From contig CACDPP010000002.1 in the NCBI GenBank assembly GCA_902554705.1, forward strand, positions 1 to 64,000: a stretch of 64,000 bases of DNA, in the 5' to 3' direction. Shown piece after piece: positions 1 through 64,000 of the stretch. Positions within the stretch are counted from its first letter, which is position 1. The number at the start of each line of letters is the position of its first letter. This DNA is from Paracoccaceae bacterium. GTDB taxonomy: Bacteria; Pseudomonadota; Alphaproteobacteria; Rhodobacterales; Rhodobacteraceae. The notes under the pieces are model-generated. The model did no database searches. It had not been told where the DNA came from and saw only the letters and a list, made by a program, of their open reading frames with translations. Both the position numbers and the translations under genes were made by a program.

Positions 1-1
1 A

Positions 2-265
2 GGGGATGTTATTATGTCTTTTGTTGCAGATATATGTGGTGAGGACAGTGAAGAAGAAAAACCACCTAAACACGCTTATGCTTTTGGCAATGTCGGACGC
101 TTGTTCAAGCAGATCCATGAAGAGCGTGTGGCGGCCTTAGGCAAGTTTCACAGTGAAGTCACTAAGGGGAATTTCCCATATCCCCAGACCAATATCTCAA
201 TGCATGATGGAGAGAAAGATAAGTTTTTAGAAGCTCTCGATAAATGGAGCCCCACTCATCAATAA
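2..265 (+). CDS. C-terminal fragment of a PanB-like (PEP mutase/ketopantoate hydroxymethyltransferase superfamily) protein
   Basis: The frame is open from base 2, so the 5' part lies outside the window. The visible ~87 residues align by eye with the C-terminus of the complete PanB-like protein at 55758-56552: D-x-x-G, then (P)KHA / PRHA, then an F/Y-x-x-(E)V segment followed by a Y/F-P. That tail is typical of the ketopantoate hydroxymethyltransferase family, which transfers a one-carbon unit from methylene-tetrahydrofolate to a 2-oxo acid. The catalytic half is not visible, so a true pantothenate role cannot be judged; no panC is seen nearby. A start at base 14 is an artefact of the cut. Confidence 0.6.
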   Translation, partial: GDVIMSFVADICGEDSEEEKPPKHAYAFGNVGRLFKQIHEERVAALGKFHSEVTKGNFPYPQTNISMHDGEKDKFLEALDKWSPTHQ

Positions 266-394
266 GATAAAGTAATAGTAATTTTCTTAAAAAACTAAAT
301 AAGTGTTCAAGAATTAAACTACACTTCGTGGGAAGGTTCCTGACCTTGTGCCGTATTGAGACTGACCTATATCAATCTAAGTGGAGGCGCATAA

Positions 395-1051
395 TTGCTG
401 CTGGAGTTAAAAGATATAACTAAGTCCTTTTCCGGGGTAGATGGAGACGTGGAAGTTCTGCGCGGCGTTTCTCTTGGACTAGATGCAGGTGAGACTTTAG
501 CTTTAACCGGTGAGAGTGGAAGTGGTAAAAGTACAATTCTACATATTTCCGCAGGGCTAGAAGTTCCTGATGGCGGCAGTCTTCACCTGGAGGGTGTTGA
601 GATTAATGGGCTTGGCGAGGCTGAAAGAGCCAACTTACGCCGGTCCGAGGTAGGGATTGTTTTTCAACAATTCAATTTAATACCGTCACTTACGGTGGAA
701 GCAAATATTGGGTTTCAGGCGGCTTTAGCTGGGAGACGCGATAAGTTATTTGAAAGTGAGTTGGTAGAAGCCTTAGGGCTTTCTGATCAGCTTAAACAAT
801 ACCCTGAGTCGTTATCTGGCGGTCAGCAACAAAGGGTTGCGATTGCACGGGCACTAGCGGTGCGCCCAAAGTTACTATTAGCGGATGAGCCAACTGGCAA
901 CCTAGATGAAAGCACGGCGTCTGCGGTTCTAACTGCTATGCTGGACTTAGTTGGTCGCACTGGAGCAGCGCTTATGGTCGTGACGCACTCTGCTGCTTTA
1001 GCTGAGAAAATGGATCGGCGAGTACGATTGAAGGGTGGAGTTCTCCTGTGA
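395..1051 (+). CDS. ABC transporter ATP-binding protein, LolD/MacB/AttE type
   Basis: A 218-residue ATPase. Walker A is GESGSGKST (about residues 39-47), followed by the Q-loop VFQQFNL, signature LSGGQQQR and Walker B LLLADEPTGNLDE. The TGNLDE form is characteristic of the LolD/MacB/FtsE-like group that works with FtsX-type permeases. The start is TTG at 395, preceded by a GTGGAGG-type ribosome binding site at 381-387. The stop overlaps the GTG start of the permease by 4 bases (GTGA), implying translational coupling. With the next two genes it resembles the AttE-AttF/G-AttH group; the transported compound is unknown, but this class usually acts on membrane-associated or exported substrates rather than nutrient uptake. 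Confidence 0.9.
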   Translation: MLLELKDITKSFSGVDGDVEVLRGVSLGLDAGETLALTGESGSGKSTILHISAGLEVPDGGSLHLEGVEINGLGEAERANLRRSEVGIVFQQFNLIPSLTVEANIGFQAALAGRRDKLFESELVEALGLSDQLKQYPESLSGGQQQRVAIARALAVRPKLLLADEPTGNLDESTASAVLTAMLDLVGRTGAALMVVTHSAALAEKMDRRVRLKGGVLL

Positions 1052-3408
1052 CAAATACGATCTTGCGGGCTCTGTTGAGCTACTGGTGGCGCAGCCCATT
1101 ACAATTATTCACCTTTTTAATGGGATTGGCGTTGGCCACGGGGCTGTGGTCAGGGGTCCAAGCTATAAATTCTGAGGCTCGCGCAAGTTACGATGCGGCA
1201 GCGGCTACGCTAGGGGAAGGACAATTTGATCAGCTCGTGCCACGGGTTGGGGATCGTATACCTCAGTCCGTTTATGTTGATTTGCGACGGGCTGGTTGGT
1301 TAGCTTCGCCGATATTGGATGTTACATTTAAAGGGGTGCGGTTTGTAGGAATTGACCCGCTAACGACGCCTACTCAAATGAGTTTTTCCTCCGGATCAGG
1401 TTTCTCTCTCGAAGACACAGATTTAATTTTTGGTAATGCTGAAGTGGCTTCAGTATTGGAGGGCTTTGTTGAGGTTACTAAAGATAAATCTATTCCTCCT
1501 GGGATTGCGATTGCCGATATTGGCGTCGTCCAAAGATTGTTTAAACGTAATGACCTGAGCCGTCTTATGGTGTTACCAGAGCAGCCAATCCGGCGTCCTG
1601 ATCTGGTTAAGATAGCCCCTGAATTGGTGGTGCAACCAAGTCAGCAAATTGCAGATGTGGCCGCTCTGACGGATAGTTTTCACTTAAACCTCACAGCTTT
1701 TGGCTTTCTGAGCTTTGCTGTCGGTCTTTTTATTGTACACTCGACAATTGGTTTGGCCTTTGAACAAAGGCGTGGAATGATCCGGACCCTTCGATCACTT
1801 GGCGTTCCGTTAAGCAATTTACTTTCATTAATAATAGTTGAGATGGGTTTGCTGGTATTTGTTGGAGCCGTTTTGGGTATTTTAATGGGGTATACCATAG
1901 CAGCCATGCTACTTCCTGATGTCGCGGCGACGGTTGAAGGACTTTATGGTGCACGTGTATCGGGAACTTTAAGCTTGCGACCAGAGTGGTGGCTGTCTGG
2001 AATTGGACTTGCCTTTTTGGGAGCAGGGATGGCACTTGCTGTGCGTATTTGGCAAATTATGCAGATGCCTTTGCTTTCTGCAGTCCAGCCACGAGCCTGG
2101 GCTATCGCTAGCGCTAAGCGGATCCGTGGCATTGCAATACTTGGTATGATTTTGCTTGGGTTTTCTGGTCTTTTAGCTCTAATTGGGACCGGTCTAGGGC
2201 AGGCCTTTGCATTAATAGGTTTTCTTCTTATTGGTTCAGCTCTTGTGCTACCTTGGTTAACTATAAAGTTATTAGACTTTGCGCCAGGTAAGGGAGTGAT
2301 CACTTCTTGGTTCTGGGCGGATACTCGTCAACAGATGCCCGGGCTTAGCCTAGCGCTTATTGCTTTGCTTCTGGCGGTTAGTGCAAACATTGGTGTTTCT
2401 ACAATGGTTTCGTCTTTTAGGGTCACTTTTGTATCATTTTTGGATCAGCGCCTAGCTCCGGAACTATTTGTAAGAGTAGAAGAAGAGAAGACTGCATCCG
2501 CTTTAGAAAAATATTTGCTAGAGCGCGAGCTTGAAGTGCTCCCGCTTTTGACAGTGGAGCGCCCTGTAGTTGGTCAGCCTGCCAAACTTTATGGAGTCCG
2601 AGTTGGTCGGACTTACAGGGAAAGTTGGCAGTTTTTAGGTGCTGATCCAGATGTTTGGGATCAAGTTTCTAAAGGTGAGGCAGTTATTGTGAATGAGCAA
2701 CTTGCGCGCCGTAACAATTTATGGGTTAGCGATGAGGTTGATATAGCGCCAGGGCTCAACCTTCCCATTGCTGCTGTTGTGGGAGATTATGGTAACCCGC
2801 AAGGGCAAGTGGTTATGGGCGAACTACTTTTTCGTAAATTATATCCTAACGCAGTTGCGACTTCTTTCGGTATTAGAACTACGGATACAGCGGATTTGCG
2901 TAAAGCGATACAGTCGGATTTGGAAGTACCTGACAGCGGGATTATCAATCAGGCATCGATTAAAAGTATGTCGCTAGAGGTGTTCGAGAGAACTTTTGCT
3001 GTTACTGCTGCACTGAATATACTTACGCTTGGGGTTGCTGGGTTTGCTATGCTGATGAGCCTGTTGACTCTTGCGGGTATGCGAACACCTCAGCTTGCAC
3101 CGGTCTGGGCCTTGGGATTGACGCGCACTCGGCTTGGTGTCCTGGAATTAGCCCGTGCTTTAGGGCTGAGTCTCATCGTGTTTATATGTGCGGTACCCCT
3201 CGGTCTAGCATTGGCTTGGGCACTTTTAAACGTTGTGAATGTTGAGGCCTTTGGCTGGCAGCTGCCGATGTTTTTCTTTCCTGCTGACTATGCATTTCTA
3301 GGCGGTTTGGCGATATTGGCAACGCTGATAGCTGCCGCTTGGCCTGCAATTCAAATGGTTCGAAAGCCTCCTGCAACTCTACTTAAAGTGTTCTCAAATG
3401 AAAGGTAG
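1048..3408 (+). CDS. FtsX-family ABC transporter permease, AttF/AttG-like
   Basis: A 786-residue membrane protein with an N-terminal anchor (about residues 16-38), a large extracytoplasmic domain, four helices in the middle (about 220-400) and a second periplasmic-plus-three-helix FtsX module at the C-terminus (about 660-780). This is the double-FtsX layout of ABC exporters that lack a separate second permease. It starts with GTG at 1048, overlapping the ATPase stop, with a GGTGGAG site at 1034-1040. Its end overlaps the next start by 11 bases, so ATPase, permease and AttH-like protein form one tightly coupled operon. Substrate unknown. Confidence 0.85.
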   Translation: MTNTILRALLSYWWRSPLQLFTFLMGLALATGLWSGVQAINSEARASYDAAAATLGEGQFDQLVPRVGDRIPQSVYVDLRRAGWLASPILDVTFKGVRFVGIDPLTTPTQMSFSSGSGFSLEDTDLIFGNAEVASVLEGFVEVTKDKSIPPGIAIADIGVVQRLFKRNDLSRLMVLPEQPIRRPDLVKIAPELVVQPSQQIADVAALTDSFHLNLTAFGFLSFAVGLFIVHSTIGLAFEQRRGMIRTLRSLGVPLSNLLSLIIVEMGLLVFVGAVLGILMGYTIAAMLLPDVAATVEGLYGARVSGTLSLRPEWWLSGIGLAFLGAGMALAVRIWQIMQMPLLSAVQPRAWAIASAKRIRGIAILGMILLGFSGLLALIGTGLGQAFALIGFLLIGSALVLPWLTIKLLDFAPGKGVITSWFWADTRQQMPGLSLALIALLLAVSANIGVSTMVSSFRVTFVSFLDQRLAPELFVRVEEEKTASALEKYLLERELEVLPLLTVERPVVGQPAKLYGVRVGRTYRESWQFLGADPDVWDQVSKGEAVIVNEQLARRNNLWVSDEVDIAPGLNLPIAAVVGDYGNPQGQVVMGELLFRKLYPNAVATSFGIRTTDTADLRKAIQSDLEVPDSGIINQASIKSMSLEVFERTFAVTAALNILTLGVAGFAMLMSLLTLAGMRTPQLAPVWALGLTRTRLGVLELARALGLSLIVFICAVPLGLALAWALLNVVNVEAFGWQLPMFFFPADYAFLGGLAILATLIAAAWPAIQMVRKPPATLLKVFSNER

Positions 3409-4441
3409 AATATTTCTTCTTGCTTGCTTGTTGCCCTTTATGGCCTGGGCGCAGAGCTTTGGTGGTCTGGGTTCAAAAGCTGCAGATGAGTTTGCCACGC
3501 CTCAGCGAAATTTCGTGTTTGATTTTCCAACTGACCACGGCGCTCATCCAGATTACCGGATCGAATGGTGGTATCTTACTGCAAATTTAGAAGATCCAGC
3601 AGGAGTGCAATATGGATTGCAGTGGACATTATTTCGAACCGCTGTTGCCCCTGGAGAAGAAGAAGGTTGGTCATCTCCTCAAGTTTGGTTTGCCCATGCC
3701 GCGGTGACTACAACTGAGGCACATTTTGCGACTGAGCGCTTTGCGCGCGGTGGGATAGGTCAAGCAGGTGTCACGGTGGAGCCTTTTCGTGCCTGGATTG
3801 ATGAATGGAGATTAGAAGGTCCAGATATGAATAGCCTTTCAGTCCAGGCTGCGAGCCCAGATTTTGCTTTTGATATGGACTTGCTTGCAACTGGGCCGTT
3901 GGTTTTTCACGGTGAGAATGGCTTTTCTCAAAAATCAGCAGAGGGTCAAGCTAGCTATTACTACTCTCAGCCATTCTACAAGATCTCTGGAACCTTAAAT
4001 TTACCTGAAGGGGATATACTGGTTATTGGGTCCGCCTGGTTAGACCGCGAGTGGTCTTCACAGCCGCTATCCGATGATCAAAAGGGTTGGGACTGGTTTT
4101 CACTATCTTTTGAAGATGGAGAGAAGATGATGGGTTTTCAACTAAGACAGTCAGACGGTAGCCACTATACATCTGCTACGTGGATTGACATTAACGGCGA
4201 GACACAAAGCTATCCAGATGGTGTATTCATGGCCGAGCCGCTAGAAGAGATAAGAGTAGCAGGGCGTGATATCCCAATACGTTGGCGGGTACGTCTGCCT
4301 GATAGAGATTTAGATGCTGAAGTATTAGCTTTGACGCCAAAGGCTTGGATGGATGTATCTATCCCTTATTGGGAGGGACCAGTGGGCATTTCGGGTAGTC
4401 ATGCTGGGCGAGGTTATCTCGAAATGACAGGTTATGAATAA
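3398..4441 (+). CDS. Secreted AttH/CrtC-like lipocalin-domain protein
   Basis: A 347-residue protein beginning with a signal peptide (hydrophobic core at residues 4-18, cleavage probably after AWA/AQS). The body has the repeated beta-rich motifs of the AttH/CrtC 'lipocalin-like' family: RIEWWYLTANL, GLQWTLFR, WFAHAA, DWFSLSFEDG, GFQLRQSDGSHY. Members include AttH, encoded beside ABC exporter genes in Agrobacterium, and carotenoid hydratases; most have no known reaction. Placement as the last gene of an ATPase/permease operon suggests a periplasmic partner of that exporter. No carotenoid genes are nearby, so hydratase activity is not favoured. The start ATG at 3398 lies inside the permease end. 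Confidence 0.8.
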   Translation: MKGRIFLLACLLPFMAWAQSFGGLGSKAADEFATPQRNFVFDFPTDHGAHPDYRIEWWYLTANLEDPAGVQYGLQWTLFRTAVAPGEEEGWSSPQVWFAHAAVTTTEAHFATERFARGGIGQAGVTVEPFRAWIDEWRLEGPDMNSLSVQAASPDFAFDMDLLATGPLVFHGENGFSQKSAEGQASYYYSQPFYKISGTLNLPEGDILVIGSAWLDREWSSQPLSDDQKGWDWFSLSFEDGEKMMGFQLRQSDGSHYTSATWIDINGETQSYPDGVFMAEPLEEIRVAGRDIPIRWRVRLPDRDLDAEVLALTPKAWMDVSIPYWEGPVGISGSHAGRGYLEMTGYE

Positions 4442-4516
4442 AAGAAGCTGAACTTGTAGCATTCTAAGATTAATCAATATCAGCTTGGCGTAAGAAGTAA
4501 TTTAGAGAGAATAGAT

Positions 4517-5776
4517 TTAAATGTGTTTAAGTTTTTTTGCTGTGAACCAACTTAAAAATGTCATTAGCCCAGCAACTGCTAGGCATAAAGCTAAACCTCC
4601 AAACTGATAACTTAAACCAGACAATAATGTCCCAATAAGTCGGCCTGCTGCATTAGCCATGTAATAGAAACCAACATCCCTTGTTATCCGATCTGTATCT
4701 CCAAATGCTAAGATTAAATATGAATGAAGTGAGGAATTTATTGCAAAGATGAATCCAAAAATAAGAAGTCCAAAGACTAAGGCAAAAATAAGCCAAGTGG
4801 AAGAACTGTCAGCAGACCATACTGCTATTGAAAGAATTAGCGGTAATGGCACGAGTAAAGCAGACCAAGAAATAGCCTTCCCAACTACCATAGATAATCC
4901 TTGATTTTTTGAACCGATTAAACGAGGAGCTAGGCTCTGAATAAAACCATATCCTATGATCCAAATAGCCATAAAACTACCAACCAAAAAGAAGGCTTCT
5001 CTATTGCCTTCAGGGGTTCCATCCGAAAATACGCTTTGAAAATAAATTGGGAGCCCGACTACAAACCAAACGTCTCTGGCGCCAAATAAAAATAGGCGCG
5101 CAAGACTCAAAATATTTATGCGAGCATCTTTAGATTGCCAATCTGTCAATTTTTCAGCTTTTTTTGATCGCCCCGGCAAACCAGGTGGCATATTGAAAAA
5201 GATAGCGATCAAAATAATTAAGAGACCAATTGCCATTATCCAAAGGGCTGTTTTGAAACCCACCAAAGCAAGAAGAACCGCTCCTAGAAAAAAACCTAAC
5301 CCTTTTATTGCATTTTTAGATCCCGTCAGAATTGCGACCCACCTAAACAAGGTTCCGTCTTCTGAGGGTGCAAGTAATTTAACAGCTGATTTTGAAGACA
5401 TCTTAGTTAAGTCTTTCGCAATACCTGCTGCGCCTTGGACAGCCATGACAAAAATAACAGAAGAAGTAATTGACCAAGTATTATCGAGACCTGCTAATGC
5501 ACTAAGAGCTCCTATTTGTATTATCAATCCGCTGTAGAGTGTTGCTAGCAAACCAAAACGCGCAGCGAGCCAACCGGCACTTAAATTGGTTATTATCCCG
5601 GCTAACTCATACAAAAGAAATAACCAGGCCAATTGTAATGGGGAAAAGCCTAAGGCGTTAAAATGCAGAAGGACTAGCATCCTGAGTGCGCCATCTGTTA
5701 GCATAAATGACCAGTATGATGCGGTCACAGTTGCGTAGGCACGCAATGGTTTTTCCAGTTTTATAGATTTGTTCAA
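4517..5776 (-). CDS. arsJ: ArsJ, organoarsenical efflux MFS permease
   Basis: A 419-residue, 12-helix major facilitator protein. Family hallmarks seen near the N-terminus are YWSFMLTDGALRMLVLLHF, GIAKDLTKMSSKS and LTGSKNAIKGLGFFLGA, which I recognise as ArsJ. ArsJ exports 1-arseno-3-phosphoglycerate, the unstable product made when GAPDH uses arsenate in place of phosphate; the exported compound falls apart, so the pair gives arsenate resistance. The identification is strengthened by the immediate upstream GAPDH gene, which overlaps it by 4 bases (5773-5776). No arsR, arsC or acr3 gene is in the window. It runs convergently towards the AttH-like gene. Confidence 0.88.
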   Translation of the reverse strand: MNKSIKLEKPLRAYATVTASYWSFMLTDGALRMLVLLHFNALGFSPLQLAWLFLLYELAGIITNLSAGWLAARFGLLATLYSGLIIQIGALSALAGLDNTWSITSSVIFVMAVQGAAGIAKDLTKMSSKSAVKLLAPSEDGTLFRWVAILTGSKNAIKGLGFFLGAVLLALVGFKTALWIMAIGLLIILIAIFFNMPPGLPGRSKKAEKLTDWQSKDARINILSLARLFLFGARDVWFVVGLPIYFQSVFSDGTPEGNREAFFLVGSFMAIWIIGYGFIQSLAPRLIGSKNQGLSMVVGKAISWSALLVPLPLILSIAVWSADSSSTWLIFALVFGLLIFGFIFAINSSLHSYLILAFGDTDRITRDVGFYYMANAAGRLIGTLLSGLSYQFGGLALCLAVAGLMTFLSWFTAKKLKHI

Positions 5777-6780
5777 AGTGAGCCTGCTACCATGCGGGTG
5801 ATGTCGCCTAGTCTACATGAGTATCCCCACTCGTTATCATACCAAGCATAGACTTTTACTTGAGTTTTGTTAACGACCATTGTTGATAAGCCATCCACAA
5901 TCGATGACCGCGGGTCGTTTGTATAGTCACTGGAAACAAGAGGACGTTTTTCGAAACCAAGAATACCTTTAAGAGACTTATTTGAAGCTTCTTCAAAAAG
6001 GGAGTTTACTTCCTGTTCTGAGGTTGCGCGTTCTACCTCAAAGACACAGTCAGTTAGTGATGCATTTAACAGGGGTACACGTACAGCGTGCCCATTTAGT
6101 TTACCTTTTAACTCCGGATAGATCATTGTAATTGCTTTTGCGGATCCGGTCGTTGTTGGTATTAAATTATTGAGTGCTGATCTAGCTCTTCTCATGTCCT
6201 TGGACGGTCGGTCAACTATAGTTTGCGTGTTAGTGACATCATGAATGGTTGTTATTGATCCATGTTTGATACCTAAATTTTTATGAATAACTTTTACTAT
6301 GGGTGCTAGACAATTTGTAGTGCACGAGGCAGCAGTAATTAGATTTTGAGAACCGTCATACAAATCATGATTTATTCCATATACTAAGTTCAATGCGTCT
6401 TTATCTTTGACTGGTGCGCTGATAATTACCTTTTTTGCGCCACCGCTAAAATATGGTGCTATTTTTGGGCCTGTTTTAAACTGGCCCGTGCAGTCAACTA
6501 CTAGATCTATATCATTTTCCTTAAATGAGAGCAGGTTGATATTTTTTTCATGGGTTACATTTATTTTTTGACCTTTTAGAGTTAATGACCCATCTGCCCA
6601 GAAAAAATCCCCTCCCCACCTGCCATGCACAGAGTCAAATTCAATTAATGTAGCAAGCTGTTCAGCATCTGCATTTGGCTCATTAATTAGAACTATATCA
6701 CCGTTGGATCCATGATCGATGAGATCCCTCAAAACCAGTTTGCCGATTCGTCCTAATCCATTAATTGCAATGCGTGTCAT
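5773..6780 (-). CDS. gap: Glyceraldehyde-3-phosphate dehydrogenase of the ArsJ type
   Basis: A 335-residue type I GAPDH. The N-terminal Rossmann motif is INGLGRIG (residues 6-13) and the catalytic cysteine is Cys153 in SCTTNCLAP. A C-terminal WYDNEWGYS motif completes the family signature. Its 4-base overlap with arsJ shows it is the arsenate-detoxification GAPDH, which forms 1-arseno-3-phosphoglycerate for ArsJ, rather than (or as well as) a glycolytic enzyme. Glycolytic gap genes normally sit with pgk or tkt, which are absent here. It is divergent from phoR; the shared 228-base gap holds a possible Pho half-site on this strand, which would couple expression to phosphate starvation. Confidence 0.92.
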   Translation of the reverse strand: MTRIAINGLGRIGKLVLRDLIDHGSNGDIVLINEPNADAEQLATLIEFDSVHGRWGGDFFWADGSLTLKGQKINVTHEKNINLLSFKENDIDLVVDCTGQFKTGPKIAPYFSGGAKKVIISAPVKDKDALNLVYGINHDLYDGSQNLITAASCTTNCLAPIVKVIHKNLGIKHGSITTIHDVTNTQTIVDRPSKDMRRARSALNNLIPTTTGSAKAITMIYPELKGKLNGHAVRVPLLNASLTDCVFEVERATSEQEVNSLFEEASNKSLKGILGFEKRPLVSSDYTNDPRSSIVDGLSTMVVNKTQVKVYAWYDNEWGYSCRLGDITRMVAGSL

Positions 6781-6880
6781 AATCTAAAATTCCTCAGGAA
6801 ATTTATCTGCCAAAATATTCAAAAAATATAGATTTTGATCCATAAATATGAACAGGGTGTTATCAAAAGAATGTAATACT

Positions 6881-6890
6881 TTTGTGACAA
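6881..6890 (-). promoter_or_regulatory. Possible PhoB half-site upstream of gap-arsJ
   Basis: On the minus strand this reads TTGTCACAAA, close to the first 10 bases of the Pho box repeat CTGTCATAAA. The following 11 bases match the consensus poorly, so it is at best a half-site. It lies about 100 bases upstream of the gap start. Regulation of arsJ-gap by phosphate is an inference. Confidence 0.3.
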
Positions 6891-6933
6891 TATTTACGGT
6901 GATTTTTTATTTTTTAAAAATGAAAAATTTAAA

Positions 6934-6947
6934 AAAGTGATCACTTT
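6934..6947. promoter_or_regulatory. Perfect 14-base palindrome, candidate operator
   Basis: AAAGTGATCACTTT is exactly its own reverse complement. It sits between the divergent gap-arsJ and phoR genes, 61 bases before the phoR start and about 155 before the gap start. A dimeric repressor could use it, but no regulator gene is adjacent and I recognise no matching consensus. In AT-rich DNA a chance palindrome is possible. Confidence 0.3.
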
Positions 6948-7008
6948 CTAATAAACGTGTAAAAGCCATATTTGACCATTATGAGAAACGATTTGCCTGG
7001 ATATTCAA

Positions 7009-8064
7009 ATGAGCCCGTCGACTTCTAAAATAGAAAATTATCCAAAACTTATTGATTTCTTAGATGCAATACCGTTACCGGGCGTTATAATTGGGACTGA
7101 TGAATTTGTTCATTATGCTAACAAAAAGGCGCGAGATTTATTTGGTGATCTGATACAGGATAGGCATTACATTACAGTAATGCGGGATCCCGAGGTTTCT
7201 GATGCAATAGAAGCCGTAATTAAAGATTCTGATACTAGAAAAACTCGATGGGCTACGAGTCTTTCAAGTGTGGATTTAGTTTTTGAAGTACACATAGCGA
7301 GTATAGGTTCTCAACATTTACTCGTTACTTTTGAAGACTCAACTCAAGTTGAAAGATCAAACCAAATTCGCAGAGATTTTGTGACAAATGTAAGCCACGA
7401 GCTTAAAACTCCCTTAACTTCAATCATTGGATTTTTGGAAACTATCCAGACAACAGCAAAAAACGATCAAAAGGCACAAGAAAGGTTTTTGTCTATTATG
7501 TCTGATGAGGCAAATAGAATGGACCGACTTGTTAATGACTTGATGTCCTTAAATCAGGTTGAAAGCCAAGAACGCTCCAAGCCAACTACTAAAATTGAAT
7601 TGACTGAATTAATAAAAGTAACTGTCGAAAAATTCCTCCCGGTTTGTAAAAAAACTAACAACTCGGTTGTTTTTGAGAACTTAAATGAAAAGCTTCAAAT
7701 AGAAGGTGATCTCGACCAACTTCAGCAAGTAATCTCAAATTTGATTGAAAATGCTTTAAAATATGGTGGGACAGAAAAAGAAATTAAAATTAAATTGCAC
7801 TCTCCTGCATTTCAACCGCTATTACAAAAACAAGGTGTCGTACTTGCTGTGGCCGATCAAGGTGACGGAATACCGGAAGAGTATATACCAAGATTAACAG
7901 AGAGATTTTACAGAATAGACAGTCATCGTTCGAGGCAAGTGGGTGGTACTGGTTTGGGCTTGTCGATAGTCAAGCATATAGTCCACCGTCATCGTGGCCG
8001 TCTTAGAATTGAAAGTAAGGTTGGAAAAGGATCAACATTTTCAATTTATTTGCCGATTGAATAG
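7009..8064 (+). CDS. phoR: Phosphate regulon sensor histidine kinase PhoR
   Basis: A 351-residue kinase with a PAS-like domain (about residues 12-112), a HisKA domain with the H-box NVSHELKTPLTS (phosphorylated His130) and a C-terminal ATPase domain showing the N-box NLIENALKYGG, G1 DQGDGIP, F-box and G2 GGTGLGLS. Unlike E. coli PhoR I see no N-terminal membrane helices, so it appears cytoplasmic and probably senses via PstC/PstA and PhoU. It precedes pstSCAB-phoU-phoB in the same orientation, and this context fixes its identity. No strong ribosome binding site precedes the ATG. Confidence 0.92.
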   Translation: MSPSTSKIENYPKLIDFLDAIPLPGVIIGTDEFVHYANKKARDLFGDLIQDRHYITVMRDPEVSDAIEAVIKDSDTRKTRWATSLSSVDLVFEVHIASIGSQHLLVTFEDSTQVERSNQIRRDFVTNVSHELKTPLTSIIGFLETIQTTAKNDQKAQERFLSIMSDEANRMDRLVNDLMSLNQVESQERSKPTTKIELTELIKVTVEKFLPVCKKTNNSVVFENLNEKLQIEGDLDQLQQVISNLIENALKYGGTEKEIKIKLHSPAFQPLLQKQGVVLAVADQGDGIPEEYIPRLTERFYRIDSHRSRQVGGTGLGLSIVKHIVHRHRGRLRIESKVGKGSTFSIYLPIE

Positions 8065-8076
8065 GCATTTTCTTGA

Positions 8077-8120
8077 ATTTCATAAAACTGTTACAATTGC
8101 GTCATAAATCTGTTGCAGAG
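8077..8120 (+). promoter_or_regulatory. Tandem Pho box (four 11-base repeats) before pstS
   Basis: Four contiguous 11-base units match the PhoB half-site CTGTCATAAAA: 8077-8087 (ATTTCATAAAA), 8088-8098 (starting CTGTTAC), 8099-8109 (GCGTCATAAAT) and 8110-8120 (starting CTGTTGC). This equals two full Pho boxes in phase. A plausible -10, TATCTA, lies at 8123-8128, so the last repeat replaces the -35 as in PhoB-activated promoters. It drives pstS and probably the whole pst-phoU-phoB operon, giving positive feedback through phoB. Confidence 0.82.
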
Positions 8121-8174
8121 CATATCTACTGAGCACTCATAGTTTTTGAATTGCTTAATTTAAGGAGATAGCAA

Positions 8175-9167
8175 ATGCCGTTCGTTAAAAAACTCTTATC
8201 AATTGCATCAATTTCCGTGCTAAGTGCAACTGCCCTAGTAGCACGTGATCAAGTGCATATTGCAGGTTCTTCGACAGTACTTCCATACGCTTCGATTGTA
8301 GCTGAAGCTTTTGGTGAAAATTTTGACTTTCCAACTCCAATAGTAGAGGGGGGAGGATCAGGCGCTGGGCGTAAACGTATGTGTGAAGGCGTAGGATTAA
8401 ACACAATTGATATTGCCAACTCTTCCTCTTTAATGAAGCAAGAGCAGTGGGATGCTTGTCAAGAAACTGTTGGTAAGGTCACAGAAGTAAGAATTGGTTA
8501 CGACGGTATTACTTTTTCCACTCGGCTTGAAAATGAAGGCTTTAACGATTTGACCCCTGCTCAAATTTATTTAGCACTTTCAGATAAATCAACGGCATCT
8601 TCTTGGGCTGATGTTGACCCTGCACTTCCAGATGTAGCCATTAAAGCATTTATCCCTGGCACAAAACATGGAACACGTGAAGTCTTCGAAAAGAAAGTTA
8701 TGTTAGCTGGCTGTAAGGTGGTTGGTACTTATCAGAAGTTAATCGATGAAGGTTTGGAAAAGAAGCCTGCGGAAAAAGAGTGCTTTAAAGTCAGGACCGA
8801 CGGATCTTCGGTAGACATTGATGGTGACTATACAGAAACTTTAGCTTCACTAGATGCAAACCCGGAAGGAATTGGTGTTTTTGGTTTATCATTTTTGTTG
8901 AATAACACGGATAAAATCTATGCAGCGAAAGTTAATGGCGTTGAGCCGTCTACTGAAACTATCGCTTCTGGAGAGTACCCAGTCTCAAGGCCACTACAGT
9001 TTTATGTTAAGAACTCACATGTCTCTCAAGTTCCTGGCATGAAAGAATATATAGAATTTTTTGTTTCAGATGAGATTGCTGGTCCTGATGGTCCTCTTGC
9101 AGAATATGGCTTGGTTTCGGATCCGGAACTTGCAGCGACACAAGCTTTAGTTGAAGCAATAGAATAA
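8175..9167 (+). CDS. pstS: Periplasmic phosphate-binding protein PstS
   Basis: A 330-residue protein with a signal peptide (residues 1-23, cleavage likely at LVA/RDQ). It captures phosphate in the periplasm for PstCAB. The mature N-terminus contains the phosphate-loop motif IAGSSTVLPY and later GGGSGAGRKR, with STASSWADV and GTREVFE further on, all expected for the PstS family. AAGGAGAT at 8161-8168 is a good ribosome binding site for ATG 8175. It follows a tandem Pho box and is separated from pstC by a hairpin, the usual device for making more binding protein than membrane subunits. Confidence 0.95.
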   Translation: MPFVKKLLSIASISVLSATALVARDQVHIAGSSTVLPYASIVAEAFGENFDFPTPIVEGGGSGAGRKRMCEGVGLNTIDIANSSSLMKQEQWDACQETVGKVTEVRIGYDGITFSTRLENEGFNDLTPAQIYLALSDKSTASSWADVDPALPDVAIKAFIPGTKHGTREVFEKKVMLAGCKVVGTYQKLIDEGLEKKPAEKECFKVRTDGSSVDIDGDYTETLASLDANPEGIGVFGLSFLLNNTDKIYAAKVNGVEPSTETIASGEYPVSRPLQFYVKNSHVSQVPGMKEYIEFFVSDEIAGPDGPLAEYGLVSDPELAATQALVEAIE

Positions 9168-9184
9168 TTTTTATGAAATCGCGG

Positions 9185-9206
9185 GGGAGTGCCGTGAGGC
9201 GCTCCC
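9185..9206 (+). terminator. Hairpin in the pstS-pstC gap (attenuator or mRNA stabiliser)
   Basis: A 9-bp stem (GGGAGTGCC with GGCGCTCCC, one G-T pair) encloses a GTGA tetraloop, followed by TTTATAA. It lies 17 bases after the pstS stop and 24 before pstC. The weak T-run suggests partial termination or 3'-end protection of pstS mRNA rather than a full stop. Confidence 0.6.
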
Positions 9207-9229
9207 TTTATAAACTTGGATAATACTTT

Positions 9230-10702
9230 ATGGCTTTAAATGGTGTCTTTTATTCCCTTATGATTTTAGCTTTTTTAGCTTTTTTTGTAAGTAGGTTTTT
9301 GACGCTTAAAACCGTAAAAGGCGACATACGCAGACTTCATTCTCGACCTGTTTACTATGGTTTAAATAGTTTATTTCTAACAGTCTTTCCTGCTGTAATT
9401 CTGTTAATTGTTTGGTCCTTTGCACAATCGATTTTGATTGATGAAAAAGTCAAACAGCAAATACCTGAAAACTTCATAACTGAGGACGCTCCTCTGAACT
9501 TAATTATGAGTGAAGTTGACAGACTTAGTGAAGGCCTTAAGCAACTTGTGGATCAAGGCACCTTGTCTGCGACCAAGGTAGAAAATGAAGATAGTGAGCT
9601 TTTTGGCATAGAAGATAAACTAGAAAGTGCAGGCGTATTTCTATCTAGTTCAATTAGTCCTGAGGTTTTAAGCGCTTCAAGATCTAAGTTTGCTATGGAA
9701 GCGTTTGGCAGCTCCACTAGAAATTGGCTTGCTGTTTTGGTTTCAGTTTTAGGCTTTTTTTGGAGCCTTAAAAATTCAACAGCAGAGTTTCGGGCTAGAA
9801 ATCATGTTGAGCGAATAACTTTGTTTCTGTTGGGCACGGCTGCTACTCTCGCCATTTTTACTAGCTTGGGCATCGTGCTTTCAATGATATTTGAGGCTCT
9901 GCGTTTTTTTGGAATGCATCCTTGGACTGACTTCTTTTTTGGATCAACTTGGGCTCCTTCCTTTAGTGCAGGAAGTGAATTATCTATCTTACCTTTACTG
10001 TGGGGAACACTTTATATTTCTTTTGTAGCTTTGTTAGTTTCAGTTCCGATCGGACTGTATTCTGCGATTTACTTATCTGAATATGCTTCAAAGCCCATTC
10101 GAGCGATTGCAAAACCGTTACTCGAAATTCTCGCGGGTATCCCAACTATAGTTTATGGCCTCTTTGCTCTGACAACATTTGGACCTTTGCTCCGTTATTT
10201 TTTTGGAGATGGTGGTTTTTTGGGAGTAGAATGGATGTCTGACTCTCGATCAGTAATAACTGCAGGGGTCGTAATGGGAATGATGCTTATTCCTTTTGTT
10301 TCCTCACTCTCGGATGACATTATAAACGCAGTACCACAATCTTTAAGAGATGGTTCATATGGTTTAGGCGCAACTCAGTCTGAAACTGTTAGAAAGGTAA
10401 TTTTGCCAGCAGCCCTGCCAGGTATTATCGGTGCTATATTGCTAGCAGCTTCCAGAGCTATTGGTGAAACAATGATTGTTGTTTTGGGCGCTGGAGCCGT
10501 CGCAAAGTTTGCTGGAAATCCGCTAGAGGCACTAACAACAATTACTACCCGCATAGTAAGCCAGCTGACTGGAGACTTAGAATTTGATAGCCCAGAAACA
10601 CTGGTTGCGTTTGCTCTTGGCTTAACACTTTTCACAATTACTTTAGGCCTGAACGTTTTGGCTTTGTATATTGTTAGAAAATACCGGGAGCAGTATGAAT
10701 GA
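9230..10702 (+). CDS. pstC: Phosphate ABC transporter permease PstC
   Basis: A 490-residue inner-membrane permease, longer than the ~320-residue E. coli form. The N-terminal ~200 residues hold two helices (about 5-25 and 42-62) and a charged extracytoplasmic segment, an extension common in alphaproteobacteria. The C-terminal half has six helices and the binding-protein-dependent permease loop DGSYGLGATQSETVRKVILPAALPG, which contacts PstB. It channels phosphate across the membrane with PstA. Its TGA overlaps the pstA ATG by 4 bases. Confidence 0.93.
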   Translation: MALNGVFYSLMILAFLAFFVSRFLTLKTVKGDIRRLHSRPVYYGLNSLFLTVFPAVILLIVWSFAQSILIDEKVKQQIPENFITEDAPLNLIMSEVDRLSEGLKQLVDQGTLSATKVENEDSELFGIEDKLESAGVFLSSSISPEVLSASRSKFAMEAFGSSTRNWLAVLVSVLGFFWSLKNSTAEFRARNHVERITLFLLGTAATLAIFTSLGIVLSMIFEALRFFGMHPWTDFFFGSTWAPSFSAGSELSILPLLWGTLYISFVALLVSVPIGLYSAIYLSEYASKPIRAIAKPLLEILAGIPTIVYGLFALTTFGPLLRYFFGDGGFLGVEWMSDSRSVITAGVVMGMMLIPFVSSLSDDIINAVPQSLRDGSYGLGATQSETVRKVILPAALPGIIGAILLAASRAIGETMIVVLGAGAVAKFAGNPLEALTTITTRIVSQLTGDLEFDSPETLVAFALGLTLFTITLGLNVLALYIVRKYREQYE

Positions 10703-12027
10703 CAGAAACTTTCCATACAAACTCTTTATTCAATATCTCTGATAAAACTAAGAACAGAAATGCTGCTGAAAGGCGTTTCAGAATGTACGGTATTTTAGCG
10801 ATATCGATTGGATTACTTATGCTGCTCGTATTGGCAACCACGATAATTTTGCGTGGTACCAGTGCTTTCCAGCAGACTTTTATTACTCTGGAAGTCGATT
10901 TGCTTGAATCTAAGCTCGATAAAAAAGGCAACAGGAATATTGATGACATTAAGAAAGTTTCAACTTTTGGTTACAGTCCAATTTTAGTGAATGCGATGAA
11001 ACAAGCATTAGAAAAACATGAAATAAGCACGTCACTGAAAAAGAAGGCTTTGGGTGGAATTATATCCAAAAGTGCTCCCTCTCAAATTCGTGATTTTGTA
11101 CTGGAGGATGTGAACAGAATAGGCCAAACAGTAGTATTTAAATTTCTAGTTAATGGTTGGATTGATGGATATATTAAGGGACGTTACTCGAGAGAAAGTG
11201 TTGCGAATAGTAAATTTGCCAGTGCTGAACAGTTTGATCTGATAGATCAGCTTTTGGAAGTGGGCGTCGTCGAGAAAAAATTCAATTTTGATTTCATTTT
11301 TGGAGCAGATGCATCTGACCAAAGACCTGAAGCAGCGGGTATTGGAGTAGCAATGGTGGGCTCTTTTTATTTGATGCTAGTGGTTTTAGTTCTTTCTCTT
11401 CCACTTGGCGTAGCCGCATCGATTTACCTAGAGGAATTTGCTAAGCAAAATGTTTTTACTGATATAATTGAAGTAACAATTTCCAATCTAGCTGCTGTTC
11501 CCTCTATTGTGTTTGGAATATTAGGGCTTGCCGTATTTATCAATTATATGCATTTGCCTCAGTCAACGCCAATCGTTGGTGGGCTGGTTCTTACCTTGAT
11601 GACGCTTCCTACCATAATCATCTCTACCAGGGCATCTTTGAAATCTGTACCACCAAGTATCAGAGATGCTGCGCTTGGTTTGGGTGCATCAAAAATGCAA
11701 ACCGTTTTTCATCATGTATTGCCTTTGGCTGCGCCAGGAATTTTAACAGGCACAATTATTGGCATGGCTCAAGCACTTGGTGAGAGTGCTCCGTTGCTAT
11801 TGATCGGTATGATAGGTTACGTAGCTACCAATATGCCGAATACAATTTCTGAAGGCTTGCTTTCCCCTAACTCGGCAATGCCAGCACAGATTTACGAGTG
11901 GGCAAAACGTGCCGACCCTGCATTCATAGAGCGTGCTTGGGGAGGAATAATCATACTACTTATTTTTCTTCTTACAATGAATACAATGGCAGTGATATTA
12001 CGTCGTAGATTCGAAAGACGGTGGTAA
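10699..12027 (+). CDS. pstA: Phosphate ABC transporter permease PstA
   Basis: A 442-residue permease. It has an N-terminal extension of about 200 residues with one helix (about 30-50), like the DUF3333-type region of alphaproteobacterial PstA. A C-terminal six-helix domain follows, with the PstB-contact loop [24 protein letters not shown] and an [11 protein letters not shown] segment. The start ATG overlaps the pstC stop, and pstB begins just after its stop. It forms the phosphate channel with PstC. Confidence 0.93.
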
Positions 12028-12032
12028 TAGCT

Positions 12033-12836
12033 ATGAAAGACCAAACGTATTTGGATAGGGAGAGTAATTTGACACCAGGTATATCCAAAATTAGTGCTAA
12101 AAACGTCAATGTTTATTATGACGATGTTCAAGCGCTAAAAGATGTCTCCGTTGAGATTGAAAAAAATGCTGTGACTTCATTTATTGGTCCGTCTGGGTGC
12201 GGTAAATCAACCTTTCTACGCTGCTTAAACCGTATGAATGATACAATAGATATTTGTAAGGTTACGGGGCAAATTCTTTTGGAAGGCGAGGATATATACG
12301 ATCCAAAAATCGACCCTGTTCAGTTACGTGCCAAAGTTGGCATGGTTTTCCAAAAACCAAATCCATTTCCTAAATCTGTATATGATAATATTGCATATGG
12401 CCCAAAAATACACGGTCTCGCCAACACAAAATCAGATCTTGATGAAATCGTTGAAAAATCTCTTCGAAGAGCTGCAATCTGGGATGAGGTTAAGGATCGT
12501 CTATCATCGCCAGCTACTGGTTTATCTGGGGGGCAGCAACAACGCATATGTATAGCTAGGGCCATTGCAACTTCGCCTGATATTTTGCTTATGGATGAGC
12601 CTTGTTCCGCTTTGGATCCAATTGCTACGGCGCAGGTCGAAGAGCTAATCGACGAATTGCGTGAAAACTTTTGCGTTGTCATCGTCACGCACTCAATGCA
12701 GCAGGCTGCCAGAGTAAGTAAAAAAACGGCTTTCTTTCACCTCGGAAGCTTAGTTGAATTTGGAGATACGGAAAAAATATTTACTAATCCAAATGACCCC
12801 AGAACCGAAAGCTATATTACTGGACGGATAGGATAG
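12033..12836 (+). CDS. pstB: Phosphate ABC transporter ATPase PstB
   Basis: A 267-residue ATPase from ATG 12033; an in-frame GTG at 12021 would add four residues and overlap pstA. Walker A is GPSGCGKST, the signature LSGGQQQR and Walker [13 protein letters not shown]. The PstB-specific stretches RCLNRMND and [12 protein letters not shown] are present. A GGTGG site at 12020-12024 suits the ATG. It powers phosphate import and, with PhoU, relays phosphate status to PhoR. Confidence 0.95.
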
Positions 12837-12845
12837 GAGACTGAG

Positions 12846-13568
12846 TTGTCAAATAATCAACATATCAGATCCTCATTTGATCGCGCGTTAGAAAGCTTGC
12901 AAGCTAACATGTTAAAAATGGGTGGTCTCGTAGAAGTAAACATTATGGATGCGGCAAAGGCTCTAGAAGACCGAGACCTCGAATTGGCAGAAAAGGTTCG
13001 AGGCAGAGATAAACAAATTGATGATTTAGAGGAAGTTATCAATGATGGAATTGCCCGCTTTATAGCTTTAGAGTCTCCAGCTGCTACAGATCTTCGGTTA
13101 CTATTATCAATTTTGAAAGTTTCAAATAATCTTGAGCGTATAGGTGACCATGCAAAAAATACAGCCAAGCGAACCAATGTTCTTCTTCAATTAAAGAATA
13201 TAGAAAATTCACATACTGCTTTACGTAGGCTTTCTAAAGATGTGCAATTAATGCTTAAAGATGCACTCGATGCATACATTAACAGAGATGCAGAATTAGC
13301 GATGGACGTCATTGCTAGGGATACCGACGTTGATGAGCTTTATACTGGGCTATTTAGAGAGTTTTTAACTTATATGATGGAGGATCCCCGTAATATTACT
13401 GCATGCATGCATCTGCATTTTATTGCAAAAAATATTGAGCGAATGGGTGATCACGTTACTTCGATAGCTGAGCAAGTTGTTTTCGTTGTTACGGGTGAAA
13501 TGCCTAAAGAGAAAAGAGATAAAGCAGACAACACTTCTACGGATGTAAGTTTGTCCACGGAGCTTTAA
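12846..13568 (+). CDS. phoU: Phosphate signalling protein PhoU
   Basis: A 240-residue all-helical protein with two repeats of the PhoU domain. The metal-binding signatures are LERIGDHAKN in the first half and IERMGDHVTS in the second. PhoU links Pst activity to PhoR and represses the regulon when phosphate is plentiful. The start is TTG at 12846, supported by AGGAGA at 12835-12840, which also overlaps the end of pstB. phoB starts one base after its stop. Confidence 0.94.
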   Translation: MSNNQHIRSSFDRALESLQANMLKMGGLVEVNIMDAAKALEDRDLELAEKVRGRDKQIDDLEEVINDGIARFIALESPAATDLRLLLSILKVSNNLERIGDHAKNTAKRTNVLLQLKNIENSHTALRRLSKDVQLMLKDALDAYINRDAELAMDVIARDTDVDELYTGLFREFLTYMMEDPRNITACMHLHFIAKNIERMGDHVTSIAEQVVFVVTGEMPKEKRDKADNTSTDVSLSTEL

Positions 13569-13569
13569 G

Positions 13570-14253
13570 ATGCAACGTCCAACTATACTTGTTGTAGATG
13601 ATGAGGCGGCACAGCGAGAGGTAGTTGCGTACAACTTAGAGTCTTCTGGTTACAAAGTTATATGTGCAGATAATGGTGAAGATGCCCTTTTGATTACATA
13701 CGAAGAGCAGCCAGATCTGATAGTACTTGATTGGATGATGCCAAAGCTTTCCGGCATAGAAGTTTGTCGTCAGTTAAGGGTAAAGAAAGAAACTAAAAAT
13801 ATCCCAATAATTTTGTTATCAGCTCGCTCGGAAGATATAGATAAAGTTAGAGGTCTAGAAGTTGGTGCTGATGATTATGTTGCGAAGCCATATTCTGTAG
13901 TGGAACTGATGGCTCGCATACATGCTCAGTTAAGAAGATCAAATGCTTCAATGGTGGGAGAGAAACTCTCATTTTCTGATATAGAATTAGATTCTGAAAG
14001 CCATAAAGTTTTTAGAGGTGGCAGTGAGATTAAGCTTGGGCCAACAGAGTATCGATTATTAAGTTTCCTAATGGAAAAACCTGGTCGAGTTCGAACCCGA
14101 GATCAGCTTTTGGATCGTGTTTGGGGCCGTGACATTTATGTTGATAGCAGGACAGTAGATGTACATGTTGGCAGACTTCGTAAAGCTTTAACCCAATATG
14201 GTGGCTCTGATCCCATACGTACTGTTCGTGGTGCGGGATACTCGCTTGGTTAA
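13570..14253 (+). CDS. phoB: Phosphate regulon response regulator PhoB
   Basis: A 227-residue OmpR-family regulator. The receiver domain has the acidic pair DDE (residues 10-12), phosphoacceptor Asp54 in VLDWMMPK and Lys106 in KPYS. A winged-helix domain (about residues 130-227) ends in VRGAGYSLG. It is the last gene of the pst operon, so the Pho box before pstS probably makes it autoregulated. It would bind that box and perhaps the half-site before gap-arsJ. Confidence 0.95.
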   Translation: MQRPTILVVDDEAAQREVVAYNLESSGYKVICADNGEDALLITYEEQPDLIVLDWMMPKLSGIEVCRQLRVKKETKNIPIILLSARSEDIDKVRGLEVGADDYVAKPYSVVELMARIHAQLRRSNASMVGEKLSFSDIELDSESHKVFRGGSEIKLGPTEYRLLSFLMEKPGRVRTRDQLLDRVWGRDIYVDSRTVDVHVGRLRKALTQYGGSDPIRTVRGAGYSLG

Positions 14254-14291
14254 TTAATAATTACCCAGCCTACTGTTTCTTAAAATCTTAA

Positions 14292-15395
14292 TTATAGGGT
14301 TGCCGATCTACTTGCGTACTTTTCCAAAAGACTAAGCTTTGGAGTAAAGCCAGCCCCTGGTTTCATTGGAGCGTTAATTTTCCCTGGCCCGCTATGCACA
14401 ATTTCAGGTTCAGAAAAATCTTCTGTGTAGAACCTCTTACTTGGGAAAATATCACAAGGATAAGCCATGCTTCCCTTTGTAGCCAAAGCGATGGAAGGAG
14501 CTTGGCCGGTGGCAGACTCTAACATCCCGCCAACCCAAACTGGAATTTTGTTATCGCTGCATAACTGTTGTATTTGCAATGCATTGGTCAAACCTCCGAC
14601 CCTACTTGTCTTAATATTTATCCATCTACAGGCTTTAATCTCGATAGCTTTTTTTGCTCTAGCAGGTGAACTGATACTTTCATCAAGGCAAATGGGTGTC
14701 GATAATTCCTTTTGAAGTTTTGCATGATCAACAAGGTCATCATATGCAAGCGGTTGCTCGATCATTCTCAGGTTCAATCCATCTAATTTTCGAAACAAGT
14801 CCAAGTCATCGAGTGTAAAGCCACTATTGCAATCAATATGCATCACTAGATCAGGAAAAGAATTGCGCACTACCTCCATCATTTCGAAACTACACTGCCG
14901 GTTGAATTTGAACTTTACTCTGCCGTACCCCAGTTCAATTGCTTCGGCGGCGCGATCAATTAATTTATCCACATCAGTTTGAACCGGGATGTCTGCGCCC
15001 ACCTCTATCTCTGGGTTACTACCTCCAATAAGCTTCCAAAGTGGTGTTTTCATTTTTTTAGCATTCAAATCCCACCAGGCGGCATCAAATGCTGACTTTG
15101 CAAATTCATTTCCTTTAAACTGAGCAAAGAGATTGGTTAACTGATCCGCTGAGATGATGGTTTGGCCAATAATTTTAGGGCCCAAGCCGTCCCGTGCTAA
15201 GCAAAAAGCTCCAGCCGTATATTCGCTATTATAAAACGGTAAAGGAGCGGGTGCACATTCACCCCAACCAATAAGGTCGTCGCTTTCAAGCCCAACAAAA
15301 AGACTTTCAATATCGGCCTGATTTCCATAGGCGGTCACCCAGGGTTCAATAAGCGGCATGGCGACATGAAAAAGATAAATTTTACGTATTTTCAT
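14292..15395 (-). CDS. Enolase-superfamily enzyme, MenC/N-succinylamino-acid racemase-like
   Basis: A 367-residue protein of the o-succinylbenzoate synthase/N-succinylamino acid racemase family. Catalytic and metal residues are visible: KFKF (the K-x-K pair), DCN, the Glu of MIEQP, the Asp of DES and the Lys of NIKTSRVGG, in the expected order of the barrel. No menaquinone genes are near, so a racemase or dipeptide/amide role is likelier than OSB synthesis. The chosen ATG at 15395 gives MKIRKIYLF, the usual family N-terminus; a TTG at 15431 is an alternative. It is convergent with phoB. Confidence 0.75.
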   Translation of the reverse strand: MKIRKIYLFHVAMPLIEPWVTAYGNQADIESLFVGLESDDLIGWGECAPAPLPFYNSEYTAGAFCLARDGLGPKIIGQTIISADQLTNLFAQFKGNEFAKSAFDAAWWDLNAKKMKTPLWKLIGGSNPEIEVGADIPVQTDVDKLIDRAAEAIELGYGRVKFKFNRQCSFEMMEVVRNSFPDLVMHIDCNSGFTLDDLDLFRKLDGLNLRMIEQPLAYDDLVDHAKLQKELSTPICLDESISSPARAKKAIEIKACRWINIKTSRVGGLTNALQIQQLCSDNKIPVWVGGMLESATGQAPSIALATKGSMAYPCDIFPSKRFYTEDFSEPEIVHSGPGKINAPMKPGAGFTPKLSLLEKYASRSATL

Positions 15396-15560
15396 TTTAC
15401 ATATGATTGTCTCTTTAAAACGTAAAAGCAATCTCCACAGGAAAAATTGTTGGTTAAATTAAAAAATCTAAAAAAGTTGCGACGGAAATTCGCTGCTCAT
15501 ACGTTTAACATACATCCCTAGCAAAATGTTGGTGATGTAAAACGTATTGAGGAGTTATAA

Positions 15561-16004
15561 ATGTCAAATAAACTTAAATATTCAGTCGCCGTTTTATTGG
15601 CGCTCACAGTAGGAACTACAGCGATTGCACAAACCCCAAAGGGCATGAAAATGCTGGGTATGTCAGACTTTGAGGATTTTGATATTGATAAAGATGGCAA
15701 AGTCTCAAAAGAGGAAATTAGAGGGCGAAGAGAAATTGCTGTTCGGTCGATGGATTTGAACGGCGATGAAACGTTGAGTGCAGAAGAGTTAATGCAACAA
15801 CATACTCAGCGTGCACAATTGTCCGTTAAACGAATGATCAAAGAATTAGATTCCAACGGTGACGGTAGTCTCAGTTTTGCTGAACTCAAGAAAAGTCGCC
15901 ATATTCGAAATTTAAGCAGGATGTTTGATCGATTGGATAAAGATAACGACGGATATATAAGTAAAGATGAGGTTCAAAGAATGAAGAATCTGCTTAAAAG
16001 ATAA
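15561..16004 (+). CDS. Secreted EF-hand calcium-binding protein
   Basis: A 147-residue protein with a signal peptide (residues 1-23, cleavage after AIA/Q) and four EF-hand loops: DIDKDGKVSKEE, DLNGDETLSAEE, DSNGDGSLSFAE and DKDNDGYISKDE. All four keep the position 1, 3, 5 and 12 ligands, so it should bind up to four Ca2+ in the periplasm. GAGGAG precedes the ATG. It lies 57 bases upstream of the ECF sigma gene in the same direction and may belong to that operon as an input or output. EF-hand proteins have no fixed bacterial function. Confidence 0.85.
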   Translation: MSNKLKYSVAVLLALTVGTTAIAQTPKGMKMLGMSDFEDFDIDKDGKVSKEEIRGRREIAVRSMDLNGDETLSAEELMQQHTQRAQLSVKRMIKELDSNGDGSLSFAELKKSRHIRNLSRMFDRLDKDNDGYISKDEVQRMKNLLKR

Positions 16005-16061
16005 ATCCTAATTTCAAAAATTTGCCGTACACTTTATTTAAGACTAGTTTGGAACAACGCA

Positions 16062-16640
16062 ATGTTCAATGGATCAACAGAAAAAGAGATTGATTGTGTT
16101 CTTATTCTTGCATTTGCAAATGGAGATCGTAAGGCAGCTCAGCAACTGACAGAACGGCTAATGCCAAAAATACACGCGCATGCTTATTATCGGTTAGGAA
16201 ATATTGCGGATGCTGAAGATGTCACTCAGGAAGCGTTTTTGAGATTATGGCAATTTGCGCCAAGATGGGAACAGGGTAATGCCCATGTTTCCACCTGGCT
16301 CTATCGTGTAGTCAGTAATTTGTGTAAAGATCGATATCGGCGTCCTAAACTAGAAGATTTAATTGTTGCCAAAGAGCCAACTGATGAAACTCAATCTCCT
16401 GCTGATAAAATTGATGATCATTACCGTCAAAAGGCTCTTTATGATGCTATGTCGCTTTTGCCCGAAAATCAGCGTCTTGCTGTTCAGTTCCGCCATATTG
16501 ATGAACTAACAAATCCAGAAATTGCTGAAATTATGGGTTTGAGTGTTGAAGCGGTTGAAAGTCTGACAGCACGCGGCAAGCGCAAACTGATAGAAGTTCT
16601 GGCAAGTTACAAAACAGAATTAGGATATACCCATGGTTAA
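16062..16640 (+). CDS. ECF-family RNA polymerase sigma factor
   Basis: A 192-residue sigma-70 family protein with region 2 (AEDVTQEAFLRLWQFA, then TWLYRVVSNLCKDRYRR, about residues 45-100) and region 4 (LPENQRLAVQFRHIDELTNPEIAEIMGLSVEAVESLTARGKRKL as separate helices of the helix-turn-helix, about 130-178). Regions 1 and 3 are absent, as in ECF sigmas. Its end overlaps the next gene by 8 bases, so the following membrane protein is very likely its regulator. Target promoters are not identifiable here. Confidence 0.9.
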   Translation: MFNGSTEKEIDCVLILAFANGDRKAAQQLTERLMPKIHAHAYYRLGNIADAEDVTQEAFLRLWQFAPRWEQGNAHVSTWLYRVVSNLCKDRYRRPKLEDLIVAKEPTDETQSPADKIDDHYRQKALYDAMSLLPENQRLAVQFRHIDELTNPEIAEIMGLSVEAVESLTARGKRKLIEVLASYKTELGYTHG

Positions 16641-17118
16641 AAAAACAAATCCTTCTTCGGATGATATTTCGGTCTTTTTTGATGCGGCAAAGGGCACGAT
16701 GCCAAAGGATCATCAGGATTTAAAGAATAATATTCTACGAGATGCAGAGAAGACAAATAGTGAGTTAAATACATTAGATGAGCTTTCTGTGTTTTTTGAA
16801 GCGTCAAAAGTAGGGGTGCCAAAAGTAAATCGTGATTTAGAGACGCGTATTCTGCGAGATGCAGATAGAGCACATGGAGTTATGAATGCTTCACCGGTTC
16901 GATTATGGATAGACCAATCTTTGGTTTTTTTAAAAGAGTTGGGAGGATTTCCATCAGCAGTTGGATTTACAGCGTCCCTCGCAGCAGGAGTTTGTATCGG
17001 TTTTTATTCTCCTGATTGGTCAGATTCCATTACAAGCTTTTTTCTAATTGATGCTTTTGATGAGGTGAGCTTCACCGGGTCATTTCTTGGACTTAATGAA
17101 ATTTTTGAGGATATCTAA
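16633..17118 (+). CDS. Membrane protein with a duplicated motif, candidate anti-sigma factor
   Basis: A 161-residue protein of unknown function. Residues 11-40 and 50-79 are two copies of a 30-residue segment (about 15 identities), each with SVFF-(D/E)-A at the start and ILRDA near the end. A single transmembrane helix follows at about 103-126, then a short acidic tail. It overlaps the sigma gene by 8 bases and is followed at once by a heavy-metal-sensor-like gene. A soluble N-terminal motif, one helix and sigma linkage suggest an anti-sigma factor whose sigma-binding element is duplicated; no known anti-sigma domain is recognised, so this is inference. Confidence 0.65.
   Translation: MVKKTNPSSDDISVFFDAAKGTMPKDHQDLKNNILRDAEKTNSELNTLDELSVFFEASKVGVPKVNRDLETRILRDADRAHGVMNASPVRLWIDQSLVFLKELGGFPSAVGFTASLAAGVCIGFYSPDWSDSITSFFLIDAFDEVSFTGSFLGLNEIFEDI
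16663..16869 (+). repeat. Internal tandem duplication in the sigma-linked membrane protein
   Basis: Bases 16663-16752 and 16780-16869 encode two related 30-residue segments, separated by 27 bases. Roughly half the residues are identical, so the duplication is old and visible mainly at protein level. Confidence 0.7.
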
Positions 17119-17119
17119 T

Positions 17120-17584
17120 ATGACAGATTCAGCAAATCCAAAACGTAGAAATCTCTGGAAAATTCTATTTGGTGTCTCTCTAGCCTTAAACCTTCTTATC
17201 GTCGGTGCACTTGGAGGTGCATTTATGCGGAAGGGTAAGGGGCCAACCGCAAATCATCTCGCTTCGGGATTTCTTTACATGAGAGCGCTAGACTTTAAGG
17301 ACAAAAGGGCACTTCGAAAGGAAATATTAAGAAACAAAGATGGTAGGAAATTGGATAAGGATAGAAACCAAGCCAGTTTTAATTCCGCAGTCGTTATTCT
17401 CAAAGGCCATCCCTTTGATCGGGCTGCATTTGCAAATTTGTTAGATGAACAAGCAAAACACACAAAATTAAGACAGAGTTCAGCACGCACAGCACTGGTT
17501 AATCATATTGACAATATGACCAAAGAGGAACGCCTGCTTTATGCTCAACGTCTCAAAGGTTTTATAGACGACAAAGTAAAATAA
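17120..17584 (+). CDS. Membrane-anchored periplasmic heavy-metal sensor-like protein
   Basis: A 154-residue protein: short basic N-terminus, one transmembrane helix (about residues 11-33, ILFGVSLALNLLIVGALGG) and a helical periplasmic domain. The arrangement fits the CnrX/CpxP-like 'periplasmic heavy-metal sensor' group, often encoded with ECF sigma factors in alphaproteobacteria. The ATG at 17120 follows the previous stop by one base and has GAGG at 17107-17110; an upstream TTG at 17087 would overlap more. No clear His/Met/Cys metal cluster is visible, so metal sensing is not shown. It may receive the periplasmic signal for the sigma system. Confidence 0.7.
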   Translation: MTDSANPKRRNLWKILFGVSLALNLLIVGALGGAFMRKGKGPTANHLASGFLYMRALDFKDKRALRKEILRNKDGRKLDKDRNQASFNSAVVILKGHPFDRAAFANLLDEQAKHTKLRQSSARTALVNHIDNMTKEERLLYAQRLKGFIDDKVK

Positions 17585-17597
17585 ACTAGCGACCTAT

Positions 17598-17750
17598 ATG
17601 GCTATGCATACGTATGGCGATGTTTGTGAAATGACAGAAATGACAAAGTCCTCTTTATCAGGCGTAGGGGGGAGGTGGTGTGAAGCAGTGGGTAAGGCTG
17701 CGGATTTGCTGGATAGTGTTTATATTATGAGTAAGGAGCTACTTCGGTAG
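17598..17750 (+). CDS. Possible 50-residue ORF in a GC-richer intergenic segment
   Basis: An ATG-started frame of 50 codons begins 13 bases after the metal-sensor gene. The product would contain CEAVGKAADLLDSVY and no recognised domain. No good ribosome binding site precedes it. The DNA (about 17665-17710) is richer in G than its neighbours, which is odd for this genome; it could be a small protein, an RNA element or a remnant. I do not recognise it. Confidence 0.22.
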   Translation: MAMHTYGDVCEMTEMTKSSLSGVGGRWCEAVGKAADLLDSVYIMSKELLR

Positions 17751-17766
17751 GTTGAAAAACTTGTCC

Positions 17767-18405
17767 TTAAACTTCCTCATCGGGGTCAGCAACATCATCA
17801 AGTGCCAATAAAAGCCTGGTTTGCTCAGGTCCTTCAGTAGGTGGCGAACGGTGTACTATCCTAGTTTTAAGGCCGCCGGGCCAAAGTAGTCCTTTTAAAA
17901 CTATTGGACAACCGGTTCTCACCGTTTTGATTTCCTTAGGGTCGTCATCATTTTTAGCTGCCCCATACTGTGTCCCGTTTCCCCTGTAAGTACAGACAAG
18001 GCGAGAAGGAATGTAATCTATATGAAACTTGGGGCAGGAGGCTGTTTCGTATACGCCTAACCTTAACCTAAGATATCTCGCATTGGTAAGTTTTGAAAAT
18101 AAATTTGCTAGTTCTTTAATATCTTTCTCAAACCAAGTTCGATGTACTCCAGGAGGTAGATTAGATATGTCGCATAAGTTTCTAATTGTCTCTTCTACCA
18201 TTGAGATTGGACAAATGACTCGCCCTACTGGCAGTAATCTAGGATCAAGTTCGTTTATCCAGTTTTGAGTTTTTAATGGAATTTCTCGTACCCAAATAGC
18301 TGCGGAGCAATCAGGATCAAGAAATGAATTAAGCGCCCTTGGTTCTGATACCAAACTAACTCCAATTGGTTGGCCAGTAATGTTTTTATCAAAAGAAATA
18401 TTCAT
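17767..18405 (-). CDS. DUF1826-type protein linked to zinc GTPase
   Basis: A 212-residue protein resembling DUF1826. The family core is visible around [24 protein letters not shown], followed by a Gly/Pro-rich segment and IVHRSPP. The H-x-D and later His suggest a metal-binding cupin or dioxygenase-like fold, but the function is not known. Its start overlaps the stop of the upstream COG0523 gene by 4 bases (18402-18405). Genes of this family are typically found with zinc-responsive COG0523 GTPases, so it probably belongs to the Zur-controlled unit. Confidence 0.75.
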
Positions 18406-19613
18406 GCGGCATCACTTTGTCGGCGCCAAATTGGAAAAGGATCAGGGTAGTTTGGTAAATTTTCAACGTCTGATGCTCCAACTTGTGGCACGAGACAACC
18501 GTCCAGCTTCGCTTTCAGTACTGGCCAGTCAATTCCTGCGCCTATGAAAACTATTTCTTGACGTCTGTCGCCCCAAGGTTCTTTCCAGTGAGCTTGCATA
18601 TACGCCACTGCACTTTCATCTTTTGGTCGCTGGTCTTTTGGAACTGTTGCCCACCATGTACCTAGAGGTTTAATACTAGATAAAGAGCCAGCTAATGAAA
18701 ATTCTGCTACCCAGTCGGGCCTTGTCGAAATCCAAAAGTGGCCTTTTGCGCGAATAACGCCTGGTAAATCTCCATTTAACGCATTCATAATACGTTCTGG
18801 AATAAATGGCATTCTAGCACGATAAACATAAGAGCTGACGCCATACTCTTCTGTCTCAGGAACATGATCAGCAAAACCGTAAAGCTCTTTTGCCCACATT
18901 GGGTGATCGTGAGCTTTCTCATAATCAAAAAGTCCCGTGTCCATTATTTTTTCAATACTCACAGAGGAGTAATTAGTTTCTAGGATTTCAGCATCTGCAT
19001 TTAAGCTTCGGATAATCTTACGCGCCGCATCTGTTTTATCAGAGCCTGCGTCATCAGTTTTATTAAGAACTACGATATCAGCAAATTCAAGTTGATCAGT
19101 TAATAGGTGCACCAGAGTGCGTTCGTCTTCATCACCCATGGTTTCGCCACGATCTTTTAGGAAATCATGAGATGAAAAATCATTAAGTAAATTTACGGCA
19201 TCAACAACAGTTACCATTGTATCCAAACGAGCCACGTCTGCTAGGCTAACACCTTTCTCATCGCGAAAATCAAAAGTAGCCGCTACAGGTAACGGTTCCG
19301 AAATTCCAGTAGACTCGATAAGCAAATAATCAAACCGACCTTCACCTGCCAGTCTTCTAACCTCTTCAAGCAAGTCATCTCTTAGTGTGCAACATATACA
19401 ACCATTGGACATTTCGACTAAAGTTTCGTCTGTTCTACTGAGTTCAGTCTGTGCTTGAACTAGATCGGCATCTATGTTGACCTCTGACATATCATTGACA
19501 ATCACAGCAACACGCCGTCCTTCTCGATTATTTAATATCTTATTCAAGAGAGTAGTTTTGCCAGCCCCTAAAAAGCCAGAAAGTACAGTTACAGGCAGTC
19601 GATTATCAGTCAT
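18402..19613 (-). CDS. COG0523 zinc metallochaperone GTPase, ZigA/ZagA-like
   Basis: A 403-residue G3E-family GTPase. Walker A is GFLGAGKTT (residues 13-21), the metal motif is GCICC (Cys72, Cys74, Cys75), the switch region carries [10 protein letters not shown] and the base-specifying motif is NKTD. The C-terminal domain fits the long ZigA/ZagA subgroup, thought to deliver zinc to client enzymes during zinc shortage. A perfect Zur operator lies in its promoter at 19649-19665. It is followed in overlap by the DUF1826 gene. Confidence 0.87.
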
Positions 19614-19648
19614 TTAGTTTCCCTTATACTAATCACGAAAGGACTATT

Positions 19649-19665
19649 ATGTTATAATATAACAT
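19649..19665. promoter_or_regulatory. Perfect Zur box
   Basis: ATGTTATA-A-TATAACAT is an exact 8+1+8 palindrome matching the proteobacterial Zur operator. On the minus strand it sits between a -35-like TTGTCA (19667-19672) and a -10-like TAATAG/ATAATA (about 19644-19650), so bound Zur would block transcription of the GTPase and DUF1826 genes. It is also 117 bases upstream of the divergent fumarylacetoacetase-fold gene and could control that as well. Confidence 0.88.
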
Positions 19666-19782
19666 TTGACAAGGTTATAGAAAAAAACATGGGCACGCCA
19701 GTGACTAACAGTTGCCTTGTAACGTCAGAAAAAGTATCGGTGTTGAACTGATTTTCAAATCGTGTTTATGAAATGGAAAACT

Positions 19783-20628
19783 ATGAAGCTTGTTTCTTTT
19801 TCAAATAATGGCCAAGAGAGCTTTGGTATTCTCGGTAATTCTGGTCTTCATCCTGTTCTTAAGAATTTTAAAAAAGATTTTCCTGATCTCAAAGCGGTTT
19901 TTGGGTCACAAAAAAGCGAGTCTTTAGAAGCATTCTGTGAAGAAAACCCAATACCTTTATCAAAGGTTTCTTTGTTACCTCCTATTCCAAATCCTGGTAA
20001 AATTATCTGTGCGGGTATGAACTATAGAAAACCTTACCCGGTGGACGGAATAGCCCCGCCTGATCCAGGAAACATAGTAATTTTTGGCCGACATTCAGAC
20101 ACTCTGGTCGGTGATGGTACTGATTTAGAATGTCCTAAAGGCGAGGCTGCAGACACTTTTGACTTCGAGGGAGAGATTATAGCCGTAATTGGAAAGTCTG
20201 GAAGGTTTATTTCTCCAGCTGATGCACTCCAACATGTCGTTGGCTATTCTATTATGAATGAAGGCTCAGTTCGTGGGTGGATGAAACACTCCGTGCACGC
20301 TGGCAAGAACTTTCATGCCTCTGGAAGCTGGGGGCCCTGGATTACTACAGTTGATGAAATTGATGATTTTTCCTCTTTAAAGCTGGAAACTCGTGTAAAC
20401 GGAAAATTGATGCAATCTGCTTTAGCTGCAGAAATGATTTTTAGTTTGTCTGAATTAATTGCGTATATTTCAAATCTAATACCTCTTAATCCGGGCGATA
20501 TAATAGCTACGGGTTCACCAGATGGTACGGGGGGAAGTCGGAACCCTTCTGTTTTTCTTAAACCAGGCGATTGTGTGGAGGTTTCAGTAGATAGAATAGG
20601 AACGCTGAAGAACTATGTTGGGCACTAG
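19783..20628 (+). CDS. Fumarylacetoacetate hydrolase-family protein
   Basis: A 281-residue FAH-fold enzyme. Typical elements are KIICAGMNYR, the metal-binding glutamates in DTFDFEGEIIAVIG, a GYSIMNEGSVRGW segment and PGDIIATGSPDGTG near the C-terminus. Family members hydrolyse or decarboxylate 2-oxo or acylpyruvate compounds with Mg2+ or Mn2+; the substrate here is unknown. The ATG at 19783 gives the usual MKLVSF start; GTG 19762 and ATG 19768 are upstream options. It stands between two zinc GTPases and shares the Zur-box gap, so a role in zinc starvation is possible. It ends directly against the convergent COG0523 gene. Confidence 0.85.
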   Translation: MKLVSFSNNGQESFGILGNSGLHPVLKNFKKDFPDLKAVFGSQKSESLEAFCEENPIPLSKVSLLPPIPNPGKIICAGMNYRKPYPVDGIAPPDPGNIVIFGRHSDTLVGDGTDLECPKGEAADTFDFEGEIIAVIGKSGRFISPADALQHVVGYSIMNEGSVRGWMKHSVHAGKNFHASGSWGPWITTVDEIDDFSSLKLETRVNGKLMQSALAAEMIFSLSELIAYISNLIPLNPGDIIATGSPDGTGGSRNPSVFLKPGDCVEVSVDRIGTLKNYVGH

Positions 20629-21711
20629 TTAGGGGTTTATGAACTTAAAATTAGGAGCCTTGTCGTCGGGTGGAGCTCTAAGCATATCGAAACTGCGCTG
20701 TAATTGGGATTCTGATAAGTCACGCCCTATAATTACAATGCGAGTTTGCGTATCATCTCCAGGCCAATCTTCTAATAGTACCGGCGGGTCAAAAATATCT
20801 TGCACCCCATGAAAAACAAAAGGTTTCTCGACACCTTCAATAAATACAACGCCCTTTACTCTCAAAATATCTTTGCCTCTCATTGCGATGAGCGTATCTA
20901 GCCATAGATCAAAAGTTGTATCTTTAATGGGGCTATCCAAAACAATAGAAGCCGATCCAATTCGATTATCGTGATTGGAAGTTGGTAGAGAAAGTTTCTG
21001 TGCTGGTGCAAAGCCGGAAATATTTTCTAAAGGATCGAGTTTGGGTGCCTCACCTAAAGTCCATTTTACCACATCCGGTTTTGTTGATTTTGTTTTAAGT
21101 GCATTAAGGTTCCAGAGAAGCTTACTTGTTCCTCTTCCTTTATGTGCTTCAATAAGCTTTGCACTCGGGTTTATGGTGCGAAGTCGACTTTGAAAACTTT
21201 CTGCTTCAGCTGCTGTAATGAGATCTGTTTTGCTGATTATTATTAAGTCAGCCATGGCCACTTGTGAAACTGCTTCGAACTGAGAATCCATAGTTTTAGG
21301 GCCATTTGCGGCGTCGGCAACAGTAACAATTCCGTCTAGGACAGTCGTTCTCGCTAATATAGCATCTACCAGAAGTGTTTGGGTAATAGGACCAGGATCG
21401 GCTAGACCAGTTGTTTCTATCAATAAACGGTCAAACTCGATTTCTTTTCTGTTCTTACGACCAATAAGGCTTGATATCGTGTTTGATAAATCTCCTCTGA
21501 TAGAACAGCAGAGACATCCAGATTGCATTAAAATGATTTCTTCGCTGCTTTGCTCTATTAGGTCATGATCTAGACCGGCTTCACCAAATTCATTGACAAT
21601 AACGGCAACACGGCCCGCGCTGGTATCTGCAAGAACGGTGTTTAATAAAGTTGTTTTCCCTGCTCCAAGAAAGCCTGTGAGTAGAGTTAGGGGAACACGT
21701 TTATCTTCCAT
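20629..21711 (-). CDS. COG0523 G3E-family GTPase, YjiA-like (second copy)
   Basis: A 360-residue GTPase with Walker [10 protein letters not shown] (13-21), metal motif GCLCC (Cys66, Cys68, Cys69), LIETTGLADP and a SKTD base motif in place of the usual NKTD. It differs clearly from the copy at 18402-19613. It starts 27 bases after znuB in the same direction, so it is probably co-transcribed with zur-znuC-znuB and would be induced by zinc limitation. The C-terminal domain contains few His residues. Proposed role: zinc (or other metal) insertion into a client protein. Confidence 0.85.
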   Translation of the reverse strand: MEDKRVPLTLLTGFLGAGKTTLLNTVLADTSAGRVAVIVNEFGEAGLDHDLIEQSSEEIILMQSGCLCCSIRGDLSNTISSLIGRKNRKEIEFDRLLIETTGLADPGPITQTLLVDAILARTTVLDGIVTVADAANGPKTMDSQFEAVSQVAMADLIIISKTDLITAAEAESFQSRLRTINPSAKLIEAHKGRGTSKLLWNLNALKTKSTKPDVVKWTLGEAPKLDPLENISGFAPAQKLSLPTSNHDNRIGSASIVLDSPIKDTTFDLWLDTLIAMRGKDILRVKGVVFIEGVEKPFVFHGVQDIFDPPVLLEDWPGDDTQTRIVIIGRDLSESQLQRSFDMLRAPPDDKAPNFKFINP

Positions 21712-21738
21712 AAGTAAATTCCCGCAAATTTAATTCTG

Positions 21739-22536
21739 TTAAAGTTTAAGTCTTCGCAAAGTATTTATTAGATTAAGAACTATAAATATTGCAAGGGCAA
21801 CGCAGACTATCGTTGGACCCGGTGGAGTATCGAATACATATGAGGAACGAAGGCCTAATATTACTGAAATACAACTAACAACCCCTGCGACTAAAACCAT
21901 CATTTCTGGATCACGGGCTATATTTCTTGCTGATGCAGCGGGAATAATAAGCATCGCAGTTATTAAAAGCACGCCGACTACTTTAATGGATACCGCTACA
22001 GTTATGCCCAAGGCGACAGTTAAAAATAGTTGCTCCCGTTTTGGGTTAAAGCCACTGGCATAGGATAACTCTTCATTTAAGGTTGTTAGAAAGAGTGGCG
22101 TCCAGCGCCAAATTATCAGGCCAAGGACTACAAGCGTACCAACCCAAATAACGCCTAAATCAGATTTTGATACTGCGAGAATATCACCAAAGAGATATGC
22201 CATAAGGTCAATTCGGACACCGCTTATAAATGATACAATGACAAGACCTACAGCTAAAAAAGAGTGAGAAAAAACACCTAACAAGGTATCCATTGCATAG
22301 TTTCGGCCTGATAATTGGGTTGTTAACCAAGCCATTATTATAGCAAAAATTAGCGCACCAAAAAAAACATCAGCTTCAATTGCTAGTGATAGAGCTACAC
22401 CCAGCATAGCGGCATGAGCTGTCGCATCTCCAAAATATGCCATTCGGCGCCACACGACAAAGCAACCAAGTGGAGCTGAAACAAGAGCTAAACCTAAGCC
22501 AGCCAGAAAAGCTCTTACCATAAAATCATCGAGCAT
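21739..22536 (-). CDS. znuB: Zinc ABC transporter permease ZnuB
   Basis: A 265-residue integral membrane protein with about eight helices and the ABC-3 family pattern (APLGCFVVWRRMAYFGDATAHAAMLG near the N-terminus, then KVVGVLLITAMLIIPAASAR). It imports zinc delivered by ZnuA. The ATG overlaps the znuC stop by one base. Context (zur, znuC, znuA) settles zinc over manganese. Confidence 0.93.
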   Translation of the reverse strand: MLDDFMVRAFLAGLGLALVSAPLGCFVVWRRMAYFGDATAHAAMLGVALSLAIEADVFFGALIFAIIMAWLTTQLSGRNYAMDTLLGVFSHSFLAVGLVIVSFISGVRIDLMAYLFGDILAVSKSDLGVIWVGTLVVLGLIIWRWTPLFLTTLNEELSYASGFNPKREQLFLTVALGITVAVSIKVVGVLLITAMLIIPAASARNIARDPEMMVLVAGVVSCISVILGLRSSYVFDTPPGPTIVCVALAIFIVLNLINTLRRLKL

Positions 22537-23288
22537 TAATGGGTAGCCTCATTTGAATTAGTAGGATTTTTATCATTATGATCATGTTTGTGATCATGGT
22601 TATGTCGGTAGAGCGCTAAAGCTCCATCGGTGTCAGCCCCAAATAGCTCTTTATACTCAGGAGTTGCTGCAACAGCTTGAGGAGTCCCACTACAACAAAT
22701 ATGTCCATTTAAACATATAACACGATCGGATGCACTCATGACCACGTGCAAGTCATGACTAATCATCAGTATGGCACAACCAGTTTCTTCTCGTAACTTT
22801 TCAATTTGTTTATAAAATTCTGCAGCTCCGGGCTGATCAAGGCCTTGTGTGGCTTCGTCCAAAAGCAGCATCTCAGGTGACCCCAATAATGCTTTTGCTA
22901 GTAGCACGCGCTGTAACTGGCCTCCGGAAAGCTCAGACATTTGTTTGGTCATTATTTCTGCCACATCGGCCTGTTCAAGTGCTCGTTGACACTCCTTCTT
23001 GCTTACATTTTCGCTCAATTTCATAAATCGTCCCACACTGATCGGAAGTGTTGGATCAAGGTTTAAACGCTGAGGCACATAGCCAATCTTTAGACCAGAT
23101 TTAACATCTACATTACCTTCTTGAGGGATGACAGCACCAATAACAGCCTTCAAAAGGCTCGTTTTGCCAGAACCGTTTGGACCAACGATCGTAACAATCT
23201 CTCCTGCGTCAATTGTGAAGCTAACATTTTTTAGTGCGACTACACCACTATACGCTACAGTTAGACTGTCTATAGTAATTAACTTCAT
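22536..23288 (-). CDS. znuC: Zinc ABC transporter ATPase ZnuC
   Basis: A 250-residue ATPase: Walker A GPNGSGKTS, signature LSGGQLQR and Walker B MLLLDEATQGLD. The C-terminus is a His-rich tail (HNHDHKHDHND) that fits zinc handling. The ATG at 23288 gives MKLITIDSLTV and follows the zur stop by 7 bases; the longer reading from 23354 would lie inside zur and is rejected. It energises ZnuB. Confidence 0.93.
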   Translation of the reverse strand: MKLITIDSLTVAYSGVVALKNVSFTIDAGEIVTIVGPNGSGKTSLLKAVIGAVIPQEGNVDVKSGLKIGYVPQRLNLDPTLPISVGRFMKLSENVSKKECQRALEQADVAEIMTKQMSELSGGQLQRVLLAKALLGSPEMLLLDEATQGLDQPGAAEFYKQIEKLREETGCAILMISHDLHVVMSASDRVICLNGHICCSGTPQAVAATPEYKELFGADTDGALALYRHNHDHKHDHNDKNPTNSNEATH

Positions 23289-23295
23289 TGCGAAA

Positions 23296-23730
23296 CTAGG
23301 CCAAACTTGTGCAAGAGTGGCAAAGGCCTCGTGCTTCGATGACAGCCTTTTCAACAGTAAATCCCGCTTTTGATGCGATTTGAGAAACCGAAAAGTTGCG
23401 TGTTAATGCTTCTTCTTCAGAAACAGAATCGCAATTTCTGCAAATCATGAAAGCGGGTGAGTGATCTTTTCCAGGATGTGTGCATCCAATAAAGCTATTC
23501 AATTGTTCTATTTTATGGGCAAATCCATTTTGTACAAGAAAATCGAGAGCTCTGTAAGCAACGGGCGGCTGATTTTTAAAACCAGCTTCGCGTAAAAGGT
23601 CCAAGATCTCATAAGCCCCAATAGCTGTATTTTTGTGTAATAGTATCTCAAGAACTTTCCGCCGCACCGGTGTAAAGTTGAGGCCATTTTCTTTGCAGTA
23701 TTGCTCTGCTTCTTGGATATTTTTTTCCAC
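23296..23730 (-). CDS. zur: Zinc uptake regulator Zur (Fur family)
   Basis: A 144-residue Fur-family repressor with an N-terminal winged helix (FTPVRRKVLEIL, then PPVAYRALDFLVQNGFAHKI) and a zinc-binding C-terminal part. Structural cysteine pairs are Cys97/Cys100 (CRNC) and Cys137/Cys140 (CHSC), with Cys83 and nearby His for the regulatory site. It heads the zur-znuC-znuB operon, divergent from znuA. It should bind the boxes at 19649-19665 and 23835-23851 when zinc is sufficient. Confidence 0.93.
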   Translation of the reverse strand: MEKNIQEAEQYCKENGLNFTPVRRKVLEILLHKNTAIGAYEILDLLREAGFKNQPPVAYRALDFLVQNGFAHKIEQLNSFIGCTHPGKDHSPAFMICRNCDSVSEEEALTRNFSVSQIASKAGFTVEKAVIEARGLCHSCTSLA

Positions 23731-23834
23731 TTTTGACCTCTATCTATAGATGATGTTGCTATTGTTTTTATTTTAATTTTTGTATTGTTTCAATTAGCTA
23801 TTGCGCTGAAAGATAATTTCTCTATGTTCCAGCA

Positions 23835-23851
23835 ATGTTATGTTATATCAT
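23835..23851. promoter_or_regulatory. Imperfect Zur box before znuA
   Basis: ATGTTATGTTATATCAT matches the perfect box at 19649-19665 except for two changes relative to dyad symmetry. It begins shortly after a possible promoter (TTGCGC at 23801-23806, TATGTT at 23823-23828) and ends next to the znuA ribosome binding site (GGAGG, 23852-23856). Repression would act at the transcription start region. Confidence 0.62.
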
Positions 23852-23861
23852 GGAGGATCAT

Positions 23862-25013
23862 ATGTCCAGAAAACTTCTCTCTTACACTGCTATAGGATTA
23901 ATTTTGGGTAGCACGGCTATTGCCGATGTGCCAAAGGTAGCAGTTGATATCGCACCAGTTCATTCACTAGTTGCACGTGTGATGGATGGAGTAGGTAGTC
24001 CTAAACTTGTTATACCGGCTGGCGCATCACCCCATGAATACAGTTTGCGCCCATCTGAAGCGAAGTCGCTTCAAGACGCTGACATGGTTATTTGGATAGG
24101 TGAGGATTTAGCACCATGGATGGAAAACTCGATTGAGACACTATCAAAGAATGCTGAAGTCATAACTCTTCTAAAAGAGAGTGAAACAAAACTTTTAGAG
24201 TTCCGGGAGGGCGCACTCTTTGAAGAGCACGACCACGGCGATCATGACGACCACGATGATCATGATGACCACGATGATCATGACGACCATGATAAGGATC
24301 ATGATGACCACGATGATCATGACGACCATGATAAGGATCATGATGACCACGATGATCATGACGACCATGACAAGGATCACGATGACCACGATGATCACGA
24401 TGACCACGACGATCATGATGACCATGACAAGGATCACGACGATCATGATGACCATGACAAGGATCACGACGACCACGACGATCATGATGACCACGCACAT
24501 GGTGAACATGATCCCCACGCTTGGTTGTCGATTGAAAATGCTCAGACATGGTTAAATTTAGTTGCCGGAAAGTTATCTGCTGCTGATCCCGACAATGCTG
24601 GTGTTTATTTTGCCAATGCGGCAGCAGCTCGAGAAGAGATAAATGACTTGGTGAAAGAGGTGAATAGTATTCTAGAGCCTGTAAGAGGACGAAACTTTGT
24701 TGTTTTTCATGATGCTTATCAGTATTTCGAGACCAGCTTTGATTTTCCTGCAGCTGGTGCAATATCGCTAGGCGACGCTACAGATCCGAGTGCAGCTCGT
24801 ATAGCTGAAATTCAAGGCCGCGTTAAAGACGAAGGAATAAACTGTGTCCTTTCTGAGCCACAGTATAATGCAAATCTTGTAGCAACAGTTCTATCAGGAA
24901 CAGACGCTAAAACTGGCGTCATTGATCCTCTTGGTCTGGGTTTAGAACCAGGCACTAAGTTATATGGCGACCTTATTCGTAATATGGCTAAGGCTCTGGC
25001 TGGTTGTCTTTAG
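23862..25013 (+). CDS. znuA: Periplasmic zinc-binding protein ZnuA with giant Asp/His loop
   Basis: A 383-residue cluster A-I binding protein. It has a signal peptide (1-21), zinc ligands in the PVHSLVARV and PHEYSLRPS segments, HDPHAWLS after the loop, FHDAYQYF and a C-terminal SEPQYN. Between the first and second ligand groups, residues 123-211 form an 89-residue tract of 29 His, 54 Asp, 5 Lys and 1 Gly. His-rich loops are usual in ZnuA, but this one is several times the common length and far richer in Asp. The ATG at 23862 has GGAGG at 23852-23856; the frame is open further upstream but overlaps the Zur box. Confidence 0.93.
   Translation: MSRKLLSYTAIGLILGSTAIADVPKVAVDIAPVHSLVARVMDGVGSPKLVIPAGASPHEYSLRPSEAKSLQDADMVIWIGEDLAPWMENSIETLSKNAEVITLLKESETKLLEFREGALFEEHDHGDHDDHDDHDDHDDHDDHDKDHDDHDDHDDHDKDHDDHDDHDDHDKDHDDHDDHDDHDDHDDHDKDHDDHDDHDKDHDDHDDHDDHAHGEHDPHAWLSIENAQTWLNLVAGKLSAADPDNAGVYFANAAAAREEINDLVKEVNSILEPVRGRNFVVFHDAYQYFETSFDFPAAGAISLGDATDPSAARIAEIQGRVKDEGINCVLSEPQYNANLVATVLSGTDAKTGVIDPLGLGLEPGTKLYGDLIRNMAKALAGCL
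24228..24494 (+). repeat. Degenerate tandem repeat encoding the Asp/His tract of ZnuA
   Basis: 267 bases of CAT/CAC and GAT/GAC codons in HDD triplets, punctuated five times by HDKD, giving higher-order units of 30, 39 and 57 bases. Synonymous third-base variation shows the array is not a fresh expansion. Both strands and several frames remain open, producing long false ORFs. Such an array is prone to length change by slippage or recombination. Confidence 0.9.
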
Positions 25014-25019
25014 AATAGT

Positions 25020-25051
25020 TACCCAGCTGCCTGTCTTAAGTCGGCTGGGTA
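25020..25051 (+). terminator. Hairpin after znuA
   Basis: TACCCAGC (25020-25027) pairs perfectly with GCTGGGTA (25044-25051), extended inward by a T-G and a G-C pair, 6 bases after the znuA stop. No T-run follows, so it may be a weak or Rho-assisted terminator or an mRNA end. Confidence 0.5.
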
Positions 25052-25093
25052 CTATTGCTCAAAATTATAACTATTAAAAACAACGTTTGAATT

Positions 25094-25339
25094 TTGGTTA
25101 GAAATCTAGGTGAAACTAAACTAAGAAAAAGGCGCAGCCAATCTGATCCAATGAGGGATTTTGATAAGCTGCCAAAGCTACTTCGAGATTGGCTAAACGA
25201 CGCAGCTCTACCGTGGCGCCCGAAATCAGTTCACAGAGCATATAATAAAGCTTTACGACAAACTGGTAACTCCAAGTTAGCACTTAAGAAATTAGAAAAA
25301 TTACAGCAGCAGAAACTGTCTGTGGACCAAAATATCTGA
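25094..25339 (+). CDS. DUF6525-like small basic protein
   Basis: An 81-residue basic protein. The stretch from RKRRSQSDPMRDFDKLP through LRDWLNDAALPWRPKSV matches my memory of the DUF6525 family, common in Rhodobacterales and of unknown function. The start is probably TTG at 25094, although no clear ribosome binding site is visible. It lies downstream of the znuA hairpin in the same direction; whether it belongs to the zinc response is not known. Confidence 0.6.
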   Translation: MVRNLGETKLRKRRSQSDPMRDFDKLPKLLRDWLNDAALPWRPKSVHRAYNKALRQTGNSKLALKKLEKLQQQKLSVDQNI

Positions 25340-25361
25340 AAAGAGCTAAATGTTCGTTACA

Positions 25362-25646
25362 TCACTCAATTAAGTCACCAGTCATTGGAATTGTATGCCT
25401 ATTTACTGGGTCAAATTCCTGCAACATTGGTCTACGCTCATCTAGCCAGTTCACTACACCGTCCTGAGCACTTTGTTCAAAACCCTCTGAATCACGGATA
25501 ACAATAGCAATAACTTCATCATCTTTTTTCATTACAAAATGAGTGCCTGGGTCTCTCTCTTTCCCGTTTTCGATAACATCTTGTAGAAAATCATCATAGT
25601 GTTCTGGCTTTGGTTTAAATCGAATAATACTTAATTTTTTGGACAT
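25362..25646 (-). CDS. Hypothetical small protein, last gene of the aminotransferase-crotonase cluster
   Basis: A 94-residue soluble protein without a recognised motif. Its length and alternating strand/helix pattern would suit a dimeric alpha/beta-barrel (antibiotic biosynthesis monooxygenase-like) fold, but no signature supports this. A strong Shine-Dalgarno, AAAAGGAGG on the minus strand at about 25650-25658, precedes the ATG at 25646. It lies 60 bases downstream of the crotonase gene in the same orientation. Confidence 0.7.
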   Translation of the reverse strand: MSKKLSIIRFKPKPEHYDDFLQDVIENGKERDPGTHFVMKKDDEVIAIVIRDSEGFEQSAQDGVVNWLDERRPMLQEFDPVNRHTIPMTGDLIE

Positions 25647-25706
25647 TTAATCCTCCTTTTAATGGTATATTCAGGTTAACAATAGCTTGGAAAAAATCCA
25701 GTAAAT

Positions 25707-26558
25707 TCAATTCTTGAAAGGTTTGTTTCTGGTCCAATCAAAAGTACCATCATCGCGCTCCTTAACCGCCTGCTTCCAACCTTTTTCTTCTACGCGTTTT
25801 TTAAAATTATGCCCTTCTGGTGTATGGCGGGATATGCCATCTAGAAGGGTCGCCAACTGCTGTGTTCCGAAGAGACCGGTTGCCTCCACTGCCTGATTGA
25901 TAACCATCTTTTGCATAGCCAACTGGTTGATCGGCACACTAGCCAGACGCTGTGCCATTACCTCAACTTCATCATCAAGCATATGTTTGGGGACAGCCTT
26001 TAAAACAAGTCCCATACTGGCGGCTTCATTGCCACTTATTTGGTCACCAGTAAATAAAACCCTTTTAGCGCGTTCGGCTCCAATCCTGTAGACCCACATT
26101 GCGGTCGATGGGCAGCCCCAAACACGTGTAGACATGTAGCCAATTTTGGCTTCTTCCTCCATGAAAATCATATCGCTACAGAGGGCGATATCTGAACCTC
26201 CCCCAACTGCAAAGCCGTGAATTTTGCAAATGACTGGCTTTGGACATCTCCAAAGTGACATAAACTTCTGTGTGTTATCCCACATAAATTTATAATCGAT
26301 GAGAGGATCCCAATTTTCCCCTTGATACACATTATTTTGTCCTTGGTTTTCCGCATAAGCACCAAGATCATAACCACCACAGAAACCCTTACCTTTGCCT
26401 GAAAGAACAAGCACGTGAATATCGGAGTCAGCCTCCGCTTCAAGCACAGCATCTTGCAGTTGGCCGGGGACGTCATCATCAATCGCATTCAATTTGTCAG
26501 GCCGGTTAAGGGTAATCCGACCTATGCGGCCATCTTTTTCAAAAGTAACTTTTTTCAC
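25707..26558 (-). CDS. Enoyl-CoA hydratase/isomerase (crotonase) family protein
   Basis: A 283-residue crotonase-fold protein. ITLNRPDKLNAID starts the fold, GKGFCGGYDL forms the first oxyanion-hole segment and IHGFAVGGGSDIALCSDMIF the second. The catalytic glutamates of enoyl-CoA hydratase are not clearly in place (the GGGSD and RVWGCPS segments differ from typical), so another acyl-CoA reaction is possible. Its ATG overlaps the aminotransferase stop by 4 bases (26555-26558), suggesting one catabolic pathway, perhaps of an amino acid or amine. Confidence 0.8.
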   Translation of the reverse strand: MKKVTFEKDGRIGRITLNRPDKLNAIDDDVPGQLQDAVLEAEADSDIHVLVLSGKGKGFCGGYDLGAYAENQGQNNVYQGENWDPLIDYKFMWDNTQKFMSLWRCPKPVICKIHGFAVGGGSDIALCSDMIFMEEEAKIGYMSTRVWGCPSTAMWVYRIGAERAKRVLFTGDQISGNEAASMGLVLKAVPKHMLDDEVEVMAQRLASVPINQLAMQKMVINQAVEATGLFGTQQLATLLDGISRHTPEGHNFKKRVEEKGWKQAVKERDDGTFDWTRNKPFKN

Positions 26559-27886
26559 GTATACTGTCCTAAAGTTGATGTTATTGCTGTGTCCAATTTT
26601 TCAACAAGCTCATCTAACTGACTATCTTCAATAATAAATGGTGGAGCAAGAAGGACGTGGTCCCCGTTTTTCCCGTTTCTTGTTCCAGACATCGGATAGC
26701 AAATTAAACCAGCTTCAAATGCATTTGCCTTTAATCGAGCTGCAAATTTGTGGCTTGAATCAAATGGCTGTTTTGCCTCTCGGTCTTCTACAAACTCAAG
26801 TCCCTGGAATAAGCCACGGCCACGGATATCACCAACGTTTGGATGTTGTGAAAATTTTTCTTTAAGTGCCCTTGAAAGTTTTTTTCCTTTTTCAGCAGCT
26901 CGGTCCACTAAATCATTTTTTACTAGTTTTTCAACAACTGCCCGGGCTGCAGCAGCCGCAACTGGATGACCAAGATAAGTATGCCCATGCTGAAATAGGC
27001 CACTCCCAGTTTCTATGCATTGATAAATTTCAGAAGTACAAAGCATTGCGCCAATAGGCTGATAGCCCGCACCTAATCCCTTGGCTATACAAAGTATATC
27101 TGGGCTAACCTGCTCAGCGTCACAGGCATATAAATATCCTGTTCTGCCCATACCGCACATCACCTCATCCAAGATTAATAGTACACCATATTGATCGCAA
27201 ATTTTTCGGATTTTCTGAAAATAACCCTCTACAGCTGGAACCGCTCCGAGAGTTGCTCCGACAACAGGTTCAGCCATGAATGCCATTACAGTCTCAGGAC
27301 CAAGACGAAGAATTTCATCCTCAAGCTCTTGAGCCATGCGCTGTCCATATTCGTAGGCTGTTTCTGTTTCTTCTCTAAGTATATACTCATAACAGGGTGA
27401 TATGTGGCTTACATTTATTAACAAAGGTGAAAATTGTTGGCGCCGCCACTCATTCCCACCAGCGGCGAGCGCTCCGAGAGTATTTCCGTGATAGCTTTGT
27501 TTTCGCGCTATGAGATGTCGTCTTTCGGGCTGACCATTTTCAATATGAAATTGTCGAGCAAGCTTTATTGCAGCCTCGGCTGCTTCAGATCCCCCGGAAA
27601 CAAGATAGACGCGGTCCAATTGACCAGGTGCGTGCTTAATGAGTAATTCTGTGAGCTGCTCTGCAGGCTCAGACGTAAAAAAGCCTGTATGTGCAAAAGA
27701 TAATTGATCTGCTTGTGCCTTAATTGCCGATATAATGTCTGGATCCCCGTGACCCAGGCATGAAACGGCGGCTCCGCCAGAACCATCTAAGTAGGGCTTG
27801 CCTGACTTATCATAGATATAACATCCCTGTGCTGTCACCGCAGTTGGTGGCAGAGTTTTCATATTTCTAGGGAAGGTTTTTGACAT
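26555..27886 (-). CDS. Class III PLP-dependent aminotransferase
   Basis: A 443-residue aminotransferase. DGSGGAAVSCLGHG, the VSGGSEAAEAAIKLAR cofactor-phosphate motif, the LILDEVMCGMGRTG segment with the PLP-pairing Asp, and the Schiff-base Lys in CIAKGLGAGYQPIGAM are all present. Likely substrates are omega-amines or diamino compounds transaminated with pyruvate or 2-oxoglutarate. ATG 27886 is chosen over the adjacent TTG; GGAG lies about 12 bases upstream. It is the first gene of a three-gene unit with the crotonase and small protein. Confidence 0.88.
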   Translation of the reverse strand: MSKTFPRNMKTLPPTAVTAQGCYIYDKSGKPYLDGSGGAAVSCLGHGDPDIISAIKAQADQLSFAHTGFFTSEPAEQLTELLIKHAPGQLDRVYLVSGGSEAAEAAIKLARQFHIENGQPERRHLIARKQSYHGNTLGALAAGGNEWRRQQFSPLLINVSHISPCYEYILREETETAYEYGQRMAQELEDEILRLGPETVMAFMAEPVVGATLGAVPAVEGYFQKIRKICDQYGVLLILDEVMCGMGRTGYLYACDAEQVSPDILCIAKGLGAGYQPIGAMLCTSEIYQCIETGSGLFQHGHTYLGHPVAAAAARAVVEKLVKNDLVDRAAEKGKKLSRALKEKFSQHPNVGDIRGRGLFQGLEFVEDREAKQPFDSSHKFAARLKANAFEAGLICYPMSGTRNGKNGDHVLLAPPFIIEDSQLDELVEKLDTAITSTLGQYT

Positions 27887-28084
27887 CAAAAAACGCTCCG
27901 TGATTAGAACTTCTTACTTAAGGATCAAAGTATCTAGTTTTATGTTACCGAACAACCTCTTGGGTGATCATTCTTTTTTAGCTTTAATTGATCTAATGAA
28001 AACGACTTTTCTTAATGTCGCGAATTAGACGTCTATTAATTTTATTTACGCTATTCTGCAAAGCACTGTTTGAGTGGACTTTAA

Positions 28085-29002
28085 ATGAGCGAAACAAATG
28101 ATTTAGGTAATTCAATTGAGCAGCGCAGAGGCTTAATTTTTGTATTCATGGCAGGTGTTTTGTGGTCCACCGTAGGACTTGGCATCAGGTTGATTGATGA
28201 GGCAACAGTTTGGCAAATTCTATTATATAGATCGATAAGCTTGAGCCTTTTTCTTGCAACGGTCATTTATCTTCGATCGCGGGGAAATCTTTTTAAAGTA
28301 GTTAAGGCGGCGGGCCTCCCAGGGTGCATTGCGGGTTTAGCTTTAGTTGGGGCCTATTCGGGTGGGATCTATGGGATACAATCTACCTCAGTCGCAAATG
28401 CGATGTTACTATTTGCTTCTGCGCCGTTCATGGCGGCAATCCTTGGCTGGATCTTTTTGCGTGAAAAAGTACGAAAAGCAACCTGGATTGCTATATTATT
28501 TGCCATCTTGGGTATTGGTATAATGGTTCAAGATAAAACCCAGGGAGGGGCGGCGCTTTTGGGAAATTTAGCAGCTTTAGGGTCTGCATTTGGGTTTGCA
28601 GTCTTTACCGTTGCACTTCGTTGGGGTCGATCAGGGGATATGCTTCCAGCCGTATTCTTGTCTGGTATCTTTGCAATTTTCATAACTTCAAGTATTTGCC
28701 TATTCAGCGGCTTGCCATTTCAAATTTCTGTAAATGATACTAGTATTTCTATGGGCATGGGCGTATTTCAAGTTGGAGCAGGTTTGGTCTTATACACGCT
28801 TGGCTCTAAAACTTTACCCGCCGCAGAATTAACATTATTATCTTTAGCTGAAGTTCTTCTAGGGCCTCTTTGGGTTTATCTATTTCTAAATGAGGTTGCC
28901 ACGTTGAACACGCTCTTTGGTGGGTTGGTTCTGTTATTAGCAATTGCCGGTAATGCAATTTCTGGGGCTCGCAGAAAGCCACCGCCGATCACTTCGCCCT
29001 GA
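28085..29002 (+). CDS. EamA/DMT-family transporter
   Basis: A 305-residue protein with ten predicted helices in two EamA repeats; the first starts at FMAGVLWSTVGLGIRL and the second at GNLAALGSAFGFAVFTVALRW. Members export or exchange metabolites such as amino acids and nucleosides; the substrate is unknown. It has no clear ribosome binding site before ATG 28085. It precedes the GMC oxidoreductase in the same direction. Confidence 0.85.
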   Translation: MSETNDLGNSIEQRRGLIFVFMAGVLWSTVGLGIRLIDEATVWQILLYRSISLSLFLATVIYLRSRGNLFKVVKAAGLPGCIAGLALVGAYSGGIYGIQSTSVANAMLLFASAPFMAAILGWIFLREKVRKATWIAILFAILGIGIMVQDKTQGGAALLGNLAALGSAFGFAVFTVALRWGRSGDMLPAVFLSGIFAIFITSSICLFSGLPFQISVNDTSISMGMGVFQVGAGLVLYTLGSKTLPAAELTLLSLAEVLLGPLWVYLFLNEVATLNTLFGGLVLLLAIAGNAISGARRKPPPITSP

Positions 29003-29043
29003 AAATTTTTAGTTAAAGAAATAAGTTTATTTTCGAATTGATA

Positions 29044-29075
29044 TTTTAGTGGGATTAAGGTGGTATCCACTAAAA
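29044..29075 (+). promoter_or_regulatory. Inverted repeat before the GMC oxidoreductase gene
   Basis: TTTTAGTGG at 29044-29052 pairs with CCACTAAAA at 29067-29075. With one bulged G the stem extends to 11 bp. It ends 25 bases before the TTG start at 29101. It could be a repressor operator or an mRNA hairpin; no T-run follows, so a terminator is less likely. Confidence 0.4.
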
Positions 29076-29100
29076 GCATTGGTCATATAAAGAGGAAAGA

Positions 29101-30717
29101 TTGGGCGATTTTGATTATATTATTGTTGGTGGTGGATCATCGGGCGCTACTCTGGCTGGCCGACTGACTGCCGATCCGTCTTTGAAAGTACTTCTGCTTG
29201 AAGCTGGTCCCTCTGACGGATCTTTGAAAATAAAAGTCCCATTAGGTTACGGTTCTTTGTTTTACGATCAAAAGTATAATTGGAAATATGAAACTGAACC
29301 TGAACCCGAGTTAAAGGGGCGCAGAGTGTATTGGCCTAGAGGAAAAGTGTTGGGTGGTTCTAGTGCTATTAATGCAATGGTTTACGTTCGAGGACATCCA
29401 AACGATTATGAAGAATGGGCAGAGGCCGCTCCAAGTTGGAATTGGAGCAATGTAGAACCCTATTTCAAAAAAATAGAATCTTGGAAAGGCGAGGCCTCCC
29501 CGTTTAGAGGCAAGTCTGGTCCAATTGGTGTTTCAAATGTTGAAAACGATGTTCATCCCTTAACATATAAGTATTTAGAAGCGGGTCAGGAATTAGGTTT
29601 TCCCTATAATAGAGACTATAATGGCAATCATATGGAAGGCGTCGCTGTTTATCAAACAACGACCTCTAATGGATTAAGAGTCTCTTCTGCTAGTGCTTAC
29701 ATAGCGAAAAAAAAACGCAGTAAAAATTTGAAAGTGATATCAAATGCTCATGTAACAAAATTGATTTTTGAAGGTAAGCGAGTAATAGGGGTATCGTTTT
29801 TTCAGGGAAATAAAGAGACGAAAGTACTTACACGTGGAGAAGTTATTTTGAGTGCTGGCGCCCTCAATTCCCCACAGCTTTTATACCTTTCTGGTTTGGG
29901 TCCAGCTAATGAATTAAAATCGCATGGTATTTCCGTTTTACAGGACATGCCCCATGTGGGTCGTCATCTACAAGATCATATCGGAGTAGACTTCACTTTG
30001 GCGGTTAACCGTCCCTCTCTTAATCAAAAGCTTCGTCCTGTTTTGGGAAAACTTATGGTGGGCTTAGAATACCTTTTTTTAAGGTCTGGCCCTCTTGCAA
30101 TGAGCCTGAACCAGGCGGGGGGTTTTGTGAAGTCTGAACCTTCTTTAGGATCGCCTGATTTGCAACTTTACTTTTCGCCTTTGAGTTATTCGACAGCACC
30201 ACAAGGTAAGCGTCCGTTAATGAGTCCAGACCCTTACCCTGCAGTCAGGCTAGGCTTCAACCCGACCAAACCTACCAGTGAAGGCTGGATATCACTTGAG
30301 TCTTCAGATCCTCTTAAAAGCCCGAAATTTGTAGGAAATTATTTATCTACCGAAGAAGATAAAAAAGTTATGATAATTGGAATGTACTTAATGCGAAAAT
30401 TTTTACAAACAAAGGCAATGAAAAATATCGTTGTTGAAGAAATTTCTCCTGGACCAGATTTCAAAGACGACGAAAGTTTTATGGATTTTGCCCGGGATGA
30501 AGGTGGAACGGTTTTTCATCAATGTGGTACTTGCCGAATGGGAACAGATGTTTCTTCTTCGGTTGTAGATGAAAGTCTTAATGTCCATGGAACTCAAGGC
30601 CTCCGAGTTGTGGATGCTTCAATTTTTCCAAGAATTACGACCGGTAATACTAACGCTCCTGCCATAATGGTTGGAGAGAAAGCTGCTGATATTATATTAG
30701 CGGATCGAAAGTTATAG
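29101..30717 (+). CDS. GMC-family FAD oxidoreductase (choline/alcohol dehydrogenase-like)
   Basis: A 538-residue flavoprotein. DYIIVGGGSSGATLAGRL is the N-terminal Rossmann FAD site, WPRGKVLGGSSAINAMVYVRG the GMC signature 1, GALNSPQLL signature 2, and the C-terminal active site has HQCGTCRMG and GNTNAPAIMVGEKAAD. Members oxidise alcohols such as choline or polyethylene glycol. It begins with TTG at 29101, preceded by AGAGGA at 29091-29096. No betB or betT is adjacent, so choline is not assured. The next gene starts 10 bases after it. Confidence 0.87.
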   Translation: MGDFDYIIVGGGSSGATLAGRLTADPSLKVLLLEAGPSDGSLKIKVPLGYGSLFYDQKYNWKYETEPEPELKGRRVYWPRGKVLGGSSAINAMVYVRGHPNDYEEWAEAAPSWNWSNVEPYFKKIESWKGEASPFRGKSGPIGVSNVENDVHPLTYKYLEAGQELGFPYNRDYNGNHMEGVAVYQTTTSNGLRVSSASAYIAKKKRSKNLKVISNAHVTKLIFEGKRVIGVSFFQGNKETKVLTRGEVILSAGALNSPQLLYLSGLGPANELKSHGISVLQDMPHVGRHLQDHIGVDFTLAVNRPSLNQKLRPVLGKLMVGLEYLFLRSGPLAMSLNQAGGFVKSEPSLGSPDLQLYFSPLSYSTAPQGKRPLMSPDPYPAVRLGFNPTKPTSEGWISLESSDPLKSPKFVGNYLSTEEDKKVMIIGMYLMRKFLQTKAMKNIVVEEISPGPDFKDDESFMDFARDEGGTVFHQCGTCRMGTDVSSSVVDESLNVHGTQGLRVVDASIFPRITTGNTNAPAIMVGEKAADIILADRKL

Positions 30718-30727
30718 GAGTGCAGAA

Positions 30728-31834
30728 ATGCTAAGAATTAATTCGATAGAGACTTTTTGTAACGAATTTGTTGGATTTGTGCGCATTACCGATGAGACAG
30801 GTCTTCAGGGCTGGGGTCAGGTCTCCACTTATCACTCAGATATTACCTGTCAGGTTTTGCATCGTCAGGTAGCGCCATGGGTTTTGGGCGCTCAAATTTC
30901 TGACTTGGATGACTTGCTCGATTTAGTTACTGAACGCGAACATAAATTTCCGGGGTCTTATTTAAGAAGGGCAATAGGTGGTTTTGATACAGCTATTTGG
31001 GATCTAAGGGGCAAACAAAGTCAAAAACCTGTTGTTGAACTGTTAGGTGGAGAGCCAGGTAAATTAAGGGCTTATGCCTCTTCAATGAAACGTGATATCA
31101 CACCAAAAGAAGAGGCAGAGCGACTTGTGAGGCTTCAGGGTGAATTTGGGTATGACGCTTTTAAAGTGAGGGCTGGAGCTGAGGTTGGTCGCAACCAAGA
31201 TGAGTGGCCGGGCAGAACTGAAGAAATTATTCCAACTATGCGTAAATACCTTGGTCAAGATGCCTCTCTCCTAATCGATGCAAATAGCTGTTATTCACCA
31301 GATAGAGCAATTGAAGTTGGCCGGATACTTGAAGATAACGGGTTTTGTCATTTTGAAGAACCGTGCCCTTATTGGGAGCTTGAACAAACCAAAATTGTTA
31401 CTGATGCTCTTGATATTGATGTCACGGGTGGGGAGCAGGATTGCGATATCCCGACTTGGAAAAGAATGATCGACATGCGAGCTGTCGATATTGTTCAGCC
31501 AGATGTTTTATATTTGGGTGGCATATCTCGAACAATGAGAATTGTCGAACTCGCAAAAAGTGCCGGACTTCCAGTAACACCGCATTGCGCAAACCTATCC
31601 CTAGTTACGCTTTTTACAATGCATTTATTAAAAGCAATACCAAATGCAGGAAAATATTTAGAATTTTCGATTGAGGGTGCCGACTACTATCCATGGCAAG
31701 AAGACTTATTCAAAAATAGTTTGTTTGATATTGAAGATGGGTGCGTTTCCGTAAAAAGTGACCCTGGATGGGGATTTGAAATTGATGATGAATGGCTTTC
31801 TAAGTCAGATTATCAGATCAGCAAATTTGAATAA
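30728..31834 (+). CDS. Mandelate racemase/enolase-superfamily dehydratase
   Basis: A 368-residue enolase-superfamily enzyme. Active-site pieces are KVRAG (K-x-R), metal ligands in LIDANS, FEEPCP and TGGEQ, and the catalytic His in TPHCAN, the pattern of the mandelate racemase subgroup of sugar-acid dehydratases. TAGGAG precedes ATG 30728. Linked to the GMC enzyme (10-base gap) and a transporter operon, it probably dehydrates a hydroxy acid produced by, or fed into, this pathway. The substrate cannot be read from the sequence. Confidence 0.83.
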   Translation: MLRINSIETFCNEFVGFVRITDETGLQGWGQVSTYHSDITCQVLHRQVAPWVLGAQISDLDDLLDLVTEREHKFPGSYLRRAIGGFDTAIWDLRGKQSQKPVVELLGGEPGKLRAYASSMKRDITPKEEAERLVRLQGEFGYDAFKVRAGAEVGRNQDEWPGRTEEIIPTMRKYLGQDASLLIDANSCYSPDRAIEVGRILEDNGFCHFEEPCPYWELEQTKIVTDALDIDVTGGEQDCDIPTWKRMIDMRAVDIVQPDVLYLGGISRTMRIVELAKSAGLPVTPHCANLSLVTLFTMHLLKAIPNAGKYLEFSIEGADYYPWQEDLFKNSLFDIEDGCVSVKSDPGWGFEIDDEWLSKSDYQISKFE

Positions 31835-31843
31835 AATATAAAC

Positions 31844-31859
31844 TTTTGAAATTTCAAAA
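31844..31859. promoter_or_regulatory. Perfect 16-base palindrome after the enolase-superfamily gene
   Basis: TTTTGAAATTTCAAAA is its own reverse complement and lies 9 bases after the upstream stop and about 78 before the next start. It could be an operator or part of a weak terminator. AT-rich composition makes chance plausible. Confidence 0.25.
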
Positions 31860-31936
31860 AAGATAGTTACAGTCTAATTTGGGTATTCATTAAATTGTTT
31901 AAGCAATTAAAATATTAAAACTTAGGGAACACAACA

Positions 31937-33235
31937 ATGTGGGCTGCAGACTGGAAAGATACATCCTATTGGCTTGATGATATGCCTCAGGTCACAGGCG
32001 TTTCTAGCAATCTTAATCGGAAAGTAGATGTTTTAATTATAGGGTCTGGCTACACGGGCTTGAATGCTGCACTAGAAATCGCAAGAGGCGGTCGCGATGT
32101 GATGGTCATTGAAAGTGGATACCCAGGATATGGTTGTAGCACACGAAATGGGGGTCAAATAAGCACTCATGTTAAGCCTTCGCTTGAAAAACTAACTCAA
32201 AAAGTTGGAGCTTCTAGAGCAAGCGCAATGAGACAAGAAGGCGTGAACGCATTAGACTGGATCGAGGAACTGGTTAATAAGGAAAAACTTGATTGTAATT
32301 TTTTAAGGGCTGGCCGATTTCATGCTGCTCATTCTAGAGATCAGTATGATGGACTGGCGAAAGATGCTGAAAAACTAACCAAGTTTGAAAACATTCCAAC
32401 GGAAATTGTGCCTAAAGCGGAGCAACACACAGAGCTGGGGACAGATATGTATTATGGAGGCGTTGTTTTCCCTAGGCATGCTTCAGTTCACCCTGCAAAA
32501 TATCATCATGGGCTTTTATCGCGTGTTTTCGAAGCCGGTGCTACTGTTGTTAGTTATTGTGAAGCTAAGGCTGTAAATAAGCTGGAAAAAGGTTTTGAAG
32601 TTCGAACTTCAAAAGGTGATGTGGTTTGCCAAGATCTTGTCGTTGCCACGAATGGTTATACTACTTCTATAACGCCTTGGCTCCGCAGAAGAGTAATCCC
32701 GATTGGTAGCTATATTATTGCCACTGAGCCAATAGAAAAAAGCTTGATGGATAAATTATTTCCTACAAACAGGAATATAACTGACACCTGTAAAGTCGTT
32801 TATTACTACCGTCCCTCCCCAGATCGTAAGCGAATTTTATTCGGTGGTCGCGTTTCAGCTAAGGAGACTAATACGGCAACAAGTGGTCCAAAACTTCACA
32901 ATGACCTCGTGCGGGTATTTCCAGAATTAAGCGATATTAAAGTTACTAACTCTTGGTTTGGGACCGTTGCCTATACTTTTGATGAGCTTGCTCATACGGG
33001 ATGTCACGATGGGATCTATTATTCTATGGGTTACTGTGGCTCGGGTGTTTCGATGGCAAGTTATTTAGGTATGAGATTAGGTCAAAAAGTTTTGGGTTTA
33101 TCTAAAGGTGAAACAGCGTTCGATGACCTACCATTCCCGACCAAACCTTTGTATACTGGCAACCCCTGGTTTCTACCTCCGGTGGTTTCTTGGTATCGCT
33201 GGCGTGATAAAAGACAAATTGTTAACGCTAGGTAA
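31937..33235 (+). CDS. FAD-dependent amine/D-amino acid oxidase (DAO, PuuB-like)
   Basis: A 432-residue flavoprotein. VDVLIIGSGYTGLNAALEIA is the dinucleotide-binding motif, preceded by a Trp-rich N-terminus (WKDTSYWLDD) as in gamma-glutamylputrescine oxidase-type DAO proteins. CSTRNGGQIS contacts the flavin, and GYCGSGVSMASYLG closes the FAD domain. It probably oxidises a secondary or primary amine. Its position just upstream of a PotD-type transporter suggests the imported compound, or a derivative, is the substrate. Confidence 0.85.
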   Translation: MWAADWKDTSYWLDDMPQVTGVSSNLNRKVDVLIIGSGYTGLNAALEIARGGRDVMVIESGYPGYGCSTRNGGQISTHVKPSLEKLTQKVGASRASAMRQEGVNALDWIEELVNKEKLDCNFLRAGRFHAAHSRDQYDGLAKDAEKLTKFENIPTEIVPKAEQHTELGTDMYYGGVVFPRHASVHPAKYHHGLLSRVFEAGATVVSYCEAKAVNKLEKGFEVRTSKGDVVCQDLVVATNGYTTSITPWLRRRVIPIGSYIIATEPIEKSLMDKLFPTNRNITDTCKVVYYYRPSPDRKRILFGGRVSAKETNTATSGPKLHNDLVRVFPELSDIKVTNSWFGTVAYTFDELAHTGCHDGIYYSMGYCGSGVSMASYLGMRLGQKVLGLSKGETAFDDLPFPTKPLYTGNPWFLPPVVSWYRWRDKRQIVNAR

Positions 33236-33319
33236 AACCAACTTCTTAAAACTTTTGTTGCGTACACGGTGCGATTCAGTGCAATCTGTAGTACAAATAA
33301 ATTTTTTGGGAGGAATATT

Positions 33320-34381
33320 ATGAAAATAAATATTTTGAAGTCAGCCATTGGTTGCTTAACCGCAACCGGCTTTTTGTTTTCTGCCACAGCCAGTTATGCG
33401 GAAGATACATTGAGAATTGTATCTTGGGGTGGTGCATATCAAAAAGGCCAATCACTAGGAATTTTCCAGCCAGCTGCTAAGGCGATGGGCATTACCGTAA
33501 AAGAAGATACCTACGGTGGTATTTCTGATGTCAAGCTTATGGTAAAATCTGGTGCTGATAAGTTTGATATTTTTTCAAGCGGAGCTGGTAGTTGTGCTTC
33601 AGGCGCTGCGGAAGGCGTTTTAGAAAAACTAGATTACTCAATAATTGATGTAAGCAATCACTTGCCAGGAATGTATAGTGATTACTGTGCGGGTGCTGAT
33701 ATTTTCTCAGTGGTCGCGGCTTATAACACCGATACCTATGGGGAAGGAAAGGGGCCTAAAACTTGGGCAGATTTCTATGACGTTGAAAAGTTCCCTGGTA
33801 CTCGCGCTATGAGAAGCAAGGTTGATGCTCAGCTTGAAACAGCTTTGCTAGCCGATGGCGTTCCCATGGATCAAGTGTATAAAGTACTCGACAGTGAAGA
33901 GGGAATAGAAAGAGCACTAAATAAGATTAGAACAATCAAGCCTCACATCGCCGTATGGTGGTCTTCTGGAGCTCAGCATGCTCAGTTAATGAAAGATGGT
34001 GAAGTTGATATGACCACTGGTTGGAACGGTCGTTTTGATGTCGCTAAAGAAGATGGTGCAAAAGTAGCATATGACTGGCAATCAGGCATTATGGATTGGG
34101 AAGGTTATGGAATTCCAAAAGGAGCCAAAAATAAAGATCTAGCCATGAAGTATATTGCTGAAATGATGAAGCCTGAGTACATGGCGGAATTTGCTAAATA
34201 CATCACATACGGCCCAACAAACAAAAAAGTTTATGAGCTTGGCCTTATGACAGATGAAAGGGCAAAAATGATGCCTAGCCATCCTGATAATGCAAAGCAT
34301 CAGCTTACTTTAAGCACTGAATGGTATTCTAAGTGGCGAACAATAGCTGCTGAGATGTACACAGAAATGATGACTGAGTAA
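33320..34381 (+). CDS. PotD/PotF-type periplasmic substrate-binding protein
   Basis: A 353-residue secreted binding protein. The signal peptide covers residues 1-25 (cleavage SYA/EDT) and the mature protein starts with LRIVSWGGAYQKGQ, characteristic of the spermidine/putrescine-type family. GGGAGGAA at 33308-33315 supports ATG 33320 rather than an upstream ATG at 33269. It is followed by a hairpin, then ATPase and two permeases. The family binds polyamines but also other small cations and aminophosphonates, so the ligand is open. Confidence 0.88.
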   Translation: MKINILKSAIGCLTATGFLFSATASYAEDTLRIVSWGGAYQKGQSLGIFQPAAKAMGITVKEDTYGGISDVKLMVKSGADKFDIFSSGAGSCASGAAEGVLEKLDYSIIDVSNHLPGMYSDYCAGADIFSVVAAYNTDTYGEGKGPKTWADFYDVEKFPGTRAMRSKVDAQLETALLADGVPMDQVYKVLDSEEGIERALNKIRTIKPHIAVWWSSGAQHAQLMKDGEVDMTTGWNGRFDVAKEDGAKVAYDWQSGIMDWEGYGIPKGAKNKDLAMKYIAEMMKPEYMAEFAKYITYGPTNKKVYELGLMTDERAKMMPSHPDNAKHQLTLSTEWYSKWRTIAAEMYTEMMTE

Positions 34382-34405
34382 TTTTTCATCGAAATTAAAT
34401 CTAAG

Positions 34406-34431
34406 CGCTCGAAGGGTTTTCCCTTCGGGCG
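34406..34431 (+). terminator. Hairpin between binding protein and ATPase genes
   Basis: An 11-bp stem (CGCTCGAAGGG with CCCTTCGGGCG, one T-G pair) encloses a TTTT loop. It lies 24 bases after the stop of the binding-protein gene. It likely gives partial termination so that more binding protein than membrane subunits is made. Confidence 0.65.
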
Positions 34432-34455
34432 ACTTTATATAGCGATTATAAATTA

Positions 34456-35532
34456 ATGAATGAAACTTCTCTAAATATATCTATTCGTGAGGTCACGAAA
34501 AAATATGACCAATTTTATGCACTGAAAGATGTCAGCCTTGAGATAAAATCAGGCGAATTCATGACACTTTTAGGGCCGTCAGGTTCAGGTAAGACGACAC
34601 TTTTGATGGTTTTGGCGGGCTTTACAAACCCAGATTATGGAAGCGTTAAATTCGGTGATGAAGAGGTCATTTTAAAACCACCACATCTTCGTGGTATCGG
34701 CATGGTTTTTCAAAACTACGCTCTTTTTCCACATATGACTGTAGAACAGAATGTTGGTTACCCTCAAAAATTACGTGGTGTGAGTACAGCGGAAACAAAG
34801 CGAAGTGTCGAGGAAGCCCTAAGCACCGTAAAACTTGAAGGTCTTGGCCACAGAGGGATAAATGAACTTTCAGGAGGTCAACGGCAGCGCGTCGCGCTGG
34901 CCCGTGCTATCGTATTTAAGCCTAAAATCTTGTTGATGGATGAGCCACTTTCAGCTCTTGATAAAAAACTTCGTGAAGAAATGCAGATAGAATTAAGGCA
35001 ACTGCATGACACCCTGAATATGACGACAGTTTATGTGACACATGATCAGAAAGAAGCTCTGACAATGTCAGATAGGATCACAGTAATAAACGATGGCGAG
35101 CTTATGCAGCTTGGGACGCCAAACGAGATATATGAACACCCTAATAATCACTTTATCGCTGATTTTATAGGAGAATCTAGCCTTCTTCCTGTTGCCGTTC
35201 GGAATGGAAAAGTGAGCTTGAATGGCGAAGAGATTACTCTTGCCGAGAAAACTGAAAAAAATGGTGATTTTCTTCTAGTTGTAAGACCAGAAAAAGCATT
35301 TTTAGCCGATAAGAAGATCAAAGGTTCAAACTATTTTGTGGGTAAGTTAGTCGACTCTATTTTTCAAGGTGAAAGCCAGCTCCTAGTTGTGAAACTCAAC
35401 TCTGATGATGACGATGGGCACGAAGTCCGTGTTCGTGTGCCAAACGAGAGTGTGACACAGAAAGCTCTTCCAGTGGTTGGTGAAAATGTAACCATTGGCC
35501 TTAAAGTGGCCGATAGCTACGTGGTAAGCTGA
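34456..35532 (+). CDS. PotA-type ABC transporter ATPase
   Basis: A 358-residue ATPase: Walker A GPSGSGKTT, Q-loop MVFQNYALFPHMTV, signature LSGGQRQR, Walker B ILLMDEPLSALDK and a C-terminal TOBE regulatory domain (about residues 270-355). The layout is that of PotA/FbpC-class importers. Two bases separate its stop from the first permease start. It energises uptake of the ligand of the upstream binding protein. Confidence 0.9.
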   Translation: MNETSLNISIREVTKKYDQFYALKDVSLEIKSGEFMTLLGPSGSGKTTLLMVLAGFTNPDYGSVKFGDEEVILKPPHLRGIGMVFQNYALFPHMTVEQNVGYPQKLRGVSTAETKRSVEEALSTVKLEGLGHRGINELSGGQRQRVALARAIVFKPKILLMDEPLSALDKKLREEMQIELRQLHDTLNMTTVYVTHDQKEALTMSDRITVINDGELMQLGTPNEIYEHPNNHFIADFIGESSLLPVAVRNGKVSLNGEEITLAEKTEKNGDFLLVVRPEKAFLADKKIKGSNYFVGKLVDSIFQGESQLLVVKLNSDDDDGHEVRVRVPNESVTQKALPVVGENVTIGLKVADSYVVS

Positions 35533-35534
35533 AA

Positions 35535-36422
35535 ATGACAATAGCTGAAATAGAAAAACCAAATGAAAGAGGTTTGCAGCAGGTTGCAGCAAACGAGAGA
35601 TTAACATTTTTTGGTTTAACGTTGCCATATCTATTAATGGTAACAGCTTTGATTGTAATCCCGGTAGGTTGGTTGTTTTATCTCTCATTTATTGGCCGAG
35701 ATGGCAGCCTTTCGTTTGAAAATTACGAACGCATGATGAAAAGCAAAGCCTACATCCGTATTTTTTTAACCACGTTTAAAATCAGTATACTTACAACAAT
35801 AATCTGTGCCGCAATTGGTTACCCTCTTGCATATTTTATGTCACAGCTTTCTCGAAAATGGGCCAACATATGTATGATTGGCGTGCTAATTCCATTCTGG
35901 ACAAGTCTTTTGGTGCGTACTTATGCCTGGCTGGTACTACTACAGAAAAAAGGGCTCCTTAATAATATGGCTATTGAAATGGGGTTGATTTCAGAGCCTA
36001 TCAAAATTGTTCATAATACAACCGGGACACTTATTGGGATGGTGCACATTATGCTACCGTTCTTAATTTTGCCTTTGTATGCAAATATGCGCGCCATAGA
36101 TAAAGATACTTTGAAGGCCGCTTCTAGCTTGGGTGCAACACCAACCAGAGCATTTTGGACAGTATTTTTCCCCCTTTCTTTGCCAGGTTTACTTGCAGGG
36201 CTTCTGATCGTTTTTGTACTCTGCCTTGGATTTTATGTAACGCCTGCGATACTTGGTGGCGGAAGGGTCATAATGGCCGCTATGAAAATATCGAGCAATA
36301 TTGAGCTTTATTTTAGTTGGGGAGCTGCGAGTGCCCTTGGCGTTGTATTGCTTGTTGTAACAGGGATCATTCTCTTTATTGCATCAAAGTTGGTTTCAAT
36401 GGATCAGCTTGGAAATAGGTAA
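35535..36422 (+). CDS. PotB-type ABC transporter permease
   Basis: A 295-residue permease with about six helices. The cytoplasmic loop AASSLGATPTRAFWTVFFPLSLPG is the EAA motif that contacts the ATPase. LPYLLMVTALIVIPVGWLFYLSF forms the first helix. It belongs to the binding-protein-dependent importer encoded from 33320 to 37273. Confidence 0.9.
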   Translation: MTIAEIEKPNERGLQQVAANERLTFFGLTLPYLLMVTALIVIPVGWLFYLSFIGRDGSLSFENYERMMKSKAYIRIFLTTFKISILTTIICAAIGYPLAYFMSQLSRKWANICMIGVLIPFWTSLLVRTYAWLVLLQKKGLLNNMAIEMGLISEPIKIVHNTTGTLIGMVHIMLPFLILPLYANMRAIDKDTLKAASSLGATPTRAFWTVFFPLSLPGLLAGLLIVFVLCLGFYVTPAILGGGRVIMAAMKISSNIELYFSWGAASALGVVLLVVTGIILFIASKLVSMDQLGNR

Positions 36423-36427
36423 AGATT

Positions 36428-37273
36428 ATGAGCTTTCTAAATAAAAATGTTTCAGAAACACAAATTCGACTTAAAGACAGGCTATGGCTTTATATCTTTT
36501 CTTATTTGATATTATTTTTGTTGATAGTGCCGTCGTTGGTTGTGATCCCAATGTCATTTTCGGCTAGCCAATATCTTGAATTCCCACCTAAAGAGTGGTC
36601 ACTCAGGTGGTACGAAAATTACTTTTTTGCTTGGAAAGTTGAAAATGGTTTTAATGATTGGATGCAAGCCACTTGGACTTCATTAAAGGTTGCAATACTG
36701 ACAATATTTGTTGCAACGCCCATTGGGACAATGGCAGCTTATGGTTTGGTTAATAGTAATTCCAGACTTGGAAAGATTCTATTTCCAATATTTATTTCGC
36801 CGATGATGGTTCCAATCATACTTGTAGCCATTGGTCTTTTTTACTTCTTTGTTCAGTTTAAATTAGTTGGCAGTATCATTGGGCTCGTATTGGGTCATTC
36901 ACTGGTGGCAATGCCCCTCGTACTGATTATAGTATTTAGCGCTCTTAAAAACTATGATATGAACCAGGAAAAGGTTGCCCGCTCTTTAGGTGCAACCCGT
37001 TTTCGGGCATTTCGAGAAATTACTTTACCACAGATTAAGTTTTCTATTATTTCTGCTTCTTTGATTGCATTTTTGACGTCTTTTGATGAGATAATCATTT
37101 CTCTTTTTGTTGCTGGTGGAGATAACTCTACAATTACACGGAGTATGTTTCTGGCACTTAGAGATCAAATAGATCCAACAATTGCTGCAATATCTACAAT
37201 ATTAATTGTTATATCATCAGGCCTGCTTATAATCATCCAGTTGATTGGTAATAAGGAAAATAAAAAAGATTAG
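36428..37273 (+). CDS. PotC-type ABC transporter permease
   Basis: A 281-residue permease with six helices and the EAA loop VARSLGATRFRAFREITLPQIKFS. SFDEIIISLFVAGGDNSTI near the C-terminus is typical of PotC/PhnV-like subunits. It starts 5 bases after the PotB-like stop and ends 4 bases from the convergent HD-domain gene. Confidence 0.9.
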   Translation: MSFLNKNVSETQIRLKDRLWLYIFSYLILFLLIVPSLVVIPMSFSASQYLEFPPKEWSLRWYENYFFAWKVENGFNDWMQATWTSLKVAILTIFVATPIGTMAAYGLVNSNSRLGKILFPIFISPMMVPIILVAIGLFYFFVQFKLVGSIIGLVLGHSLVAMPLVLIIVFSALKNYDMNQEKVARSLGATRFRAFREITLPQIKFSIISASLIAFLTSFDEIIISLFVAGGDNSTITRSMFLALRDQIDPTIAAISTILIVISSGLLIIIQLIGNKENKKD

Positions 37274-37277
37274 ACGC

Positions 37278-37883
37278 TTAGTTATTTCCAGTTAGGGATG
37301 ACACAAAACCTTCCCTGATTACTTCTGGTGAGTAAGCCTTTCGCCCAAAAACTTCTCTAACCATCGGTTCAAATGTATCTAATGGTTCCATCGGGTAATT
37401 TGGATCAAAGCTATTTTGATCCCATCGTTCGCAAAACTCTGCGCAAGTATCAAAAACAGGGTGATGTCTGAATTGCTCTCGGGCGTTTCGGTCCCAGCCG
37501 TAATGATGGCCATAATAAAGCATTTGGAAAATGCCATGATGCTCGATAGTCCACGCAACATCCCACCTGACAAATGGTCTTATAACTTCAGCAGACATCT
37601 TATCGTGATTTTGTGGAGCTAAGCCATCCCCAATATCATGTAGCAGTGCTCCTACAACCCAATCTAAATCTGCACCATCTCGGAGAGCGCGAGTTCCAGA
37701 TTGCAAACCGTGCTGCAGTCGAGTGATCTTATAGCCTTCTAGAGTTGCTTCGCCGGCTCTTCGTAATTCTTCAATAACCCTGTCTGAAGTCAGAGCAAGA
37801 TAAGGTTTCTCTAAGCGAGCTAGTAACTCGTAATCCTCTTGGGTCCCGTCTTTCATTGCAGTAAAATCTACGTGTTCATCCAT
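37278..37883 (-). CDS. HD-domain protein, candidate PhnZ/MIOX-like diiron oxygenase
   Basis: A 201-residue HD-fold protein. Possible metal ligands appear in order: His58 (RLQHGLQSG), His82-Asp83 (LLHDIGD), His93, His115/His116 (IEHHGIF) and Asp155 (CERWDQNSFD). The 24-residue gap between the first His and the HD pair, and the RAWD/ERWD-like last ligand, resemble PhnZ and related mixed-valent diiron oxygenases more than ordinary HD phosphohydrolases. If so, it would cleave a small organic molecule with O2. ATG 37883 has GTGGAGA upstream. It is convergent with the Pot-type transporter. Phosphohydrolase activity remains an alternative. Confidence 0.72.
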   Translation of the reverse strand: MDEHVDFTAMKDGTQEDYELLARLEKPYLALTSDRVIEELRRAGEATLEGYKITRLQHGLQSGTRALRDGADLDWVVGALLHDIGDGLAPQNHDKMSAEVIRPFVRWDVAWTIEHHGIFQMLYYGHHYGWDRNAREQFRHHPVFDTCAEFCERWDQNSFDPNYPMEPLDTFEPMVREVFGRKAYSPEVIREGFVSSLTGNN

Positions 37884-38054
37884 AGTAATTCTCCACATCA
37901 AAAACTTGTAGCAAATTCAACAGTCAAAACTTATCTTTAATAGCTAAATTCTATCAAATTTATCTGCAATACTTTTTTCAAACTGACGCTTATGTTTGAA
38001 ATTTCCATTCTTTTCATTCAGTTTGTCTTTGGAAGTTTTAACAATAGAAAATTA

Positions 38055-39269
38055 ATGAGCGATCAAATCCAAGATAGTCCAGAAATCTCTGGTATTCGAT
38101 TTGCAATGTACGTATTGCCTTTCGCAATTTCCCAAACACTTGCTTGGGCGACATGCTTTTATTCGTTCCCTGCCTTTTTACCAATATGGGAAACCCAATT
38201 AGGTTTTTCTAAAACCTCACTGACTGGAGCATATACTTTATCACTTTTTGTGGCTGCAATTTTCGCGCCTTTTGTGGGGCGATTTATCGACAAAGGTTCT
38301 GGAAGCTTAGTATTTTCTTTTGGCACTATTCTAGCGTTTTCTTGTCTCTTCTCACTGTCTAAAGCAACTGAGATTTGGCATTTTTATTTTCTATGGTTTT
38401 TCATGGGTATAGCGATGTCTTGCTCTCTTTATGAAGCATGCTTTGCTTTTTTAACGACTACTATGGCGAATAATGCAAGAAGAGCGATAACTTTTGTAAC
38501 GTTGGCTGCTGGCTTTGGGGGCACAATTTCTTTTTCCGGCGCTCATTTTTTAACTCAGTTTTTTGGTTGGAGATCAGCAGTACTAGTTTTTTCTTTAGTA
38601 ATTTTGTTCGTGAACCTACCCTTAGTTTGGAGCGCAACAAAAATGTTAAACAAATTTTCTAAGGGGTTTGTTAAACAGTCTTCTAGAAATTTAAAAGATG
38701 CTCTATCTGTGATGAAAAAACCAATTTTTTGGCTTATTGGCGGCACTTTTGCGTTCATGTCATTCAATCACGGGATGATAATAAGTCATCTTCTACCAAT
38801 TTTTTATGACAGGGGCCTTGATGCTAAAACAGCTGTTCTAGCAGCCTCCTGCATTGGGCCAATGCAAGTTATAGGTCGTTTGATGATGCTTGCATCCGAG
38901 AAAAAAGTTTCTGTATTATCGCTTTGTTGTTTGTCTTTTATTTCAATGTTCGTTGCTGGTTGGTCAATCTTTTTGGGAAACCTTTCTCTTGGTTTAATAA
39001 TAGCGTTTGTTGTTTTTCAAGGAGCAAGCTATGGCGTTTTGAGTATTATTCGCCCTACTGTGATCTCAGGTCTTCTTGGTCGCAATGACTTCGGAATTAT
39101 CTCTGGACTGTTGGCCGTTGGGTTTGTTCTAGGATCTGCTTTAGCTCCTTTATTTGGATCATTAGTTTGGCAGTTGGGTAGCTATGATCTAGTAATATTT
39201 GTGGCGTTGCTGTTGCCCGCTTTTTCTTTAGTTTTAATGATCGCTGCCTGGCGTCTTAAGCCGCAATAG
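38055..39269 (+). CDS. Major facilitator superfamily transporter
   Basis: A 404-residue, 12-helix MFS protein from ATG 38055. The in-frame ATG at 37992 would add 21 residues of unusual sequence and has no ribosome binding site. The loop between helices 2 and 3 carries GRFIDKGSG. Substrate unknown; the family includes monocarboxylate-type and resistance carriers. It is divergent from the HD-domain gene. Confidence 0.82.
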   Translation: MSDQIQDSPEISGIRFAMYVLPFAISQTLAWATCFYSFPAFLPIWETQLGFSKTSLTGAYTLSLFVAAIFAPFVGRFIDKGSGSLVFSFGTILAFSCLFSLSKATEIWHFYFLWFFMGIAMSCSLYEACFAFLTTTMANNARRAITFVTLAAGFGGTISFSGAHFLTQFFGWRSAVLVFSLVILFVNLPLVWSATKMLNKFSKGFVKQSSRNLKDALSVMKKPIFWLIGGTFAFMSFNHGMIISHLLPIFYDRGLDAKTAVLAASCIGPMQVIGRLMMLASEKKVSVLSLCCLSFISMFVAGWSIFLGNLSLGLIIAFVVFQGASYGVLSIIRPTVISGLLGRNDFGIISGLLAVGFVLGSALAPLFGSLVWQLGSYDLVIFVALLLPAFSLVLMIAAWRLKPQ

Positions 39270-39343
39270 CCAAATTATGAATTTTCAATGAAAATACTCT
39301 AAACAGGGTTTGCCTCTTTTTATTGTTCTAGTATTTAAACATT

Positions 39344-39997
39344 ATGAAAGCTTTTGTTTCTGAATTTATGGGTACGCTTTTTCTTGTTGCTACGGTAGTC
39401 GGTTCTGGAATTATGGCTGAAAACCTTTCAATGGGAAATCAGGCTTTGGCGCTTTTGGCTAATGCCATTGCCACAGGTGCTATTCTGTATGTTTTGATTA
39501 CAATATTTAATGAAATATCTGGCGCTCACTTTAACCCGGTTGTTAGTTTAATAATGTTTGCTATGAAAAAGCTCAGCTTTTCAGAGTTTTTGGCATATGT
39601 ATCTGTTCAAATAATTGGGGGAGTACTAGGTACGTTTTTAGCCCATTTCATGTTTGAGATATCAATTATTCAGTTTTCGACAAACGTTCGCACAGGGTCT
39701 TCTCAATATTTTTCAGAAGTCATAGCTGCTTTTGGATTACTGCTAACTATTTTACTTGGGTCGAAACAAAAAACAGGTTCCGTCGCTACTTTGGTCGCAT
39801 TTTATATTACTGCAGCCTACTGGTTTACTTCTTCAACTAGCTTTGCCAATCCGGCTGTTACTATTGCAAGAACATTAACTGATACTTTCTCTGGTATCCA
39901 ACATGGCGATACTATTCCATTTATAATGGCGCAAATTATTGGTGGTTTACTTGCATATCTGGTATTTATGTACCTAAGTCAGTCCAAAAGAATTTGA
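39344..39997 (+). CDS. Aquaporin/MIP-family channel
   Basis: A 217-residue six-helix channel. The two pore motifs are NPV (AHFNPVVSL) and NPA (FANPAVTIAR), with the conserved Arg after the second. N-terminal SEFMGTLFLVATVVGSGIMAE resembles bacterial aquaporins of the AqpS/glycerol-facilitator type found in some arsenic operons. No arsenic gene is adjacent (arsJ is 33 kb away), so solute specificity is not assigned. Confidence 0.85.
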   Translation: MKAFVSEFMGTLFLVATVVGSGIMAENLSMGNQALALLANAIATGAILYVLITIFNEISGAHFNPVVSLIMFAMKKLSFSEFLAYVSVQIIGGVLGTFLAHFMFEISIIQFSTNVRTGSSQYFSEVIAAFGLLLTILLGSKQKTGSVATLVAFYITAAYWFTSSTSFANPAVTIARTLTDTFSGIQHGDTIPFIMAQIIGGLLAYLVFMYLSQSKRI

Positions 39998-40062
39998 AAA
40001 ATCACTGTGAGATTGAGTCAGGAAAAATAAACTCAAGTGTTTAAAGAGGGCCACTATTAAAA

Positions 40063-40848
40063 ATGTCGAATGAAGTTTTGTATAACAATCAAGTAATCTC
40101 TTTTTTGGAAGAGCTATGGGGAGACGGATTTTTATCACCTGGAGGTTCCGATGAAGTTAAGAAAGTGCTCGAAGGTATAAAAATCAAAGATCAACGAGTT
40201 TTGGATATTGGTTCGGGATCCGGGGCTTGTGCAGTTCTATTGGCAAAAAATTATTTGGCGAAGCAAGTAGTGGGAATTGATGTTGAGCCACCTGTTTGTG
40301 ACGCTGCTCGAAATCATGTGTTAGCAGCAGGTTTATCAGAAAAAATTAGTATTGAACTTGTTTCTCCGGGGCAATTGCCTTTTGAAGACGGTTCTTTTGA
40401 AGTTGTGTTTTCTAAGGACTCAATTATCCACATTCCAGATAAGTCTGCTTTAGCCTCAGATGTTTTTAGAGTTTTGAAACCGGGTGGTCAGTTTGCGGCA
40501 TCAGACTGGTTAATAAGCCATGATGGAAAGCCATCGCCTGAAATGTCTGAATATATAAAAGCTGAAGGTCTTGACTTTGCTATGGCTTCACCGGGCGAAT
40601 ACCAGAAAGCATTAGTTACAGCAGGATTTGTTGAAATAGAGCTAGTAAATAGAAACCCTTGGTATTCTAAGGTCGCAGCTAAAGAACTGGAATGGCTAAA
40701 AGGTCCAGACAGACAAGATTTAGCCAAACGTCATGGGAAAGAGTTTATTGATCACCAAATTGAAATCTGGATGAAACTAGTTGGAGTTCTAAAAAGTGGA
40801 GAACATTGCCCACATCATATCCGAGCAAAAAAACCTTTAGATAGTTAA
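40063..40848 (+). CDS. Class I SAM-dependent methyltransferase
   Basis: A 261-residue methyltransferase with motif I VLDIGSGSGACAVLLA, motif II VVGIDVEP and the post-II segment VLKPGGQFAASDW. The N-terminal WGDGFLSPGG is shared with phosphoethanolamine N-methyltransferase-like enzymes. The paired-cysteine pattern of ArsM is not seen. The acceptor is unknown. Confidence 0.8.
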   Translation: MSNEVLYNNQVISFLEELWGDGFLSPGGSDEVKKVLEGIKIKDQRVLDIGSGSGACAVLLAKNYLAKQVVGIDVEPPVCDAARNHVLAAGLSEKISIELVSPGQLPFEDGSFEVVFSKDSIIHIPDKSALASDVFRVLKPGGQFAASDWLISHDGKPSPEMSEYIKAEGLDFAMASPGEYQKALVTAGFVEIELVNRNPWYSKVAAKELEWLKGPDRQDLAKRHGKEFIDHQIEIWMKLVGVLKSGEHCPHHIRAKKPLDS

Positions 40849-40853
40849 CTAAT

Positions 40854-41564
40854 TTATTTACTGGCTTTCTTAAATTTAAATGATTTAGATGCTGGCGATA
40901 AGTTTATTTCATCGATTATCGTTCCCTGCCGGGTTCCTAAAAAATCAAATACAATCTTTGCAATATCTTCTGTTTCGATGGCATTGGTTTCAAGTCCATC
41001 TGGTTCGAACCCCAATTTATCAAAGAATGGACTTCTGACCATTCCAGGATTTATTAAGCAAACACGAACTCCCGCAGGTCCTGCTTCATTTCTAAGTGCT
41101 TGTGCAAATCCCCTCAAACCAAATTTAGCAGCGGAATACAGTGTTGCTTTCTTTTTGCCTATCACCCCAGCCTCTGATCCGAGTATAAAAATGTCTCCAT
41201 TCCCTCGCGATTTCATATGAGCCACAATTGCTCGGCATAAGACGATATGTGAGACAAGATTAAGATTTATAAAGTTTTCAATCTGAAGACTGGAAAAGTT
41301 TTCTAATGATTTGAAGTCTCCGTAACCAGCTCCACTTAAAAAGACGTCAATATCTGGATTTTCCTTAAGGATAGATTTAATTAATTCTGGAAGTTTTTTG
41401 ACTTTAGATAAGTCGGCTTCTATCGGGATATAATTTTTTTCATCTGGCTTGAATTTACTATGGTCTCTGGCTAGACCAATTACCCTAATTCCACTTTCCA
41501 AAAACTTTTCTGATATTGACTTGCCAATCCCACTGGAACTTCCAGATATTAATGCGGCTTTCAT
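40854..41564 (-). CDS. Short-chain dehydrogenase/reductase
   Basis: A 236-residue SDR with the NAD(P) motif SGSSSGIGKS (residues 7-16), SGAGYGD in the NNAG position and active site Y-x-x-x-K in YSAAKFG. INPGMVRSPFF follows. The Ser16/Arg-type pattern after the glycine motif does not decide between NAD and NADP. It is convergent with the methyltransferase and lies just downstream of the SPL-like gene in the same direction (21-base gap), so it may be read with that unit. Confidence 0.85.
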   Translation of the reverse strand: MKAALISGSSSGIGKSISEKFLESGIRVIGLARDHSKFKPDEKNYIPIEADLSKVKKLPELIKSILKENPDIDVFLSGAGYGDFKSLENFSSLQIENFINLNLVSHIVLCRAIVAHMKSRGNGDIFILGSEAGVIGKKKATLYSAAKFGLRGFAQALRNEAGPAGVRVCLINPGMVRSPFFDKLGFEPDGLETNAIETEDIAKIVFDFLGTRQGTIIDEINLSPASKSFKFKKASK

Positions 41565-41585
41565 ATTTGTTTCTTTCTAGGTTGT

Positions 41586-42578
41586 TTATATGGTGCACTG
41601 AAAAATTTTATTTTCTGATATGTAATTATTTAATTCAGATTTTAAGAAATCATGCATTTGTGTTTCAATCTTTGTCCCATAAGACACCACCCCGTTTGTT
41701 TCTTCCATCGGAAAAGCAAAAAGTTTGTGTTCTGGATGAAGACTAGCTGCTTTTTTATACATTTTTTTTGGGAATCTAAGTGGGCCATAACTTATTGAAT
41801 GTATCCTTTCTGGATCTAGGCCATTCATTATATCAGCGAAAAGAGCGGAATAGAGTTCTTTCCAATCAGAGGTATATATGAGTGGATCAAATCTGAGGCC
41901 TATTTTCCAACCGGCATCCGCAAGTTGTTTAATAGCACTAATTCGTCTGTTTATACTTGGTGCCTTACTGTCCAGAGACTTAGCAACTTGGGCTGGAGAT
42001 AAGCTAAAAGCAGCGACACAGTTGGATAGAGGTTCTCTTTGAAGAAGTGAACCAATTGCAATACTTTTAGTTCGTAATTCAAGCTCAACATTAGAAAGCC
42101 CGTTGAAAAAATTTAAAGCTTGATTGGCAAAGCCACTTAATTTGTCGAAGGCTAAAGAGTCACAATCATAGCCAGAAAAAAATGTAAGCGATTGGCCTTT
42201 ATATTTTTTAATTTTTTCAGAAATTGATCTGAAGAAATCTTCATAATTTACGAATAATACAAAATTAGCCGAAGAGTACATTCCTTGTAGAAAGCAATAT
42301 TTACAATCATAAAGACAGTTATACATGTGGGAAAAATAAAAATTTTTGTGGGAATCCATTCCGAAACCTGAAGGCACTGGCAAGACAAAATTGTCGTATT
42401 TTTTAGCCAATATGAGTGCTGGATTTTTTTTCTGCAATTTGAAGTTTTGATGCCGCTTATTGAATAATTCTTGATAACGATCTATTGGAACCCAACCCGC
42501 TCTGGGAAGAGCTCTCCGGATGCGCTCCGTTGTTGGGTGCTCATAAATTTCTTCCTCGAAAAAAATCGTTTCAATCAA
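41586..42578 (-). CDS. Spore photoproduct lyase-like radical SAM protein
   Basis: A 330-residue radical SAM protein. The cluster cysteines are Cys88, Cys92 and Cys95 in NCLYDCKYCFLQG, with the C-x3-C-x2-C spacing. KLSGFANQALNF, GWKIGLRFDPLIY and a final QCTI are similar to the spore photoproduct lyase family. By eye, the position of the catalytic H-donor Cys141 of Bacillus SPL is Tyr137 here, with a Cys two residues later (Cys139). TTG 42578 is chosen because it forms a TTGA overlap with the nucleosidase stop and has AGAGGA at 42591-42596; TTG 42590 is an alternative. No sporulation genes are present, so DNA repair is only one possibility. Confidence 0.82.
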   Translation of the reverse strand: MIETIFFEEEIYEHPTTERIRRALPRAGWVPIDRYQELFNKRHQNFKLQKKNPALILAKKYDNFVLPVPSGFGMDSHKNFYFSHMYNCLYDCKYCFLQGMYSSANFVLFVNYEDFFRSISEKIKKYKGQSLTFFSGYDCDSLAFDKLSGFANQALNFFNGLSNVELELRTKSIAIGSLLQREPLSNCVAAFSLSPAQVAKSLDSKAPSINRRISAIKQLADAGWKIGLRFDPLIYTSDWKELYSALFADIMNGLDPERIHSISYGPLRFPKKMYKKAASLHPEHKLFAFPMEETNGVVSYGTKIETQMHDFLKSELNNYISENKIFQCTI

Positions 42579-43444
42579 AGCGCATTCCAATCCTCTACAT
42601 TGAGCAAAACTTCTTTCTCTAACCTTAATATTATCTCCTTTGGCTGAGAATTTAAAAACTCAGATAAGTCCAGCCTTTTTGAAGGGAAAGCAACTTTCCA
42701 CTTTCTATAGATTTCTCGAAATTTATACTTGTTGGTCTCGGTGAATTTAAATCTTTTTTCAAACTCTATAACTTCATTTGGGATTGAAAGACGTTTCTTT
42801 TCTTCCTCTACCAATATCTCAATTTCGGCTAAAATATCTGAGATTTTTGATAATTGTTTTTCTATCAATTCTCGAACTAAATGCTTTGTAATCAAAGATG
42901 AAGAAGCACTTGGTGTATCAGAAACAATCTTAATCACGTAGGTAAGCTCATTGCACGAAAAAGATGGAGCCATTTCACAGAAACCAGCAGCTTCCATATC
43001 ATATAATACTTTCTCCTTGTATCCATTTTCTGGCTTGCTGACTGTAAATAAAATTGCTGCCGGTATTAGTTTGGAAAGTCTTAATCCTGGAAAAAAGGCG
43101 GCTCCACTTTCTTTTGAGACTACTTTATTAGCTTGATATATATCTCCTATTGGGCCCTTGAAAAACCCAGCTATTCCAAAATTAATCCAAGCTGAGTGGT
43201 CATTAATTTTTAAATGGTTCTTTAAAAATGTTGCGGCGGCTGCTGATTTTATCGATCCCATACCGGATATAACAAGAGCATGCCCTTTCTCTTCATTAGC
43301 GTAAATTGGGAAAAGAGATTTATTTTCCACAATTTTCATATTGAAGGCATCTATTAATGGTGTGGCTTCTGCTCGAAGTGCAGTTACCCAGCAAAATTTA
43401 AACTGAAGCTCCGTATTATTCTCAACATCAGTAAATTCACTCAT
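42575..43444 (-). CDS. Nucleosidase/nucleoside phosphorylase-like protein
   Basis: A 289-residue protein. The N-terminal ~185 residues resemble the MTA/SAH nucleosidase and purine phosphorylase fold: CWVTALRAEATPL, INFGIAGFFKGPIGD, the ribose-binding YDMEAAGFCE and the active-site Asp in KIVSDTPS. The C-terminal ~100 residues are charged and helical and match nothing I know. ATG 43444 overlaps the glycosyltransferase stop by 8 bases, and its stop overlaps the SPL-like start. Nucleoside or nucleobase cleavage coupled to radical chemistry is a plausible theme. Confidence 0.75.
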   Translation of the reverse strand: MSEFTDVENNTELQFKFCWVTALRAEATPLIDAFNMKIVENKSLFPIYANEEKGHALVISGMGSIKSAAAATFLKNHLKINDHSAWINFGIAGFFKGPIGDIYQANKVVSKESGAAFFPGLRLSKLIPAAILFTVSKPENGYKEKVLYDMEAAGFCEMAPSFSCNELTYVIKIVSDTPSASSSLITKHLVRELIEKQLSKISDILAEIEILVEEEKKRLSIPNEVIEFEKRFKFTETNKYKFREIYRKWKVAFPSKRLDLSEFLNSQPKEIILRLEKEVLLNVEDWNAL

Positions 43445-44303
43445 TGTCCAATAAACTCTCAAAGTGAACTATTTTTTTATTGAGTTCATCTGTAAAATCT
43501 TTTTTGCCGCGTTTCATGGAGCCATTCATCAATATTTTAAGCTTTAAGATAAGTTCTGTTAGAGCAAGTTTGTATTTAGATCGACTTAAATTTTTATTTT
43601 TTAAAAGTTTTTCTAGACTGAAGATCCTAAATCTGTCCATTCCCCAGTACATTTGTGATAATTGATCTGAATGCCCACCATTTTTAATAGTTAGTTGTTC
43701 ATTTACAAAATGGGTCTGTTCAAAAGCACAATACCTTAACCAAAAATCATAGTCTTCGCATGCTTTTAAGCTTTCATCAAAACCTCCCAGGTCATTAAAA
43801 ACAGATTTGTGAATTAAAGCTGAGCTTGGCGATATGCAGCACATTTTCAGACATTTTTCAAAAAGGTCACCTCCATTTTTGCCGTGCTTTTTATGCTGGT
43901 TTACTCTGATCCCATTTCTTATCCAGATTTCGTTGGTATGGCTGACTCTACAAGAGAAGCTTTCTTTCTTTAGTGACGATAATTGTGCTTCTAATTTAGT
44001 GGGCTTCCACTGATCGTCAGAGTCCAACAAGGCTACATATTCTGAGGAAGATAATTCTATTCCAATATTTCTGGCAGAACTAACGCCACCATTTTCTTTA
44101 TAGATATATCGCAGGGATTTTTTTTGAGATTCAGATACTGAAAACCCTAAATTTTTCAGCACATCCCAAGTTTTATCATTCGATCCATCATCAACAACAA
44201 TAACTTCTTTGGGTTTAAACGTTTGCGACAGTACGGATGAGACACTTTCTTCTATCAAGTGTGCCCTATTGAAGGTTGGAATTATAACAGAAACGTTTGG
44301 CAT
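43437..44303 (-). CDS. Family 2 glycosyltransferase
   Basis: A 288-residue GT-A glycosyltransferase. SVIIPTFNRAHLIEESVSSVLSQT starts the fold, VVDDGSND and the DSDDQW motif bind the nucleotide sugar and metal, and CEDYDFWLRY supplies the acceptor-side acidic residues. ATG 44303 gives the normal MPNVSVIIPTF start; ATG 44339 would add an unlikely extension. It leads the overlapping operon with the nucleosidase-like and SPL-like genes. The acceptor is unknown. Confidence 0.85.
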   Translation of the reverse strand: MPNVSVIIPTFNRAHLIEESVSSVLSQTFKPKEVIVVDDGSNDKTWDVLKNLGFSVSESQKKSLRYIYKENGGVSSARNIGIELSSSEYVALLDSDDQWKPTKLEAQLSSLKKESFSCRVSHTNEIWIRNGIRVNQHKKHGKNGGDLFEKCLKMCCISPSSALIHKSVFNDLGGFDESLKACEDYDFWLRYCAFEQTHFVNEQLTIKNGGHSDQLSQMYWGMDRFRIFSLEKLLKNKNLSRSKYKLALTELILKLKILMNGSMKRGKKDFTDELNKKIVHFESLLDNE

Positions 44304-44412
44304 CAGAATAAACAGTGTACACACTTGAATAGCTATCAAACAGAGATTTTTACTTTATTTAAGAAATAAAAACTGCACTAGTAAGTAATCTGGACGATTT
44401 GGAGGGATATTC

Positions 44413-45336
44413 ATGAAACCACTAGCTTTTTCTAAGTCTGGAAAATTCTGGAGAGGGAACCTGCATAGTCACTCCAACCGCTCAGATGGGCTACTTTCAC
44501 CTGATGATCTATGTCAAAGATATAAAGATGAAGGCTATAATTTTTTAGTGATTTCAGATCATTTCGTCGGTTTGTATAATTATCCAGTTACTGAGCCTTC
44601 AGACTTTTATGATCCTGAATTTAGTACTATTTTAGGTGCTGAGCTTCATTCGGGATCTACAGAGAATGGAGAAATTTGGCATATACTTGCTGTGGGATTG
44701 CCAAAAGATTTTTCACCAACTAATTCTCCAGATTTTGTTCCTACTGATAATCAAGAGACTGGGCCAGAAATTGCCAAGCGGTGTGTTGAAGCCGGTGCTT
44801 TTGTAACAATAGCGCATCCTCAGTGGTCTGGGCTTACTTTGTCGGATGCCAGATCTATCAAGTCAGCCCATGCCGTTGAAGTTTATAATCATGGTTGTGC
44901 TGTAAGTACCGATCGTCCTGACGGGTTTCACACATTAGATCTTCTCTTAGCTGAAGGTCGTGACCTGAACCTCGTGGCGACGGATGATGCACATTTTACT
45001 GATCCTGACTACTTTGGGGGCTGGGTGATGGTGAAATCTAATGAAAACAGTCCTGACTCTATTTTGGAAGCTCTAAAAGAGGGCACCTTTTACTCATCAC
45101 AGGGACCTGATTTAGTAGACATTGAAATAGAAACTGGCTCAGTCGAGGTTCATTCGACACCAGTCAGTACGGTTATTATTCAAGGACAAGGCTCAGCTTA
45201 CGTTGCCCAACATGGTGAAGCGTTAGTTTCCACACAACTTTCACTAGACCATCTTAAAAAAAGTCCATGGTTAAGGGTAACCGTGATCGACCATAATGGG
45301 AAAAGGGCTTGGTCAAACCCTATATGGAGACATTGA
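44413..45336 (+). CDS. PHP-domain metal-dependent phosphoesterase
   Basis: A 307-residue PHP protein. Metal ligands are in NLHSHSNRSDG, VISDHF, GAELHSG, IAHPQW and ATDDAHF, the ordered set of the family (about residues 16-195). The C-terminal ~90 residues form an extra beta-rich domain. PHP enzymes hydrolyse phosphate esters; the substrate is unknown. GGAGGG lies about 8 bases before ATG 44413. It is divergent from the glycosyltransferase. Confidence 0.83.
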   Translation: MKPLAFSKSGKFWRGNLHSHSNRSDGLLSPDDLCQRYKDEGYNFLVISDHFVGLYNYPVTEPSDFYDPEFSTILGAELHSGSTENGEIWHILAVGLPKDFSPTNSPDFVPTDNQETGPEIAKRCVEAGAFVTIAHPQWSGLTLSDARSIKSAHAVEVYNHGCAVSTDRPDGFHTLDLLLAEGRDLNLVATDDAHFTDPDYFGGWVMVKSNENSPDSILEALKEGTFYSSQGPDLVDIEIETGSVEVHSTPVSTVIIQGQGSAYVAQHGEALVSTQLSLDHLKKSPWLRVTVIDHNGKRAWSNPIWRH

Positions 45337-45361
45337 GTTTAGGCAAAAACCGAAGCTTAAT

Positions 45362-46780
45362 TTATGCCCCCATTATTGCTTTAACTTCAAGAAACTCTTC
45401 TAAGCCCCATTCTGCTTTCTCACGACCGTTGCCCGACTGTTTATAGCCTCCAAATGGTGCGTCTGCGCCACCGGAGCCATAGTTAACATGAATTTGGCCA
45501 GCCCTCAGACGTCTTGCAATTGAAGTGAGTGTTTCTTTGTCTTCTCCTGAAACATAAGCCGCAAGGCCATATTCAGTATCATTTGCAATCGCTACAGCAT
45601 CATCAATATTCTCGTAGGTAAGCATTGAAAGAACAGGACCAAAAATTTCTTCTTTTGAAATTGCCATATCGTTTTGCACATCACCAAAAACCGTAGGTTT
45701 AGCGTAATAACCTTTTTCTAATCCGTCTGGTTTTCCAGTGCCACCAATCAATAGTTCAGCACCCTCATCAATACCTTTTTGGATTAAATTTTGAACTTTT
45801 TCATACTGAACATTACTGACCAGAGGACCAATTGTTGTGCTGTCCTTTGTAGGGTCGCCGGCAATTACTTTTTCAGCTGCATCTTTCGCGATAGAGTATG
45901 CATCATCCTTTCGAACGGCTGGAACCAACATTCGTGTAGGTGCATTGCATGATTGACCTGTATTGCTCATACAGGAATCAACTCCAGCACGGATTGATTT
46001 TTCAAAATTAGCGTCGTCTAAAATAATATTAGCTGACTTTCCGCCTAGTTCCTGACTTACTCGTTTGACACTATCAGCGGACGCCTTTGCAACTGCGACG
46101 CCCCCCCTGGTTGACCCAGTAAAAGACATCATATCAATATCAGGATGGGCTGACATCGCTTCACCTACAACTGGTCCCATGCCGTTTATAAGATTAAAAA
46201 CCCCAGCTGGCACTTTTGCTTCATCTAATATCTCAGCAATAACCATTGATGAGAGTGGAGCAATTTCGGAAGGTTTTAATATGGCGGTACATCCTGCTGC
46301 AAGACAGGGTGCCAGTTTTGAAACGACCTGATTTACTGGCCAGTTCCATGGTGTGATTAATCCACAAACGCCAATTGGCTCATGTCTAATAATAAAGTTT
46401 CCATGCTCATACTCGAAATTATGATTGGTTAATGAGCGAATAGCTGCTTTTAAGTGTCCTAAACCAACCATGGCTTGTGCACCCTTAGCCAGATAGGTGG
46501 GAGCGCCCATTTCGGTTTGAATAGCATCTGCTACGTCATCAAGACGACGTTTATAAATTTCTCTAATTGTTGTTAGCAAATCAATTCGTTGCTCAACGGG
46601 AGTTTGAGAGTAAGTTTGGAAAGCTTTTCTTGCTGCTTGAACAGCCTCATTCACATGACTTGCATCACCCAGAGATATTTTCGTGACTTTTTCTTCAGAT
46701 GCGGGATTTATAACATCGAGTGTTTTAACACCACTTGGCGTCACCCAAGAGCCATTAATATAAAAGTCCAACTTTTCCAT
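45362..46780 (-). CDS. NAD(P)-dependent aldehyde dehydrogenase
   Basis: A 472-residue ALDH. The Rossmann entry is LKPSEIAPLSS and FTGSTRGG, the general base is the Glu of QELGGKSAN, and the catalytic Cys lies in TGQSCNAPTR. The C-terminal PFGGYKQSGNGRE and EEFLEVKAIMG are typical of the family. The aldehyde is unspecified. It is divergent from the fumarase operon, and the two share a 204-base gap. Confidence 0.9.
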   Translation of the reverse strand: MEKLDFYINGSWVTPSGVKTLDVINPASEEKVTKISLGDASHVNEAVQAARKAFQTYSQTPVEQRIDLLTTIREIYKRRLDDVADAIQTEMGAPTYLAKGAQAMVGLGHLKAAIRSLTNHNFEYEHGNFIIRHEPIGVCGLITPWNWPVNQVVSKLAPCLAAGCTAILKPSEIAPLSSMVIAEILDEAKVPAGVFNLINGMGPVVGEAMSAHPDIDMMSFTGSTRGGVAVAKASADSVKRVSQELGGKSANIILDDANFEKSIRAGVDSCMSNTGQSCNAPTRMLVPAVRKDDAYSIAKDAAEKVIAGDPTKDSTTIGPLVSNVQYEKVQNLIQKGIDEGAELLIGGTGKPDGLEKGYYAKPTVFGDVQNDMAISKEEIFGPVLSMLTYENIDDAVAIANDTEYGLAAYVSGEDKETLTSIARRLRAGQIHVNYGSGGADAPFGGYKQSGNGREKAEWGLEEFLEVKAIMGA

Positions 46781-46984
46781 AAACTATTCTCCATAAACTA
46801 TTAAAAACGTCGAATCTGCTAAAATCCATAGGTTTCGATCTCTATAATCATAAGTCAGACAGTTAAAGCTTTATTATTCTAATGCGACCTTGTTGTTTAT
46901 GAAACAGATGTTAGGCTATAGTCCGCATCAACAGAGCTTTGTTCTACTGACAATGACAAATTAGATAATGAGGAGCGACTGGTC

Positions 46985-48478
46985 ATGACTTTGATCAGAG
47001 AAGAGGACTTAATAGAAAGCATTGCTGATGCTTTTCAATATATTTCATATTTTCACCCACCAGATTTTGTAACTTCTCTATCGTCGGCATGGGAACGGGA
47101 AGAAAGCCAAAGTGCAAAAGATGCAATGGCACAAATCCTGGTTAATTCAAGAATGGCTGCCATGGGAAGACGTCCTATATGCCAAGATACGGGCAGTGCT
47201 AATGTCTATTTAGAAGTAGGCTACGATGTAAAATTTGATTTTTCTCGCAGTCTTCAGGAAGTTGTGGATGACGGCGTTCGAAAAGGATACCAATTTCATA
47301 AGAACCCACTTCGCGCTTCAATTGTTCTTGATCCGGTAGGTTCACGAAAAAACAGTGGTGATAATACCCCTGCATTGTTAACCGTTGATCTTATTCCAGG
47401 AAATACCGTCTCCGTTTACGTTTCGGCCAAGGGAGGTGGTTCAGAAAATAAAGCAAAATTTGCTGTACTGAACCCATCAGATTCAGTTGCTGATTGGGTT
47501 GTTGAAACGGTTGAGAAACTAGGCGCTGGTTGGTGTCCTCCTGGCATTCTCGGAATTGGTGTTGGAGGTTCGTCGGACAGGGCGATGGCAATGGCAAAAA
47601 AGGCATTAAATGATCCACTTGATATGCAAGCGTTATTGAAAAATGGCCCTAAAAATAAATCGGAAGAATTACGGATTGAAATATATGAAAGAGTAAATGC
47701 TCTGGGTATAGGAGCCCAGGGGTTAGGTGGTGTCACTACTGTTTTGGATGTGAAATTAAAAAGTTTTCCGACCCATGCAGCATCTCTTCCCGTTGGTTTA
47801 ATCCCGAACTGTGCAGCAACTCGTCATTTGCATTTTATTTTAGATGGAACGGGCGTTCCTAAGTTTGAAACACCCGATTTGGAGGCGTGGCCAGAAATTT
47901 TACTTGATGAAGCAAACAAAAATGCCCGCCGAGTAGATGTGGATAATCTTAATGAAGAAACTTTGGCTAGCTTGAAAATAGGTGAAACTTTATTGTTAAA
48001 TGGCACAATTTATACCGGACGAGATGCTGCCCATAAAAGAATAGTCAATTTTCTTGATGAGGGGAAAGCACTGCCGGTAAATCTGGAAAATCAAACGATC
48101 TATTATGTTGGACCAGTTGATGCCGTTGGTGACGAGGCTATTGGTCCCGCAGGTCCAACAACTTCAACAAGGATGGATAAATTTACTGACCGTGTTCTCG
48201 GTGACACTGGTTTGAAGTTAATGATAGGAAAAGCAGAACGGGGACCTGAAGCAATTGAGGCAATTAAAAAACATAAAGCAGTTTATGCAATTGCGGTTGG
48301 TGGCGCCGCCTACCTAGTCTCAAAAGCTATAAAAGAGGCCGAACCCGTTGCTTTTAAAGATCTAGGTATGGAAGCGATTTATAAACTTAGAGTAGAAGAC
48401 ATGCCTGTTTTGGTGGCTGTTGATAACAGTGGAGCTAGTGTTCATAAATCTGGGCCGGCTGCTTGGCGTAAAAGTTGA
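46985..48478 (+). CDS. Class I [4Fe-4S] fumarate hydratase-family enzyme
   Basis: A 497-residue fused alpha-beta hydratase. Candidate cluster cysteines are Cys66 (RPICQDTG), one in GAGWCPPG and one in IPNCAATRH, matching the three ligands of FumA. The C-terminal beta domain carries GPTTSTRMDKF. GAGGAG precedes ATG 46985. Reaction: fumarate to malate, though the family includes tartrate and mesaconate hydratases. Its operon with an SDR and an Ldh2-type dehydrogenase suggests a catabolic hydroxy-acid role rather than a housekeeping TCA gene. Confidence 0.85.
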   Translation: MTLIREEDLIESIADAFQYISYFHPPDFVTSLSSAWEREESQSAKDAMAQILVNSRMAAMGRRPICQDTGSANVYLEVGYDVKFDFSRSLQEVVDDGVRKGYQFHKNPLRASIVLDPVGSRKNSGDNTPALLTVDLIPGNTVSVYVSAKGGGSENKAKFAVLNPSDSVADWVVETVEKLGAGWCPPGILGIGVGGSSDRAMAMAKKALNDPLDMQALLKNGPKNKSEELRIEIYERVNALGIGAQGLGGVTTVLDVKLKSFPTHAASLPVGLIPNCAATRHLHFILDGTGVPKFETPDLEAWPEILLDEANKNARRVDVDNLNEETLASLKIGETLLLNGTIYTGRDAAHKRIVNFLDEGKALPVNLENQTIYYVGPVDAVGDEAIGPAGPTTSTRMDKFTDRVLGDTGLKLMIGKAERGPEAIEAIKKHKAVYAIAVGGAAYLVSKAIKEAEPVAFKDLGMEAIYKLRVEDMPVLVAVDNSGASVHKSGPAAWRKS

Positions 48479-48503
48479 CCAAAAGTAAGGCATGATGTTT
48501 TAG

Positions 48504-49262
48504 ATGCAAAAAGTTTTGATTACAGCAGGGGCATCAGGCATTGGTTATGCTCTAGCCGAAGCATTTTATGCTGAAGGTTACAAAGTCTGGATAATAGATA
48601 TTTCAGAAGAAGATTTAACAAAATGCCCGAAAAATTGGGAACAGACTAAGCTTGATGTAAGCGATGAAAATGCAATGATCGACCTTTTTAACGAAATAAA
48701 AAATAAATGGGGAGGTTTAGATGTTCTGTGTGCAAACGCAGGGACGGCAGGGCCAACAGAGCTTGTTGAGGATCAAGGTGTTTCAGCTTTTAAAAATTGT
48801 CTAGACGTTAATTTAATTGGAGCTTTTTTATCCGTAAAAGGCTGTTTGCCAGTTATGAAAAAGCAAGGCAGAGGAGCAATTATTTTTACCTCATCAACTG
48901 CCGGCCTCTATGGCTTTCCCTATCGTTCACCATACTCGGCAAGCAAATGGGCGCTACACGGTTTAATGAAAACCGTTGCTATGGAAGCTGGTTCATTTGG
49001 AATACGTGCAAATGCTATTGCGCCTGGTTGTGTCGAAGGGGATCGAATTAATGGTGTTATTGAAAGGGAAGCTATTCAAAAGAATACGAAGGCGGATATT
49101 GTGCGCCAAGCTTATAAGGCGGGTACCTCTCTAAATACTTTTATTGAGGCAAGGGATATCGCAGCTATGGCTGTATTTTTGGCTTCAGAGGCAGCAAGAC
49201 TTGTATCGGGTCAGATCATAGCCGTAGACGGTCATACAGAAAACCCAGATCCTAAAATATAA
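48504..49262 (+). CDS. Short-chain dehydrogenase/reductase
   Basis: A 252-residue SDR. The cofactor motif is TAGASGIGYA (residues 7-16), followed by CANAGTAGP, the catalytic Ser in FTSSTAG, YSASKW and APGCVEGDR. The Asp at the end of strand 2 (IIDIS) favours NAD. It begins 25 bases after the fumarase gene and ends 15 before the Ldh2-type gene, so the three are probably co-transcribed. Confidence 0.87.
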   Translation: MQKVLITAGASGIGYALAEAFYAEGYKVWIIDISEEDLTKCPKNWEQTKLDVSDENAMIDLFNEIKNKWGGLDVLCANAGTAGPTELVEDQGVSAFKNCLDVNLIGAFLSVKGCLPVMKKQGRGAIIFTSSTAGLYGFPYRSPYSASKWALHGLMKTVAMEAGSFGIRANAIAPGCVEGDRINGVIEREAIQKNTKADIVRQAYKAGTSLNTFIEARDIAAMAVFLASEAARLVSGQIIAVDGHTENPDPKI

Positions 49263-49277
49263 ATATACGGAGAGATT

Positions 49278-50321
49278 TTGGAAGAAATTACCAGTAAAAT
49301 TGTATTAGATGAAAAAAGGTTGAGACTGGCCTCGGATCAAGTCGATAGAGTTTTGACAGGAATTTTTATATCGGTCGGTTTCCCAGAAGATATCTCAAAG
49401 GCAATCTCATCTCATCTCGTTGATGCCAATTTAGTTGGCGTTGAAAGCCACGGAGTTATGCGAGTTTTGGAGTATGCAGATGAAGTAAAATCTGGTGTCT
49501 TAAATGCTTCTAGTCGTCCCAAGTTGATAAAAAACGGCAAGAATTTTCTTGAAATTAATGCAAATGGTGGCATAGGAATTCCAGCGCTTAATCTTGCTTA
49601 TGATGAATGCTGCAACGATGCAGAAGACAAGGGTCTATCTGTTATGGCGGTCAAAGATGTTGGGCATACTGGCCGTCTTGGCGCATATGCTGAAGTTGCT
49701 GGTGAGAGAGGTTTTTTAACGATTTGCTTGGGAGGCGGAAACCGTCAACATTGGAGGCAGGTTGCTCCTCCCGGTGGAGCTAAAGCGATGCTGCCAACTA
49801 ATCCTTGGTGTATAGGAATACCAGCAGGAAAAACTGGTCCTGTGGTTCTGGATTTTGCCACATCCAAAATCGCGGGTGGATGGATTTATGCGGCTAAGTC
49901 TGCAGGTGCACTTTTGCCTGATAATTCTGTAAAAGATGCACATGGAAATGTGACCAGAAATCCAGATGATTATTTTTCTGGTGGCGCACTTATGCCAGCC
50001 GCTGAGCATAAAGGATTTGGTTTAGCTTTAATTGCCGAATTAGTTGGGCAGGCATTGCTTGGGCCATCAACAACTAAGCATTGGCTGTTAATAGCGATAA
50101 AAGCAGATCAGTTCCGTGAAAAAAATGCTTTTGAACAAATAGCGGATGAAATTTTGGATGAACTCAGGTCATGTCCACCGGCACCGAGAAGTTCGGGAGT
50201 TCAGATACCGGGCGAACGCGAACGAATTCAAAGAAGCGCGTCCCAGAATATTCTTCAAATACCAGTGTCTACATGGGATCAGATTTGTGATCTGGCAGGT
50301 AAACATGGCGTACCAATTTAA
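49278..50321 (+). CDS. Ldh2-family malate/lactate dehydrogenase
   Basis: A 347-residue NAD(P)-dependent dehydrogenase of the Ldh2 (malate/sulfolactate/ureidoglycolate) type, not the classic Rossmann LDH. LVGVESHGVMRV holds the catalytic His, VKDVGHTGRLGAYAE and LPTNPWCIGIP are family motifs, and AEHKGFGLALIAEL lies near the C-terminus. The start is TTG at 49278 with GGAG at about 49269-49272. It likely oxidises a 2-hydroxy acid formed by the hydratase of the same operon. Confidence 0.85.
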   Translation: MEEITSKIVLDEKRLRLASDQVDRVLTGIFISVGFPEDISKAISSHLVDANLVGVESHGVMRVLEYADEVKSGVLNASSRPKLIKNGKNFLEINANGGIGIPALNLAYDECCNDAEDKGLSVMAVKDVGHTGRLGAYAEVAGERGFLTICLGGGNRQHWRQVAPPGGAKAMLPTNPWCIGIPAGKTGPVVLDFATSKIAGGWIYAAKSAGALLPDNSVKDAHGNVTRNPDDYFSGGALMPAAEHKGFGLALIAELVGQALLGPSTTKHWLLIAIKADQFREKNAFEQIADEILDELRSCPPAPRSSGVQIPGERERIQRSASQNILQIPVSTWDQICDLAGKHGVPI

Positions 50322-50339
50322 ACCTTACCAAAGATTTAT

Positions 50340-50585
50340 TTAGCCACCCTTGAATTGCTGAAGTAGAAATATTTCACTTTCAGGCTTAATAGGTGTGTGG
50401 TCAGCTCCAGCTACTAATTCTCCATCAACTGCAACTGAAACACCCGCTTCTATTACGGGCTCCAAGTTTGGATAAATAGAAATAAGCTCGTCGAGCATAT
50501 TACCAACAGTTTCTGCTTTTACTTTAACTACTAGCTCTCCGTCAGTGAATTGGCGCAAACCTGACCACAGATTTACTTCTGCCAT
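50340..50585 (-). CDS. MoaD/ThiS-like sulfur carrier protein
   Basis: An 81-residue ubiquitin-fold protein ending in FKGG; the C-terminal Gly-Gly is the thiocarboxylate-forming tail of MoaD-type sulfur carriers. It overlaps the stop of the molybdenum subunit gene upstream by one base. It may supply dithiolene sulfur for the molybdopterin of this enzyme. Finding one inside a hydroxylase operon, apart from the other moa genes, is unusual. Confidence 0.8.
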   Translation of the reverse strand: MAEVNLWSGLRQFTDGELVVKVKAETVGNMLDELISIYPNLEPVIEAGVSVAVDGELVAGADHTPIKPESEIFLLQQFKGG

Positions 50586-52831
50586 TAGCTATCTTCCTTG
50601 ATCGCTTTTAATACCTTTGGAGGGGAAATTGGCAAATGCCGGAGGCGTTTTCCAGTCGCGTCTGCGATTGCGTTAGCAATTGCTGGAAGTGGAGGCGCTA
50701 TTCCTGTTTCCCCAACTCCGCGTACACCAAATGGGTGGCTGTCGCTTGGTACTTCAACAATGACTGTATCTATCATAGGAAGGTCTGAGGCGACAGGTAC
50801 CCGATAGTCTAAAAACCCTGCGTTCTGCAACCTGCCGTCTTGGCCATAGATATACTCTTCGTTTAAGGCCCAGCCTATTCCTTGCGCTGCCCCACCTTGG
50901 AACTGACCCTCAACATATGACGGATGGATAGCTCTGCCTGCATCTTGAACGACAAGATAACGCAAGATAGTAGCTCGTCCCGTTTCTGGATCCACCTCAA
51001 GATCAACAACGTGCGTACCAAAACTTTCTCCTGCGCCTCCAAAGGTAGTCGCGTGATGACCGGAGATAGGTCCTCCCGTGCGTCCCATTCGACGACCGAT
51101 TTCCTTAATTGTCATCGGAGGAAAGTCACCGGCATTTGGTCCTGCTGGGTGAGCGGCACCATCAAACCAATCGACTGCTTCTTGATCAATGCCCCATTTG
51201 TTGGCGGCACGTTGGCACATTTCTTTGATAGCTTCATTACACGCTTCAACTGCAGCTTTGCCTATAGCAAAAGTTGCTCGACTTCCGTGGGTTGGTTCAT
51301 TGACACCTAGAGAGCCGGTTTCAACGACATTTACCCGAACATCTTCATACGGGATTCCCAGTGTTTCAGCCACCATCAGAGCCATTGATGCTCTACTCCC
51401 ACCAATATCTGGTGTCCCTATAGATAAAGTAACGGTCCCGTCTTCACCCAAAGCCATAGAAATGGATGTCTCTCCGCCATGGTTCATCCAAAACCCTGAA
51501 GCAATTCCTCTTCCTTGGTTAGGGCCAAGCTCTACATTTAAATTTGGATGGGATTTTGCAGCTTCAAGGGTTTCTATAAGTCCTATTTTTCTGAACGTTG
51601 GTCCAAAACTTGATTTAGTACCTTCTTTAGATCCGTTCAAAAGCCTTACATCAATGGGATCCAGATTTAGTTCACGGCACATTTCGTCCACAAGACTTTC
51701 TACTGCGAACGCTGCCATAGGAGATCCTGGCGCTCTGTATGCTGCTGACTTGGGCCGGTTAGAAAGCACGTCGTAACCAATGTGATGTACGGCAGGAAGA
51801 TGATAATTAGCAAACGCGCACTCTAATGCCATGCCTGTTGGCGCCATTCCTGGGAACGCTCCACCTTGCATCCTGAAAACTGCCGAAGCGGCTGTCATTT
51901 GTCCATTTTTCTTCATGCCTATTTTAACGTCCATTGAAGCGGACGCAGTTGGGCCTGTGGCACGTAGAACTTCGGATCGGGTCATAACCAACTTTACGGG
52001 CTGACCACCTGCTTTTCGTGAAAGGGCTAGTGAAAGGGCTTCAGAAAAAATTGTAGTTTTTCCACCAAAGCCACCACCTATCTCTGACGGCGTAACCCGA
52101 AGTTGAGAAGCTTCTAGTCCAAGAACCGCTGCGCACATTTTTCTGATAAACCACTGACCTTGCGTGCAGATCCACATGTCGCCTTTTCCATCTTGGCCAA
52201 GTTGTCCAACACAGGCATGTGGCTCAATGTAGCCCTGATGTGCAGCTTCTGTCTTATAGGTGTTTTCCATAACCAGATCGGCTTCTGAAAATCCCGCCTC
52301 CAGGTCGCCGTGGCCAAAATCCATGTAAGACACAATATTGGGAGGTAAGCCTTCCGGAACAGAATGATCTTGTGCTCCCTCTCTTATTACAGGCGCATCT
52401 GATTGCATAGCTTCATCAACATCGGTTACGTGAGGAAGAATTTCATATTCAACTTCAATAAGCTTTATAGCATCTTTGGCTGCTAGTGCTGATGTTGCTG
52501 CGATGGCAGCAACTGCGTGCCCATCATATAGAGCCCTATCACCCGCTATCGTATTTTCCTGTAGATAAAAATCTTCTCCTTTTAAACCAGTAGGAAAATC
52601 AGCTCGAGTTACAAAAGCTTTTACACCTGACAATGCCTCTGCTTTAGAAGTATCAATTTTAACAATACGCGCATGAGCGTGAGGAGAGCGGAGTACTGCC
52701 GCGTGAAGCATATTTGGAGCATTGAAGTCTGCCCCATATTTTGCTCGCCCTGTTACTTTGTCTAAGCCATCAGGACGGTTGGGACGGGTACCTATATATT
52801 TGAATTTATTTATGAGTTCATCTTTTGCCAT
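50585..52831 (-). CDS. Molybdenum hydroxylase large subunit (xanthine dehydrogenase family)
   Basis: A 748-residue molybdopterin-binding subunit. GGGFGGKTT is the cofactor loop, AYRAPGSP lies where form I CO dehydrogenases have AYXCSFR (so not CoxL form I), and GVGETGIAPP holds the catalytic Glu. FAD- and 2Fe-2S-subunit genes lie directly upstream, each with one-base overlaps. The enzyme hydroxylates a heteroaromatic or aldehyde-type substrate with water-derived oxygen; which one is not evident. Confidence 0.9.
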   Translation of the reverse strand: MAKDELINKFKYIGTRPNRPDGLDKVTGRAKYGADFNAPNMLHAAVLRSPHAHARIVKIDTSKAEALSGVKAFVTRADFPTGLKGEDFYLQENTIAGDRALYDGHAVAAIAATSALAAKDAIKLIEVEYEILPHVTDVDEAMQSDAPVIREGAQDHSVPEGLPPNIVSYMDFGHGDLEAGFSEADLVMENTYKTEAAHQGYIEPHACVGQLGQDGKGDMWICTQGQWFIRKMCAAVLGLEASQLRVTPSEIGGGFGGKTTIFSEALSLALSRKAGGQPVKLVMTRSEVLRATGPTASASMDVKIGMKKNGQMTAASAVFRMQGGAFPGMAPTGMALECAFANYHLPAVHHIGYDVLSNRPKSAAYRAPGSPMAAFAVESLVDEMCRELNLDPIDVRLLNGSKEGTKSSFGPTFRKIGLIETLEAAKSHPNLNVELGPNQGRGIASGFWMNHGGETSISMALGEDGTVTLSIGTPDIGGSRASMALMVAETLGIPYEDVRVNVVETGSLGVNEPTHGSRATFAIGKAAVEACNEAIKEMCQRAANKWGIDQEAVDWFDGAAHPAGPNAGDFPPMTIKEIGRRMGRTGGPISGHHATTFGGAGESFGTHVVDLEVDPETGRATILRYLVVQDAGRAIHPSYVEGQFQGGAAQGIGWALNEEYIYGQDGRLQNAGFLDYRVPVASDLPMIDTVIVEVPSDSHPFGVRGVGETGIAPPLPAIANAIADATGKRLRHLPISPPKVLKAIKEDS

Positions 52832-53313
52832 TAGGATGCTTCCCTCATTTCTTTTGCTGCATCTAGCACAGCCCTTATAATTTTATCATATCCGGTACAT
52901 CGACAAAGATTACCAGCTAACCAATATCGCACCTGTTCTTCATTTGGGTCAGGGTTTTTTTCCAATAAATTTTTTGCTGCGACCAGAATACCTGGTGTGC
53001 AAATACCGCACTGCAAAGCGGCATGCTCAACAAATTTTTTCTGAAGGGGGTGCAGTTTGTCCCCTTTCGCCATACCCTCAATTGTTTCGATACTTTTGCC
53101 ACTCGCTTCAACACCTAGCATTAAACATGAGCACACTAGTCGGTCCTCAATGGTTACAGTGCAGGCGCCACAATCGCCTGTTCCGCACCCTTCTTTTGTT
53201 CCGGTTAAGTTGAGGCGGTCCCTTAAAACATCCAATAGAGTTTCCCGAGGATCACATAGAAACTCAACATCGTCTCCGTTAACTTTGGCAGTTACATGAA
53301 TATTACTCATCAT
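52831..53313 (-). CDS. Molybdenum hydroxylase 2Fe-2S subunit
   Basis: A 160-residue iron-sulfur protein. The plant-type cluster uses the cysteines of EGCGTGDCGACTV plus a later CSC; the second cluster uses QCGICTPG and NLCRCTGYD. It passes electrons from the molybdenum site to FAD. Two ATGs are possible (53313 and 53310); the first overlaps the FAD-subunit stop. Confidence 0.92.
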   Translation of the reverse strand: MMSNIHVTAKVNGDDVEFLCDPRETLLDVLRDRLNLTGTKEGCGTGDCGACTVTIEDRLVCSCLMLGVEASGKSIETIEGMAKGDKLHPLQKKFVEHAALQCGICTPGILVAAKNLLEKNPDPNEEQVRYWLAGNLCRCTGYDKIIRAVLDAAKEMREAS

Positions 53314-54173
53314 TATTTTCCTTGGGCTCGATCATAAGCTTTTTTTGCAGTGCGCACGGCTAGAACACCAGCGATGTCTGTTCTAAACTCTATCGTTCCT
53401 CTTTTATCATCAATTGGATTACATGCTTTCTCTGCCGCTTGGGCTAGTTTTTTCAACGCTGCTTTATCTAATTTGGTTCCGATTATAGCCTGAGCGCATT
53501 CATCAACTAATAGCACGGTGGGTGCTACAGCTCCCAAGGCTACGCGTGCATCAGTGATTATTCCATTATCCAAGCGCAAACTAACCGCGCAGCCCACAAC
53601 TGCGATATCCATTTCTGTTCTTGGTATGAACCTTAAGTAGGCATCACCTGCATTCTTTTCTCTAGCTGGTATATGAACAGCTGAGATCAGTTCACCTTTT
53701 TTTAATGATGTTTTGCTTGGACCAGTGGGAATATTTTCGACTTTTTCTGTTCTTTCGCCTGAGGGACCTATCACTGAAACAGTAGCCCCAGCGGCAATTT
53801 GAGCAGGTACGCTATCTGCTGCAGGTGACCCATTACATAGATTTCCAACTATCGTGGCTCTTCCTTGAATTTGTGTTGATCCAATTAAATCTGTGGCCTC
53901 CACCAAGCCGGGCCAAGCTTTCTTAAATTCCGCATGCTCTGACATCTCAGCGCCTGAAACGCCAATTCCTAAAGTCCAGCTACCGTCATTATTTTGAGTG
54001 ATATCCTTTACGCCTTGGATGTGTTTGATATCAATCAGATCATCAGGGGTTAAAATATCAGAACGCATTTGAACAAGCACGTCTGTCCCTCCAGCAAGAA
54101 AACGAATTTGCCCCACTGAATTTGCCGCAATTTCAGATGCATCTAAGAAGTTTGATGGTGTGTGATAATTCAT
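53313..54173 (-). CDS. Molybdenum hydroxylase FAD-binding subunit
   Basis: A 286-residue FAD subunit (CoxM/XdhB type). AGGTDVLVQMRSD and TIVGNLCNGSPAADSVPA are the two flavin-binding motifs, and a CO dehydrogenase flavoprotein-like C-terminal domain follows. It is the first gene of the four-gene operon (FAD, FeS, Mo, MoaD-like). Confidence 0.91.
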   Translation of the reverse strand: MNYHTPSNFLDASEIAANSVGQIRFLAGGTDVLVQMRSDILTPDDLIDIKHIQGVKDITQNNDGSWTLGIGVSGAEMSEHAEFKKAWPGLVEATDLIGSTQIQGRATIVGNLCNGSPAADSVPAQIAAGATVSVIGPSGERTEKVENIPTGPSKTSLKKGELISAVHIPAREKNAGDAYLRFIPRTEMDIAVVGCAVSLRLDNGIITDARVALGAVAPTVLLVDECAQAIIGTKLDKAALKKLAQAAEKACNPIDDKRGTIEFRTDIAGVLAVRTAKKAYDRAQGK

Positions 54174-54288
54174 AAAAGACTCTGCTAAAAAAGAAATTTT
54201 GCTTCGTGTGAAGTCAGGCTAACTTAAAAAATTTATCCAATCAATTTTTATTGATACCCTGATTAATTTATTTTATTTTTTAAAACTT

Positions 54289-54597
54289 TTACAATTCTAT
54301 GAAAATTTGTTCGTCTTCAACTTTTAACTTGTATGTTTTTAGGTCTTCGCAAGGTGGGTCCATTACGACTTTACCAGTCTTAATATTAAAAACTCCGAGA
54401 TGCATAGGGCATTCTATTTCTTCGCCGTCAATTAAGCCATCTACGAGGTGAATGTCTTCATGCGTGCAAAGACCGTCAGTAGCATAAAACCCGTCTTCTA
54501 GATGATAAATGCAATATGTTCGATCGTTGTAATCAAATCTGTATTGGTCTTCAAAATCAACATCAGAGGTATTGCAAACAAATGTCCAGTCCGCCAT
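54289..54597 (-). CDS. Rieske 2Fe-2S ferredoxin, MocE-like
   Basis: A 102-residue Rieske ferredoxin. Cluster ligands are CTHEDIHL (C-x-H) and CPMHLGVF (C-x2-H), about 18 residues apart. It resembles the MocE/BedB electron donors to oxygenases. The gene is divergent from the MocD-like desaturase/hydroxylase (78-base gap), its expected redox partner, as in rhizopine (moc) loci. No ferredoxin reductase is nearby. Confidence 0.87.
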   Translation of the reverse strand: MADWTFVCNTSDVDFEDQYRFDYNDRTYCIYHLEDGFYATDGLCTHEDIHLVDGLIDGEEIECPMHLGVFNIKTGKVVMDPPCEDLKTYKLKVEDEQIFIEL

Positions 54598-54675
54598 TAT
54601 CTGTTTCGTCCTTGTTGTTTAAGTTTAGTTTTGAGCTAATTTTATAAAAAGTAAATTGTAGGGTGGCAAAGAAAA

Positions 54676-55714
54676 ATGGAAATACAAAAACCACAAATCG
54701 GGATAAATAGCACATCTGGTGATTGGTTTAAAATTAAAATTGATCGTAAAATTTTAAAAGAGCTTTCAAGGCGAAGCGATTTTGAAGGTTGGAAACATAT
54801 AATAATTTATTTTGTTTCTTTATTGGGATTAGGTTTGCTTTGTTACAGCTCTTGGGGCACCTGGTGGTTTATTCCTTTATATCTGGCTTACTGCACGTGG
54901 TGGGGGGGTGCAGATGCCATATGGCATGAGTGTGGTCACAGAACGGCTTTCAAGACCCGTGGTTTAAATGACTTCTTTTATCAAATAGCAAGTTTCATGA
55001 ATAACTTTGAGTCAGTACGTTTTCATTGGAGTCATTCACTTCATCACAGTTACACAGCATCGGTTGACCCTCATGATTTTGAGGTAGAGGGTAGCATTTT
55101 TTTGGAAACCAAAAACATTGGTAGAGTTTTTAATTATTTTCGTACCAGGATTTGGACTTTTGAATTTGCACAAGTCATTACATTACGAAATTTTACAGCA
55201 TGCTCTTGGTGTTAATACGCGCGTTATGCGCGAATGTATTCCACAGGACAAGCAAGCGTCTTGCATAAGAAACTCTCGTATCTACGTTGGATTATGGATA
55301 GGAATTATTTTGTTTGCGGTAGCTATTGGTTCTTGGCTACCAGTATTCCTACTTCTTGTTCCCAAGTTTTTTGCGACGCTGAATATCGTTTGGGGCATAA
55401 CCCAACATGTAGGGTTGAAAGAGGACGTTAAGGATCACCGTTTGTCTACTCGGTCCGTGCGTTTAAACCCTATCTTCAGTTTTATTTACTGGAAAATGGA
55501 ATATCATATTGAGCACCATATGTTCCCGATGGTTCCATCGCATAAGCTTCCTAAATTACATGAGGTTATAAAGGAGCAGCTTCCCAAGCCAAAGTCTCTT
55601 TACCATGCCTATAAGGAAATCATTCCAGCAGTTTTGAAACAAACTAAAGACCCCGCTTATCATATTAGGGTTGAGTTACCCGACGCGGGTGCTCAAACAG
55701 TTAATTCTGCTTGA
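54676..55714 (+). pseudogene. MocD-like fatty acid desaturase/hydroxylase, split by a frameshift
   Basis: One membrane diiron enzyme is read in two frames. The first frame (54676-55215) has membrane helices and the His boxes HECGHRT and HSLHHSY; the second (open across about 55118-55714) has HIEHHMFP. The segment is 1,039 bases, which is 3 x 346 + 1, so a single extra base explains the break; by continuity of sequence it lies at about 55165-55190. A repaired product of about 345 residues would be normal for the family, which desaturates lipids or O-demethylates rhizopine-type compounds with a Rieske donor. It may be a recent pseudogene or a sequencing error. Both halves are otherwise intact. 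Confidence 0.8.
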
Positions 55715-55757
55715 TTGAGAAAGATAGCTGTTGGAAATTCGTATAGGAGCCAAAAAC

Positions 55758-56552
55758 ATGCAAAAAAAATTGACGGTAAAAGATATATTAGGCTCCCGAG
55801 GGCAAAGGAAACTTACCGAAATTTATACTCATACGGTGCTAGAAGCTGAAGCCTGTGAGGCAGCTGGCATTGATATGATTATTACCTCTGAATTAAACGA
55901 CTACGAGAGAATACGCGCAGCAGCGCCTAACACGTTTTTTACAGTTGGATTAAGTTATGGAGCTCATTTGGATGAACATTCAATTTTAAAGAGATCTTTC
56001 TATCTAATGAATAAGGGGGCTGATGCGATTTATTGTCCCCAGAGTACACGGTTAATTAAAGCTATTGCAGATGAGGGAATTCCTGTAATAGGTCACTCTG
56101 GTTTTATACCTTATAAATCAACACACTATGGTGGATTTAAGGCGGCTGGGAAGACTAATTTAGAAGCGAAAAAAATCCTTTCTGAAATTACCAGAATACA
56201 AGAAGCGGGGGCCTTTGCAGTGGAATTAGAGATTGTCCCGTCAAAAGTGGCAACTGAGATATCAAAAGCAGTCGAAATTTTTCTCATTGGAATGGGAAGT
56301 GGTGTTGATTGTGATGCGCAATACTTATTTTCAGAGGATGTTTTGGGTTACAACAAGGGACATATTCCTAGACATGCAAAAGTTTACTCCGATCTCCACA
56401 AGGATTTTGACGCTTTGCAAAATAAAGCGGTTAAAGCATATTCTAGATTTGCAAATGAAGTTAGGGATTTAAAGTATCCCTCATCGGAACACGATATCAG
56501 TATTGCTAATGAAGAGCTCAATCAATTCTCTAATTTCATAAAAAATAACTGA
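55758..56552 (+). CDS. PanB-like protein (ketopantoate hydroxymethyltransferase family)
   Basis: A 264-residue TIM-barrel protein of the PanB/PEP mutase superfamily. VKDILGSRGQRKLTEIYTHT begins the fold, EAAGIDMII, PVIGHSGFIP, FAVELEIVPS and GMGSGVDCDAQYLFSEDVLGY match the PanB layout. AGGAG at 55745-55749 supports ATG 55758. True panB genes usually pair with panC, absent here. It sits between the MocD-like gene and a sugar transporter, suggesting a catabolic one-carbon or aldol reaction instead of pantothenate synthesis. A similar gene is cut by the left edge. Confidence 0.78.
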   Translation: MQKKLTVKDILGSRGQRKLTEIYTHTVLEAEACEAAGIDMIITSELNDYERIRAAAPNTFFTVGLSYGAHLDEHSILKRSFYLMNKGADAIYCPQSTRLIKAIADEGIPVIGHSGFIPYKSTHYGGFKAAGKTNLEAKKILSEITRIQEAGAFAVELEIVPSKVATEISKAVEIFLIGMGSGVDCDAQYLFSEDVLGYNKGHIPRHAKVYSDLHKDFDALQNKAVKAYSRFANEVRDLKYPSSEHDISIANEELNQFSNFIKNN

Positions 56553-56585
56553 CTAAATTCAGTCAAAAAATATCGAGTATTTTTT
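56550..56585 (+). terminator. Possible terminator after the PanB-like gene
   Basis: A short hairpin (TGACT/AGTCA, 56550-56554 and 56561-56565) overlaps the stop codon region, followed by a second perfect 8-bp A/T inverted repeat (AAAAAATA at 56565-56572, TATTTTTT at 56578-56585) ending in a T-run. Together these could end the PanB-like transcript. The stems are AT-rich, so strength is uncertain. Confidence 0.38.
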
Positions 56586-56679
56586 CGTTTTATTGCAAAA
56601 AAATATTTACTAAATTTTAATCGTTTGGTTTAAAATTTAGGCAAATCATAAATCTTGATATATCGTTATAGCTATGAGC

Positions 56680-56692
56680 TATCGAATCGATA
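56680..56692. promoter_or_regulatory. Candidate operator before the sugar-transport operon
   Basis: TATCGA-A-TCGATA is a perfect 6+1+6 inverted repeat, 28 bases before the binding-protein start. Its position suits a repressor of the sugar operon. No regulator gene is found in the window, and the length is short enough to arise by chance. Confidence 0.28.
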
Positions 56693-56719
56693 CTCAAAAA
56701 AACAAATTGGGAGGGAAAA

Positions 56720-57715
56720 ATGAAATTAATTAAGTATGGATTAGCGACGCTATTTTCGTTGCAGCTCGCTACGACAGCTGTAGCTGCACCAACTGGACAA
56801 GATTTAGGAGCAAACTGGTGTTCTGATGTAAAAATGCATTTCTATGCAGGTGGACCTGAAGCTGGAGGCTTTGCAGGAATAGTGGCTGCAGGAGCAATGA
56901 ATGCTATTAGGGATACAGGAGCGGACGCTGAGATCATTTATTCAGAATGGGACTTTGAAAAAATGGTTAGGCAGCTTAGAGAATCTATTGGTTTGGGCGT
57001 TGATGCCATTGGAATGATGGGACACCCTGGAGATGATGCTTTAATGCCGCTAGCTAAGCAAGCTGCTGCAAAAGGTATTCTTATGACTTATCAGAATGTT
57101 GATCCAGCCGGAGTTAGAGCAAGATTTGGTGGCGGTTATGTTGGTGCTAATTTAGCAACTCAAGGTAAAGCCTTAGCTAGAGAAGCCATTAGACAATTTG
57201 GCCTTAAAGCCGGTGATCATGCTATTGTAATGGTTCCAATTGGCGATTATGCAAGAGCTCAGCGAGAGGATGGTGCGAGAATTGTTTTTGAAGAGCATGG
57301 GATGACCGTAACAGTTGTAGATGGTAACCCAGCATATGCATCAGATCCCAATACTGTAATACCAATTTTCACGGCTGCGCTCAGCGCCAACCCTAAAACA
57401 AAAATAATCGTTCACCCAGGCAGTGATATTATGAATGTTGCCGAGGGTATTGCCAAAGCAGCGGGTTATGGTCCAAATGAAATCTTGCAGATAGGATTTG
57501 ATACAAGTCCACAAATCATGACTGCTTTTGAAAAAGGATATGTTCACCTAACTTCAGATCAGCAACCTTTCTTGCAAGGCTATTTACCTGTTCTGTCTCT
57601 TTGTCAAACTGCTGTTCTTGGAACAGGAGCGATCAATCAAGATACTGGGGCCGGTTTTGTTGATACAAACAACTACAAGGCAGTTAAAGCTCTTGCGGAC
57701 GCAGGGTTGAGATAA
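56720..57715 (+). CDS. Periplasmic sugar-binding protein (RbsB/MocB-like)
   Basis: A 331-residue type I periplasmic binding protein: signal peptide at residues 1-22 (AVA/APT), then two alpha/beta lobes. The ligand-contact regions include MHFYAGGPEAGGF, GDYARAQREDGAR and GFDTSPQIM. GGGAGGG precedes the ATG. It feeds the single-domain ATPase and permease downstream. Ligand: a sugar, cyclitol or derivative; MocB, the rhizopine-binding protein, belongs to the same family, which fits the nearby MocE/MocD-like genes. Confidence 0.87.
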   Translation: MKLIKYGLATLFSLQLATTAVAAPTGQDLGANWCSDVKMHFYAGGPEAGGFAGIVAAGAMNAIRDTGADAEIIYSEWDFEKMVRQLRESIGLGVDAIGMMGHPGDDALMPLAKQAAAKGILMTYQNVDPAGVRARFGGGYVGANLATQGKALAREAIRQFGLKAGDHAIVMVPIGDYARAQREDGARIVFEEHGMTVTVVDGNPAYASDPNTVIPIFTAALSANPKTKIIVHPGSDIMNVAEGIAKAAGYGPNEILQIGFDTSPQIMTAFEKGYVHLTSDQQPFLQGYLPVLSLCQTAVLGTGAINQDTGAGFVDTNNYKAVKALADAGLR

Positions 57716-57723
57716 AAAATTTT

Positions 57724-57753
57724 TACTGACCCATTTAATTAAGTGGGTCAGTA
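57724..57753 (+). terminator. Hairpin between sugar-binding protein and ATPase genes
   Basis: TACTGACCCA and TGGGTCAGTA form a perfect 10-bp stem with a 10-base loop, followed by TTTTC, 9 bases after the binding-protein stop. It likely causes partial termination, favouring binding-protein expression. Confidence 0.68.
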
Positions 57754-57766
57754 TTTTCGAGGTATT

Positions 57767-58513
57767 ATGGGTAACATTATAGAATTAAAAAATGTCACAA
57801 AGAAATTCGGTGGCATCACAGCACTAAACAAAGCTTCCTTGCATGTTGGGGCAGGGGAAATAGTTGGTCTGATAGGTGATAATGGGGCCGGGAAATCCAC
57901 TCTTATAAAGACCCTGGTGGGAGTTTATTCTCCTGATGAAGGAGAAATATTAATTAGGGATCGGAAGGTTTCAAGCTGGACCGCGTTAAAAGCACGGGAA
58001 GCGGGAATAGAAACTGTTTTCCAAGATAGGGCCTTATGCCCTCAACAATCTATAGTTTGGAATATTTTTATGGGAAAAGAGTTGACTTATCCCTTTGGTT
58101 TTGTGCGAGAGAAAGAGCAGATAAATGAAGCTAATAGGTTGATCAGAGAAATTGGGTTTACGTCGAAGTTAATTAATGCTGATTCTCCTGTAGGCAACTT
58201 ATCAGGTGGAGAAAGACAGGGTGTAGCAATTGCCAGAGCCATATACAATAATGCTGAATTGATAATACTAGATGAGCCAACAAATGCATTGTCATTGAAT
58301 GAAACTCAAAAAGTTTTTGACTTTGTCAAAAACGTAAAAAAATCAAATAGATCCGTGTTGTTTATAGGACACAATATTTACCACGTTTACGATATTTCGG
58401 ATAGATTTGTAGTTCTTGATCGTGGTGAGGTAGTTCATCAGTTGACAAAAAATGACGTTGCTAGCCCTGAGGAGCTAATGAAAATAATGCGAGATACAAT
58501 AGTACAACATTAA
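57767..58513 (+). CDS. Sugar ABC transporter ATPase (single-domain, FrcA-like)
   Basis: A 248-residue ATPase: Walker A GDNGAGKST, signature LSGGERQG and Walker B LIILDEPTNAL. Only one ATPase domain is present, half the length of RbsA, as in FrcA-type carbohydrate importers. ATG 57767 with GAGG at 57759-57762 is preferred over the frame opening at 57743, which lies in the hairpin. Its stop is 8 bases from the permease start. Confidence 0.88.
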   Translation: MGNIIELKNVTKKFGGITALNKASLHVGAGEIVGLIGDNGAGKSTLIKTLVGVYSPDEGEILIRDRKVSSWTALKAREAGIETVFQDRALCPQQSIVWNIFMGKELTYPFGFVREKEQINEANRLIREIGFTSKLINADSPVGNLSGGERQGVAIARAIYNNAELIILDEPTNALSLNETQKVFDFVKNVKKSNRSVLFIGHNIYHVYDISDRFVVLDRGEVVHQLTKNDVASPEELMKIMRDTIVQH

Positions 58514-58521
58514 GGTCAGTT

Positions 58522-59499
58522 ATGAAAAAAGAATCATCCGTAATAAATAAAATTTTTCATAAAAATGGTAGGGCATTTGGCAGTATGGGCTACTTCATAA
58601 TTTTAATGCTGATTTTCCTTATTGGTGCTCCAGAAGCTTGGCTAAGGCCAAATTTACATCAATCTGTTTTTGTAATGATGCCAACTCTTATATTTTTGGT
58701 AATTCCACTAGTGTTTCTAGTAGCCTCTGGGGAAATTGACCTTTCCTTTGCTTCTACCTATGCATTGGCAGCATATATTTTTTCTATTCTAGTAAAGTCA
58801 GGAATAGACCCAGCCGTCGCAATTTTAGCTGGGGTTATTAGCGGCGCTGTAGTTGGTGCTCTGGTTGGCGCGCTAATAGTTTATGGACGCTTATCTTCGT
58901 TGGTCGCTTCATTAGGAGTTTTATTTCTTCTAAGAGGTCTTATTTTGGTATTAACGGAGAGCCGCTCAATTACTATGATGGATGAGTTAGAAAACCATTG
59001 GGTTTATCATCTTTTAGTTGGAAATTTTTATGGCTTCCCAATGCAAATGATCTGGGCGCTAGCATTCGTAATCTTTAGCTATTATTTATTCAACAAACAT
59101 GTCTTTGGTATTCATATCCATCACGTCGGTGATAATTATGTAAGTGCTGAGCAAATGGGCATTAATGTTAAAGCTGTGAAAATAAAAGCATTTATGTTTG
59201 TTGGATTGGGGGCAGGCATAGCTGGTATTTTTACCACTCTAATAACCTATTCTTTTTTCCCAACTCAAGGATTTGGATATTTGTTATTAGCTCTAGCAGC
59301 AGTGTTTGTCGGGGGAACGCCTTATTGGGGTGGTCTTGGAACAATAGCAGGAGCAGTGTTTGGAGTAGGGGTAATTGCCTATATGGAAGTCGGAGTTATA
59401 GCAGTGGGAATGAGTGGTGTTTGGCGCCAGTTTTTTAATGGTTTGATTATTCTATTAGCCCTTCTAGGGCATAGATTACATGGAGACAGGGTCCGTTAA
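58522..59499 (+). CDS. Sugar ABC transporter permease (RbsC-like)
   Basis: A 325-residue membrane protein with about eight to ten helices. PLVFLVASGEIDLSFAS is the family motif near the ATPase contact, and GAGIAGIFTTLITYS and AVFVGGTPYWGGLGTIAGAVFGV are further RbsC signatures. It forms the membrane channel with the upstream ATPase and binding protein. Confidence 0.9.
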   Translation: MKKESSVINKIFHKNGRAFGSMGYFIILMLIFLIGAPEAWLRPNLHQSVFVMMPTLIFLVIPLVFLVASGEIDLSFASTYALAAYIFSILVKSGIDPAVAILAGVISGAVVGALVGALIVYGRLSSLVASLGVLFLLRGLILVLTESRSITMMDELENHWVYHLLVGNFYGFPMQMIWALAFVIFSYYLFNKHVFGIHIHHVGDNYVSAEQMGINVKAVKIKAFMFVGLGAGIAGIFTTLITYSFFPTQGFGYLLLALAAVFVGGTPYWGGLGTIAGAVFGVGVIAYMEVGVIAVGMSGVWRQFFNGLIILLALLGHRLHGDRVR

Positions 59500-59565
59500 A
59501 GTGGATAGCTGTTATCTAAAACTATTTTAAAAAGTCAAATTTACCTAGAAGAGTAGGTTTCGAAA

Positions 59566-60882
59566 GTGAAAAAAATAGTACTAATAGGTGCAGGCAGTGC
59601 AGTGTTTGGGTTGGGAACAATCAATGATATTTTCCAGTCAGAGACTTTGGACGGTTCAACGATTGTACTTCATGACATAAACGAAAGCTCACTTAAAAAA
59701 ATAGCTGAAGCTGCTGAAAAATTTAGGGCTGAATATAATTTGAACTTTTTAATTAGGCCCGTGTCAGACCGACGTGAGGCGTTAAAGGATGCTGACTTTT
59801 GTGTAATTTCCATTGAAGTTGGTCATAGATTTGACCTTTGGGATATGGATTGGAAAATACCGCTGCAATTTGGCTTTAAGCAAATCTATGGAGAGAATGG
59901 TGGCCCTGGCGGTTTATTTCACTCTCTACGTATAATTCCACCAATACTTGCGATTTGTGCAGACATCCAAGAAATTTGCCCAGAAGCATTTGTATTCAAT
60001 TATTCAAACCCTATGCAACGTATCTGTCACTCGGTTATGACTAAGTTTCCTCAACTTAAATTTATTGGTTTATGCCATGAAATTTATTCCATGGAAGTGC
60101 AATTGCCCTTGCTCCTTAACACTGATCGATCAAATATCAATTTTAGAGCAGGGGGCCTTAATCATTTGAGCATACTTGTTAATGCAAATTTCAAGGATAC
60201 TGGTAAGGATGCATATCCAATAATACATGAAAAATTTGAGGAATTTTATTCAAATTATGAAAACATATATGATAATTATCATCACTCTAAGCCCGGCGGT
60301 GAAAGGGGCGTATTTTTCCAGCTTTACCAAAAGTATGGTTTTTTACCGATAACTGTTGATAGTCATTTAGGAGAGTACCTGAGTTGGGGTCATAGTGTTG
60401 CAGATCACGATGGAATTAACGAATTCTACACAAATTACAAAAAAAAGTGCATGAGTTTTTCAGAAGCAGAAAGTCAATACGCGAAGTTTTTCAATCTAGA
60501 AAAGAGATCACACGAACGAATAATACCGATTTTAGAGGCCATTTTGGAAGATGAGAATTCTGAAGAAGCGGCCGTCAATATTCCAAACAACGGTTGTATA
60601 AATGATTTACCAGAAGATATAGTTGTTGAAGTTCCCGCAAAAATTAATTCATCAGGAGTTCATGGAATAAGGCTCAATAATTATCCAAGGGCATTTTGTT
60701 CTCTTTTAAACAGTCAGGTAGGCTGTATTCGTATGACAACTGAAGCTGTTTTAAATCAGTCAAAAAGCGATGCTTATTTTGCACTGCTTGCGGATCCAGT
60801 TGTAGACGACGCAAGAACAGCTGAGAAGCTACTTGATACTATGATAGAACTTCAGAATGATTATTTGGGATATCTCAATTAG
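59566..60882 (+). CDS. Family 4 glycoside hydrolase (NAD/Mn-dependent alpha-glycosidase type)
   Basis: A 438-residue GH4 enzyme. The NAD-binding motif is IVLIGAGSAVFGLG, followed by YGENGGPGGLFHSLR, FNYSNPMQR, the metal-binding Cys in LCHEIY and the His in GGLNHLS. GH4 enzymes cleave glycosides by an oxidation-elimination route using NAD+ and a divalent metal. GTG 59566 is the likely start. Downstream of a sugar transporter, it would process the imported glycoside (galactoside, glucoside or uronide, not decided). Confidence 0.87.
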   Translation: MKKIVLIGAGSAVFGLGTINDIFQSETLDGSTIVLHDINESSLKKIAEAAEKFRAEYNLNFLIRPVSDRREALKDADFCVISIEVGHRFDLWDMDWKIPLQFGFKQIYGENGGPGGLFHSLRIIPPILAICADIQEICPEAFVFNYSNPMQRICHSVMTKFPQLKFIGLCHEIYSMEVQLPLLLNTDRSNINFRAGGLNHLSILVNANFKDTGKDAYPIIHEKFEEFYSNYENIYDNYHHSKPGGERGVFFQLYQKYGFLPITVDSHLGEYLSWGHSVADHDGINEFYTNYKKKCMSFSEAESQYAKFFNLEKRSHERIIPILEAILEDENSEEAAVNIPNNGCINDLPEDIVVEVPAKINSSGVHGIRLNNYPRAFCSLLNSQVGCIRMTTEAVLNQSKSDAYFALLADPVVDDARTAEKLLDTMIELQNDYLGYLN

Positions 60883-60926
60883 CGATATCGATAAGTTTTA
60901 TGAGTTTATTGTTGAAATCGCTAATT
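60877..60926. terminator. Inverted repeat spanning the convergent stops of the GH4 gene and carB
   Basis: AATTAGCGAT at 60877-60886 is the exact reverse complement of 60917-60926 (10 bp), with a 30-base loop. The arms contain the stop codons of the GH4 gene (60880-60882) and carB (60921-60923). It may act as a weak bidirectional terminator; the long loop lowers confidence. Confidence 0.38.
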
Positions 60927-63900
60927 TTGTAACGGTTTAACTTCTATTTCACCTTCGGCATAAGATTGAATGGCTAATGCGGCTGCATTTGCCGCTGCTG
61001 CAGTTGTAAAATATGGTATTTTGTCAAATAGGGCTACTGACCTAATATCTCGGCTGTCTCTGATAGATTGTACGCCTTCAGTAGTATTCATAACCAATGA
61101 AATCTCGTTATTTTTCATACGATCTACGATGTTGGGACGACCTTCATGAACTTTGTTTACTATGTCACAATTTATCCCATCTTTTTGAATAAATTCGGCT
61201 GTTCCTCTTGTCGCAACCAAATCAAAACCAATTTCTGTTAGAAGTCTGGCTGTTTCTAAAAGAAGTGGCGTTTTATCATTATCTTTAATGGAAAAGAAAA
61301 CTTTTCCAGATGTGGGAAGGTTCATTCCAGCACCAAGCTGAGCTTTTAAAAATGCTCTTGCAAAGTTTCTATCCCATCCCATAACCTCACCTGTTGAACG
61401 CATTTCGGGACCTAATATTGTATCAACTCCGGGAAATCGTGCAAACGGCATGACGGCTTCTTTGACACTAAACCAGGGCATATTGGGGTCGGCTAGTGTC
61501 ATAGGATCCGTTTTTGGTAATTTTTCGTGAAAACCAACCTGCTTGTAAGGTTCTCTTTCGGAAAAATCTGACAATTTTTCGCCGGCCATGAGCCGTGCTG
61601 CGATAGAAGCAATTGCACTGTCAGTTGCTTTAGCAACAAAAGGAACTGTTCTGGAAGCTCTAGGGTTTACTTCGATTAAATAAACCTCTTCATCTTTTAC
61701 GGCGAATTGTACATTCATTAGACCTACGACGTTAAGTCCAATTGCGAGAGCTTTGGTCTGCACTTCTAGCTCTTCAATTACTTTTTGAGAAAGAGAGTAG
61801 GGAGGTAATGAACAAGCACTGTCTCCAGAATGCACACCTGCTTCTTCTATATGTTGCATTATCCCGGCAATATGCACATCTGTCCCATCACATAGGGCAT
61901 CTACATCGCATTCTACGGCTCCAGAAAGATATCCATCCAGTAGAACTGGACTTGAACCAGATACAACAACTGCATTGTTAATGTACTTTTCAAGTTGGTT
62001 TTGGTTATGAACGATCTCCATTGCTCTGCCGCCAAGTACGTATGAAGGACGAATGACTAGCGGGAAACCAATTTGATCAGCAATTTGCATGGCTTCGCTG
62101 CCAGTTGAAGCAATTCCATTGTTTGGTTGTTTAAGTTGGAGTTTATTCACTAACGCTTGGAAACGCTCCCTGTCTTCAGCTAAGTCAATAGCATCAGGTG
62201 ATGTTCCCAGAATAGGAATACCTTGCTCTTCCAAAGCTTTTGCTAGCTTAAGTGGCGTCTGCCCTCCGAATTGGACTATTACGCCATGAAGAGTACCGCT
62301 GCGCTGCTCTACATTAAGTATTTCCATAACATGCTCAAAGGTCAGCGGCTCGAAATATAGGCGGTCTGATGTATCGTAGTCTGTTGATACGGTCTCTGGA
62401 TTGCAATTAACCATAATAGTCTCATAGCCAACGTCAGTCAGAGCAAAACATGCGTGACAACAGCAATAATCAAACTCTATTCCCTGGCCAATTCGGTTAG
62501 GCCCTCCACCAAGTATTACCACCTTCTTTTCTGCTGATGGTCGTGCTTCGCATTCCACATCACCGAGCATAGGAGCCTCATAGGTTGAATACATATATGG
62601 GGTTTGTGCCTCAAATTCTGCAGCACAAGTATCAATTCTTTTAAATACCGTGGTTATTCCAAGATCATGACGTTTTTTTCTAACGTCTAATTCAGATGAA
62701 CCAGTAATTTTAGCTAAGCGTGCGTCGGTAAACCCTAGCATTTTCAAATTTCTTAGATCTTCTGCTGAAGATGGTAATCCTGTTTTTCGGATGCTTTCTT
62801 CTGTATCAACAATTTCTCTGATGCGTTCAATAAACCAGGGATCATACATCGTAACGGCTTGGATATCATCGTTTCCAATCCCCAAGCGCATTGCCTGGGC
62901 GATCGTTAATATTCTATCGGGAGTTTGTTTGCTCAAAGCGTTTATGATTGACGAAGTATCCTCAGAACCTGGTATTTCTATTTCATCGAAACCGGTAAGG
63001 CCTGTTTCTAAAGATGCTAAGGCTTTTTGCAAACTTTCATGGAAGGTTCTGCCAATTGACATCACTTCGCCAACGGATTTCATAGCAGTTGTAAGGTAAG
63101 GTTTAGACCCTGGAAATTTTTCGAATGCAAATCTTGGTATTTTAGTTACGACGTAGTCAATCGTTGGCTCAAAAGAAGCAGGCGTTAATTTCGTTATATC
63201 GTTGTCTAACTCGTCCAAAGTATAACCAACGGCCAATTTAGCGGCAATTTTCGCAATGGGAAAACCGGTTGCTTTTGAGGCAAGTGCTGAGGATCTAGAA
63301 ACTCTTGGGTTCATCTCAATCACGACCATCCGTCCGTCTTTTGGGTTCACTGCCCACTGAACATTAGATCCGCCAGTTTCAACGCCAATTTCCCTTAAAA
63401 CAGAGATGGAGCCGTTTCGCATAATTTGATATTCTTTATCGGTTAGAGTTAGCGCTGGTGCAACGGTAATTGAATCGCCAGTATGAACGCCCATAGGGTC
63501 AACGTTTTCGATTGCACAAACGATAATCGCATTGTCTGCTTTGTCACGAACAACTTCCATTTCAAACTCTTTCCAGCCAAGTAAGGATTCATCGACTAGA
63601 ATTTGATTCACGGGTGATGCGTCCATTCCAGTACGGCAGAAGTGCTCATAGTCAGCCCGATTGTATGCCACACCGCCTCCTGTACCACCTAACGTAAAAG
63701 CTGGTCTGATAATTGCGGGCAGCCCAATCATATCTAGTGAGTTCAGAGCAATTTGAACGCCTTCGTTTAGGTTCGCTGTTCCGTCTGAATTTTTTGGGGC
63801 AGTAACGATAGTAGCTTTTGGGTTTTCGAGTCCTAATCTATCCATGGCTTCGCGGAATAATTTTCTATCCTCAGCCATTTCTATAGCGTCGCGTTTTGCT

Positions 63901-64000
63901 CCAATCATTTCGACATTAAATTTGTCCAAAACGCCCATAGACTCTAACTCAAGTGCGGTATTGAGGCCTGTTTGACCACCCATGGTGGGCAACAGAGCGT
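60921..64000 (-). CDS. carB: Carbamoyl-phosphate synthase large subunit (5' end off window)
   Basis: The 3' 1,026 codons of carB; the frame continues past the right edge, and the missing N-terminus should be roughly 80-90 residues. Both ATP-grasp halves are visible: the first with [21 protein letters not shown] and [12 protein letters not shown], the second with [28 protein letters not shown] and [14 protein letters not shown]-terminal MGS-like allosteric domain follows. With CarA it makes carbamoyl phosphate for arginine and pyrimidine synthesis. It is on the minus strand, convergent with the GH4 gene; carA is not in the window. Confidence 0.97.

Follow-up and report, generated by a model that had tools for sequence, protein, structure and literature searches.

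Radical SAM adenosylation followed by the action of a phosphorylase-fold nucleosidase is known from HpnH/HpnG of the hopanoid side chain and from MqnE/MqnB of the futalosine pathway. The arsenosugar gene set consists of ArsM, ArsS, a nucleosidase and a glycosyltransferase (GT), and QueL of the QueK/QueL pair is a radical SAM enzyme as well. For spore photoproduct lyase (SPL, SplB), it is reported that the mutants C141A and Y99F use one SAM per turnover (PMC3742179) and that the C. acetobutylicum enzyme uses C74 instead of a Cys at the usual H-donor position (PMC5368176).

Here we describe a cassette in a 64,000-nucleotide stretch of DNA, analysed as a whole and called the window below, in which an SPL-like radical SAM protein (SPL-like) is encoded next to a nucleosidase-like protein (NUC). 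This pair is the core of the cassette, and GT and a short-chain dehydrogenase/reductase (SDR) are optional members. No nucleosidase/SPL-like pair is named in the titles or abstract openings of the open-licence PMC papers searched. Most likely the cassette makes or processes a molecule rather than repairing DNA.

Organization of the locus

Three minus-strand genes of the ORF listing, GT, NUC and SPL-like, span positions 41586–44303 of the window (Table 1). The starts that fit the families are ATG 44303 for GT, ATG 43444 for NUC and TTG 42578 for SPL-like, and the longest ORFs of SPL-like, NUC and GT begin at TTG 42590, 43462 and 44339. With the family-fitting starts GT and NUC overlap by 8 bases (43437–43444) and NUC and SPL-like by 4 bases (42575–42578), exactly as the preliminary description had it. 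The 4-base overlap is the commonest arrangement, seen for 22 of 50 upstream NUCs in the multi-phylum loci and 8 of 20 in the Granulosicoccales loci; 20 Clostridia loci differ, with longest-ORF overlaps of at least 29 bases among the values listed. The SDR gene lies on the same strand, 21 bases downstream of SPL-like. It was not part of the unit as first described, and it accompanies the pair in many loci.

Table 1. Positions of the cassette genes and their key elements in the window
Feature	Position	Strand	Remarks
SPL-like radical SAM protein	41586..42578	-	330 aa from family-consistent TTG; longest ORF from 42590 = 334 aa
CxxxCxxC [4Fe-4S] motif of SPL-like	42294..42317	-	C92/C96/C99, longest-ORF numbering
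Y141-D142-C143-D144 of SPL-like	42159..42170	-	Y141 at the H-donor Cys of SPL (C140 Gt / C141 Bs), by alignment to 4k9r
NUC, MTAN/futalosine-hydrolase fold and C-terminal domain	42575..43444	-	289 aa from ATG; longest ORF from 43462 = 295 aa
C-terminal helical domain of NUC, about residues 216–295	42578..42817	-	outside the fold matches
GT, family 2 glycosyltransferase, optional member	43437..44303	-	PF00535 2.1e-34
SDR, short-chain dehydrogenase/reductase, optional member	40854..41564	-	PF00106 3.1e-38

Linkage and distribution

Loci were compared in overlapping sets: a multi-phylum one (55 loci), Clostridia (54) and Granulosicoccales (43). The last two labels are inferred from the draw centres, G513 and G511, which were picked for carrying the SPL-like gene. 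NUC lies upstream of SPL-like in 52 of the 55 multi-phylum loci, in all 54 Clostridia and in all 43 Granulosicoccales loci, and the two genes are adjacent in the identical 16 of 101 relatives. Five of the 54 Clostridia loci and a Fusobacterium record have the two genes fused into a single frame. The preliminary description had asked whether the genes would be unlinked elsewhere; the linkage is found both in relatives and across phyla, and with the fusions it strongly supports the idea that the products work together. Three multi-phylum loci have no adjacent NUC: L067, at a contig start; L041, where the 754 upstream bases show none; and L056, whose NUC of 195 aa is located about 3 kb upstream of SPL-like.

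GT is found upstream of NUC in 37 of 55 multi-phylum loci, 13 of 43 Granulosicoccales loci and 0 of 54 Clostridia loci, the last count being weaker where the flanks are short (1.5 kb, 30 loci). SDR follows SPL-like in 29 of 55, 26 of 43 and 28 of 54 loci of the same sets. Clustering of the flanking ORFs of the 55 loci gave no fifth gene that is widely common across lineages, and neighbouring methyltransferase, aquaporin and MFS genes go with it in just the 6 nearest loci of the 55 and in no others. GlgC/GlgD-like genes, named by eye, adjoin the pair in a few Clostridia.

Of 48 genomes from one gammaproteobacterial order, 44 carry the SPL-like gene, and so do 54 of the 391 that were drawn from a single Clostridia class. 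Marine alphaproteobacteria, acidobacteria, planctomycetes and a Fusobacterium have members too. Among 398 genomes drawn from the phylum of the window, the window's own genome is the only clear member, the best E-values of five others being 3e-17 to 3e-12. Since the gene is widespread and NUC stands beside it almost wherever examined, the cassette has a function that serves many bacteria.

A phage origin of the cassette was dropped, as 53 pattern matches in the viral collection yielded 0 confirmed relatives. Two unannotated and unverified human faecal scaffolds named 'Bacteriophage sp.' carry members. Their neighbouring genes read by eye as bacterial, and we therefore take both scaffolds as putative bacterial DNA.

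SPL-like protein

The relation of the radical SAM protein to SPL, proposed at the outset, is borne out by profile and fold. SPL-like scores 74.3 bits against Pfam SPL (PF20903, gathering cut-off 27), and for its AlphaFold2 model (pLDDT 90) the SPL structures come out at Z 34, ahead of the next protein at Z 15.7. The figures for 4rh0 are Z 34.0, rmsd 2.3, 319 aligned residues and 17% identity. MqnE, at Z 13.6, is no nearer than many other radical SAM enzymes. The protein is under both SPL equivalog cut-offs of NCBIfam (TIGR04070, 94.3 against 400; TIGR03886, 66.2 against 437.55). It has the CxxxCxxC motif and the fold of the radical SAM superfamily, and the general Pfam Radical_SAM model scores it below the cut-off (13.6 against 29.5). 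The motif is kept in 54/54 Clostridia, 43/43 Granulosicoccales and 54/55 multi-phylum rows, the remaining row having no coverage of it.

In the profile alignment to 4k9r, Y141 falls on the H-donor Cys, C140 of the G. thermodenitrificans enzyme (numbering counted from the cluster cysteines), and in the window C143 stands two residues on, as had been noticed earlier. Y141 is invariant in 55/55, 54/54, 43/43 and 3/3 rows of the overlapping sets. C143 is kept in 52/55 multi-phylum and 43/43 Granulosicoccales rows and in 0/54 Clostridia, which have Thr, Ser or Asn; thus, it is no family constant. A Cys occupies the H-donor column in 4 of 20 SPL-side references and is absent from 16. Given these references and the use of C74 by the C. 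acetobutylicum enzyme, the loss of Cys alone proves little. The position of SPL Y99 is Phe in the window and in 52/55 multi-phylum rows (2 Tyr, 1 uncovered), and it is Tyr in 20/20 SPL-side references and in 41/54 Clostridia of the SPL-like family, so a loss of SAM regeneration does not characterise the family.

In a tree made by a quick method from 110 family rows thinned to 59 and 20 self-chosen references, with long branches for L168 and L068, the SPL-like proteins separate from the SPL-side references as a clade of their own with support 100. At least seven Clostridia (G534, G708, G716, G757, G776, G845 and G853) carry a second, SPL-side protein; the number is a lower bound, as the search stopped at E 1e-30. 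Four of these seven proteins were placed among the SPL references in the tree. The annotation 'spore photoproduct lyase family protein' is found in Deinococcus, Aureimonas, Nostoc and others, so that a relative of SPL in a bacterium that does not sporulate is nothing unusual.

Nucleosidase-like protein

The NUC model (pLDDT 91.8) matches MTAN and futalosine hydrolase structures at Z of about 20–22 over residues ~20–220, with 14–22% identity among the rows listed. NUC is under the NCBIfam equivalog cut-offs (fut_nucase, 31.1 against 124.7; PRK05584, 22.2 against 169). The futalosine hydrolase model touches 37 of 38 NUCs, the score of the window NUC being far under the cut-off.

NUC combines the fold with the Glu/Glu/Asp set, and these catalytic-type acids, E32, E157 and D182, are nearly invariant. 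From the motif context they would correspond to MTAN E12, E174 and D197; the Asp is that found in adenine-type members. The MTAN-type acids point to a 5'-modified adenosine, the kind of compound that radical SAM enzymes make from SAM. Of the 145 NUC rows scoring at least 20 bits, 134 show all three (some genomes counted twice). The other 11 rows comprise six gaps (L036, L043, L044, L114, L162, L124) and five substitutions from three genomes (L068; L107 and L156; L112 and L161); one or two acids are missing in the NUCs of L068, L107 and L112. The residue-conservation count excluded NUC matches below 30 bits and left 51 of 54 Clostridia rows, with L167, L221 and L226 dropped. E32 gaps in seven Clostridia rows (L211, L212, L215–L219) look like an alignment-edge effect, and the Glu is visible in the ORFs of L212, L215 and L219.

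The MTAN-fold matches stop near residue 214–223 of 295. The remaining ~75–80 residues are mostly helical, and their sequence matches nothing in Pfam or the PDB convincingly, which agrees with the unassigned C-terminal domain of the preliminary description. Among the 52 multi-phylum NUCs the N-terminal half is absent in three (L036, at a contig end, L043 and L044) and the C-terminal domain in L061, whose NUC lies next to the SPL-like gene (genome G082, with three stops inside the NUC match). Six Clostridia NUCs were flagged for an absent N-terminal start, L212, L215 and L219 slightly only, and the Granulosicoccales NUC of L233 is truncated by the contig end.

In six loci (L043, L044, L098, L167, L221, L226) NUC is gutted: it has 160–220 aa and the nucleosidase core is absent. 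L098 and L167 fell below the 20-bit limit of the 145-row acid count. The C-terminal domain is found by profile in 5 of the 6. A loop of the form N-x-I ... Y-P-D ... P-F, or variants, is found by profile in L098, L167 and L226 and, in variant form, by eye in L043, L044 and L221. These gutted copies, together with the acid losses in L068, L107 and L112, indicate that adenine removal by NUC is not always needed. Matches to PNP_UDP_1 much stronger than NUC exist elsewhere in 25 of 26 cassette genomes, so these genomes probably do not lack a general-purpose phosphorylase-fold enzyme.

Proposed mechanism and alternatives

We tentatively suggest, at rather less than an even chance, that NUC and SPL-like are the core of a conserved metabolic cassette that performs adenosylation, then adenine removal and then tailoring by SDR and GT, and not DNA repair. 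Linkage, fusion, fold, residues and the separate clade of the pair were calculated; the reaction chain is proposed.

Step 1: SPL-like would cleave SAM to the 5'-deoxyadenosyl radical and join the radical to an acceptor, with the formation of a 5'-adenosyl product.

Step 2: NUC would take off the adenine, leaving a 5-substituted ribose. The type of activity is backed by the fold and the residues, and the substrate is presumed.

Step 3: Where present, SDR may oxidise or reduce the sugar or adduct that is set free, and GT may glycosylate it. The preliminary description had a modified nucleoside that is then glycosylated, which comes close in part; the catalytic residues suggest instead that the substrate of NUC is an adenosine which the radical enzyme has made, and many loci lack GT.

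A more specific form of this chain, possible though doubtful, is a two-component builder on the SPL fold: NUC would dock via its C-terminal domain and the Y-P-D loop, the radical enzyme would couple the 5'-deoxyadenosyl of SAM to the acceptor, and NUC would strip the adenine.

In favour of adenosylation are the linkage and fusions of the pair, the MTAN-type acids, the stronger PNP_UDP_1 proteins elsewhere and the Phe at SPL Y99 in 52/55 multi-phylum rows. Against it count the gutted NUCs of six loci, the acids lost in three, the Tyr at SPL Y99 in 41/54 Clostridia, the frequent absence of GT and SDR, and the SPL-like fold, which is no nearer to MqnE than to many radical SAM enzymes. Moreover, co-location cannot tell an adduct from free 5'-deoxyadenosine. 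NUC may be a dedicated 5'-deoxyadenosine clearer, with SPL-like performing a radical change at the cost of stoichiometric SAM and NUC removing the inhibitory by-product. Such a role, which we consider somewhat unlikely, would suit the MTAN-type acids, the gutting of NUC in some loci (expected if another nucleosidase can substitute) and the Phe that the marine branch has at SPL Y99, a substitution reported to halt SAM regeneration in SPL itself (PMC3742179). However, the stronger PNP_UDP_1 proteins may make a dedicated enzyme needless, SDR and GT stay unexplained, and the six loci that retain a gutted NUC can be held against clearance as well as against adenosylation. To our knowledge, a fused and nearly always adjacent partner is also unusual for by-product clearance. 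The fusions speak for a NUC that is mainly a structural or substrate-presenting subunit, its C-terminal domain and loop completing the radical active site and its nucleosidase chemistry being secondary. The gutted NUCs next to intact SPL-like genes, with the domain in five by profile and the loop retained in all six, favour this too, but the acids kept in 134 of 145 rows, the domainless NUC adjoining its SPL-like gene in L061 and the distant 195-aa NUC of L056 make it unlikely.

The chemistry of SPL is C–C cleavage on a base. In a salvage like that of QueK/QueL, NUC would free the base from a modified nucleoside and SPL-like would then cleave a C–C bond in it. Members in Clostridia and Fusobacterium are in line with this, but no TGT stood out when nine loci were read by eye, and NUC carries the Asp that presumably marks adenine-type members. 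A nucleosidase followed by queuine lyase is the known order of queuosine salvage, although QueK is from another nucleosidase family, IPR023186 (both from PMC11130926). We regard salvage as improbable. That the cassette repairs spore photoproduct or some other photo-lesion in DNA, one of the functions offered in the preliminary description, might be expected from the SPL fold, from SPL-family proteins in other non-sporulators and from the existence of SPLs without Cys at the H-donor position. Nevertheless, the separate clade, the invariant Y141, the additional SPL-side protein in seven Clostridia, the near-strict tie to a nucleosidase and the members in human faecal scaffolds and Fusobacterium, where UV is no obvious pressure, leave it unsupported. 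DNA-photoproduct repair by SPL-like proteins is unlikely, and in our estimate very much so.

If the proposed adenosylation cassette is true, naming SPL-like proteins after spore photoproduct lyase misleads, an SPL fold has passed from a role in repair to one in synthesis, and sea and gut bacteria make a set of metabolites that are still to be discovered. If the two-component builder is true, it is another separately evolved case of radical adenosylation and deadenylation, across several bacterial phyla. The strict NUC/SPL-like pairing makes the proposed cassette function testable with two proteins.

Comparison with known systems

SPL-like shares with SPL (PDB 4fhc, 4rh0, 4k9r) the whole fold, CxxxCxxC, the Tyr of Bs Y97 (here Y98) and Asp144. 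Unlike SPL, it has an invariant Tyr at the H-donor Cys and, in the window, Phe at Bs Y99; it is far under the TIGR04070 and TIGR03886 cut-offs, belongs to a separate clade and has NUC as a partner. With MTA/SAH nucleosidase and futalosine hydrolase (MtnN, MqnB) NUC shares the core fold and the three acids; however, its identity to them is low, it has an extra C-terminal domain, it is tied to SPL-like and it is gutted in some loci.

The arsenosugar set has a similar mix of enzyme classes. It was rejected, as the GTs are under the TIGR04283 cut-off of 182 (56.9 bits in the window, 64.5 and 76.6 for two other GTs) and a neighbouring methyltransferase is confined to the 6 nearest of 55 loci. Like QueK/QueL, the cassette would combine a nucleosidase with an enzyme acting on a base, but QueK is of the IPR023186 family (PMC11130926) and NUC has the phosphorylase/MTAN fold; hence, membership was rejected on the nucleosidase family and the analogy retained.

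A role in the hopanoid side chain was rejected for most genomes: squalene-hopene cyclase has no match in the window's genome and is found in 1 of 16 and in 5 of 24 of the cassette genomes or records, counts to be read with caution as many genomes are incomplete. The HpnG model touches 2 of 38 NUCs only (best E 0.0035). With HpnH/HpnG and MqnE/MqnB the cassette shares the presumed logic, radical SAM adenosylation and then a phosphorylase-fold nucleosidase; unlike in both, its radical SAM enzyme is of the SPL type.

Organization of the locus

In the window, the genes of the family 2 glycosyltransferase (GT), the nucleosidase-like protein (NUC) and the radical SAM protein resembling spore photoproduct lyase (SPL-like) overlap by 8 and 4 bases, as noted in the preliminary description; both overlaps are borne out with family-consistent starts. 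The gene of a short-chain dehydrogenase (SDR) starts 21 bases past the SPL-like gene. The genome is small (1.85 Mb in 79 contigs) and ~69% complete, and the loci closest to that of the window are labeled Rhodobacteraceae or Paracoccaceae. The cassette is adjoined by the genes of an MFS transporter, an aquaporin and a methyltransferase. The last of these has arsenite methyltransferases among its better NCBIfam matches, at scores under the cut-off. This trio lies beside the cassette only in the 6 nearest of 55 loci, which also have the gene of a CehA/McbA-type PHP metallohydrolase (92.5 against a domain cut-off of 80), divergent from GT in the window.

Features in the window and loci with shortened ("gutted") NUC
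Feature	Locus	Positions	Strand	Basis or source
GT, NUC and SPL-like genes together	window	41586-44303	-	
SDR	window	40854-41564	-	
MFS transporter, aquaporin, methyltransferase	window	37992-40848	+	
PHP metallohydrolase	window	44413-45336		
Gutted NUC	L043	1129-1791		Granulosicoccaceae
Gutted NUC	L044	7342-8004		Granulosicoccaceae
Gutted NUC	L098	9478-9960		faecal scaffold
Gutted NUC	L167	6661-7194		Clostridia
Gutted NUCs	L221, L226			Clostridia

Conservation of the NUC/SPL-like pair

The pair is real and conserved. The SPL-like gene occurs in 16 of 101 relatives, and NUC is found in the same 16, adjacent in all. Scanning species genomes yielded 55 SPL-like loci, spanning Alpha- and Gammaproteobacteria, Acidobacteria, Myxococcales, Opitutales, Planctomycetes and Clostridiales. 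Two further sets (the three overlap in part) are 54 clear members found among 391 genomes sampled from a single Clostridia class and the 43 loci examined in the order Granulosicoccales, where the SPL-like gene is present in 44 of 48 genomes (in the 44th, G949, it is divided between two contig ends). In a six-frame census NUC is immediately upstream of the SPL-like gene in 52/55, 54/54 and 43/43 loci, respectively; hence, the linkage in other genomes, proposed earlier as a check, holds. In five of the 54 Clostridia, as in one Fusobacterium vincentii record, a single frame encodes both. GT is upstream in 37/55, 0/54 and 13/43 loci and SDR downstream in 29/55, 28/54 and 26/43. With the adjacency near-constant and GT and SDR patchy, NUC and the SPL-like protein therefore form the core, and the other two are optional.

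GlgC/GlgD-like genes (glucose-1-phosphate adenylyltransferase subunits, named by eye) are located near the pair in several Clostridia (L152, L153, L154, L158, L066). Two unverified 'Bacteriophage sp.' faecal scaffolds (L098, L099) carry SPL-like genes amid bacterial-looking genes and may be bacterial contigs under a wrong label. The F. vincentii record (NZ_CP084075.1, L097) is called a plasmid in its title and contains a single annotated feature; its size of 2.1 Mb suggests a chromosome.

Features of the two proteins

The SPL-like model (pLDDT 90) matches SPL with Z of 34, the next-best protein reaching 15.7, and the sequence scores above the Pfam SPL cut-off and below the SPL equivalog models. 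When 59 members were placed in a tree with 20 SPL-side references, one branch (SH-aLRT 100) divided the members from the references. Seven Clostridia have a clear family member and a second, far weaker match; the four second proteins placed in the tree all group with SPL references. Tyr141, found in all rows, occupies the position of the H-donor cysteine of SPL. At the position of SPL Y99, Phe is present in 52/55 rows of the first set and 42/43 Granulosicoccales, and Tyr in 41/54 Clostridia. The SPL mutants C141A and Y99F use up one SAM per turnover, according to a review in which full SAM regeneration by SPL is described as not firmly settled (PMC3742179). The cysteine loss is not decisive, since the SPL of C. 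acetobutylicum has its Cys at another position, as reported in PMC5368176, and 16 of the 20 SPL-side references have no Cys at the H-donor column.

The NUC model (pLDDT 91.8) matches MTA/SAH nucleosidase (MTAN) and futalosine hydrolase with Z of about 20-22 over residues 20-220. Three acids, which we take to be those of MTAN, are all kept in 134 of 145 NUC rows of at least 20 bits; the remaining 11 comprise 6 gaps and 5 substitutions, the latter in three genomes. In a fold of this type, such acids fit a 5'-substituted adenosine. The C-terminal 75-80 residues are modeled as a helical domain, for which sequence search found no known family.

Six loci deviate strongly: a NUC of 160-220 aa, its nucleosidase core gone, stands beside an intact SPL-like gene. 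Profile matching finds the C-terminal domain in five of the six. It also picks out a short loop (N-x-I ... Y-P-D ... P-F, with variants) in L098, L167 and L226; the loop was recognized by eye in L043, L044 and L221. One or two acids are missing in the NUCs of L068, L107 and L112. Together, these losses suggest that the SPL-like enzyme needs NUC beyond nucleosidase activity. The converse case, a 195-aa NUC lacking the C-terminal domain, occurs in L061, whose genome has stops within the NUC match, and in L056, where ~3 kb separate it from the SPL-like gene.

Proposed mechanism

Radical SAM enzymes generate the 5'-deoxyadenosyl radical, and an adenosine-type nucleosidase tied to such an enzyme most plausibly acts on its product. 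We tentatively suggest, at somewhat less than even chances, that the SPL-like enzyme would join the adenosyl group to an acceptor and NUC would then remove adenine from the adenosylated product, an order of steps known from futalosine and hopanoid synthesis; hopene is an unlikely acceptor. That NUC instead disposes of free 5'-deoxyadenosine is unlikely. We favor adenosylation over such clearance because of the near-strict pairing, the fusions, the tailoring enzymes and the fact that 25 of 26 cassette genomes encode stronger PNP_UDP_1 proteins at other sites.

The gutted NUCs speak against both adenosylation and clearance, and no simple scheme accounts for them. They support NUC as a docking partner or subunit of the SPL-like enzyme; however, the L061 NUC without the C-terminal domain lowers the weight of this role, which we hold to be distinctly improbable, as well as that of a two-component SPL-fold enzyme that builds with NUC docked, a rather doubtful reading. 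Repair of photo-damaged DNA by the SPL-like protein, put forward in the preliminary description, is judged very unlikely.

Among the papers listed by searches of the openly licensed literature, no title or opening of an abstract described the pair, which is widespread and apparently undescribed. We propose that it varies the known logic of radical SAM enzyme and nucleosidase, on the SPL fold.
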